A stretch of 35,360 nt of DNA from a virus: the IMG/VR virus record IMGVR_UViG_3300025671_009225, positions 1-35,360 of that record; one strand, 5' to 3'. The position numbers were made by a program, and so were the translations under genes. The notes beneath the pieces were generated by a model. The model did not search any database. It worked only from the letters and a program-made list of their open reading frames with translations, and had not been told where the DNA came from. Shown here one piece after another: positions 1-35,360 of this stretch (its first letter is position 1; the number at the start of each line of letters is the position of its first letter).

Positions 1-1047
1 TACTTTTTAGCAAGAAAAAAAGAAAAAATAACGAATATTAATCATGAAAAATATTCTGAACTTATGTTCAATGATGTTGATATGGAACCAAAAGATATGG
101 ATATCCAATTAGAAGTTATTGAAGGAACATTATTTAACCCAGCAACACAAATTGTAACATCATTACCATTGGAATCACAAATTGGTAGACAAATCATGTA
201 TGGTGTTAAAGAAGGTAATTCAGGTAAATACTTAGGTTTTATTAGAATGGCATCACCTGTATTAACAATCAAACCTAGAAATGAGTTTTTTGGTGAAACA
301 TTACAGGCAACATCAGTTAATAAACACATGATTAACGGAGCTATCATTGTACCAGTTCAACCATTCGGTTATAATTGTTTGGGTGGTAAATTATTGTCAT
401 TAATATCTTGTTCACATGAAGTTAGACGCCAATTAAAAGAAAAATATGGTGAAAAAATAGAAACATGTTTTTTTGAAACAACTTCTTTATATGGGGATAT
501 TAAAGGTATATCACAATATGATGGGTTAAAACCATTTATAAGGTATCAAGCAATGACTGAATCAGACCTATTCTTATTCCCAACTGAAGAAGTTTATAAC
601 CCTATTAGAAGAAAAATGCGTGAGTTATATGGTAAAGAAGAATGGAATGGTAATACGGTTGATCCTAAACCATCAGGACCAAAAATGAGGGAATTTAATA
701 AGGCAATATCAATTCTTAAAAACCACCTTAAACATTATGATATGGATGCTTATAATGAGTTTAATAAATTCACAAAAACAAGTATGAAGGCCAAAACAAA
801 GAAACGTTATTATTATTCTGATTTTGGTTTTGATAATGTTAAGGAACATGTTAATTCTGGTGGTGAAATACCATTAACAGAAGGCCAAAATTTCTATAAA
901 CACGAATTATCTTATATGATTGAATGGTGGAAGGGTAAGGCACAGAAAAGATATGAGAAATTAAAAAAAGAGGGCCGTTTAAGAAGTAAATTGGAGATTT
1001 ATACAGAAGAATCTATAAATAACAAGGAGTTTGAAATGATTAGATAA
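1..1047 (+). CDS. DUF4338 (DruA-like) protein, 5' end outside window
   Basis: The frame is open from base 1, so the first in-frame ATG at 64 is probably internal and the gene starts upstream of the window. The region from about 160 to 560 resembles DUF4338, the domain of DruA from the Druantia defence system: a GRQIMYGV strand, a KPRNEFFG segment, FGYNCLGGKLL, and then ETCFFETTSLYGDIKG followed by a basic YRA-like patch. The biochemical role of DUF4338 is not settled, and in phages it tends to occur as a stand-alone protein. The C-terminal 100 residues are Lys-rich and look DNA- or RNA-binding. The stop overlaps the next start (TAATG), so the gene is the head of the recombination operon seen here. 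The family call is from remembered sequence features and is moderately sure. Confidence 0.6.
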   Translation, partial: YFLARKKEKITNINHEKYSELMFNDVDMEPKDMDIQLEVIEGTLFNPATQIVTSLPLESQIGRQIMYGVKEGNSGKYLGFIRMASPVLTIKPRNEFFGETLQATSVNKHMINGAIIVPVQPFGYNCLGGKLLSLISCSHEVRRQLKEKYGEKIETCFFETTSLYGDIKGISQYDGLKPFIRYQAMTESDLFLFPTEEVYNPIRRKMRELYGKEEWNGNTVDPKPSGPKMREFNKAISILKNHLKHYDMDAYNEFNKFTKTSMKAKTKKRYYYSDFGFDNVKEHVNSGGEIPLTEGQNFYKHELSYMIEWWKGKAQKRYEKLKKEGRLRSKLEIYTEESINNKEFEMIR

Positions 1048-1403
1048 TGGATGGTAATAAATTAAAATATCATTTTGTTAAAAAGGAAAAAAGGTTTATA
1101 GACCAAATTACAGAAGATGTTGTTGGACATTGGGATACTTTAACAAATAGACCAACACCTTTTATCATTGAAACCGAAAGAGATGAATATGATACTATAC
1201 AGGTTAATAGTGATATTTCTATGGATTATATAAACGCTTTTGGTATAGACCATACAGAGTATATTAACCATGTTAAATTAGAATTGGTTAAACAAATTAC
1301 GGATAGGTTATTACAAGGAGGTTATATCGATACACTTATAGAAGAAAATATACCAACACACAGAAAAAAAATAACAATGAGATTAAAAGTTAAAAGAAGA
1401 TGA
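1047..1403 (+). CDS. hypothetical protein, 118 aa
   Basis: Not recognised. It is a mixed alpha/beta protein with a very basic C-terminus (KKITMRLKVKRR). The start codon overlaps the stop of the DUF4338 gene by one base, and its last four bases overlap the next gene, so translation is probably coupled. Its place in the recombination block makes a DNA-metabolism accessory role possible, but nothing in the sequence shows it. Confidence 0.75.
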   Translation: MDGNKLKYHFVKKEKRFIDQITEDVVGHWDTLTNRPTPFIIETERDEYDTIQVNSDISMDYINAFGIDHTEYINHVKLELVKQITDRLLQGGYIDTLIEENIPTHRKKITMRLKVKRR

Positions 1404-1627
1404 CAGATAGAATATTAAAAATGGTTAAAAGCCAAGCTGAAACAAAAAGACAAGAAGCGTTAACAAGTTTACAATTACTAATGGAAAATTCTGCTGGTAT
1501 AGGTGACCACTCAACGGAAGATTTTTATAAAAATGTTAGTGAGGCTTTTCAAAAACTAACAGACGCTGATGACTTATTGGAAACAATAAATAAATACAAT
1601 TGGAATAATATTGGTGAAATTAAATAA
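1400..1627 (+). CDS. conserved small phage protein, 75 aa
   Basis: A helical protein with an AGIGDHSTEDF segment between two helices, followed by a DADDLLETI helix. Small proteins with this pattern (a long helix, a G-[IV]-[GP]-[DE]-H turn, then an acidic helix) are common in T4-like phages and have no assigned function. It overlaps the preceding gene by 4 bases (ATGA). The family resemblance is from memory. Confidence 0.75.
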   Translation: MTDRILKMVKSQAETKRQEALTSLQLLMENSAGIGDHSTEDFYKNVSEAFQKLTDADDLLETINKYNWNNIGEIK

Positions 1628-1629
1628 GT

Positions 1630-2043
1630 ATGTTTGTTGAAATTAGTGATAGGGGTATGGGTAAAACAACAAGGATGATTGATTCTATAATCAGTTTCTT
1701 GAAACAAAACCCAGATAAATCAGCCTTAATTGTTTCTAAAACCAATAATACAAGAAAAGAAATACAAAAAAAGGTTGAGGAAAAATGTGGTAAAGATTGT
1801 TATTACAGAACAATTACATCTTATAAAATGTTGGAACCTAGAATAGATTCAACAATAAAACAATTTGTGGATGAGTTTATTACTATAAACCCTAATAACC
1901 TAACTTTGGATTATGACGCTTATTATAACTCAACAAATGGACTTGGAAATAAAATAACGGAAGATATTATTGATTGTTATAAAAAATTTGTTGATAATGA
2001 ACTTAAACCACCACAAATAATTAAAAGACATAAACTATGTTAG
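1630..2043 (+). CDS. small P-loop NTPase-like protein, 137 aa
   Basis: Residues 7-14 (DRGMGKTT) form a Walker A motif that begins almost at the N-terminus, and QFVDEFITI near residue 80 is a Walker B-like hhhhDE strand. The spacing and short length suit a minimal ATPase core rather than a full helicase, so it may be a truncated terminase- or helicase-like fold or a loader. No sensor or arginine-finger motif could be identified. It lies just after small phage genes and overlaps the next frame by 7 bases. Confidence 0.7.
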   Translation: MFVEISDRGMGKTTRMIDSIISFLKQNPDKSALIVSKTNNTRKEIQKKVEEKCGKDCYYRTITSYKMLEPRIDSTIKQFVDEFITINPNNLTLDYDAYYNSTNGLGNKITEDIIDCYKKFVDNELKPPQIIKRHKLC

Positions 2044-2327
2044 AAACTTATTCGGACTTTAGAAGGTGGTTTAATGAAACTTATGGTTATTTAAGTTTTA
2101 GTATGTCAGATTTTTATGTGGGTGAAATGGGAACACTTAGGTTTGATGTTTTACACAATAATAATGTTTCTGATTTGAACAATTTAAATATTGATAAAAT
2201 TTTAGATTTTATTGGTGGTGATTCAGAAATGTCCGAGTTATTATTTGATGCATTATTTAGACAAAATGGTTATAGGGTTGATAATGACTTTACACCATTA
2301 AAACAAGTAAAAGAATTTAAATTATGA
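2037..2327 (+). CDS. hypothetical protein, 96 aa
   Basis: Not recognised. Acidic, with aromatic residues near the N-terminus (FRRWFNETYGYLSF). It overlaps both neighbours by a few bases and lies directly before the gp47-like nuclease gene, so it is co-transcribed with the recombination genes. Confidence 0.7.
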   Translation: MLETYSDFRRWFNETYGYLSFSMSDFYVGEMGTLRFDVLHNNNVSDLNNLNIDKILDFIGGDSEMSELLFDALFRQNGYRVDNDFTPLKQVKEFKL

Positions 2328-3136
2328 TTAAAAAATTATATCATTGTGCTGACCTACATATCAGACTTTATAAAAGACACGAAGAATATAGAGAACAATT
2401 CCAAAAGTTTTTTGATTCCGTAAATGAGGATATAAAAAATAACGAACTAACTAGAGATGAAATTAGGATTGTTATTGCTGGAGACACATTACATTCCAAA
2501 AACCAATTATCACCTGAATTAATAGATATTACCACTTGGTTTCTTAGGGGTTGTTGTAATATTGCTGATACTATTGTTATTTTAGGTAATCATGATTTTT
2601 TAGCTAATAATTTAGATAGAATGGATTCCATGACACCAATTATAGAAACAATGGATGATGATAGGCTTAAATTTCTTAAACATACAGGGTGTTATGAAGA
2701 TGATAATATTGTTTGGTGTGTTTATGGACACATGGAAGGTTCTAAACGCCCTAAAATAGAAGAGGCAAAAGAAAAATATGGTGATAATAAAACTTATGTT
2801 GGTTTATATCACGACCCTTTAATTGGGTTAAAAACAAATATCGGGTTTGAGTTTGAGGATGGACAAGATATTTCCATTTTTGATGGTCTTGATTTTGTTT
2901 GTTGTGGTGATATCCATATGTATCAGGTGATGAATTACCATGGGACAGAAATTGTACAACCATCGTCAATGATACAACAAGATTTTGGTGAGTCAGTAAA
3001 TAAACATGGTTATGTTATATGGGATGTTGATAGTAAAAAACATAAACATATAGAATTACCATCTGATTATGGCTTCTATACCTTTAAAATAACTTCAATA
3101 GAAGATATTGAAGAAGAAACAGAAAAATTAGTATAA
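2324..3136 (+). CDS. gp47/SbcD-like recombination endonuclease subunit
   Basis: A metallophosphoesterase of the Mre11/SbcD/T4 gp47 family, which resects DNA ends together with the gp46/SbcC/Rad50 ATPase. All metal-binding motifs are visible: D10-x-H12, GD at 53-54, GNHD at 88-91, H163 and GDIH at 195-198. At 270 aa it is shorter than T4 gp47, mainly at the C-terminus. It shares an operon with the gp46-like gene at 5554, with the helicase and a coiled-coil gene between them. By family knowledge it acts in double-strand break repair, recombination-dependent replication and possibly host DNA breakdown. Confidence 0.92.
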   Translation: MIKKLYHCADLHIRLYKRHEEYREQFQKFFDSVNEDIKNNELTRDEIRIVIAGDTLHSKNQLSPELIDITTWFLRGCCNIADTIVILGNHDFLANNLDRMDSMTPIIETMDDDRLKFLKHTGCYEDDNIVWCVYGHMEGSKRPKIEEAKEKYGDNKTYVGLYHDPLIGLKTNIGFEFEDGQDISIFDGLDFVCCGDIHMYQVMNYHGTEIVQPSSMIQQDFGESVNKHGYVIWDVDSKKHKHIELPSDYGFYTFKITSIEDIEEETEKLV

Positions 3137-3137
3137 G

Positions 3138-3314
3138 ATGAATATAGGTGACAGAGTAAAACTAGAAGATACTTTTTCTGAAACTTTATATGGGGTTATT
3201 ATAAATAAAGAAGTACCCAGATGTAAATGTAAAGGAAAAGGTGAATTTACCGTTGATTTTAACGGAGATATTAAAAAAATTAAAATTGACGATAAAAGAT
3301 TAACACTAGAATAG
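3138..3314 (+). CDS. small SH3-like protein, 58 aa
   Basis: A short frame that fills the gap between the nuclease and helicase genes. It starts ATG two bases after the upstream stop and ends TAG. It begins MNIGDRVKLED and has a YGVIINKE strand, a pattern typical of small SH3-like beta barrels. Cys-Lys-Cys near the middle (RCKCKGKG) is unusual. Function unknown. Its tight fit between two certain genes supports it as real. Confidence 0.65.
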   Translation: MNIGDRVKLEDTFSETLYGVIINKEVPRCKCKGKGEFTVDFNGDIKKIKIDDKRLTLE

Positions 3315-3321
3315 AATAAAC

Positions 3322-4683
3322 ATGGAGATAATAGTTAACAATATACAACCAATAAATGAAGAACAAAAAAGGGTTATTAATGAAGTTAGGGATTTTATTA
3401 AAAATGGAGACCCTAATGAGTGGTTTCTTATAGAAGGTAAAGCGGGAACAGGTAAAACAACTATTATAACCAAAGCTATAGAACCTTATGTTGGTAAAAG
3501 ACGTGTTGAAATATCAGCTTTATCACACAAAGCAAAAAAAGTTTTAACCAATAAAATATACGAATCATATGGTTCAGAAACGATAGGGTTAAGTTCAAGA
3601 AGTGTTGCATCACTTTTGGGTATGACTTTTAATATAGAAACAGGTAAGTTTACAAAAATATACACAAAGAAAAAACCACCTATTAGATGGGATGATGTTA
3701 TTATTGTTGATGAAGCTTCTATGATTAATGAAGAAGCTTTAGAATTAATCATGAAACTAAAGAAACCCAAGGCAAAAGTTATTTTTATCGGTGATGTAGG
3801 ACAATTACCACCAATTAGGGAACAAGGTGATGAAAATGTGGGTAAAATTAGTCCTGTTTTTAATACAACAAATAAAATAACTTTATTAAATAGGGTTAGA
3901 CAAAGTAGTGATAGTGAAATATTACCATATTCTGATTACTACTGGGATAATTCTGTTAAAAATGAAGGTATAGATGAAGATCCAATACCTTTAAGTAAAA
4001 GAAAAACAAACCAACAAATTGTTTTTTCAACAGACATGGAAGGTGTTTTGATTGAGAACAAAAACTTATTTTTAGAATCCATAAAAACAAATAACACTGA
4101 TTTGGTTAAAGTTATTGTTTATAGGAACAACACAAAAAAAGCTATTAATTGGTATATTAGGAACCTTTTATTTGAAAAACCAAAAGAATATGAAGTTGGT
4201 GAAATGGTGATATTTAATGATAACTATTTTGATGGTAATGATATTATTATGGAAAACTCCACAGAATGTAGTATTGTTAAAATACAAGAAAAAACTTTTT
4301 ATAAAAAATTTAAAGGTTATGTTTTAACACTTACTGATGGTGAAAAAACTGAAGATGTTAAAGTAATATCAGAAGAAAGTGTTTTTGAGTGGAATAAACA
4401 TATATCTAATTTATTTACTGAAGCAAAAAAACAACCATTTGGTAGGTCTAGAAATAACGCATTAAAAAGAGCGTGGGATACTAAAAGAAAGTTTGCTGAT
4501 ATAGATTACGCATACACACTTACATCACATAAAGCACAAGGGTCAACTTATAAAAATGTTATTGTGGTAGAAGATGATATTTTGGAGGTTTCTATGATAG
4601 ATAATGTTGAAAAATCACAATCACTATATGTTGCAATAACTAGAGCTTCAGATAAAGTTTATATAGTATCAGAACTTAACTAA
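3322..4683 (+). CDS. dda: Dda-like SF1B DNA helicase
   Basis: A superfamily 1B 5'-to-3' helicase of the T4 Dda/RecD2 type. Motif I is GKAGTGKTT (39-47), motif II is DEAS (130-133), motif III is GDVGQLPP, motif V lies around TSHKAQGSTYKNV and motif VI is YVAITRASDKVYIV near the C-terminus. The length, 453 aa, is close to T4 Dda (439). Dda works in replication initiation, fork progress past bound proteins, and recombination. Its place between the gp47-like and gp46-like genes fits that role. Confidence 0.92.
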   Translation: MEIIVNNIQPINEEQKRVINEVRDFIKNGDPNEWFLIEGKAGTGKTTIITKAIEPYVGKRRVEISALSHKAKKVLTNKIYESYGSETIGLSSRSVASLLGMTFNIETGKFTKIYTKKKPPIRWDDVIIVDEASMINEEALELIMKLKKPKAKVIFIGDVGQLPPIREQGDENVGKISPVFNTTNKITLLNRVRQSSDSEILPYSDYYWDNSVKNEGIDEDPIPLSKRKTNQQIVFSTDMEGVLIENKNLFLESIKTNNTDLVKVIVYRNNTKKAINWYIRNLLFEKPKEYEVGEMVIFNDNYFDGNDIIMENSTECSIVKIQEKTFYKKFKGYVLTLTDGEKTEDVKVISEESVFEWNKHISNLFTEAKKQPFGRSRNNALKRAWDTKRKFADIDYAYTLTSHKAQGSTYKNVIVVEDDILEVSMIDNVEKSQSLYVAITRASDKVYIVSELN

Positions 4684-4684
4684 G

Positions 4685-5491
4685 ATGGAAATACCTAAAA
4701 ATTTAAAAGATGGAATATGGGAGTATTGTAGGTTAAACGATATAACAGATTTGAATGCTTTTATGTTAAAATGTTTACAAAGTGGGTATAATATAGAAAA
4801 GTATGGACCAACCCCATTCAATATGAAAACAAAAGAACCCCAAGTAATAGAAAAGGAGGTAATTAAAGAGGTTGAAATAATTAAAGAAGTTCCTGTTGAA
4901 AAAATAGTCGAAAAAGAGGTAATTAAAGAGATTGAAATAATTAAAGAAGTTCCTGTTGAAAAACTTGTTGAAGTTGAAGTTATTAAGGAAGTTGAAAAAA
5001 TTATTGAGAAGGAAGTATTTGTGACTGATGATGAAGTGGTTAATAAATTACAACAAGAATTAGATGATTATAAAGCAACTAATAAAAATAATAACGAAGA
5101 AATAACCATACTTAACGAACAAATATTTGATGTGGGTGAAAAAAATAAAGACCTTAATCAGAAAATAACCGATTTAAATAAAAATATTTTACAATTAAAT
5201 AGTGAATTAACTGAACTTGGTGGAAAAACCACCAAGTTGGAAACAAAATATGAAGAAGAAAAGAAAAAAACAAAAGAGTTAGAAAATTCAGACCAAGGAA
5301 TAATTAAAAAATTAAACCAAAAAATACAAAACCTAGAAATAGAATTAGAACTAGAAAAAAACAGACACTACCAAGCACCCGAAAAAGAAAAACCAAAATA
5401 CGATAAACCTAAAAGAGGTGGTTTAGGTAATATTATAAGTTGGGTTTCAAAAACAGAAAGAGACGAAGAAGATTTGTATGGTGAAAATTAA
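4685..5491 (+). CDS. coiled-coil protein with 20-residue repeats, 268 aa
   Basis: Residues 1-45 form a small domain (IPKNLKDGIWEYCRLNDI) of a kind seen in phage proteins that may be ribbon-helix-helix-like. Residues 55-115 are a repeat with a 20-residue period (VIKEVEIIKEVPVEK), and about 115-230 is a long predicted coiled coil. The tail is basic and ends RDEEDLYGEN. It lies between the helicase and the gp46-like ATPase, so a scaffold or tether in the recombination machinery is possible but is inference. No catalytic motif. Confidence 0.8.
   Translation: MEIPKNLKDGIWEYCRLNDITDLNAFMLKCLQSGYNIEKYGPTPFNMKTKEPQVIEKEVIKEVEIIKEVPVEKIVEKEVIKEIEIIKEVPVEKLVEVEVIKEVEKIIEKEVFVTDDEVVNKLQQELDDYKATNKNNNEEITILNEQIFDVGEKNKDLNQKITDLNKNILQLNSELTELGGKTTKLETKYEEEKKKTKELENSDQGIIKKLNQKIQNLEIELELEKNRHYQAPEKEKPKYDKPKRGGLGNIISWVSKTERDEEDLYGEN
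4857..4976 (+). repeat. 60-bp in-frame tandem repeat, two full copies
   Basis: Two adjacent 60-bp units differ at only a few bases and encode the 20-residue repeat of the coiled-coil protein. A third, decayed partial unit follows. Because the period is a multiple of three, unit number can change by slippage or recombination without breaking the frame. Confidence 0.9.
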
Positions 5492-5493
5492 AG

Positions 5494-5514
5494 TTATTTA
5501 TTTATTTATTTATT
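5494..5514 (+). repeat. (TTTA)n microsatellite before the gp46-like gene
   Basis: Five near-perfect TTTA units occupy the gap between the coiled-coil and gp46-like genes. A TATACTTTA box follows at about 5527 and could be a weak -7 element, but no clear -33 box was found. It may be a variable spacer upstream of the ATPase gene. Confidence 0.6.
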
Positions 5515-5553
5515 AAAAAAAATTGTCTATACTTTAATAAATATTAAAAAAAC

Positions 5554-7929
5554 ATGGAAAAAACTTTAGTGAAAAAAATGGTAGACATACCTAGTAAGGC
5601 TAAAATTAGGGTTATTTGGGAAGATAATCCTGAAAATTATACACAAGAGAGATCTAAAAGAATTGCTAAATATATTATAGAAAAATACGGAAACCCTAAT
5701 GTACAAGTTATCTTTAAACCAAAAAAAGTTAATACGGAACAGGGTGAGGTTGAGATGACCGTTGCTGATAATGTAATGGACACTAATTACCAAAGAAAAT
5801 TATTTAAAGAATGGGTTAATTCTAATTCTGTTGATGTTGATTGGGAACGTTTGTTAAGATTAGACGATAAAGTAAACGAAAAATTATCACAACAAAGAGA
5901 AACAGATTATAGATATAGAAACTGGTATATTAAAGAATTAGAGTGGTCTAATTTCCTTTCTTATGGTGATGGTAATAAAATATCTTTTAAGGAATTAGAG
6001 GGTATAACAGTTATAACATCAAACCCACTTAATATGGGAGGAAAAACCACTTTGGCTTTAGATCTATTATTATTCCTTTTCTTTAATACAACAACAAAAG
6101 GTAATACAGCATCAAAAATGTTTAATCTTTTTAGGGATAAAGATGAGGTTATAGTAAAAGGAAAAGTAGCTATTGATGGTGTTGATTATATTATTGAACG
6201 TACTGTTACAAGAAAATTAAAAAGAAATGGTACTGATTATAACACACGAACAGACCTATCTTTTTATAGAATATTACATGATGATACAATAGAAAACTTA
6301 GAAGGTGAACAAAGACGTGAAACTGAAGAGTTTATTAAAAAATCTATTGGTTCAGTTGATGATTTTTTATTAACAATTATTGCTGACGCTGATAACCTAG
6401 AAAACATCATCCACACCAAACCAACAGAAAAAGGTAGAATATTATCTAGATTTATTGGTTTGGAGGTAATTGAAGATAAAGAAGTTATTGTTAAAGAAAT
6501 GAAATCAGCATGGGCAAAAGGATTAAAATCAGACCAATATAATATAACAGAATTAACTTCAGAAATAGAAGAATTAGAAAAAACAATAAAAGAAAAAGAA
6601 AACACAATTATTGAAAACGATATTGAGGTTAAAGCTTTAACTTCTAGTATAAAATCAGCAACAGAAAAAAAAGAAATATTAATATCTAAAAAAATAGATA
6701 TAGATGGTGAGGTAATTAATTTAAGACCAGAAGATATTGACCGAGAAGTTGAGACAATAATAGAAAAAGGTAAAAAGAAAAAAGAAGGATATGAAACCAT
6801 TAAAAAATCCTTTGATGAGATGGTTGAGCCAAATTATGATGAAGATCTACATAAAGAGTATGTTAAAGAAGAGCGACAATCCAATTTGGAAGTTGAAAAA
6901 GTAAAATCAAAATTAAAAGAAACAGAATCTAGAATTAAAAACTTAGAAGAGGGTGAATTTTGTTCTTTATGTAAACAACCTTTGGCTGATGTTGACCATA
7001 CTGACGAAATAAATGAAAACAAATCTTTATTAGAAGAATTAAATAATAATCTAGGTGAGTTAAAAACCAAGTTAGAAGAAATAAGTAATTTAGTTTTGGA
7101 ACAAGATAAAATAAAAGCATCTGTTTCTGAATACGATAGAACTTCTCTTATGGTAGATAAATTAGATTTGGACCTAGAAAAACTTAGAATTGAGAGAAAA
7201 GAAAAGTTAGACCTTAAAAAAAGATACGAAGATAATTTAGATAACATCCAAAAAAATAAAGATTTGGACAGCCAAATTTTAGGTTATAACGCTAAAATAG
7301 ATAATTTAGAATTAGATAAAACAAATAAAATTAAATTAGGTGAGAGGTTAGATAATGAAATAACCCAACATAAAACACAGATTGATAAAAACAACGAATA
7401 CATTAAAACCATTAAGGCTGAAGAAGAGATTAAACTTATTTTTGAGGTTTACCAAAGAATGGTTGGTAAAAATGGTATTATTAAAATGATTATGAGAAGT
7501 GTGATGCCTTTAATTAACTCTGAATTAGATAGATTATTAATAGATACAGCACCATTTAAATTGGAAGTAGATATTAATGATAAAAAAGAGGTTGAGTTTT
7601 TGGTTACAAAAGAAAGTGGTGAAGGTGAAGTAATTAAATACCCTGTTAATGAATGTAGTGGGTTTGAAAAAACAGTTTCATCATTAGCTTTAAGGTGTGT
7701 TATGTCTAAAGTAAGCTGTTTACCAAAACCAAATATTATTGTTTTCGATGAGATATTCGGTAAAGTGGCTAACGAGAACTTGGAATTGGTAGGAAACTTT
7801 TTTCAAAAATGTTCGGAGATGTTCCCAAACATATTTTTAATAACACACAACGAGATTGTTAAAGATTGGGCAACAAAAATTATAACTATCAACAAAAAAA
7901 ATAATGTTTCTTCTTTGTTACTTAATTAA
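5554..7929 (+). CDS. gp46/SbcC-like recombination ATPase with N-terminal extension
   Basis: A Rad50/SbcC/T4 gp46-type ATPase and the partner of the gp47-like nuclease. About 125 residues of unfamiliar sequence precede the ABC domain, which begins near IKELEWSNFLSYGDG. The Walker A is atypical (NPLNMGGKTT, K164). Two long coiled coils flank a zinc hook, C470-x2-C473 (CSLC). The signature motif reads ECSGFEKT in place of LSGGE, and Walker B is IIVFDEIFGKV (D732, E733). At 791 aa it is longer than T4 gp46 (560), partly through the extension and arms. A likely DNA-end tether and resection motor. Confidence 0.9.
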   Translation: MEKTLVKKMVDIPSKAKIRVIWEDNPENYTQERSKRIAKYIIEKYGNPNVQVIFKPKKVNTEQGEVEMTVADNVMDTNYQRKLFKEWVNSNSVDVDWERLLRLDDKVNEKLSQQRETDYRYRNWYIKELEWSNFLSYGDGNKISFKELEGITVITSNPLNMGGKTTLALDLLLFLFFNTTTKGNTASKMFNLFRDKDEVIVKGKVAIDGVDYIIERTVTRKLKRNGTDYNTRTDLSFYRILHDDTIENLEGEQRRETEEFIKKSIGSVDDFLLTIIADADNLENIIHTKPTEKGRILSRFIGLEVIEDKEVIVKEMKSAWAKGLKSDQYNITELTSEIEELEKTIKEKENTIIENDIEVKALTSSIKSATEKKEILISKKIDIDGEVINLRPEDIDREVETIIEKGKKKKEGYETIKKSFDEMVEPNYDEDLHKEYVKEERQSNLEVEKVKSKLKETESRIKNLEEGEFCSLCKQPLADVDHTDEINENKSLLEELNNNLGELKTKLEEISNLVLEQDKIKASVSEYDRTSLMVDKLDLDLEKLRIERKEKLDLKKRYEDNLDNIQKNKDLDSQILGYNAKIDNLELDKTNKIKLGERLDNEITQHKTQIDKNNEYIKTIKAEEEIKLIFEVYQRMVGKNGIIKMIMRSVMPLINSELDRLLIDTAPFKLEVDINDKKEVEFLVTKESGEGEVIKYPVNECSGFEKTVSSLALRCVMSKVSCLPKPNIIVFDEIFGKVANENLELVGNFFQKCSEMFPNIFLITHNEIVKDWATKIITINKKNNVSSLLLN

Positions 7930-7944
7930 AAAAGAATATATTTG
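7914..7944 (+). promoter_or_regulatory. Bacteroidota-type promoter
   Basis: TTTG, 19-nt spacer, TATATTTG at 7937-7944. This matches the -33/-7 consensus exactly. The -33 box lies inside the 3' end of the gp46-like gene. An AATATTTATTAATAAA element (7949-7964) follows, so this gap may hold both an early and a late promoter for the 7977 gene. Confidence 0.75.
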
Positions 7945-7976
7945 TTGTAATATTTATTAATAAAAAACATAAAGGT

Positions 7977-8426
7977 ATGGGTTCAAGATATATGATAATA
8001 ATTTTAGGTACATACAATGGTGTAAGTGATGACTTAAATTATATAGCAGACGCTGATTATGGTGTTAACTATGTTGATGGTAATGGTATTTTTTTAGGTA
8101 CTTTTTATAGTGAGTATAACACAGAAGAAATCTATAAATTAATAGTACATATACCAGCATTCTTATTATTCGATATCACTGATGGATCAACAAATATAGT
8201 TAATTTACCATCAAAATACTTTAAAGGTTTATTCCCAGAATATGAAGATATTATGGATATGTTAGACATTAATTTTGGTAAAAACCAAACAAAAAAAGAA
8301 AAAAACATTGTTATAGAAGAATATGATAATGTGGATGATATTTTAGATAAATTAAGTAGAAATAAATACGATAGAAGTTGTTTAACAGAAAAAGAAATAG
8401 ATATTTTAGATAACCAAAGTAATTAA
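7977..8426 (+). CDS. hypothetical protein with rhomboid-tail-like C-terminus, 149 aa
   Basis: Not recognised over most of its length. The last 35 residues (NVDDILDKLSRNKYDRSCLT followed by an acidic end) resemble the DUF6576-type tail found at the end of Bacteroidota rhomboid proteases, where it reads IDxILDKIsxxGYdSLTxEE. That likeness is from memory. It is the first gene after a clear promoter. Start alternatives are the ATG at 7977 and the ATG at 7992; the first was kept because it is closer to the promoter and in frame. Confidence 0.7.
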   Translation: MGSRYMIIILGTYNGVSDDLNYIADADYGVNYVDGNGIFLGTFYSEYNTEEIYKLIVHIPAFLLFDITDGSTNIVNLPSKYFKGLFPEYEDIMDMLDINFGKNQTKKEKNIVIEEYDNVDDILDKLSRNKYDRSCLTEKEIDILDNQSN

Positions 8427-8433
8427 TAGTTTT

Positions 8434-8616
8434 ATGAGTAGAAGTATAAAAACCAAGATGGACGAGTTACGTCAAGTTAAAGATGTTGTTTTTGAGAACG
8501 AACAAGTTTGTTGCCCAAATTTAATTCAAGAGTTAGGTACTATTGTTGATAAAAATCACAATGATAGAGAATTGGGTGTTGCTATTAGAAAATTTTATTT
8601 GGAATTAACTAAATAA
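8434..8616 (+). CDS. hypothetical protein, 60 aa
   Basis: Not recognised. Begins MSRSIKTKMDELRQVKDVVF and has a Cys-Cys-Pro (VCCPNLIQELG). It sits 7 bases after its neighbour and contains the -33 box of the next promoter at its 3' end. Confidence 0.65.
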   Translation: MSRSIKTKMDELRQVKDVVFENEQVCCPNLIQELGTIVDKNHNDRELGVAIRKFYLELTK

Positions 8617-8629
8617 TTCTCTATATTTG
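8598..8629 (+). promoter_or_regulatory. promoter giving a predicted leaderless mRNA
   Basis: TTTG (8598-8601), 20-nt spacer, TATATTTG (8622-8629), then only TTTT before the ATG at 8634. Transcription would start at or next to the start codon. The match to the Bacteroidota consensus is perfect. Confidence 0.8.
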
Positions 8630-8633
8630 TTTT

Positions 8634-9014
8634 ATGGAATTTGGAGTATATGAAAAAATTATAAAAGAAGGTGAACGTGTTGAGTGGTATGGCACAGAAG
8701 TACCCCAAAAATTGATAACGGCTTCCGTTAGATTAGCAGCTGAAAACTTAGCACACGAGATAGATAAATTAGAAAGTGAGATAGGTGAAGAAAAAACACC
8801 AAAAACACAATCTAAAAGAGGTTATATAGAGGTACTAAAATCCAACCTAAAAAACCTACCTTACACGTTTAACGGTGATGTTCTTTTGAGAAAAAAACAA
8901 AAAATCGAAGAACAAATGAAACCAAAAGTAGAAAAAAAGAGTAAAACAAAAAGTAGGACAACTAAAAAGAGTAGTTCAACAAAGAATAGTGATTTAATAT
9001 TTGGAAAAAAGTAA
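8634..9014 (+). CDS. hypothetical protein with basic Ser/Lys tail, 126 aa
   Basis: Not recognised. Residues 1-90 look helical. The tail from about 95 is rich in Lys, Ser and Thr (KKSKTKSRTTKKSSSTKN), as in nucleic-acid-binding tails. It stands between a strong promoter and the sigma-factor gene, so the two are probably one transcript. A transcription accessory role is possible but unproven. Confidence 0.75.
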   Translation: MEFGVYEKIIKEGERVEWYGTEVPQKLITASVRLAAENLAHEIDKLESEIGEEKTPKTQSKRGYIEVLKSNLKNLPYTFNGDVLLRKKQKIEEQMKPKVEKKSKTKSRTTKKSSSTKNSDLIFGKK

Positions 9015-9020
9015 AAAGTT

Positions 9021-9842
9021 ATGAGTATGGTTAACACAAAAAGATTTATTGACACAACAGAAGATTCTATTTCTAGTTATTTAAAAGAAGTTAGAAAAGT
9101 AGATTTATTAACACCTGAGCAAGAACTTGAATTAACTAAAAAAGTTGCTGAAGGTGATAAAAAATCTTTGGATCATTTAGTTAACGCAAACCTAAGATTC
9201 GTTATATCTGTAGCAAAAGAATACCAAGGTCAAGGGGTTCCTTTACCTGATTTGATTAATGAGGGTAATTATGGTTTAATTAAGGCAGCAACAAAGTTTG
9301 ACCACACAAAAGGGTTTAGGTTTATATCTTACGCTGTTTGGTGGGTTAAACAATCTATTTTACAATCTTTATCTGATAATAGTAGAACGGTTAGGTTACC
9401 TATTAACATAACAAATCAATTATCTAAGATTAAAAAACATATAGCACAATTCGAACAAGAAAACCACAGGGAACCAACAGAAATAGATATGGACTTATCT
9501 GTTTTATTACACCCAAAGTGTTCTTCGTTAAATGATAAAATAAATGAAGATGGTGATGAAGTATTAGATTTGATAGCTGACAATACTTTTAATAGACCTG
9601 ATGAAGATTTTTATGGTGATGATATTTTAAAGAATGAATTAGAAAAAACTTTATCTATTTTAAATGATAGGGAACGAAATATTATTAGTATGTATTATGG
9701 TATCGATGGCCAATCTATGACATTGGAACAAATAGGTGATGAGTATGGTTTAACTAAAGAACGTATACGTCAAATCAAACAAAAGGGGTTAAGGAAATTA
9801 AGAAATAACTGTGTGAATTTACTTGAATTAACAAATAAATAG
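9021..9842 (+). CDS. RNA polymerase sigma-70 family factor, host-primary-like
   Basis: A complete sigma factor of 273 aa that lacks region 1.1. Region 1.2 is at about 16-48. Region 2 (57-127) includes NLRFVISVAK, LPDLINEGNYGLIKAA and the -10 recognition helix FISYAVWWVKQSILQSL. Region 3 (128-175) is short and diverged. Region 4 (207-262) includes TLEQIGDEYGLTKERIRQIK. It is much closer to Bacteroidota primary sigma factors than to T4 gp55, which suggests capture from a host. It probably redirects host RNA polymerase. Its targets could be the ATATTTATA sites in the late block. A second ATG lies two codons in (MSM). Confidence 0.93.
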   Translation: MSMVNTKRFIDTTEDSISSYLKEVRKVDLLTPEQELELTKKVAEGDKKSLDHLVNANLRFVISVAKEYQGQGVPLPDLINEGNYGLIKAATKFDHTKGFRFISYAVWWVKQSILQSLSDNSRTVRLPINITNQLSKIKKHIAQFEQENHREPTEIDMDLSVLLHPKCSSLNDKINEDGDEVLDLIADNTFNRPDEDFYGDDILKNELEKTLSILNDRERNIISMYYGIDGQSMTLEQIGDEYGLTKERIRQIKQKGLRKLRNNCVNLLELTNK

Positions 9843-9865
9843 ATTTAAATACCAACCACTAAATT

Positions 9866-9896
9866 AAACCACATCTTAATAGGTGTGGTTTTTTTT
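9866..9896 (+). terminator. Rho-independent terminator after sigma gene
   Basis: A 10-bp stem (AAACCACATC with GGTGTGGTTT, one G-T pair), a 6-nt loop TTAATA and a run of T's. It ends the replication/sigma transcription unit. Confidence 0.92.
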
Positions 9897-9906
9897 CATT
9901 CTGTTA

Positions 9907-9941
9907 ATATTTATATAAAAAATTGTTTATATATACTTTTG
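9907..9941 (+). promoter_or_regulatory. composite promoter region before membrane-protein genes
   Basis: ATATTTATA (9907-9915) is followed by a TACTTTTG -7 box (9934-9941), with a TTTA in the -33 position. Either or both may drive the 9974-13377 genes. The ATATTTATA part recurs before other late-type genes in the window. Confidence 0.5.
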
Positions 9942-9973
9942 AGATAAAAACTATTATAATTAAATAAAAAAAT

Positions 9974-10282
9974 ATGAAAAAGATTATTGAGGTTATTAAA
10001 AAATATAAAACATACATTTTAGGTGTTTTATTATTGTTTTTCTTTTTTAAGTCGTGCACAAAATCTACACAAATTAAAAGGTTAGAAAAAACTAATTTAA
10101 AACATGAGGTTGTAATCGATAGTTTAAAACAAAAACTAGACAGCATACCTGAAGTTATTAGGGTAGAAAAAATAAACATACATCTTGAGTATGATAATTG
10201 GATTGCTGGTAAAGATAGGGGATCACAACTTATGGAATTACATAAGTTAGTTAAAAATAACATTAAAGAATTACAAAAATAA
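9974..10282 (+). CDS. small membrane-anchored protein, 102 aa
   Basis: One N-terminal membrane segment (residues 12-28, YILGVLLLFFFFKSC) is followed by a periplasm-facing helical part (RLEKTNLKHEVVIDSLKQKL). The shape is that of an Rz-like inner-membrane spanin or an anchored adaptor. The Cys after the hydrophobic stretch could be a lipobox but lacks the usual small residues. The amidase gene lies two genes downstream, which fits a lysis role but does not prove it. Confidence 0.7.
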   Translation: MKKIIEVIKKYKTYILGVLLLFFFFKSCTKSTQIKRLEKTNLKHEVVIDSLKQKLDSIPEVIRVEKINIHLEYDNWIAGKDRGSQLMELHKLVKNNIKELQK

Positions 10283-10288
10283 TTAGTA

Positions 10289-11137
10289 ATGAAGAATATA
10301 TGGAATTGGATTAAGAATAACCCTAATAGAAGTATGTTCCTAATACCGATATTGTTGGTTGCTGGAATTTCTATTTCACACGTTGTTACTTGGTACGATA
10401 TGGCAAACCCGATTAATTGGGCAATTTACTTATCTATCTCTATTGAGGTAGGTGCTTTAGCTGCTTTAATAGCCGCAACAAATAAAATTAAAGGTGGTAT
10501 TTGGTTTATGTTTGGAATTGTAACCTTAATACAAATGATTGGTAACATATTCTTTTCTTATAAAGAAATTGATGTTAATGGAGAATTATTTAAGTCGTGG
10601 GTTGAATTAACTGGTCCTATATGGGAATTAATGGGAACTGAAACAACTGATATTGTTGGTGTTAAAAGATGGTTAGCATTTTTAGAAGGTGGTCTACTAC
10701 CTATCATATCTTTAACATCGTTACATTTCTTCGTTAAGTATGAAAAACCAACTAGTGTAAAAAATACACAGGTTGAGCCAAATGAGGATTTAACCCCAAA
10801 AATGAAAAAAACTATTATCGAAAAAGAAAAAAAACAATACACTGAAAACGAACCAACCGATATTATTTTCACACCTACAGAAGAATTTTTAGAAGGTGTT
10901 GATTCTATGGATGAAGAAGAATGGGATGAAGACCATGCTTTGGATTTGGTGATGAATCAGATGGTTGAGGATTTGGAGGATGATATTGATTTTAAAGAAG
11001 AAGAAGTTGGTACAGAAACTAAAGACGAAAAAATAGAAATTAAAAATAAAGGTGAAGAATTAAGTAATACTTGGAAAAAAGTTGTTAAAAACAAAATAAA
11101 CAAATATAAAAACGGGATTGGTAAATTAGGTGAATAA
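10289..11137 (+). CDS. polytopic membrane protein with acidic C-tail, 282 aa
   Basis: Four probable membrane segments at about 16-35, 45-65, 68-92 and 130-148, then a long Glu/Asp-rich cytoplasmic-type tail (MDEEEWDEDHALDLVMNQMV). ISISHVVTWYDMANPINWAI resembles membrane proteins of unknown function in other Bacteroidota phages, from memory. It could act as a holin, though four segments and a 130-residue tail are unusual for one. Its stop overlaps the amidase start by one base. Confidence 0.75.
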   Translation: MKNIWNWIKNNPNRSMFLIPILLVAGISISHVVTWYDMANPINWAIYLSISIEVGALAALIAATNKIKGGIWFMFGIVTLIQMIGNIFFSYKEIDVNGELFKSWVELTGPIWELMGTETTDIVGVKRWLAFLEGGLLPIISLTSLHFFVKYEKPTSVKNTQVEPNEDLTPKMKKTIIEKEKKQYTENEPTDIIFTPTEEFLEGVDSMDEEEWDEDHALDLVMNQMVEDLEDDIDFKEEEVGTETKDEKIEIKNKGEELSNTWKKVVKNKINKYKNGIGKLGE

Positions 11138-11727
11138 TGTTAATTGATGATAAAACATATAAACTAAAAAAAACTAATTACTACCATGTAGAGTATCAAA
11201 AAACACAGATAGTTGTTGGTCATTCTTCTCGTAAAGATATGCGTCATGTAGAATCATGGTTAAACAGAAGAAATGGTAATTATAAAAAAACATCAGCATT
11301 CACAATAGACAAAAACGGAAAAGTATACCAACATTTTGACCCAAAATATTATTCAGATTTTTTATTAAACGAACAAGATAAATGTAATATATCTATTACT
11401 CTTGTTAATGAGGGTTGGTTAACAATAGATGATAATAATAATTTTGTTGATTGGCTTGGGCATATTTATAGTAAAAATGTAGATTTCACCGAGATTAGTT
11501 GGCGTGATTATAGATATTGGGTTAATTATACCGAAGAACAATATGAATCATTAAAAGAGTTATTAAACTACCTTTGTGATGAATTTACAATAAATAACGA
11601 TATTATGCCTAACAATGTTTATGATGAAAACGTTGATATTTTTAAGGGCATAACTTTTAGAAGTAATTATTATCAGGAATTAACCGATGTTAGTCCTGCA
11701 TTTAAAATAAATAAAATAATATCATGA
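11137..11727 (+). CDS. N-acetylmuramoyl-L-alanine amidase-like endolysin
   Basis: The layout of the Amidase_2/PGRP family: VVGHSS with the first zinc-ligand His (H29), AFTIDKNGKVYQHFDP, ISITLVNEGWL, and a C-terminal GITFRSNYYQELTDVSPAF. The usual second His ligand before the D-x-x-P motif is not evident (TFRSN in place of a T-H-x-D type sequence), so zinc binding may be altered. 196 aa with no signal peptide. It overlaps both neighbours, placing it in a membrane/lysis-type gene group. It cleaves the peptide from the glycan in peptidoglycan if active. Confidence 0.75.
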   Translation: MLIDDKTYKLKKTNYYHVEYQKTQIVVGHSSRKDMRHVESWLNRRNGNYKKTSAFTIDKNGKVYQHFDPKYYSDFLLNEQDKCNISITLVNEGWLTIDDNNNFVDWLGHIYSKNVDFTEISWRDYRYWVNYTEEQYESLKELLNYLCDEFTINNDIMPNNVYDENVDIFKGITFRSNYYQELTDVSPAFKINKIIS

Positions 11728-12260
11728 ACGAAAGAGAATTTTTAAAAAAGATTAGAAACCTACAAGAAAGTGGGAAAAAAATAGGTTTAACTGAAATGCC
11801 AATTATTACTGAGAAAAAAGAAAAAAGTGTTATTCAGTTGTTAAAAGAAAATAATATCCAAACCATCGAACCTGATGAACAACGTGAGGAAGAAAATAAG
11901 TTTAAGGATATTGTATCAAAGTTGGTTAAGTTTAACCCAATTAAAGTACACACAGAAAATGTTGAATGGTCTGGTCATTTAATAAGAGAAAATATTGATT
12001 GGTATTTTTCTTTGGACGACACGATTGGTTGTTATATTGATACAACAGAATTGATACAATTAAGAGACGAAACATTAGAAGTGCTTAAAAAATTAAGAGG
12101 TTATTATGATGTTTGGTCTGACGAGTGGTCAAATAGATTAACTGGTGGTTCTTCAGAAGAAACAAGTGATATGGATATGGATATGGGTGGTGAAACTACA
12201 CCTGAGGATATGGATATGGGTGCTGAAGAAGGTGATGAAGATACTGGTTTTGGGTTTTAA
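11724..12260 (+). CDS. hypothetical acidic-tailed protein, 178 aa
   Basis: The N-terminus (MNEREFLKKIRNLQESGKK) is a short amphipathic helix containing an L-x-E motif, a feature shared with other late proteins here. The middle is mixed alpha/beta (VEWSGHLIRENIDWYFSLDD). The C-terminus is a low-complexity acidic MDMDMGGE repeat. Function unknown. It overlaps the amidase gene by 4 bases. A virion or internal head protein is one possibility. Confidence 0.75.
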   Translation: MNEREFLKKIRNLQESGKKIGLTEMPIITEKKEKSVIQLLKENNIQTIEPDEQREEENKFKDIVSKLVKFNPIKVHTENVEWSGHLIRENIDWYFSLDDTIGCYIDTTELIQLRDETLEVLKKLRGYYDVWSDEWSNRLTGGSSEETSDMDMDMGGETTPEDMDMGAEEGDEDTGFGF

Positions 12261-12263
12261 TAA

Positions 12264-13043
12264 ATGAAAAAAGATAAGTTTTTATATGGTTTAATTATTG
12301 CGTTAATTTTAATGCTTATAGGTAGTACTTGGTATAATAGGGTACAACAAAATAAAATGCAAGAAAAAATAGAAGAATCTAATAAGGTTATTATTAGTAT
12401 GGATAAAACCACTAAAGAATCTGAAGGCCAATATTCTAAATTGGTAGATTACTTCAAAACAGAAAAAGAATTAAACCAACAACTAAGGTTAGAAAACAAA
12501 AAATTATTTAAAACAATAAAAAACCAAAATGAAAAATTGTTAATGATTAACAATACAATCGTGTCTATGAAATCACAAATAGAAGAAGGTTTTGGTTCTA
12601 TTGATAAAACAGATACAAATATAATAGATTTAAAATTAAAATACCCAAAAGAAGGTGAATCTTTTATTAATTGGAGTGGTTATGTAAATAGAAAAACAGC
12701 TTTTTATAAAGGTGAATGGGGTTTTGGTAAATTACCACTAAAAATTGTTATGACGGAAACTGATGGTGGTTTATGGAAATCTAGATTAGTTGGTCCTGAA
12801 TGGTTGGTTGTTGATTCAATACAAATTAATTCATTACCATTAAATAAACCTGAAGTTAAAAAACAATATGGTTTAATGTTGGGTGGTGGATACTACCATT
12901 CATTGGATAAAACACAAATTAATGAATTTAGTATTGGTGGTGGTATTAACTTAAACAACCACAAGTTTATTTTAAACATAACAACAAACAATACGATAGG
13001 CTTCAGTTATTACTACAATATCCTTAATTTTTCTAAAAAATAG
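12264..13043 (+). CDS. membrane-anchored coiled-coil protein with beta-rich C-terminus (spanin-like candidate)
   Basis: An inner-membrane segment at about 7-24 (LYGLIIALILMLIGSTWY), a long periplasmic coiled coil (30-110), then a beta-rich domain whose last 65 residues (KKQYGLMLGGGYYH, then NEFSIGGGINLNNHKFIL) look like outer-membrane beta hairpins with aromatic ends. Such a protein could span the periplasm, as unimolecular spanins do, though known u-spanins use a lipoprotein anchor. Similar coiled-coil proteins are common and unassigned in Bacteroidota phages. It is near the amidase gene. Confidence 0.7.
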   Translation: MKKDKFLYGLIIALILMLIGSTWYNRVQQNKMQEKIEESNKVIISMDKTTKESEGQYSKLVDYFKTEKELNQQLRLENKKLFKTIKNQNEKLLMINNTIVSMKSQIEEGFGSIDKTDTNIIDLKLKYPKEGESFINWSGYVNRKTAFYKGEWGFGKLPLKIVMTETDGGLWKSRLVGPEWLVVDSIQINSLPLNKPEVKKQYGLMLGGGYYHSLDKTQINEFSIGGGINLNNHKFILNITTNNTIGFSYYYNILNFSKK

Positions 13044-13047
13044 GATT

Positions 13048-13377
13048 ATGAGTAATGAAAAACAAAAAATCAGTAATTTATTAAAAGAGATTCAGGAAAA
13101 CAGCCATAAAAAAGTTCTTGTTTATAGTTTGGATGGGTGTCCAGCTTGTGAAGAATTAAAAGATAAGTTCGAAAGGATGGGGTTGGTTTATGAAAATATT
13201 GAAATGACCGACAATGATGAGATGTGGGATAAATTAACACAAATGGGTGGTAGTGAATATGTTCCCCAAGTTAAGGTTGAAAATTATCTTATTAAGGAAG
13301 ATGAATATGAAGATGTTAATGAACTTATTGGAAAAACCTTATCAAACTTATTAGAAAGAAAAATCATTATTAAATAA
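13048..13377 (+). CDS. glutaredoxin/thioredoxin-fold protein
   Basis: A CPAC redox motif (C31-C34) follows VLVYSLDG, and the cis-Pro lies in EYVPQV (P73). This is the thioredoxin fold of glutaredoxins, and phage versions usually reduce ribonucleotide reductase. It has an extra 20-residue N-terminal helix (KISNLLKEIQE) with LxE/IxE sites, absent from ordinary glutaredoxins. It sits among late-type genes and no reductase gene is visible, so its partner is uncertain. Confidence 0.8.
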   Translation: MSNEKQKISNLLKEIQENSHKKVLVYSLDGCPACEELKDKFERMGLVYENIEMTDNDEMWDKLTQMGGSEYVPQVKVENYLIKEDEYEDVNELIGKTLSNLLERKIIIK

Positions 13378-13395
13378 TTTTTTTCATTATTCACA

Positions 13396-13404
13396 ATATT
13401 TATA
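13396..13404 (+). promoter_or_regulatory. putative late promoter ATATTTATA
   Basis: The 9-bp element lies 33 bases before the ATG of the 52-residue gene, in an A/T-only gap. The same element precedes several other late-type genes. Confidence 0.5.
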
Positions 13405-13436
13405 TATAAAATAACTTATTTATAAAATATAAAAAA

Positions 13437-13595
13437 ATGGCAAAAAAAGTATTAAAGTACACGGAAGAAGAATTCGTAGCATTGTTAGAAAACATCGTTA
13501 AAAGAGTTCAAAAAGAAGAAAGATTGAATGAATCGAGAGAAGCTAGAAAACAATCTATCAGAGAATCAGTAAAAAGAAGAGGTACTCGTAAGTAA
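13437..13595 (+). CDS. small basic protein, 52 aa
   Basis: A short frame from ATG 13437 to TAA 13595, where the stop overlaps the next start (TAATG). It begins MAKKVLKYTEEEFVALLENI and ends with a basic SIRESVKRRGTRK tail. The head is acidic and helical, the tail positively charged, so it may bind nucleic acid or a capsid surface. It follows a putative late promoter. No family was recognised. Confidence 0.75.
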   Translation: MAKKVLKYTEEEFVALLENIVKRVQKEERLNESREARKQSIRESVKRRGTRK

Positions 13596-13864
13596 TGAAA
13601 AAAGTTATTAAACAAATCTTAAAAGAGGAGTTAACTCGTGCAGATAAGGCTGAAATTAAAAAATTGGCTAGAACTGAATTCGAGGATATGCTTAAATCTA
13701 CGGATATTAAGAAAAAAATCGAAGATTTGGTTAAGAAACAACTTAAAACAGATAAACCAACACAAAAAGAGGTTGCTGATATAACCCAAAAAGTGTTGGT
13801 TCAGTTCTATAAAACTATGTGGACCCGAAGAAACTTTTGGGCTAACAAATTGGATAATATATAA
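13595..13864 (+). CDS. putative virion/head-associated protein, 89 aa
   Basis: The N-terminus MKKVIKQILKEELTR resembles the leaders of the genes at 29331 and 30337 and includes a possible cleavage site (LKE). The rest is helical and ends LVQFYKTMWTRRNFWANKL. Proteins with the 'LYKTLWxRRxFW' ending occur in large phages and have no assigned function, from memory. It overlaps the next gene by one base. Confidence 0.75.
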   Translation: MKKVIKQILKEELTRADKAEIKKLARTEFEDMLKSTDIKKKIEDLVKKQLKTDKPTQKEVADITQKVLVQFYKTMWTRRNFWANKLDNI

Positions 13865-15417
13865 TGAGTAACGATTTTGATTGGTTGGAGGGTGTTGATT
13901 ACCCTAGATTCGAACCTGAAGTTGGTATGAGGGTAATGAATATTCGTATGAATGATTCTGACCCTGTTGATGAGGGTATGATGGGTACAATCACTACAAT
14001 CGATTCATTAGGTACTATCCATGTTAGATGGGATGATGGTAGAAGATTAGGTTTAATTCCTGGTGAAGATGAATATACCATTCTAGGACATATAGTTGAG
14101 GATTCTAACCCAAAACCTGTTTTAAGAAATTCTAATTCAACACCAGCAGGAAAATCCTTAAATAAAAACTTTAAGGCAGGACTTAGAAAAGGCGGTGTTA
14201 AAGATATTAAGGTTGAAACTGAAAAAATTAAAGGTGGTAAAGCAGATAAATTAACACCTGAAGATTTGGCTAAAAAACATAGTGTATCTGTTGATTCTAT
14301 TAAAAAAGAAATCCAAGTAGGTATTAAAATAGAAATGGAACATACTGATTCTAAGGAAATGGCTAAAGAAATCGTTATGGATCATTTATCAGAATTCCCT
14401 GATTACTACTCTAATAAAAAATACGGGTTAAAGGCATCGGAAAAGGGGTTAGAAAAAGATTTGGAAGAAACAACGATGGCTGGTTCAGCTGGAGCATACT
14501 CAGCACCACTATTCGGTGAAAAAAAGAAAAACGAATCTAAAACTATTAAGGTTGGTGATTTGGTTAATGAAGTTGTGACCACTTATAATAAAGATTTTGA
14601 AAACCAAGATAACACTGCTTGGGCTGATAAAAATAAAGATGGTTGGAAATGGAATGATACACCTATATTTACTGGTGGTGAAATTGTTGATTTGATAACT
14701 AAAATGAAATCTACATGGGATGATAAAAATATGGATGTATCTAAAGAGTGGGAAAAAATACAAAATCAAGAAATATCTAAAAAAGAAACCAAATTAAAAA
14801 AACAAATTAAAGAAGGTAAAACCAAAAAAAATAAAAAAGAAGAGAAGGATGATATTGAGGAAACAACAACATTTTCTTCTGTTTGGGGTGTAAATGGACC
14901 ACCTGTTGGACCTATTGCCTTCGCAAGAAAAGGTGACCACAAACCATCTAAAAAACCTATATGGAAGGGAGGACAAATCATTCAAAAGGTTAGCAAATCG
15001 GACATTTTGAATGAGATAAACGACATTAAGTTTGTAAAAGGTGGTAAGTTTGTTAAGATAAAAGATAAGTGCTCCAAGTACAATAATAACGAACATTGTA
15101 GTCAAGGAGCCATTGATGACCCATTAGAGTTAAGTGATACAACTTTTGAGAATATTAAAGAGGTGTCTAGGTTAACAGGTATATCCGAACAAGATATTAT
15201 TAAAAGAATATTAGAAAGTAATAAACAATTACCAACACAAAAAATGAAATATTGGTTTAATTTTTCGTATAACAAACCATCTGAAACTATGGATGAATTG
15301 GAGTTAGATGAATTTTATTCTAAAATGAAACAAGAATTTATAGATGATTTTGAATCAGAATTAAGTGGTTTAACCTATACAGAAAAGTGTGATTTATTTG
15401 ATGATTTAGCTTATTAA
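13864..15417 (+). CDS. modular virion-type protein with DUF4314-like domain
   Basis: It starts directly with MSNDFDWLEGV, the NDFDW motif shared with genes at 29331-33249. Residues 18-75 resemble DUF4314 (GMMGTITTIDSLGTIHVRWD, then GRRLGLIPGEDEYTIL), a small beta domain. Around 198-213 is ETTMAGSAGAYSAPLFG, a linker type seen in phage structural proteins. The C-terminal part has GGKFVKIKDKCSKY and HCSQGAID with several Cys, then an acidic end. ILNEINDI is a further possible LxE site. The mosaic suggests a head or internal protein processed or assembled from cassettes. 517 aa; function unproven. Confidence 0.75.
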   Translation: MSNDFDWLEGVDYPRFEPEVGMRVMNIRMNDSDPVDEGMMGTITTIDSLGTIHVRWDDGRRLGLIPGEDEYTILGHIVEDSNPKPVLRNSNSTPAGKSLNKNFKAGLRKGGVKDIKVETEKIKGGKADKLTPEDLAKKHSVSVDSIKKEIQVGIKIEMEHTDSKEMAKEIVMDHLSEFPDYYSNKKYGLKASEKGLEKDLEETTMAGSAGAYSAPLFGEKKKNESKTIKVGDLVNEVVTTYNKDFENQDNTAWADKNKDGWKWNDTPIFTGGEIVDLITKMKSTWDDKNMDVSKEWEKIQNQEISKKETKLKKQIKEGKTKKNKKEEKDDIEETTTFSSVWGVNGPPVGPIAFARKGDHKPSKKPIWKGGQIIQKVSKSDILNEINDIKFVKGGKFVKIKDKCSKYNNNEHCSQGAIDDPLELSDTTFENIKEVSRLTGISEQDIIKRILESNKQLPTQKMKYWFNFSYNKPSETMDELELDEFYSKMKQEFIDDFESELSGLTYTEKCDLFDDLAY

Positions 15418-15429
15418 CTAAAATAATAG

Positions 15430-15438
15430 ATATTTATA
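15430..15438 (+). promoter_or_regulatory. putative late promoter ATATTTATA
   Basis: The element sits 18 bases before the ATG at 15456 and is followed by an A-rich leader. Same 9 bases as at 13396, 16471 and 29318. Confidence 0.5.
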
Positions 15439-15455
15439 TATAAAAAAGAATAATT

Positions 15456-16415
15456 ATGTCAAAAAACATTAAAAAATTAATAAAAAAAGGTTTAGACCAA
15501 TTGTTGGAAACAAAAGGTTTTGAACATATGGAAGTTGCTTTCGGTGTTAAAGAAAAAAGTGATAACTTATCTGATGCTGAAAAGAAACAATTCGAAGGTA
15601 TGACATCAGTTCAAGATAAAGAAACTGGTTTGGTTAATTTGGGTGAACCATCAGCACAACCAAAATTAAATAAAGTTCATAAAGAAGACGCTAAAGATGC
15701 TGAAGATTATTATAAAGAGGTTGAATCTAAAATGAAGAAATTTCAAGAAACATCTGAATCAGAACCATCACAAATTGGTGAATCTTTTGAAGCGCCAAAG
15801 GTTAATAGAGAAGACGACCAATTGGAAGATATGGAAGTTTACGATACAGAAGCTTTAGGACCTGGTATGTTAGCATTAAAATATGATAATGAAGGAACAC
15901 CTGTTCACGATAAGTTCAAACAAAGAATGGAAGATATGAATGGTGATGACTTAACATATAAAAAGTTAAAAGGTTATGGTGAAAAATATTTAAAACATAA
16001 ATATGAAAAACCTGACGAATACCACCAAACACCAAAAGTCAGAATAACTAGTGAATCTGATGTAACAAAAACTTATATGGATGTGTTAGAAGAAAATATC
16101 TTCAAGGTTAAAGGAACAATTAAAAACAACGAACAAGTTATTAAATTGGTTGATAAACTACCTTCAAGAATTAAAGTTAACGAAACTATATTTGCTGTTA
16201 CAGATGGTGAAAACGAATATAGATTAATATGGGAAGGTGATTCAAATGGTGAAGCAATTATTACACATGAAAAAAACAATAACCTTGTTAATGAAAACAT
16301 CGAAAAGATGAAACATTTATGGGGTTTTAAATCTTCTAACACAACAAAGAAAACCATTAAAGAGGGGAATGATGATGTTTTCTATAAAATGATGAATAAT
16401 GTTAGAAAAAAATAA
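15456..16415 (+). CDS. putative phage structural/internal protein, 319 aa
   Basis: A basic amphipathic N-terminus (MSKNIKKLIKKGLDQLLE, with an LLE site) precedes an acidic, Lys/Glu-rich body. EALGPGMLALKYDNEGTPVH and the ending IKEGNDDVFYKMMNNVRKK resemble phage proteins of unknown function that accompany structural genes, from memory. It is a single-gene unit between a putative late promoter and a strong terminator, which suggests high, separate late expression. Confidence 0.75.
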   Translation: MSKNIKKLIKKGLDQLLETKGFEHMEVAFGVKEKSDNLSDAEKKQFEGMTSVQDKETGLVNLGEPSAQPKLNKVHKEDAKDAEDYYKEVESKMKKFQETSESEPSQIGESFEAPKVNREDDQLEDMEVYDTEALGPGMLALKYDNEGTPVHDKFKQRMEDMNGDDLTYKKLKGYGEKYLKHKYEKPDEYHQTPKVRITSESDVTKTYMDVLEENIFKVKGTIKNNEQVIKLVDKLPSRIKVNETIFAVTDGENEYRLIWEGDSNGEAIITHEKNNNLVNENIEKMKHLWGFKSSNTTKKTIKEGNDDVFYKMMNNVRKK

Positions 16416-16434
16416 TTTATAATAAATTATAAAA

Positions 16435-16464
16435 AAATAAGGTCCATTGAGACCTTATTTTTTT
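16435..16464 (+). terminator. Rho-independent terminator
   Basis: A 10-bp perfect stem, AAATAAGGTC with GACCTTATTT, a 6-nt loop CATTGA and a T-run. Confidence 0.92.
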
Positions 16465-16470
16465 GCTAGC

Positions 16471-16479
16471 ATATTTATA
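16471..16479 (+). promoter_or_regulatory. putative late promoter ATATTTATA(AATA)
   Basis: It lies directly after the terminator and 17 bases before the lysozyme/chitinase start. The overlapping reading TATAAATA also equals the T4 late promoter core. Confidence 0.55.
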
Positions 16480-16496
16480 AATAAAAACAAAATAAA

Positions 16497-17111
16497 ATGA
16501 GTGTAAAAAAACTACAAGAAAAAATTGGTTCAACACCTGACGGAGCTTTCGGGCCAAACACATTAAGAAAGGCTATGGAGTTTTTCAAAATGTCACCTGA
16601 GAGAGCTGCTCATTTCTTTGCACAGACAGCACATGAGACTGGTGAATATAAGTTATTTACAGAAAACTTAAATTATTCAGTAAAAGGACTACAATCAATT
16701 TTTGGTAAATATTTCCCTGGTAATATGGAAGAGTCTTATGCTAGACAACCTGAAAAGATTGCTAACAGAGTATATGGTAATAGAATGGGTAATGGTGATG
16801 AGGAATCTGGTGATGGTTGGAAATATAGAGGTAGAGGAGCACTTCAATTAACAGGTAAGAATAATTATAAGGCTTTTTCAGAATATTTGGAGAAACCTGA
16901 GATATTAGATAACCCTGATTTGGTTTCTGATGAGTATGCTTTTGAATCGGCATTATTTTTCTTTGATAAGAATAAGTTATGGTCGATTTGTGATAAAGGT
17001 GTTACAGATGAAACAATTAAACAATTAACCAGAAGAATTAATGGTGGTTATAATGGGTTGGAACATAGAACGGAATTAACCAAGAAATATTATAAGTGGT
17101 TAAAAAAATAA
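16497..17111 (+). CDS. GH19 chitinase/lysozyme-like endolysin
   Basis: A glycoside hydrolase family 19 fold: FAQTAHETGEYKLF with the catalytic Glu (E47) and a second acidic residue at E50, YRGRGALQLTGKNNYKAF, and a C-terminal RRINGGYNGL. Residues 1-25 (LQEKIGSTPDGAFGPNT) are a fragment of a peptidoglycan-binding domain. Phage GH19 enzymes usually cut peptidoglycan rather than chitin. It is a second lytic enzyme besides the amidase-like protein and has its own putative late promoter. 204 aa is typical. Confidence 0.9.
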   Translation: MSVKKLQEKIGSTPDGAFGPNTLRKAMEFFKMSPERAAHFFAQTAHETGEYKLFTENLNYSVKGLQSIFGKYFPGNMEESYARQPEKIANRVYGNRMGNGDEESGDGWKYRGRGALQLTGKNNYKAFSEYLEKPEILDNPDLVSDEYAFESALFFFDKNKLWSICDKGVTDETIKQLTRRINGGYNGLEHRTELTKKYYKWLKK

Positions 17112-17113
17112 TA

Positions 17114-17139
17114 ATAACATATATTTTGTTATCTTTTTT
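17114..17139 (+). terminator. weak terminator-like hairpin
   Basis: ATAACA and TGTTAT form a 6-bp stem around a 7-nt loop, followed by C and six T's. The stem is A/T-rich, so termination is probably partial. Confidence 0.5.
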
Positions 17140-17141
17140 AT

Positions 17142-17149
17142 TACAATTG
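17142..17149 (+). promoter_or_regulatory. -7-like box TACAATTG, 4 nt from ATG
   Basis: One mismatch to TAnnTTTG, with exactly TTTT before the start codon. No -33 box could be placed at 19-20 nt, so this is weaker than the other sites. Confidence 0.4.
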
Positions 17150-17153
17150 TTTT

Positions 17154-17630
17154 ATGGATAAGATTAGAAAGATGATGAAAGTTATAAATTTTATAGAATA
17201 TATTTCAAAAAACATGAAAAAGGATGACATGTTTTTACTACACAGAATAAACAATATCAAAAGAGAAAAATTAACTCTTTTATTAGATTTTGTTTATTCC
17301 TTAAATGAATTAGTAGTTAAAACTTATTTAGGTGATGATATCACAAAAGGTAAAGATAAGGAAAAACACTTTGATTGGTGTTGGAAACAAGTTATAGATG
17401 CGTTTAAAAAAGAAGGAATATATTTTATAGATAAAGATCAATTAAAAGAATACTTTTTAACCTTTTACCAAGAATCTTTTTATGAAGACGACAAAGATGA
17501 AGAAAGGGTTAATAAAATAAGTTTATTTTGGGAGGAGTTGTTGGACTTTAATAAAACCAAAACAATGTCTGAATATGAGACATTGGTCGAATTATACAAA
17601 ATTTTTAATAAAAGTTTTGATGTTAGATAG
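17154..17630 (+). CDS. hypothetical protein, 158 aa
   Basis: Not recognised. All-helical, highly charged, with KEKHFDWCWKQVIDAFKKEG in the middle. No catalytic motif. It starts a cluster of small genes and its ATG follows the -7-like box by 4 nt. A later in-frame ATG at 17172 is possible. Confidence 0.75.
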   Translation: MDKIRKMMKVINFIEYISKNMKKDDMFLLHRINNIKREKLTLLLDFVYSLNELVVKTYLGDDITKGKDKEKHFDWCWKQVIDAFKKEGIYFIDKDQLKEYFLTFYQESFYEDDKDEERVNKISLFWEELLDFNKTKTMSEYETLVELYKIFNKSFDVR

Positions 17631-17639
17631 TATTTAATT

Positions 17640-17672
17640 TTAAAGGTTATTACATACCTTTAATTAAAATTG
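17640..17672 (+). promoter_or_regulatory. 8-bp inverted repeat next to a -7-like box
   Basis: TTAAAGGT and ACCTTTAA form a perfect 8-bp inverted repeat with an 8-nt gap (17640-17663). Immediately after comes TAAAATTG (17665-17672), one mismatch from TAnnTTTG, and then TTTT-ATG. The repeat covers the area where a -33 box would lie, so it could be an operator. As a terminator it lacks a good T-run. Confidence 0.45.
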
Positions 17673-17676
17673 TTTT

Positions 17677-17913
17677 ATGAATTTAAAAACTTTACAAATT
17701 ATTGAAAGTCATTTAATTAATGAAAAGTTGTTAGCTGAAACTAACATGGAACATTATTTAATGGATAAAAATTTATCCCCAGAGGATAGAAAAGATAAGA
17801 TATTACAAGAATTAGACAAACTTAAAGAATATTCTTTAAAATTAAGTTTTTGGAGTGATTTTATCAATAAAAACGTAATAATTCCTGAAGAAGGAAATAA
17901 TAATAACAAATAA
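17677..17913 (+). CDS. hypothetical protein, 78 aa
   Basis: Not recognised. Helical, Leu- and Lys-rich, with MDKNLSPEDRKDKILQELDK in the middle. The short gap to the upstream gene holds the inverted repeat and a -7-like box. Confidence 0.7.
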   Translation: MNLKTLQIIESHLINEKLLAETNMEHYLMDKNLSPEDRKDKILQELDKLKEYSLKLSFWSDFINKNVIIPEEGNNNNK

Positions 17914-17926
17914 AAAATAATTAAAA

Positions 17927-18109
17927 ATGGAAAAATTAACTGAATTTGAAAATTTATTAGAGTCTTTTAAAGAAGATTACACTAAATTTATGGAGAAAGG
18001 TAATAAAACTGCAGCAACAAGAGCTAGAAAAGCGTTACAAGAAATTCGTAATTTAGCTAAAGAGACAAGAGATGAAATTAGCAACACTAAAAAAGAAATG
18101 ACTGCTTAA
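17927..18109 (+). CDS. Hc1-type histone-like protein, 60 aa
   Basis: MEKLTEFENLLESFKEDYTK leads into FMEKGNKTAATRARKALQEI and RNLAKETRDEI. Bacteroidota Hc1/histone H1-like proteins (PF07432) carry nearly the same core, '(F/Y)xEKGNKAAGTRxRKxxQxLK'. It lacks the long Lys/Ala/Pro tail of chlamydial Hc1, as usual in Bacteroidota. It likely binds and compacts DNA in the cell or virion. It overlaps the next start by one base. Confidence 0.85.
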   Translation: MEKLTEFENLLESFKEDYTKFMEKGNKTAATRARKALQEIRNLAKETRDEISNTKKEMTA

Positions 18110-18312
18110 TGATTGAATCTCTAATAAATAAAGTTTTATTAATCACGTTCATATTGTGTTTGTTAAATGGTTTAAAACATATATGGAATGTGATAAACAA
18201 TCTAAGGGAAGATGTTCCTAGTAAATACACTATTTCTACTAAGGAAAGGTTTTTACTAGGACTTTCTTTAGCTTACATAATTACAACGTTTTTTACTGGT
18301 ATAGGAATATGA
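18109..18312 (+). CDS. small two-helix membrane protein, 67 aa
   Basis: Two hydrophobic segments, about 9-24 (VLLITFILCLLNGL) and 48-66 (FLLGLSLAYIITTFFTGIGI), with a charged turn between them. The layout suits a small holin or an inner-membrane factor, but it sits away from the lytic enzymes. It overlaps both neighbours by 1-4 bases. Confidence 0.75.
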   Translation: MIESLINKVLLITFILCLLNGLKHIWNVINNLREDVPSKYTISTKERFLLGLSLAYIITTFFTGIGI

Positions 18313-18770
18313 ATATGATACAAGAAAGAATTAATCAACTAAAACCATATTTTAGAGGGATTAAAGTAACAGAAAACTATAAAATAGTTGAATTTAATCT
18401 TAAAAAAACATGGTCTATACAAACAAGTGATGATATTGACGTACAATCAAACGAATCTAAAGAAAAAAATAATGTTTTAATATCTATGTTTTATTCTGAA
18501 ACAAAAACATTTGATGAGATTATTGATTATGTTGAAGAAAATGTCATTAACTACAATATAGAAATAGAAGAAAAAGAAAACTTATTAAAGGCTAAAGTTG
18601 AGGAACTTAAAAGAGTTTTTGAGGTTAAAAGTTTAGATGAATTAAACAAACTTAAATTTACCACTGAAGATGCTTCACTTAAACTAACCAAAACTAATAA
18701 GAAAACAGAAGAAACCAATAACAATAAGGTTAAAGAAAAAGAGAATGGGGTTGCCGAAGAACTTTCATAA
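18309..18770 (+). CDS. hypothetical protein with Glu/Lys-rich tail, 153 aa
   Basis: Not recognised. The N-terminal part is alpha/beta (FRGIKVTENYKIVEFNLKKT); the C-terminal half is helical and ends in a charged low-complexity stretch. The start is ATG 18309, within the stop of the upstream gene; an ATG two codons later is equally possible. Confidence 0.75.
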   Translation: MNMIQERINQLKPYFRGIKVTENYKIVEFNLKKTWSIQTSDDIDVQSNESKEKNNVLISMFYSETKTFDEIIDYVEENVINYNIEIEEKENLLKAKVEELKRVFEVKSLDELNKLKFTTEDASLKLTKTNKKTEETNNNKVKEKENGVAEELS

Positions 18771-19119
18771 AACAACAAACTTAAATAAAAGGGTTGAGGC
18801 TTTAAATAATTTAACATTTTATAATTTTGATTATTCTGTTAAATTAACAAACAATACTTATAACGATATCAAAGACAATAACAAAAGTTATGATGAATTA
18901 AACCAAATTTTGGGTGAAATAACTGACGTTAATAATAAAACCATACAATGTTCTAATAGAATATCTTCTTTGGACTTAGATAAAGCTGAAGAAAAAATCA
19001 ATGAATGGTTAACTAGGTATATAGATATGGGTATTATTGAAGAATATAGAATAAACGAAGTTACAATAAGAACTTTTAAAGAAGAATTGGAACATAAAAG
19101 TTTAAATAATTTATTATAA
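18745..19119 (+). CDS. hypothetical protein, 124 aa
   Basis: Not recognised. Asn-rich helical protein. It overlaps the upstream gene by 26 bases, and no later ATG exists before residue 95, so the overlapping start is the best choice. A strong bidirectional terminator follows directly. Confidence 0.7.
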   Translation: MGLPKNFHKTTNLNKRVEALNNLTFYNFDYSVKLTNNTYNDIKDNNKSYDELNQILGEITDVNNKTIQCSNRISSLDLDKAEEKINEWLTRYIDMGIIEEYRINEVTIRTFKEELEHKSLNNLL

Positions 19120-19144
19120 AAAAAGGGACATAAGTCCCTTTTTT
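19118..19144. terminator. bidirectional terminator between convergent genes
   Basis: AAAAAAAGGGAC-ATAA-GTCCCTTTTTT is symmetric and so works on both strands. It ends the rightward 17154-19119 unit and the leftward gene at 19143. Confidence 0.92.
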
Positions 19145-19463
19145 AATTTTCTAACTTTTCTTGGATTGTATGAATTAACCACGTTGTTCCTGAAGCTAAA
19201 CAACCATCTAAAAATACGGATAAATAAATATTATCCATACCATAATTAGCTAATGGTGAAAATTCAGGATAACCCAATAATTGGAATGTTGTTGATAACA
19301 CAAATCCCACCCATGCAGGAAAACAGATCATACAACTAAACAAAGTCCCAAAAAAACTAGGATTCACCCTATCCAAAAAATCCCTTAAACCATTAAATAT
19401 GGAACCAAATACAACAATATTTGATATTCCATAACTTAATAAAATAAAAATTAATAACTCCAT
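19143..19463 (-). CDS. membrane protein with Cys motif (DUF1360-like), 106 aa
   Basis: Three or so hydrophobic segments, with LFSCMICFPAWVGFVLS in the middle. A C-x-x-C in front of a short membrane helix is the signature of DUF1360-type phage membrane proteins ('CxxCxxxWxG'), as remembered. One of only two leftward genes here. Its start is just upstream of the Nudix gene, making a divergent pair with a shared A/T-rich gap. Confidence 0.7.
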   Translation of the reverse strand: MELLIFILLSYGISNIVVFGSIFNGLRDFLDRVNPSFFGTLFSCMICFPAWVGFVLSTTFQLLGYPEFSPLANYGMDNIYLSVFLDGCLASGTTWLIHTIQEKLEN

Positions 19464-19476
19464 ATACTTTTGTTTA

Positions 19477-19485
19477 ATATTTATA
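19477..19485 (+). promoter_or_regulatory. putative late promoter ATATTTATA
   Basis: It lies 23 bases before the ATG at 19509, within what would be coding sequence if the earlier ATG at 19470 were used. This supports the later start. A TACTTTTG box (19465-19472) lies just before it. Confidence 0.45.
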
Positions 19486-19508
19486 ATAATAAGAAAGATT
19501 ATTTTAAA

Positions 19509-19937
19509 ATGAAAGAGTCGGTTGGTATATTAATTTTTTCTAAGGATACAAACAATTTTTTATTGTTACATAGAATTAACAATCCCATTGTTTGGTCTGT
19601 ATTAAGTGGTAAGATGGACAAACCAAACGAAAAACCATTAGATACCATCAAAAGAGAAATAAAAGAAGAGATTGGTTTAAACCCTGAATTAATTAAAGAC
19701 ATAAAAAAGGTGGGTATACTAAAAGATTCTAAAATTTTTCATCTTTTTATTGGTTATATAGACAATGAGTTTACACCCAAACTACAGGTTGATGAGTTAG
19801 ATGGTTATGGATGGTATAACGAAACAAACCTACCCAAACCTATACATAAAAGATGGCCAGAAACTTTCCATTTAATAAAAAAACACTTACAATTGGTTAA
19901 AGAAACAAATAATATAATTAAAAAGTTTATTAAATGA
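19509..19937 (+). CDS. Nudix hydrolase
   Basis: A Nudix box is visible: GKMDKPNE-x7-REIKEEIGL, with the catalytic REIKEEIG intact and one extra residue between the Gly and the first Glu. The N-terminal strand is SVGILIFSKDTNNFLLLHR. The enzyme hydrolyses a nucleoside diphosphate linked to some group; the substrate cannot be told, but phage members often act on dinucleotide polyphosphates, RNA caps or oxidised nucleotides. The frame also has an ATG at 19470, but the sequence between it and 19509 is A/T-rich and holds a promoter-like element. Confidence 0.85.
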   Translation: MKESVGILIFSKDTNNFLLLHRINNPIVWSVLSGKMDKPNEKPLDTIKREIKEEIGLNPELIKDIKKVGILKDSKIFHLFIGYIDNEFTPKLQVDELDGYGWYNETNLPKPIHKRWPETFHLIKKHLQLVKETNNIIKKFIK

Positions 19938-20134
19938 GTTCAAGAGAAGATTGGGAAATTGAACAAGAGAAAAGAAAGATGATACAGGACCAAATGGTTA
20001 CTGAGATGAAAAAAAATAAATTTATTGAGGAAATAAAATCTGGTTTGGGAGAATGTATGATGAACGAACCAAATAAAATTGTGAAAAAACTTACTTTTTG
20101 GCAAAAAATTAAAAAAATGTTTTCAAATGGTTAA
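19934..20134 (+). CDS. hypothetical protein, 66 aa
   Basis: Not recognised. Charged helix (DWEIEQEKRKMIQDQMVTEM) followed by a basic, aromatic tail, LTFWQKIKKMFSNG, which could be an amphipathic membrane-surface helix. Overlaps both neighbours. Confidence 0.7.
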   Translation: MSSREDWEIEQEKRKMIQDQMVTEMKKNKFIEEIKSGLGECMMNEPNKIVKKLTFWQKIKKMFSNG

Positions 20135-20372
20135 TCTAAAAGAATATATACATTTTATATCATCTTTGATTGAGATGGATGAAGTTAAAAATGGTAAATT
20201 TATTTTACCTAAAAGTATTACGTTTGATTTGGGTGTTGATAACCATATACAATTACATAGACAAGTTTTACTAGAAAAAAACCAAAACATAAATGATGAT
20301 ATTTTAAAACAACCTTTTGAAATAGATATATATGATGTTACATTAAATTTTACAAATGACGAAACTAATTAA
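20127..20372 (+). CDS. hypothetical protein, 81 aa
   Basis: Not recognised. Likely alpha/beta with a C-terminal strand (EIDIYDVTLNFTND). It overlaps the RNase HII gene by 17 bases, so the two are co-translated. Confidence 0.7.
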   Translation: MVNLKEYIHFISSLIEMDEVKNGKFILPKSITFDLGVDNHIQLHRQVLLEKNQNINDDILKQPFEIDIYDVTLNFTNDETN

Positions 20373-20955
20373 TATACCCGAAAAATTAAGTCATTTAAAC
20401 TATGTAGCAGGGGTTGATGAAGTGGGTCGTGGAGTTTTAGCAGGACCTGTTGTTACAGCGGCAGTAATCCTACCGAAAGATTTTGATAACGAATTAATTA
20501 AAGATTCAAAAAAACTATCTGAGAAGAAAAGAAAACAGGCTTATGATATCATTATAGAATCAGCAATAGATTATTCAGTAGATTTTGTTGGACCCGATTT
20601 TGTTGACGATATGAATATATTGCAAGCAACAATGTTTGGTATGCATAAATCTTTAAGTAATTTAAAAACAACACCTGAACATATATTAGTTGATGGTAAT
20701 TATTTTAATGGTTATAAAGATATAGACCATACTTGTGTTATAAAAGGTGATAATACCTATTATTCTATTGCGGCAGCTTCTATTTTAGCAAAGGTAACCC
20801 GTGATGAATACATGAAAAACCTACATAAAGAACACCCAAAATACAAATGGGAATCTAATAAGGGTTATGGGTCTAAAGATCATATCCAATCAATAAAGGA
20901 ACATGGACCAACACCACACCACAGAATGACGTTTTTAAAAAATATATTGGTTTAA
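20356..20955 (+). CDS. rnhB: ribonuclease HII
   Basis: A complete RNase HII (199 aa). The DEDD residues are all present: D21 and E22 in VDEVGRG, D113 in LVDGNYF, and D150 in VTRDEYM. GPTPHHRMTF near the end is characteristic. It removes RNA primers and single ribonucleotides in DNA. Most T4-like phages carry an unrelated 5'-3' RNase H (T4 rnh), so this is probably a host-derived replacement. It ends tail to tail with the leftward gene, overlapping by 4 bases. Confidence 0.95.
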   Translation: MTKLINIPEKLSHLNYVAGVDEVGRGVLAGPVVTAAVILPKDFDNELIKDSKKLSEKKRKQAYDIIIESAIDYSVDFVGPDFVDDMNILQATMFGMHKSLSNLKTTPEHILVDGNYFNGYKDIDHTCVIKGDNTYYSIAAASILAKVTRDEYMKNLHKEHPKYKWESNKGYGSKDHIQSIKEHGPTPHHRMTFLKNILV

Positions 20956-21593
20956 CGACTAGATTTTCTATATAATCTATTATAACTAATACCTGTTAAT
21001 TTATTTATTTTTTTATACCACACACTTCTATTTTCTTTTGGTATTGACCCGAAGAATATTATGTTTTGTGTTTTCTTATCAAAACAATATACCCTAAAAT
21101 AGTTGTATAACCTAACTGCTTCATCAACATCTTTACAAGTAATTAGGTTTAAGGTGATACCCTCAACAATTATTTTATTGTTTAAAATCAAAACTTGTTT
21201 TGGGTTTTTATTCCCTATTTTTGGTAATAGTACATATTTTATAATTTCTTTTGCGTTCAGTTTTCTATTCGCACCTGTAACAAAAAATTGTTCTTCCAAA
21301 TTATATTCTGACTTACTTAAAACAATCCATTCAGGGTTTTCCATAAAAGATTCGAGTAATTTACCATATTTGTCTCTTACCACAATACCTTTATCACCTT
21401 CTCCACGTTTTTTTAATAATAAAATATTGTAGTGAACTTCTGTTAGTTTTTTTTCTTTATAAACCTGTTTTTTTGGGAAATAAATTTTTTTACTAACTAA
21501 ACTAGTGAATCTATATAATGCATCGTATTCCCTACTATAAGTGTATAGGGTTTTAATTTTTTTATCGTTTTCGGTTAAAATTATCTCAAACAT
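20952..21593 (-). CDS. hypothetical protein, 213 aa
   Basis: Not clearly recognised. Mixed alpha/beta with many Lys and Tyr; it contains EAVRLYNYFRVYCFDKKTQ and ends GISYNRLYRKSSR. No catalytic motif was assigned. It is transcribed away from the DnaJ gene, with which it shares a 58-bp gap. No consensus promoter was found on this strand. Confidence 0.8.
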   Translation of the reverse strand: MFEIILTENDKKIKTLYTYSREYDALYRFTSLVSKKIYFPKKQVYKEKKLTEVHYNILLLKKRGEGDKGIVVRDKYGKLLESFMENPEWIVLSKSEYNLEEQFFVTGANRKLNAKEIIKYVLLPKIGNKNPKQVLILNNKIIVEGITLNLITCKDVDEAVRLYNYFRVYCFDKKTQNIIFFGSIPKENRSVWYKKINKLTGISYNRLYRKSSR

Positions 21594-21651
21594 AGTATTT
21601 TAAATTATAGTTATATTTACAAAAAATGTCCATATTATTATAGTTATAATC

Positions 21652-22590
21652 ATGAAGGAATATTATGACATATTAGGTTTAAAAACCAATGCAACACAAG
21701 AAGAAATTAAAAAGGCGTATAGGAAGTTATCCAAACAACATCACCCAGATTTAAATCCCAACAATAAGGAGGCTGAAAACAAATTCAAAAAAATAGCTGA
21801 AGCATATGAGATTTTAACTGGTAAACAAAAACCTAAAAACCAAAACCCTTTTGGTGGTAACCCCTTTAATCAACAAGTATATAAACCAAATCCAATTAAA
21901 ATGCCAATCAGTTTAAGTTTGGAGGAAATATATAATGGTGTTGAAAAAACGATAAATTATACCATTAAAGAAAGTTGTGTTAAATGTGACGGTGATGGGG
22001 GGTTTGAACCAACAACTTGTAATCAATGTGGAGGTCATGGACATATCCAACAAGGACCATTTGCCTTTATGTGTAATAATTGTCATGGTAGTGGTAAATT
22101 ATTTAAAAGGGTTTGTTATACTTGTTCAGGAAGAGGTTTTGAACAAAAACAAACAAGTATTAATTTAAACATACCAAAAGGTACAACAGATGGTAGTTTA
22201 TATACTTACCCAGGTATTGGGGATAATATTAAAGGCCAACAAAGGGGAGATGTTTTATTTATCATTAAAGTTAAACAACACCCAATATATAAAATAGAAG
22301 GTTTAAATTTAAGGAAAAGTGTAGAAGTACCTGTTATAGATATTATTCTAGGTACAGAAAAAGAAATAGATACCTTAGGTGGTAAATTAAAAATAAAAAT
22401 ACCTAAATTAACCGATATGAATAAAGTTTTTAGGGTAAAAGGTAAAGGTATACAGGACAATTCAACAAGGTTAGTTGGTGACCTATATTTAGAATTAAAA
22501 CCAATACTACCAAAAGAGTTAAACGATAATCAAATACAAAAACTAACAGAACTAAAAGAATCGTTTAATTTGGTTAAAGATGCATATTAA
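21652..22590 (+). CDS. dnaJ: DnaJ-like co-chaperone
   Basis: J domain at 1-60 with HPD at 31-33, a short Gly/Asn/Phe linker (NPFGGNPFN), then four CxxCxGxG-type zinc repeats ([33 protein letters not shown]), and the C-terminal substrate domains. It is a full type I DnaJ, 312 aa, with a shortened linker. It would recruit host DnaK for folding or for remodelling a phage complex. Complete DnaJ is unusual in phages. FKBP and TROVE-related genes follow. Confidence 0.93.
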
Positions 22591-22610
22591 TAAAAAAACT
22601 CATAATTAAC

Positions 22611-22641
22611 TTGACATATTAAATAAAGTACACTATTATTG
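22611..22641 (+). promoter_or_regulatory. promoter of the FKBP gene
   Basis: TTGACA at 22611, 20-nt spacer, TATTATTG at 22634-22641 (one mismatch). The start codon is 30 nt further on. Confidence 0.7.
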
Positions 22642-22671
22642 TTTGTATAATAATTAAAAAAAACACATAAA

Positions 22672-23085
22672 ATGATTGAAAAAGGAAGTAAAGTAAAAGT
22701 TCACTACACAGGTAAATTAGAAGATAACAATGTATTTGATACATCTGTTAATAAAGAACCTTTAGAGTTTACTGTTGGCGAAGGTATGTTAATCCCAGGT
22801 TTTGAAAATGGGGTTTTAGGTATGAAAACTGGTGATAAAAAAACTATTGAATTATCTGTTGGAGAAGCTTATGGTGAAAGAAGAGATGATTTAATTAACG
22901 AAATCCCTAAAAATAACTTACCTGAAAACGTTGAGGTAGGACAAATGTTACAGGCTGAAACTGAACAAGGACCAATTACAGTTGTTGTAACAGATATTAA
23001 CGAGGAAACAGCTAAAATTGATGCTAACCACCCTTTAGCTGGTAGAAAATTATTTTTCGACTTAGAAATTGTTGAGGTTGCCTAA
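22672..23085 (+). CDS. SlyD-like FKBP peptidyl-prolyl isomerase
   Basis: FKBP-type PPIase of the SlyD/FkpB group: VKVHYTGKLEDNNVFDTS, LIPGFENGVLGMKTGDKK, then an insert-in-flap domain and NHPLAGRKLFFDLEIVEV at the C-terminus. It lacks the His-rich tail of E. coli SlyD. It catalyses prolyl isomerisation and assists folding. It has its own promoter and terminator, so it is expressed alone. With DnaJ next to it, the pair suggests phage-controlled protein folding. Confidence 0.93.
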   Translation: MIEKGSKVKVHYTGKLEDNNVFDTSVNKEPLEFTVGEGMLIPGFENGVLGMKTGDKKTIELSVGEAYGERRDDLINEIPKNNLPENVEVGQMLQAETEQGPITVVVTDINEETAKIDANHPLAGRKLFFDLEIVEVA

Positions 23086-23110
23086 CCACAAATAATTAAC
23101 TAACCAATTA

Positions 23111-23137
23111 AAAACCCACTTTTTAGTGGGTTTTTTT
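23111..23137 (+). terminator. Rho-independent terminator
   Basis: 10-bp stem AAAACCCACT with AGTGGGTTTT, TTTT loop, T-run of seven. It isolates the FKBP transcript from the TROVE-related gene. Confidence 0.92.
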
Positions 23138-23148
23138 ATCTAAAAAAC

Positions 23149-23179
23149 TTGATTAAATAAAATAAACTATCTATATTTG
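23149..23179 (+). promoter_or_regulatory. promoter of the TROVE-related gene
   Basis: TTG at 23149, 20-nt spacer, perfect TATATTTG at 23172-23179, and a 25-nt gap to the ATG. Confidence 0.82.
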
Positions 23180-23204
23180 TCTAACAATTAAAAAACACTA
23201 TATT

Positions 23205-24623
23205 ATGTCTAACTTATTAGAATCTTTACAAATGGAAAACACAAGAACATATAACGGAATGGTAACAAATTCATCATCACTAAATGAATGTGTTAATTTG
23301 TTCTTTTCTATTGGGGCAATGCGTGGTTCTAAAAAACATAAGGTACTAAACTTATTTGTTAAGGCTTATAGTGAGGATACATTAACAGCAACAAAAATCC
23401 TTTTTTGGGTTAGAGATATTAGAGGTGGTGCTGGTGAAAGACAAATATTTAAGGATATTATTAAACATTTAGGTAGTGAAAACCCTGATTTGGTTAGAAA
23501 AAACCTAACATTAATTCCTGAGTTTGGTAGATGGGACGATTTGTTTTCATTAATGGGAACACCTGTTGAATCAGATGTTATTGAGTTATTAAAAACATCT
23601 TTATTTGATGGTCATGTTAATTCGTTGGTAGCAAAATGGTTGCCAAGAAAAGGTGTTGTTTTCAACAAATTAACGAAATCAATGAAATTGAACGCAAAAG
23701 GATTACGTCAGTTATTGGTTAAATTGTCTAATAGTGTTGAACAAAAGATGTGTTCCAATCAATGGGATAAAATCGATTATTCAAAGGTACCATCGTTAGC
23801 CATATCAAGATATAATCACGCTTTCAGTACGAATGATGGTGATAGATATTATGATTATTTGGAATCCCTAAAAAAGGGTGAAACAAAGGTTAATGTTGGA
23901 GCAATCTACCCTTACGATGTTATTAAAACATTAAAATCTGATGGTGGTAGTTTGGCAAACGAATTATGGACAAACTTACCAAACTTTATGGAAGGGTCAA
24001 CTGAATTAATTTTACCTTTGGTGGATGTATCAGGTTCTATGGGTTGTTCGTTTGGTGGAAACCCTAACTTAACTTGTATGGATGTGGCAATATCTTTGGG
24101 TATGTATATATCTGAAAGAAATGAGGGTGATTTCAAGGATGCTTTCATGACATTCAGTTCAAACCCACAAATCCAAGTCCTAAAAGGTGGTTTGGAACAA
24201 AGGTTTAGACAATTACGTTCAGCTGATTGGGGTATGTCCACAGATTTGGAGTTAGCGTTTAAGACCTTATTAAACCAAGCTACAAAGTTTAATGTTCCTC
24301 AGGAGGGGATGCCAACAAAGATATTAATCTTATCGGATATGGAATTTAATCATGGTGTTGATGATGTTGATACAACAGCATTAAAAATGATTGATGATAT
24401 GTATTCTGAAGCTGGTTATGAACGACCTGGGATTATTTTCTGGAATTTACACGCAAGTGGTTCTAACTTCCCTGTTAGATTTGATGAAAATGGGGTGGCA
24501 ATGATTTCCGGGTTTTCGCCATCTATATTAAAATCGGTTTTATCGAACCCTGATTCTTTAACACCATTTAACATTATGATGGAAACTATTAGTAACGAAA
24601 GATATTCTAAAATAACTATTTAA
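23205..24623 (+). CDS. TROVE-related DUF2828 protein with vWA domain
   Basis: The N-terminal two thirds are helical-repeat-like (KILFWVRDIRGGAGERQIFK, IPEFGRWDDLF, VAKWLPRKG, LRQLLVKLSNSVEQKMCSNQ, YSKVPSLAISRYNHAF), the pattern of DUF2828, a relative of the TROVE module of Ro60. The C-terminal third is a von Willebrand A domain with an intact metal site: D274-V-S276-G-S278, T346 and D378. Ro60-type proteins bind misfolded RNAs and small Y RNAs. 472 aa. It starts just after its own promoter and is followed, 4 bases past its stop, by the promoter of a structured RNA. The family call is confident; the RNA-binding role is inference. Confidence 0.85.
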   Translation: MSNLLESLQMENTRTYNGMVTNSSSLNECVNLFFSIGAMRGSKKHKVLNLFVKAYSEDTLTATKILFWVRDIRGGAGERQIFKDIIKHLGSENPDLVRKNLTLIPEFGRWDDLFSLMGTPVESDVIELLKTSLFDGHVNSLVAKWLPRKGVVFNKLTKSMKLNAKGLRQLLVKLSNSVEQKMCSNQWDKIDYSKVPSLAISRYNHAFSTNDGDRYYDYLESLKKGETKVNVGAIYPYDVIKTLKSDGGSLANELWTNLPNFMEGSTELILPLVDVSGSMGCSFGGNPNLTCMDVAISLGMYISERNEGDFKDAFMTFSSNPQIQVLKGGLEQRFRQLRSADWGMSTDLELAFKTLLNQATKFNVPQEGMPTKILILSDMEFNHGVDDVDTTALKMIDDMYSEAGYERPGIIFWNLHASGSNFPVRFDENGVAMISGFSPSILKSVLSNPDSLTPFNIMMETISNERYSKITI

Positions 24624-24627
24624 TATC

Positions 24628-24658
24628 TTGACTTATTAAAAAATCGTTAGTATATTTG
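24628..24658 (+). promoter_or_regulatory. promoter of the structured RNA
   Basis: TTG at 24628, 20-nt spacer, perfect TATATTTG at 24651-24658. It lies immediately after the stop of the TROVE-related gene and closely resembles the FKBP promoter (TTGACTTATTA against TTGACATATTA). Confidence 0.82.
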
Positions 24659-24663
24659 TTGTA

Positions 24664-25031
24664 TAAACTATTAAAAAAAAAATTAGATAACTTAAACTTA
24701 TAGGTGATGAAAGATACTCGGATTAAGTTATTTGTTCTTTGAAAATATTGTGATATTGAGGGGTAATTTCGGCAAACTTTTTATAAAAAATCAATTAGTT
24801 TAAGATCGAAGGGCTAGAGTAACCCATGTATTTCATAAGGGTGTAAACGTGAAAACGAGGGACCACTCAAGGTACATAAAGGACTCAAACGACCCTGTTA
24901 TCACAAACTTATTAAGGATAATGAAGAATGGATTCAGCAAATTTATTCAAAAACTTGTGGTGTTTAAAAAAACCATTCTGTTATCCTAATATATTAAAAG
25001 GGGGTTACTGAAAAGTTTTCCCCTTTTTTTA
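24664..25031 (+). ncRNA. structured non-coding RNA, about 368 nt
   Basis: The transcript runs from a clear promoter to a strong terminator with no gene inside; the longest frame is 22 codons. It folds into separate parts. Hairpin 1 pairs ATAACTTAA (24687-24695) with TTAAGTTAT (24723-24731). A long-range stem pairs TTGTGATA (24748-24755) with TATCACAA (24899-24906), continued by AGGG (24759-24762) with CCCT (24893-24896). Inside are ACCCATG with CAT-AA-GGGT and a small CGT-GAAA-ACG hairpin. Hairpin 3 pairs AGGATAA and AGAATGG (24915-24931) with CCATTCT and TTATCCT (24973-24987). It does not look like tmRNA or RNase P RNA. A partner of the TROVE-related protein is the leading idea. Confidence 0.8.
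24996..25031 (+). terminator. Rho-independent terminator of the structured RNA
   Basis: AAAAGGGGG pairs with CCCCCTTTT (9 bp perfect). Inside the loop, ACT-GAAA-AGT makes a second small stem with a GAAA tetraloop. A run of T's follows. Confidence 0.93.
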
Positions 25032-25032
25032 T

Positions 25033-25063
25033 TGTCTAAACAAAAATTAATCCTCATATTTGT
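25033..25063 (+). promoter_or_regulatory. promoter of the SPFH lipoprotein gene
   Basis: TTG at 25033, 20-nt spacer, CATATTTG at 25056-25063 (one mismatch). It follows the terminator by two bases. The leader of about 65 nt contains a five-codon frame (ATG 25082) whose role, if any, is unknown. Confidence 0.7.
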
Positions 25064-25132
25064 GATATCAAAATAGGAGTTATGTCGAAAATCCTTTAAA
25101 GAGTAGACAAAATTAAAAACAAGTTATATGAT

Positions 25133-25924
25133 ATGAAAAAAGTAGTTTTATTTTTAAGTTTGATTGTATTAACAATCTCAATGAGTTCGTGTTCAAGTGT
25201 CGAACCAAATTATGAAGGTGTCCTAATGGAGAATTATGGACGAAATGGAGAATCTGATTTTAAATCAGTAAAAGGACGTCAATGGACAATCTTCCCTGGT
25301 GTTAAATTGTATCAAGTCCCAATGTTTGAAACAGGAGGTGACCCTGATATGATTACTATTAACGCAAAAGATGCTGGACAATTCACTATCGACCCATCTT
25401 ATCAATATTCTCCAATGAGAGGTAAAGGTGTTGATATCGTGTTTAATTATAAACATTTAGGTGTAAATGAACCTGAGGTTATGTTTGAACAACTAGAACA
25501 GAGTATCTTAAATAAATTAGTGGTTAATGCATATCGTGAAGAAGCAAGAAATTACACAACAGATTCATTAATGAATAATCTAAATAACTATGAAAAGGTT
25601 GTTGAATCTAAATTAAAGAAAGATTTTGAAGAAAAATTCATGAATCTACAAAATTTAACATCAGGTCTTAAACCACCAGCATCAATGGCAAAAGCAATCG
25701 AAGATAGAAACAATGCTATCCAAAAGGCTAATCAAATTGAGAATGAGGTTAAGGTGGCTAAAATGGAGTTAGAAAAAGCTAGAATCGAACAACAAACCAA
25801 TGAAATCAAATCTAGAGGTTTAACAAAAGAAATCTTAGCTGAGAAATGGATTAACGCTGTTAGATATAGTAGTAATAGAGTAGTAATTACAGATGGCAAA
25901 ACACCTGTCATATTAAATCAATAA
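25133..25924 (+). CDS. SPFH/prohibitin-like lipoprotein
   Basis: A signal peptide with a lipoprotein-type Cys (LTISMSSC, C20), then an SPFH/band-7-like domain (GRQWTIFPGVKLYQVPMFET, TINAKDAGQFTIDPSYQY) and a helical C-terminal arm rich in Glu/Lys (NQIENEVKVAKMELEKARIE). SPFH proteins form large membrane rings. Versions of this gene occur in Bacteroidota phages, perhaps as a cap on the periplasmic side that blocks other phages or stabilises lysis timing; that part is speculation. 263 aa. Confidence 0.85.
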   Translation: MKKVVLFLSLIVLTISMSSCSSVEPNYEGVLMENYGRNGESDFKSVKGRQWTIFPGVKLYQVPMFETGGDPDMITINAKDAGQFTIDPSYQYSPMRGKGVDIVFNYKHLGVNEPEVMFEQLEQSILNKLVVNAYREEARNYTTDSLMNNLNNYEKVVESKLKKDFEEKFMNLQNLTSGLKPPASMAKAIEDRNNAIQKANQIENEVKVAKMELEKARIEQQTNEIKSRGLTKEILAEKWINAVRYSSNRVVITDGKTPVILNQ

Positions 25925-25927
25925 TTT

Positions 25928-26095
25928 ATGAGAAAAAATATATTAATAGTTTTAGGTTTCGTGTTAATGAATTTAATATTCATTTTGGTACATAGATTGT
26001 TATTCCAACACGAACCATTTATGTCGATTATATCAATATTGGGTCATATAGGCTTTCTAATCTTTTTCCCTTATGAGAAATCGATAAAAAATTAA
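25928..26095 (+). CDS. small two-segment membrane protein, 55 aa
   Basis: ATG 25928 to TAA 26095, three bases after the lipoprotein stop. Two hydrophobic segments (ILIVLGFVLMNLIFIL and SIISILGHIGFLIFF) with a basic end. It is probably co-expressed with the SPFH protein and could interact with it in the membrane. The terminator just after the stop supports the gene's end. Confidence 0.7.
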   Translation: MRKNILIVLGFVLMNLIFILVHRLLFQHEPFMSIISILGHIGFLIFFPYEKSIKN

Positions 26096-26105
26096 AAAAA
26101 AATGG

Positions 26106-26137
26106 GGTGAGACTTAAATGTTTCACCTTTTTTTTTT
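26106..26137 (+). terminator. Rho-independent terminator
   Basis: GGTGAGAC pairs with GTTTCACC (one G-T pair), loop TTAAAT, then a long T-run that also provides the -33 box of the next promoter. Confidence 0.9.
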
Positions 26138-26165
26138 GTTAATTAAAATAAAATAACTATATTTG
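26135..26165 (+). promoter_or_regulatory. promoter giving a predicted leaderless mRNA
   Basis: TTTG (26135-26138), 19-nt spacer, perfect TATATTTG (26158-26165), then TTAT and ATG at 26170. An in-frame ATG at 26191 is an alternative that would allow a short leader. Confidence 0.78.
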
Positions 26166-26169
26166 TTAT

Positions 26170-26496
26170 ATGGTTAATGAAAAAGATAATATGGAAGAAT
26201 ATAGAGATTATTCAGGAAACAAAGTTTACCCACGATTTTACATGGGTGGAATCAGTGACGATATATTGGTTTGTGGTTTATACACTCAACGAAAATATAT
26301 ACCCAATTGGTTCCCAAAGTCGATTAAATTTAAAGAGGTATTTTGGAGAGTATCAACACAAAGCCCACATTTAGTAAATAAGTGGGTAAAACGTGATTTC
26401 CATAATTTCATATTAGAAACAATAACTAAATATAGTGATTCAAAAAAAGTTTTGAATGAAAAATTAAAGGTTATGAATAACGAATTTAATAAATAA
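26170..26496 (+). CDS. hypothetical protein, 108 aa
   Basis: Not recognised. Aromatic-rich (VYPRFYMGG, YIPNWFPKSIKFKEVFWRV) with a Lys-rich helical end. The first ATG is 4 nt from the -7 box; the second (26191) would remove seven residues. Confidence 0.7.
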   Translation: MVNEKDNMEEYRDYSGNKVYPRFYMGGISDDILVCGLYTQRKYIPNWFPKSIKFKEVFWRVSTQSPHLVNKWVKRDFHNFILETITKYSDSKKVLNEKLKVMNNEFNK

Positions 26497-26502
26497 ATAA
26501 AA

Positions 26503-26709
26503 ATGACAGACAATAACAAAACAACAGGAGGGATGGGTTTAGGGACTTTATTATTCTTAATATTTTTGGTAATGAAGTTGGCAGGAATCGGAAGTGTGGC
26601 TAACTGGTCCTGGTGGTGGGTAACATCACCCTTATGGATACCTGCAACAATAGTAATAGGGTTGGTACTATTAGTAGTGTTAATAAAACTCATTAAAGGT
26701 GAATTTTAA
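26503..26709 (+). CDS. small membrane protein (Fragile-X-F-like), 68 aa
   Basis: Two membrane segments separated by WSWWWVTSPLWIP. Short phage and bacterial proteins with the 'WSWWWVxSPLW' motif are often labelled 'transmembrane Fragile-X-F-like'; function unknown. It overlaps the next frame by 11 bases. Confidence 0.78.
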   Translation: MTDNNKTTGGMGLGTLLFLIFLVMKLAGIGSVANWSWWWVTSPLWIPATIVIGLVLLVVLIKLIKGEF

Positions 26710-26923
26710 GATTGGTGATAAAATCAAAAAACCTCGTGGTAAGACAATCTATGAAATATATAGATTTGCCAACCATAGGTTTGGAGATCTAAACGTTATA
26801 CAATTACAAACAGGTAAAAAATATGTTGTAAAATCAACGGATGGTTGGGTTTTATGGGTGTCCATCGAACCAACAAAAAAGTTAAAAACATTTAATTTTT
26901 TATTGCCAAAGAAAACTAAATAA
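26699..26923 (+). CDS. hypothetical protein with GTG start, 74 aa
   Basis: A small, basic, beta-rich protein (FKIGDKIKKPRGKTIYEIYR, then VIQLQTGKKYVVKST) that looks SH3-like. The only reasonable start is GTG at 26699, inside the end of the membrane-protein gene. Function unknown. Confidence 0.65.
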   Translation: MNFKIGDKIKKPRGKTIYEIYRFANHRFGDLNVIQLQTGKKYVVKSTDGWVLWVSIEPTKKLKTFNFLLPKKTK

Positions 26924-26932
26924 CTATATTTG
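26903..26932 (+). promoter_or_regulatory. Bacteroidota-type promoter
   Basis: TTG at 26903, 19-nt spacer, perfect TATATTTG at 26925-26932, within the 3' end of the previous gene. Leader of about 20 nt. Confidence 0.78.
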
Positions 26933-26957
26933 TTTAATAACATTAAAACATATAAAA

Positions 26958-27167
26958 ATGACAGTTAGAGATATATTAAACAGGTTAGATGCGTTAGACC
27001 CAGAAACAGAAGTTAGATTCGCATTTCAACCAAATTGGCCACTAGAATATTCAATAGATGATATTGTGGGGGTTAATATAGATGGTCAAGAAGTTGTTTA
27101 TTTGGGGCAAGGTGAACAAATAGGTTATTTACAAGAAGAAGTTGTTAAGGCTTTATCTTGGCAGTAA
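26958..27167 (+). CDS. conserved hypothetical protein, 69 aa
   Basis: The pattern LDALDPETEVRFAFQPNWPL, then VVYLGQGEQIGYLQEEV matches a family of small proteins found in many bacteria and phages, with 'DPxxEVRxAxQPxWPxEY' and 'GEQxGYLPxE'. It has no known role. Confidence 0.8.
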   Translation: MTVRDILNRLDALDPETEVRFAFQPNWPLEYSIDDIVGVNIDGQEVVYLGQGEQIGYLQEEVVKALSWQ

Positions 27168-27187
27168 TAACATAATAAATTAATAAC

Positions 27188-27787
27188 ATGGAAGGATACA
27201 TTTATTTGGGGGAACATTATGACGTTTTGGGTAGAGAAATATTTATAACGGATAAGAAAATAGGGTTATCTATTAACCCCATATCAAGAGAAAATCAGTT
27301 AAATAGAACAAAAAGTCCTATAGGTTATAGGATTATTGCCGCATACAAAGTGGATGACATGAATAAGGTTGAAAAGATGTTGCATGCAATCCTAGATAGT
27401 CGTAGAGTTCATGGTGAATGGTTTAGGGATGATGAAGACACATTAACAAGTGAATTTATTAATTTCATGAACATTTATGGTGGTGAATTTTTTGATATTA
27501 AAGAAGAAAAGGCAGTTATTTTAGAATCAGAAGATACAAGATTAGTTGAATTAGCTAAAAAGTTTGGTAAAACAACAAAATTAATTAGAAGATACAAAGG
27601 TGTTGACTATGAAGTTGTTTTGGATAATAATGGGTTATTGCACTTTAATGGTGAAGCATTTAACACACCAAATAAGTTATATAATAACGGAATAGTTAAA
27701 CATGTGAATGGTTCAAAAGGTAATAGTGGTACCAACCAATTATCACAATTTATTGTTGAAGAAACTGGTGAACGATTGAAGGATTAA
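27188..27787 (+). CDS. GIY-YIG (T5orf172-like) nuclease with RAMA-like C-terminus
   Basis: Residues 1-80 fit the T5orf172/MUG113 branch of the GIY-YIG superfamily: GYIYL (3-7), KIGLSINP (24-31), R34, E62, H66 and GEWF (76-79). From about 130 the sequence (RRYKGVDYEVVLDNNGLLHF then GEAFNTPNKL) resembles RAMA, a domain attached to restriction enzymes and adenine methylases. Together they suggest a nuclease that senses DNA modification. The two Mom-like genes that follow support that view. The GIY-YIG call is fairly sure; RAMA is tentative. 199 aa. Confidence 0.72.
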   Translation: MEGYIYLGEHYDVLGREIFITDKKIGLSINPISRENQLNRTKSPIGYRIIAAYKVDDMNKVEKMLHAILDSRRVHGEWFRDDEDTLTSEFINFMNIYGGEFFDIKEEKAVILESEDTRLVELAKKFGKTTKLIRRYKGVDYEVVLDNNGLLHFNGEAFNTPNKLYNNGIVKHVNGSKGNSGTNQLSQFIVEETGERLKD

Positions 27788-27813
27788 GACTTTAATAGTA
27801 AAAAAATGATCGT

Positions 27814-27821
27814 TATATTTT
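27814..27821 (+). promoter_or_regulatory. -7-like box TATATTTT, 4 nt from ATG
   Basis: One mismatch to TAnnTTTG, then AATT and the ATG at 27826. A TTT in the -33 region (27791-27793) is a partial match. Confidence 0.45.
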
Positions 27822-27825
27822 AATT

Positions 27826-28608
27826 ATGAAATATTATTTTGAGATAAAAGAAATCGATAAACCTGTTGCAATAGATTTTATTCAGGAACGCCATTATTCT
27901 AAGGTTTTACCTAGGTTAACCAAACATTGGTTGGGTGTTTTTAATGAGGAAGAATTGGTTGGTGTCTTAACTTTGGGTTGGGGAACACAACCTTTACAAA
28001 CTATAAAAAAGTTATTCCCTGAATTAAAATCTGAAGATTATTATGAAATCGGGAAGATGTGTATGGACGATAAAATGCCAAGAAACTCTGAATCACAAAT
28101 GTTATCAGCAGTTATTAGGTGGATAAAAAAGAATTTACCTGAAAAGAAGTTTTTATATACATGGGCTGACGGAATTGTTGGAAAAGTTGGTTATGTTTAT
28201 CAAGCATCAAACTTTAAATATGGTGGTTTTATATGGACCGATATTTATATATCCCCAACAGGTGAGAAAATCCATCCACGAAGTTCAAAGGCTTTATTAA
28301 AAGAAAATGCTGAATTTTTGGGTAAGGAAAAGTTATTTTGGATGACCCCTGATTTTATGAAATTAAAAGGCATTAGACGAATCAGAGGCAAACAATATAG
28401 ATACATATTCCCACTAAATAAGGAAGCTAAAAAAATATTAAAAACAGGTAGCACTGTTGAATGGGATTTGGAATACCCAAAAGAAGATAACCTACAATGG
28501 AAGGAACAAAAAGGTAAGGGGTTATATGTTTTATTGGATGGTAAACCTGAAATGGATTTGTCTGTTGTTGAGGTGAATGAAAAAAATGTTAATGCACATA
28601 AAAAATAA
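27826..28608 (+). CDS. Mom-like DNA-modification acyltransferase-fold protein, copy 1
   Basis: Follows the pattern of the Mu Mom family (a GNAT-like fold): AIDFIQERHYS (15-25), LGVFNEEELVGVLTLGWG (36-53), YEIGKMCM (73-80), PRNSESQMLSAVIRWIKK (85-102), FLYTWADGIVGKVGYVYQAS (109-128) and NFKYGG. Mom converts adenine to a carbamoylmethyl derivative and blocks restriction. Its sequence is diverged: the usual E-L-x-R-L is E-I-G-K-M, so the substrate may differ. It overlaps copy 2 by one base. Confidence 0.8.
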   Translation: MKYYFEIKEIDKPVAIDFIQERHYSKVLPRLTKHWLGVFNEEELVGVLTLGWGTQPLQTIKKLFPELKSEDYYEIGKMCMDDKMPRNSESQMLSAVIRWIKKNLPEKKFLYTWADGIVGKVGYVYQASNFKYGGFIWTDIYISPTGEKIHPRSSKALLKENAEFLGKEKLFWMTPDFMKLKGIRRIRGKQYRYIFPLNKEAKKILKTGSTVEWDLEYPKEDNLQWKEQKGKGLYVLLDGKPEMDLSVVEVNEKNVNAHKK

Positions 28609-29315
28609 TGGAAAAGTTTAAGAAAAATGATTATATATTAAAGTTGGTTGATAAAAAAACTGCTTATGAGTTTATAAGGGTTCATCACTATTTGGGTGAT
28701 GCAAAGTTTTTCTCTAAATTTGCCTATGCTTTATACCATAAAGATTCTGATAATATTTTGGGTGTGGCAACTTTTTCTAATCCACAGGGTAATGTTGCTC
28801 TAAAAGGTTGGTTTGGTTTGCCAAATACAGACCAAAGTGTACTAGAATTATCTAGATTATGTGTTTTACCTGAATTAAATGGAACCAACGCAACCTCTTT
28901 TTTATTAAGTGGTTCTATTAGGTTATTAAAAAAAGAATGGGTAAGGGCTGTTATAACTTTAGCTGATGATAGTAGACATATTGGAAGTATCTACCAAGTG
29001 TGTAATTTTACCTATTATGGGTTGACCGATAAAAAATCTGATTTCTTTTCATTTACTGATGGTGGTAAGGTTAACCCCAGAGGTACAACAAAAGAAAAAC
29101 AAGGTGTTTGGATTCCTAGGACTAGAAAACATAGGTATGCTTATATAATCGATAAAAATCTTATTTGTAATTATAAACAAGAACAAAGACCTAAAAAGGG
29201 TGAAACAAACACATATGATTGTTGTGGTGGTTCGGAGATGGTTCATGATAAAAGATTTGATAAAAAATATTCATGTCCTTTATGTACTGGTGAATTGGTT
29301 GAATTGTTATTTTGA
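28608..29315 (+). CDS. Mom-like DNA-modification protein, copy 2, with zinc ribbon
   Basis: The closer Mom relative: VHHYLGD (25-31), VLELSRLCVLPEL (78-90), NATSFLLSGSIRLLKK (94-109), ITLADDSRHIGSIYQVCNFT (116-135), Y-Y-G. The C-terminus has CC (205-206) and CPLC (223-226), a zinc-ribbon-like end. The pair of fused-coupled genes suggests two subunits or two specificities for the same base modification. Confidence 0.87.
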   Translation: MEKFKKNDYILKLVDKKTAYEFIRVHHYLGDAKFFSKFAYALYHKDSDNILGVATFSNPQGNVALKGWFGLPNTDQSVLELSRLCVLPELNGTNATSFLLSGSIRLLKKEWVRAVITLADDSRHIGSIYQVCNFTYYGLTDKKSDFFSFTDGGKVNPRGTTKEKQGVWIPRTRKHRYAYIIDKNLICNYKQEQRPKKGETNTYDCCGGSEMVHDKRFDKKYSCPLCTGELVELLF

Positions 29316-29317
29316 TG

Positions 29318-29326
29318 ATATTTATA
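29318..29326 (+). promoter_or_regulatory. putative late promoter ATATTTATA, 4 nt from ATG
   Basis: The element ends 4 bases (TTAT) before the ATG at 29331, the same spacing as the -7 boxes at 8622 and 26158. This places the late element in the -7 position. Confidence 0.55.
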
Positions 29327-29330
29327 TTAT

Positions 29331-30332
29331 ATGAAATCAATAAAACAAATAATTAGGGAAGAAATAAACGATTTTGATTGGACTAAAGATGTGGCACCAC
29401 TACCTTTGGGTGACGAATTTCAATCAGACGATTTAGTTTTTGAGGATGATCCCGATTATAAAATCAATATGTTCGATAATAAAGTGGTGGTTAATTTATC
29501 TAAAAATCATTTTATTAAGGGTTTTATGGGTTATAATGAATATTGTGAGTTTTATTTGGAACCATTTTTACAATATGGACCTGATTATGAACCATATGAT
29601 ATCGATAGTGAATATGATAGTTATGATGAACGTTATGTTATTAGTTATTTACATGATGAAGAAAAACAACAATTAACCGAAATGATCAAGAATAATCTAG
29701 GGTTCAAGAACTTTAACATAGAAGATTATGTGAGAGATTGTTCGGAATTAAATAGTTTTTTACAAATGTTACCGATAACGGATTGGCATGATTGGGATAG
29801 ATTTGTTACTGATTTATTGAGTGATGTATCTTACCACATCAATCATAATAGATGGGTATCTTTGGGTAGGTTGTATGAAGAAAAATTGAATGAATGTGGA
29901 TTTGAATATTTGGATTACCTAAATAGTAATAGATCTTTGGTTACAATAACATATAGAATGAACCAAATAAACGACGACCTAACAACAACAATATATAATT
30001 CATTAAAACCTATTTCAGATGTTTGTTGGACTGAAGTATGGTATGATGATTATGATGTTAGTGGTTATGAAGAAAATGTTGCTGGATATTTTGAATATTT
30101 TTATGATAACTTTGAAACACTATATGATGATGGTGAATTGGATATACTAAAAGAAATATCAAAAATTGGGTTTAATATTGAATTGGTTTTGGAAAAACGT
30201 GGGATTAAATACGAGATATTGGAAATAGATTATTCTGGTGAAAAAGTTATATTGGCTTATAACAACAATAAAGCTAGTATACCAATAGATGAACTAGGCG
30301 AATTTATATATAACGAAAAATTAGATTTTTGA
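29331..30332 (+). CDS. NDFDW-family protein, possible internal head protein, 333 aa
   Basis: The leader MKSIKQIIREEINDFDWTKD has an amphipathic, basic helix that ends IRE, followed by the NDFDW motif. The body is very acidic and Tyr/Asp-rich (DSEYDSYDERYVISYLHDEE, WYDDYDVSGYEENVAGYFEY), without a recognised domain. A leader ending in IxE is what the T4 gp21 prohead protease would cut, so an internal head protein is plausible. It is followed, 4 bases on, by another gene with the same kind of leader. Confidence 0.75.
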   Translation: MKSIKQIIREEINDFDWTKDVAPLPLGDEFQSDDLVFEDDPDYKINMFDNKVVVNLSKNHFIKGFMGYNEYCEFYLEPFLQYGPDYEPYDIDSEYDSYDERYVISYLHDEEKQQLTEMIKNNLGFKNFNIEDYVRDCSELNSFLQMLPITDWHDWDRFVTDLLSDVSYHINHNRWVSLGRLYEEKLNECGFEYLDYLNSNRSLVTITYRMNQINDDLTTTIYNSLKPISDVCWTEVWYDDYDVSGYEENVAGYFEYFYDNFETLYDDGELDILKEISKIGFNIELVLEKRGIKYEILEIDYSGEKVILAYNNNKASIPIDELGEFIYNEKLDF

Positions 30333-30336
30333 TAGA

Positions 30337-31221
30337 ATGAAAAACATAATTAAAAAAATTATAAAGGAAGAAATTAATGATTTTGGGTGGACAAAAGGCG
30401 TTGAACCAAAATACAACAGATGTTCACATTTTAGTGGTGAGGATAAAGAATTATGTCTAAAAATTGATACATTAAAAACGTTTTTAGTTTATGATTTGGG
30501 GTTAAAAAACATTATAGAAGGTTTGTTGAACACAATAAAAGAGGTTAAAGATATTAATGACGAATATCAGGAACCATTAGAATTATTATACAACACAGGA
30601 CAATACCCTGATATTAAATTTGTTGATGGTAGATATACACACACAAGGTTAATGAATGCTGGAATTGTTAGAGATGAAAAAGGTGAATACCATTATGTTA
30701 ATAAATTAAACACAAATTATAGTGATTTGGCTGAATTAATCACACAACTATTTGTTAAGGGTGGAAAAGTATCTGAATTAAATTCAAAAAATATTGATGG
30801 ATTAAAAACTTATTTATTATCTATAAAACCTAGTATGAAAAGGTTGGTAGAGAAATACTTCAAAGCAGATGAATTAAAAGAATTTGTTAGAAACACAAAA
30901 TATTTTACTTATTTAGGTGATGATGCCGAAAACAAAGTATTAGAAGTATTGGAAAAATTCGGTATGACTAAATTATATCAAGGTAGTAATGGTGATTTTA
31001 TTGATATGTTATTCGGTATTGATTTAATTATGGAATATAATGGTAAAACATATACAATACAAGTTAAAAGTAAGGAAAATGCTTTATATTCGGCAATGAA
31101 AAATTCTTATTATTCTAGAATAAATTATTTTGCTGCACCAACAACAAATGGTGGTATTGTTATTATTAACAAAAGTGGTAAAAAAACTTATTTGGATTTT
31201 GATGGTTCTGTTATTGAATAG
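30337..31221 (+). CDS. NDF-leader protein with PD-(D/E)xK-like nuclease domain
   Basis: The leader MKNIIKKIIKEEINDFGWTK has the same IKE/NDF design as the upstream gene. The C-terminal 100 residues look like a restriction-type nuclease fold: E198 in a helix (DDAENKVLEVLEKFG), D229 in FGIDLIMEYNGKTY, and QVK (242-244) on the next strand (TIQVKSKE). The Q-x-K variant in place of E-x-K occurs in some members. If so, it could be a nuclease packaged and injected with phage DNA, perhaps against host or competitor DNA. Activity is inferred from motifs only. Confidence 0.7.
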   Translation: MKNIIKKIIKEEINDFGWTKGVEPKYNRCSHFSGEDKELCLKIDTLKTFLVYDLGLKNIIEGLLNTIKEVKDINDEYQEPLELLYNTGQYPDIKFVDGRYTHTRLMNAGIVRDEKGEYHYVNKLNTNYSDLAELITQLFVKGGKVSELNSKNIDGLKTYLLSIKPSMKRLVEKYFKADELKEFVRNTKYFTYLGDDAENKVLEVLEKFGMTKLYQGSNGDFIDMLFGIDLIMEYNGKTYTIQVKSKENALYSAMKNSYYSRINYFAAPTTNGGIVIINKSGKKTYLDFDGSVIE

Positions 31222-31244
31222 TTAATATATTATCTTTATATTTA
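31214..31244 (+). promoter_or_regulatory. promoter giving a predicted leaderless mRNA
   Basis: TTG at 31214, 20-nt spacer, TATATTTA at 31237-31244 (one mismatch), ACAT, then ATG at 31249. The -33 box lies inside the nuclease-like gene. Confidence 0.62.
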
Positions 31245-31248
31245 ACAT

Positions 31249-31485
31249 ATGGAACCAAAAAAATACTTAAAAGAATATAGATTAGTTAAAAGGCTAACAG
31301 AATATCCAGCATTTATTGAAGTAAACCCTGATTGGGTGAGACTTGTTGGTTTGGAAGGACGTTTAATGGATAGATTCGTAGAACTACTTAATGAAAGACT
31401 TATGGTAGATTTTACAGACGTAGAACCTGATACTAACACAGACCAAAAATTTTCAATAAAATCACATAACTTTATAGGGTTATAG
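31249..31485 (+). CDS. hypothetical protein, 78 aa
   Basis: Not recognised. Helical, charged (EPKKYLKEYRLVKRLTEYPA, RLMDRFVELLNERLMVDFTD). It has a good promoter placement and fills the space between two certain genes, which supports it over the antisense frame. Confidence 0.65.
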   Translation: MEPKKYLKEYRLVKRLTEYPAFIEVNPDWVRLVGLEGRLMDRFVELLNERLMVDFTDVEPDTNTDQKFSIKSHNFIGL

Positions 31486-31512
31486 ATATTTACTAATATA
31501 ATTAATCTTGTT

Positions 31513-33249
31513 ATGCCAAAAAACCAAAACATATACAAAGAAAATGATTTTGAGAGATGTAAGGGTGTTTTATTTTCTGTTAGAAATAAACAACAATTGG
31601 TGTCAGCGGTTAATTACATAAATAACTTCAATAATAAATATAAAATAACTGAGAAATCACCAGAATATATCTATTTTGAGAAAATGATTTCTTTAATGTC
31701 TAAAAAAATTAAATCGAAGTTTTCTAAAAATCAGGACGATGATGTTCAGAGGCGTGGCCTTATCAGTGATTTAGAATTGGAAGAATCTTTGAATTGGACT
31801 GATAATGACGAATCTTATGGTTCGGATGGTAATTTTTCACCAGACCCTTATTGGAAAAATTATGAAAATGGTTCCCCTAGTTATTGGGAACAGGGTGATG
31901 CTGGTGGTTCATCTGATTCTGATGGTGATATGAACGAATCTAACGATTTTGATTGGATTAAAGATATTGAGGAATTACCAATACCAGGAACAGCGTGGAT
32001 TATGGAAATAAACCAAAAAGATTCTGAAGAGGTTCAACAAAAATTATTTGATGTTGGGTTTAGGTGGTCATCTGGTGGTAATAAAATAGACGAAACTAGT
32101 GGTGTTTATGCTTTTGTTTCTTATAGTAATTATGATATAAAATACAAAGGTTTCAAAAAGGTTAAAGGTGATTCATATATTTCAAATAACATAAACAATA
32201 TTATCAGTTCAGTACAACCCAATGATTTATTTATTTATGAATATAAAGATGGTACTTCAAGATTAAAGAATACAAGTCTGAATGAATCTAACGATTTTGA
32301 TTGGACAAAGGATGTAGAATCGTTAGATAACAGGGGATTTTATGTTGGTGATGAATTTATTGATACAGATGATGTAGAACCCATAAAATACACCATAAAA
32401 AATATTGTAAATGATAAGGTTTTATTAACATGGTTTTCACCATATGACAACCAAGACGTTGAATATGTGGATAGTTTAAATAGATTGGAATCTAGATTAA
32501 AAGATGGGTTTATTGAATTCATCAATGAGTTAAATGAAGATTTTGATTGGATTAAAGACATTCAACCTGAAACTGAATGGGATAAGGAAAAATATTATGT
32601 TTTAGATGTCAGAAGTTTGAGTGGTGTTAAATTACGAGAAACTATTGATGATATATGGGATTTTGCTTATAACATGGATTATGATGTTGAAATAGGGGTT
32701 GAATATAATACCGTAGGTTATGTATATTTTGAACCGAATGATGAAGTCCCAGAAGGGTATGCTTTAGATTGGTCACCAAGAAAAACAACAGACCCAACTT
32801 TTGGTGGTAAGTACCAAATGATTTCGTTAGAAGAATTTTATCATATGGCTTATGGTGATGAACCATTAAACGAATCTAATGATTTCGATTGGACATCAGA
32901 GATTAAACCGATGAAACCTGAAATGGAATGGTTAAAATCTAATTTTGATAACCTTAAACCGGTTATCAAGGGTGGCAGAACCTTTTATGTGGATTCGGAA
33001 CGAAAACCACTTTTTATGTATAAACAGGATTCAGAAAATGGGTATGTGTGGATAAATCAGTACCGAATTTGGATGGTTTTACGAGACGATTTTGGTCTTA
33101 GTTATGGTGAAATTCAGGAACTTATAACGAGGTGGCTGGATGAGACCTACAATTTAAGGGGATTCACACCAAGGTATTCCATAAACCTTTTTCCTTTATC
33201 GCTGGATGAGACCTACAATTTAAGGGGATTCACACCTAATTTTTATTAA
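31513..33249 (+). CDS. repeated NDFDW protein, possible prohead-processed polyprotein, 578 aa
   Basis: Four copies of the NDFDW motif (residues 144-148, 260-264, DFDW at 343-346, 456-460), each just after LNE or MNE (E142, E258, E342, E454). LxE is the cleavage signature of T4-type prohead proteases, so cutting would give five pieces of about 142, 116, 84, 112 and 124 residues. Each piece would start like the stand-alone NDFDW proteins. The first piece (VLFSVRNKQQLVSAVNYINN) is of another type. The last 40 residues run through the 36/30/36-bp repeat unit and may not be native protein. Domain functions are unknown. Confidence 0.75.
   Translation: MPKNQNIYKENDFERCKGVLFSVRNKQQLVSAVNYINNFNNKYKITEKSPEYIYFEKMISLMSKKIKSKFSKNQDDDVQRRGLISDLELEESLNWTDNDESYGSDGNFSPDPYWKNYENGSPSYWEQGDAGGSSDSDGDMNESNDFDWIKDIEELPIPGTAWIMEINQKDSEEVQQKLFDVGFRWSSGGNKIDETSGVYAFVSYSNYDIKYKGFKKVKGDSYISNNINNIISSVQPNDLFIYEYKDGTSRLKNTSLNESNDFDWTKDVESLDNRGFYVGDEFIDTDDVEPIKYTIKNIVNDKVLLTWFSPYDNQDVEYVDSLNRLESRLKDGFIEFINELNEDFDWIKDIQPETEWDKEKYYVLDVRSLSGVKLRETIDDIWDFAYNMDYDVEIGVEYNTVGYVYFEPNDEVPEGYALDWSPRKTTDPTFGGKYQMISLEEFYHMAYGDEPLNESNDFDWTSEIKPMKPEMEWLKSNFDNLKPVIKGGRTFYVDSERKPLFMYKQDSENGYVWINQYRIWMVLRDDFGLSYGEIQELITRWLDETYNLRGFTPRYSINLFPLSLDETYNLRGFTPNFY
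33135..33236 (+). CRISPR. CRISPR-like unit: two perfect 36-bp repeats around a 30-bp spacer
   Basis: Two identical 36-bp copies (33135-33170 and 33201-33236; beginning GCTGGATGAG, ending GGGGATTCACACC) flank a unique 30-bp stretch (33171-33200). Identity stops exactly at both ends. 36/30 is the geometry of type II-C and VI-B arrays in flavobacteria. The layout (5' G-x-TG, ACCT, TTT, AAGGGG, 3' CACxxC) recalls Cas13b repeats, as remembered. The repeat is about 47% G+C, far above its surroundings, and uses the CTG codon, rare here. Against this, both copies are in frame with the polyprotein gene and encode LDETYNLRGFTP. Either a mini-array or a coding duplication. Confidence 0.55.
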
Positions 33250-33252
33250 TCA

Positions 33253-33284
33253 TTTGTTTTTTTAATTTATGTTGATTATATTTG
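33253..33284 (+). promoter_or_regulatory. Bacteroidota-type promoter
   Basis: TTTG at 33253, 20-nt spacer, perfect TATATTTG at 33277-33284. It lies just after the polyprotein stop and 11 nt before the next ATG. Confidence 0.8.
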
Positions 33285-33295
33285 TTTAAAATTAT

Positions 33296-33841
33296 ATGGT
33301 CATGAAATTATTTAAAGGAAAACGAAAAGGAGTTATACATACAACAGATATAACATTAGATGATGTTAGATCAATATTTTTCCCAAAAAATTTCCGTGAA
33401 AAATATAAATACCTAGGTTCAGTTCCTTGGAATGAAGAATCTGAATTATTTAAGGTGATGGAACCATTAATAATTTTTATGGATTATAAGGCAAAACCAA
33501 AATGGTGTCCTAGATTTGTTTTGAGATTTTTACATTTATTCGGTTCAGATAATTCTATTGTTAGGGTTAGAAACCAAAAATTACATAACTTAAAAACAAA
33601 ATTAACAAAAGGTATTATGATCCTCGATTATAAAACTAAATGGTCAGATTATGATTTAAGAATTAGTATTGCAGGCGATGTAGAAATGTGGAGATTAACA
33701 ACAGCCATAGAAAATAAATTTTACAAAGATGGTTATAGAAAAGAATTAATAGAACAAATTAGAGAATATGAACCAGAATTTAATGAGGTTTATTTATCAA
33801 CAAATCGGTTAGAAGAAAAAATAGAAAAATTAAAAAATTAG
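33296..33841 (+). CDS. conserved phage hypothetical protein, 181 aa
   Basis: Not assigned. It contains IPLW-like WNEESELFKVMEPLIIFMDY and KPKWCPRFVLRFLHLFGSDN, then an amphipathic C-terminal helix. Similar proteins occur in Bacteroidota phages, from memory. MVM gives two possible starts, 33296 and 33302. Confidence 0.72.
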   Translation: MVMKLFKGKRKGVIHTTDITLDDVRSIFFPKNFREKYKYLGSVPWNEESELFKVMEPLIIFMDYKAKPKWCPRFVLRFLHLFGSDNSIVRVRNQKLHNLKTKLTKGIMILDYKTKWSDYDLRISIAGDVEMWRLTTAIENKFYKDGYRKELIEQIREYEPEFNEVYLSTNRLEEKIEKLKN

Positions 33842-33846
33842 AAATT

Positions 33847-34185
33847 ATGGGAAGTGCAACTTATTTTGAAACAGAAGTATTTATAAACAGAAAAGTGTTT
33901 TCATCTAGATATGAATTGGAACAAGAAATAAAAGATGTGGAGGGTTTTATAGAATCAGCCAAACGAGAACTAACAGCTTTTTCTGTATCAACGCCAAAAG
34001 ATGTTATGGCGACACAAAATGAAGATGGTTATGTAGAAAACCCAATAGACCAAATATTAAGAAGAACTGGTGAAATATTTGAATGGATGGAGGAAAATTA
34101 CTTTTTACTAAATAGATTATATCAGTTTAGAACTTACTTGGAGGAAAACCCTGATAAGGATATGAGGGAATTTATGGATATATAA
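33847..34185 (+). CDS. hypothetical helical protein, 112 aa
   Basis: Not recognised. Mostly helical with YELEQEIKDVEGFIESAKRE and a possible four-helix layout. It follows the preceding gene by 5 bases, so the two are probably co-transcribed from the 33253 promoter. Confidence 0.72.
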   Translation: MGSATYFETEVFINRKVFSSRYELEQEIKDVEGFIESAKRELTAFSVSTPKDVMATQNEDGYVENPIDQILRRTGEIFEWMEENYFLLNRLYQFRTYLEENPDKDMREFMDI

Positions 34186-34197
34186 AAACAAAAAAAA

Positions 34198-34593
34198 ATG
34201 AATTTAATTGAAATGATTAATGCTGATTTCATGACAGCATACAAAGAAAAAAACATGGAGAAAAAAGATTTTTTGGGTGTGTTAAAGACTGAGGTAACAA
34301 AAGAAAGTAAAACACCTGATGATATGTATGTTATCGGTAAAATAAAATCGATGATTAAGAATGCTGAAGCAACAAATTCTTTATCTGAAAATGAGTTGGA
34401 AATATTAAATGGTTATTTACCAAAACAACTTACAGAAGAAGAGATAACAACATTCATATCAAATATCATTACAGATAATGGTTTTTCAGGTGGTAAAGAT
34501 ATGGGAAAAGTGATGGGTTTATTAAAAGAAGGTTTTGATGGACAATATGATGGGAAAATGGCTTCACAATTGGTTAAAACTTTATTAAATTAA
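34198..34593 (+). CDS. GatB/YqeY-domain protein
   Basis: A stand-alone YqeY-type domain (131 aa): [56 protein letters not shown] and [20 protein letters not shown]. YqeY matches the C-terminal tail of amidotransferase subunit GatB, which binds tRNA. As a free protein its role is unclear. In phages it is rare; a tRNA or translation-related function can be suspected. It is followed directly by thyA. Confidence 0.87.
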
Positions 34594-34601
34594 TTTTTAA
34601 T

Positions 34602-34922
34602 ATGGGACAAAATATAGAAAAAGATTACTTAAAATTATTAAATGACATCTTACAACGAGGTACCGAGAAATCTGATAGAACTGGTACTGGTACAATCTCT
34701 GTATTTGGTAGACAGATTCGTCATGATATGAAACAAGGATTTCCATTGTTAACTACCAAAAAAATGTATTGGAAAGGTATCGTAACAGAATTAATTTGGT
34801 TCTTACGTGGTGACACATCAATAGAGTATCTCTTAGAAAACGATTGCAATATATGGACAGGAGACGCTTATCAATTTTACTTGAAAGAGTGTGAAAGGTT
34901 GGAAAAAAATAATGAAGAATAA
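34602..34922 (+). pseudogene. thyA: thymidylate synthase, N-terminal part, interrupted
   Basis: The first 106 residues match Thy[21 protein letters not shown] (dUMP-binding Arg region), [20 protein letters not shown] and [14 protein letters not shown]. Intact ThyA would continue to a catalytic Cys near residue 146 and to about 260-290 residues. Here an in-frame stop follows KNNEE, and the next 440 bases show no ThyA sequence. The most likely cause is an inserted group I intron or homing-type gene, as in the T4 td gene, with the second exon beyond the right edge. Function may be intact if splicing occurs. Confidence 0.85.
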
Positions 34923-34930
34923 TGACTTTT

Positions 34931-34967
34931 TTTGGTTTCTCATATATTTATTATAAAAGAAACCAAA
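34931..34967 (+). promoter_or_regulatory. 10-bp hairpin with late-promoter-like loop before the homing-type gene
   Basis: TTTGGTTTCT pairs with AGAAACCAAA (10 bp, perfect) around a 17-nt loop that contains ATATTTATT. The ATG follows directly. This arrangement copies the T4 I-TevI control region, where a hairpin hides translation of early RNA and a late promoter lies within the hairpin. It could instead be an intron structural stem. Confidence 0.65.
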
Positions 34968-35360
34968 ATGTGTCTAAAAAGTAAAATTCAGTCAACTCTT
35001 TGTGTGTTGAGAAATAACGAATATAAAATATTATCTCAAAAATTGAGAGTAATTGACGATTCAATGGAACAAGAAATAATTGATAACACTAAATTTTTGG
35101 ATTTACATAACCCAAAATTGGTAGATAGAGTTAGGTACTTACTAAAAGAAAAAAAATCAATCAACGTATGTATAAACTGTAATAAACCAATAATTGATTT
35201 AACACGAATGTTTTGCTCGGCAAAATGCAATAACAACTCTGAACAAACTAAAAATAAATTTAGAGAAAAATACAATAACTTATCCGAAGTAGAAAAAATA
35301 ACGAGAAATAAAAAAAGAACTGAAACGGTTAATAACAAATATGGTGGATATACTTTACAA
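34968..35360 (+). CDS. homing-type zinc-finger protein, 3' end outside window
   Basis: Open from ATG 34968 to the right edge (131 codons seen). It has CINCNKPIIDLTRMFCSAKC, a CxxC..CxxxC zinc finger, followed by a Lys-rich stretch ending ETVNNKYGGYTLQ. Proteins with this finger and repeated 'KxKYG' segments are common in phages next to split genes and are often linked with Vsr-like (EDxHD) homing nuclease domains (DUF723/DUF7487 type, as remembered). The nuclease part would be to the right of the window. Its codon use (TGC, TCG, ACG, ATC) differs from neighbours, which suggests transfer. Confidence 0.75.
   Translation, partial: MCLKSKIQSTLCVLRNNEYKILSQKLRVIDDSMEQEIIDNTKFLDLHNPKLVDRVRYLLKEKKSINVCINCNKPIIDLTRMFCSAKCNNNSEQTKNKFREKYNNLSEVEKITRNKKRTETVNNKYGGYTLQ

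What the first reader, a model, noticed from the sequence alone, without database searches (positions are those of the whole stretch)
23149..25031. TROVE-related protein paired with a dedicated structured RNA: a possible phage Ro60-like RNP
A DUF2828/TROVE-related protein with an intact MIDAS vWA domain has, 4 bases past its stop, a perfect promoter for a ~368-nt non-coding transcript that ends in a strong terminator. Bacterial Ro60 homologues are typically encoded beside their Y RNAs. Protein and RNA have separate promoters, so the RNA is not just a 3' UTR. No phage DUF2828 RNA partner is known to me.
Basis: partly seen in the sequence, partly recalled or inferred. Interest (0 to 1): 0.9.

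Follow-up and report, generated by a model that had tools for sequence, protein, structure and literature searches.

The report
Phage Ro60-like protein with Y-like RNAs
Next to a virus-encoded relative of the human lupus autoantigen Ro60 lies an RNA gene holding small stem-loop RNAs of a kind that recurs beside the same protein in unrelated bacterial viruses, often carries a copy of a tRNA anticodon arm, and shares its signature with an orphan RNA class of social amoebae.

Summary
The protein (23205-24623) is a Ro60-fold protein of the DUF2828/DUF7788 family (phrog_850). Its predicted structure matches a phage Ro60 (Z 19.8) and animal Ro60 (Z about 17.5). The transcript-like region downstream (about 24664-25031) holds two elements. 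The better defined one, 24923-24982, has a 6-7 bp end stem, then NUNCNGCAA, variable cargo, the second stem strand and YG. A covariance model built without the window finds it at E=3.4e-10. Within 1.5 kb of 71 Ro-like genes there were 49 sense copies, 0 antisense and 0.05 expected. In 21 of 25 large-phage records the model hits within 250 nt upstream of the gene, same strand. The end stem covaries strongly. In phage tRNA arrays, 62 of 102 distinct cargoes are anticodon-arm mimics (0.3 expected); other copies hold permuted tRNAs as in bacterial YrlA. The Rfam model for Dictyostelium Class I RNA, said to exist nowhere else, picks the same phage elements. New are the mini Y-like RNAs with anticodon arms, the DUF2828 pairing across phages and the Class I link. 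Function (decoy or RNA-surveillance adapter) is inferred; expression and binding were not tested.

The parts
23149..23179 (+). promoter-like sequence TTG-N20-TATATTTG before the protein gene
   Evidence: pattern scan; consensus match only
23205..24623 (+). Ro60-fold protein, DUF2828 + DUF7788 (vWA), phrog_850, 472 aa, intact MIDAS
24628..24658 (+). promoter-like sequence TTG-N20-TATATTTG for the RNA
   Evidence: not tested
24684..24735 (+). 5' hairpin (GATAACTTAA / TTAAGTTATT arms) holding AGGTGATGAAAGATACTCGG, which recurs after the stop codon in several 64-67% identical relatives
24750..24904 (+). element 1: outer stem GTGATA/TATCAC, inner stem GGGGT/ACCC(U), core AATTTCGGCAA, 3' CTG; homologous to relatives' GTGGTATTAAGGAATAATTGCAGCAA...CGATTCCGTTACCAC
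   Evidence: alignment A5, (pairs 13-152 and 14-151 compensated in the window)
24923..24982 (+). element 2, the Y-like / Class-I-like small RNA element: GAA-GAATGG-ATTCAGCAA-cargo-CCATTC-TGTT
   Evidence: covariance model built without the window: 53.4 bits, E 3.4e-10; closing stem covaries
24996..25031 (+). terminator-like hairpin AAAAGGGG...CCCCTTTTTTT
   Evidence: fold, sequence; not in the list

Best explanation
The locus encodes a two-part RNP. Part one is a ring-shaped Ro60-like protein. Part two is one or more small non-coding RNAs of a Y-like class, built from a constant end and a variable cargo. The constant end is a 6-7 bp stem joining both ends, the core NUNCNGCAA and a 3' YG, and is most likely what the protein holds. 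The cargo often mimics tRNA parts: single anticodon arms or circularly permuted tRNAs; in the window it is a short A-rich linker. Most likely use: the phage makes RNPs that present tRNA-like or anticodon-loop surfaces during infection. These would either act as decoys for host anticodon nucleases or tether the Ro-like ring to a nuclease or repair enzyme for damaged tRNA, as YrlA tethers Rsr to PNPase. Shown here: Ro60 fold (predicted model), genomic pairing, covarying stem, conserved core, anticodon-arm cargo, position in tRNA arrays. Inferred: transcription, binding of the constant end by the protein, and the decoy or tether role.
For: Fold: AF2 pLDDT 80; Foldseek 9kop 2.3e-10, Ro60 2i91 2.2e-7, Rsr 2nvo 3e-8; VIA-align Z 19.8 (9kop) and 17.5 (1yvp) against under 10 for unrelated rows. 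Pairing: strict scan 49 sense hits in 26 of 71 loci, 0 antisense, 0.05 expected; relaxed 68 hits in 39 loci, 0 antisense, 0.9 expected. Model R1 hits within 250 nt upstream, same strand, of the phrog_850 gene in 21 of 25 records and within 600 nt in 23 (genes; hits). Also beside the gene in Aeromonas APT65, Campylobacter F367, Felix-like Alf5, Listeria LP-125, Fusobacterium, Enterococcus and Staphylococcus phages and in Chloroflexi, Endomicrobium, Spirochaetia and Erysipelotrichaceae contigs. Structure: closing stem 99.5% paired, 68 doubly changed cells, slid controls 33-43%. tRNA mimicry: 62 of 102 cargoes with 5-bp stem and YU...R 7-nt loop against 0.28 shuffled, loops often equal to those of the phage's own tRNAs; elements sit between tRNA genes. 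A bacterial rsr-yrl-rtcB operon has GAAGGAAC-TACAGCCA, the same layout. Decoy precedent: the YrlA tRNA-like domain was proposed as a competitive inhibitor of an anticodon nuclease (PMC7790460).
Against: The window copy has only 33 nt of cargo; no canonical anticodon loop was found in it. Many relatives have no element by the strict pattern. The very abundant Listeria CKA15 ncRNAs seem to lie about 1 kb away from the elements of the related LP-125 (estimated position), so they are not direct expression evidence. Pfam does not call a TROVE domain. No RNA-seq, pull-down or phenotype for the window phage.
Confidence: 0.72

Rival explanations
1. The element is mainly a cis-acting leader or trailer through which the Ro-like protein controls its own mRNA (autoregulation), not a free RNA partner.
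For: In 21 of 25 records one copy lies within 250 nt upstream of the gene, where a leader would be.
Against: Further copies lie in tRNA arrays far from the gene, between tRNA genes. In the window the RNA is downstream and has its own promoter-like sequence. Cargo is often tRNA-like, which a leader would not need.
Confidence: 0.15
2. The small elements in tRNA arrays are working minimal tRNAs (no D or T arm) that decode in translation; the Ro-like protein is a chaperone for them.
For: 7-bp end stem with fixed U72-like and G73-like positions, canonical anticodon loops, position between tRNA genes.
Against: The same end is shared by copies with no anticodon arm or with whole permuted tRNAs; the end is the same whatever the anticodon; the same phages often carry full tRNAs with the same anticodons; bacterial EF-Tu and ribosomes are generally held to need T and D arms (general knowledge).
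Confidence: 0.04
3. The association reflects a mobile RNA or repeat that happens to settle near tRNA genes and the Ro-like gene; the 368-nt region has no joint function with the protein.
For: Copy number and cargo vary; cargo looks exchanged.
Against: 0 antisense copies near the gene against 49-68 sense; found with phages of Gram-positive and Gram-negative hosts and in Chloroflexi contigs; the stem is kept by compensatory change.
Confidence: 0.04

Closest known systems
Bacterial Y RNA YrlA with Rsr (Ro60) and PNPase (RYPER); rsr-yrlBA-rtcBA operons
   Same: Ro60-fold ring protein; RNA gene beside it; end stem followed by UACAGC (L310: GAAGGAAC-TACAGCCA); some phage and Clostridia copies carry the tRNA-like domain
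   Different: Window copy and most phage copies lack the D/T-arm domain; many carry only an anticodon arm; protein belongs to DUF2828/DUF7788 by profile, not Pfam TROVE; Rfam YrlA not reached in the window
Dictyostelium Class I RNA (RF01414)
   Same: AAG start, 6-bp covarying end stem, motif with C6, C9, A10, A11, CUGU end, about 60 nt, variable middle (PMC7919456); the Rfam model's best hits in several phage genomes are these elements
   Different: Eukaryotic host and promoter element; known partner is an RRM protein, a Ro-like partner not tested; scores stay below Rfam's gathering cut-off (28.4 of 41.5 bits at best)
Phage Ro60 of Thermus phage phiLo (PDB 9l5y, 9kop)
   Same: Best structural match to the window protein
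   Different: 17-19% identity in the Foldseek alignments; annotated as TROVE; its RNA context was not examined here
Putative Y RNAs of Listeria phage CKA15 (PMC12282133) and mycobacteriophages (Chen 2014, as cited there)
   Same: Proposed Ro/Y pairing in phages
   Different: Listeria RNAs were proposed from expression and position only; no shared motif, cargo classes or Class I link appear in the passages of that paper read here

Membership tests
Ro60 / TROVE proteins | HEAT-like ring plus vWA domain fold | tested here: met
   AF2 model against PDB: 9kop Z 19.8, 1yvp Z 17.5, 2nvo Z 13.1, next unrelated rows under 10
Ro60 / TROVE proteins | MIDAS DxSxS with intact residues | tested here: met
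   D274, S276, G277, S278 invariant in 31 sequences
Ro60 / TROVE proteins | match to the TROVE sequence profile (Pfam) | tested here: not met
   Only DUF7788 and DUF2828 above cut-off; weak PDB profile match 0.0055 to a TROVE protein. I therefore call it a Ro60-fold protein of the DUF2828 family
Ro60 / TROVE proteins | binds Y RNA on the ring's outer surface | not testable with these tools
   needs pull-down or structure
YrlA (RF02553) | end stem with conserved Ro-binding sequence | tested here: met
   stem + NUNCNGCAA in window element 2, against stem + UACAGC in a bacterial rsr-rtcB operon; that this sequence is the Ro-binding site is inferred
YrlA (RF02553) | tRNA-like domain (D, T and acceptor arms) | tested here: not met
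   Window element 2 has 33 nt cargo without such arms; no Rfam hit in the window. Present in some relatives (L217, L210, L206, L288). So the window RNA is not filed as a YrlA
Dictyostelium Class I RNA | 6-bp end stem, structure kept, sequence variable | tested here: met
Dictyostelium Class I RNA | 11-nt motif with T3, C6, C9, A10, A11 | tested here: inconclusive
   Window GGATTCAGCAA keeps four of five (T3 is A); UUACAGCAA copies such as L178:6571 keep all five
Dictyostelium Class I RNA | Rfam gathering score 41.5 | tested here: not met
   16.8 bits in the window, 28.4 at best in phages

The most novel reading that the evidence does not exclude
Phage mini-RNAs, bacterial YrlA and Dictyostelium Class I RNAs form one RNA class defined by a constant end held by Ro60-like (including DUF2828) proteins. 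Phages use it as a display scaffold that presents anticodon arms as decoys against host anticodon nucleases, and the partner of Class I RNAs in Dictyostelium is a DUF2828 Ro-like protein.
Probability: 0.3. Interest if true: 0.95.

Novelty: new variant of a known kind. Interest (0 to 1): 0.82.

Why it matters
It gives a testable partner to a protein family found in 681 of 50,697 phage records and annotated only as DUF2828, 'Ro-like' or 'RNA-binding'. It defines the RNA signature by which that partner can be found. It exposes a class of small RNAs hidden between phage tRNA genes that carry anticodon arms, which bears on how phages survive tRNA-cutting defences. And it offers a first relative outside Dictyostelia for Class I RNAs, reported as unique to them (PMC7919456), so that their protein partner and origin can be tested directly.

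Tried and rejected
Rfam at gathering level found nothing in the window; ARAGORN found no tRNA or tmRNA there, so group I intron, tmRNA and plain tRNA readings were dropped. Folding energy alone was not convincing. The idea that the abundant Listeria CKA15 RNAs are the elements was dropped: the elements of LP-125 lie at 3663-3810 of L209, directly before the gene, while the transcribed region appears to lie about 1 kb further upstream (position estimated from a related record). A His anticodon reading of the window cargo (AAAC-TTGTGGT-GTTT) was not kept: the loop is one base off both His loops seen most often with TTGTG (TTGTGGA, TTGTGAT). Papers on YrlA (Chen 2014; Sim and Wolin 2018; Wang 2018) and the Class I pull-down paper (Avesson 2011) are not held, so how far the Ro-binding sequence of YrlA is already described as such could not be checked. 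The hit variant GGTTCTTTTCAGCAA...AGGGTCTG (L032, L095, L101) was left out of the models as doubtful.

Full report
OBSERVATION. The window is a 35,360-base virus record of IMG/VR. At 23205-24623 there is a 472-aa ORF matching DUF7788 and DUF2828 and phrog_850, 'RNA-binding protein'. Its MIDAS residues are invariant in 31 relatives. Between its stop and the next ORF (25133) there is no ORF of 50 aa or more on the + strand. A promoter-like sequence begins 4 bases after the stop. It fits TTG-N20-TATATTTG, which also precedes the protein gene and other genes of the window; as a sigma-70 match it is 10 of 12, and such matches are about as frequent in shuffles. A hairpin with a T tract ends the region near 25031. 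The fold energy of the whole RNA is not remarkable, so structure had to be judged from relatives.

THE RNA IN CLOSE RELATIVES. Eighty related protein loci were fetched. Those 64-67% identical to the window protein carry a conserved RNA right after the stop codon. It is homologous to the window RNA: the 5' AGGTGATGAAAGATACTCGG hairpin in several of them, then element 1. Its outer stem and inner stem (GGAAT/ATTCC, in the window GGGGT/ACCC) are kept by compensatory change. Then follows element 2 (GAATGGTTTCTGCAA...CCATTCCG), which in these relatives encloses 235-262 nt and in the window only 33 nt. More distant relatives (L004, L143) have copies of element 2 with different but paired stems.

THE ELEMENT IS WIDESPREAD. 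About one hundred distinct copies have perfect 6-bp stems. The general form is A/G, 6-bp arm, NUNCNGCAA, cargo, 6-bp arm, Y, G. On 32 diverse copies the closing stem is 99.5% paired with 68 doubly changed cells, against 33-43% paired when slid. A covariance model made from these, without the window, finds window 24923-24982 at 53.4 bits, E 3.4e-10; the next window hit has E 2. Relatives of the window element were in the training set, so this is not a fully independent test.

PAIRING WITH THE PROTEIN. Four tests. (a) Within 1,500 nt of 71 phrog_850 genes: 49 strict hits on the gene's strand in 26 loci, none antisense, 0.05 expected from dinucleotide shuffles; relaxed, 68 hits in 39 loci, none antisense, 0.9 expected. 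The loci are partly related to each other, so hits are not all independent. (b) Of 35 records reached by the RNA pattern, 25 encode phrog_850; of 22 element-bearing records of 49 kb or more, 19 do; two large records that matched the pattern by chance (G022, G023) do not. (c) In the 25 records that encode it, I compared gene positions with model hits: 21 have a hit within 250 nt upstream on the same strand, 23 within 600 nt; the exceptions are G009 and G030. (d) In GenBank phages of unrelated lineages the element lies beside or near the gene: Aeromonas APT65 (five copies), Campylobacter F367, Felix-like Alf5 (four in the tRNA cluster), Fusobacterium FNU3, mycobacteriophage Faith1, Cronobacter S13, Enterococcus H1, a Staphylococcus phage (three), Listeria LP-125, with KVP40 and Ahp1 copies next to tRNA genes. 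Contigs assigned to Endomicrobium, Roseiflexaceae, Spirochaetia and Erysipelotrichaceae show the same; some may be viral contigs.

CARGO. In tRNA arrays of large phages the elements sit between ordinary tRNA genes and are missed by ARAGORN and by Rfam at gathering level in the rows shown. Of 102 distinct cargoes, 62 contain a 5-bp stem with a 7-nt loop that obeys the anticodon-loop rule, against 0.28 in shuffles. Anticodons: UUU 27, UCU 13, UGU 6, and others. Loops often equal those of the phage's own tRNA with that anticodon, while the stems are different and AU-rich. Other copies (L210, L217, L206:6470, by eye also L143) hold a circularly permuted tRNA, the layout of YrlA. In Lachnospiraceae the reverse arrangement occurs: tRNA-shaped RNAs directly before the gene in which the anticodon arm is replaced by a hairpin followed by UUGCAGCAA or UUACAGCAA (scan 61 sense against 13 antisense over whole loci). 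The window cargo shows none of these clearly.

WHAT IT IS. The AF2 model (pLDDT 80) matches the Ro60 of Thermus phage phiLo, animal Ro60 and Deinococcus Rsr, well above unrelated folds. A bacterial rsr-yrl-rtcB operon, found with Rfam YrlA, has Y RNAs with GAAGGAAC-TACAGCCA...GTTCCTTC. So the phage element looks like the Ro-binding end of a Y RNA with exchangeable cargo. This is strong as comparative evidence; binding itself is untested.

CLASS I RNA. Dictyostelium Class I RNAs have an AAG start, a 6-bp covarying end stem, an 11-nt motif CCUUACAGCAA with five near-invariant positions, a CUGU end, about 60 nt and a variable middle; the authors found none elsewhere (PMC7919456). Rfam's model of that class matches window element 2 end to end on the + strand, at a chance-level E of 2.2. 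In whole phage genomes its top hits are the elements: APT65 1.1e-4, Ahp1 4e-4, KVP40 5.9e-4, FNU3 1e-3. Scores stay below the gathering cut-off, and the window motif keeps four of five invariant bases, so it is not filed as a member. Whether this is common descent, transfer or convergence on one protein surface is open.

MECHANISM. In bacteria YrlA tethers Rsr to PNPase (review PMC8394870), and its tRNA-like domain was suggested as a competitive inhibitor of an anticodon nuclease (PMC7790460). Phages face anticodon nucleases (PMC7824862). A stable RNP displaying anticodon loops fits a decoy, a tether to tRNA repair, or both. The window RNA itself, with larger element 1 and short element 2, may be a scaffold variant. 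I rate identity as a Ro60-like RNP at about 0.85 and the decoy or tether role at about 0.45.

NOVELTY. Ro/Y pairing in phages had been proposed (PMC12282133, citing Chen 2014). The motif-defined class, its anticodon-arm cargo, its tight link to DUF2828 genes and the Class I resemblance were not found in the papers I could search; key YrlA papers were not readable here, so part of this may be described there.

Noticed in passing
L288:3546-3888 and other Lachnospiraceae loci (L252, L253, L261, L270, L278, L293): Up to three or four tRNA-shaped RNAs directly before the DUF2828 gene whose anticodon arm is replaced by a Ro-type hairpin (e.g. GGAGCTTTGTCAAAAGCTTTTGCAGCAA): an unpermuted counterpart of YrlA.
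   Followed up: partly
L036, L047, L049, L086, L109 elements: A recurrent cargo GCTAACTTTTGGATGTCTAGCGAC without an anticodon loop, in otherwise typical elements of tRNA arrays; role unexplained.
   Followed up: no
L209:2489-2980 (Listeria phage LP-125): A gene-free stretch that seems to correspond to the region giving up to 67% of phage transcripts in CKA15 (PMC12282133); it lacks the element, which lies at 3663-3810. A second, different ncRNA near the Ro-like gene.
   Followed up: partly
L047:5784-5859: ARAGORN calls a tRNA with anticodon CUA (labelled Pyl) in a large phage tRNA array: possible amber suppressor.
   Followed up: no
L203:966-1079 and 3715-3827; L217:5856-5976 and 5986-6098: Over-long tRNA matches (113-121 nt) near the Ro-like gene, probably tRNA-shaped Y-like RNAs; annotated in S13 as tRNA-Ser and tRNA-OTHER.
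   Followed up: partly
window 21652-23085 and 25133-25924: DnaJ-like, FKBP-type isomerase and Band-7 lipoprotein genes flank the locus; several genes and the RNA have separate TATATTTG promoter-like sequences.
   Followed up: no
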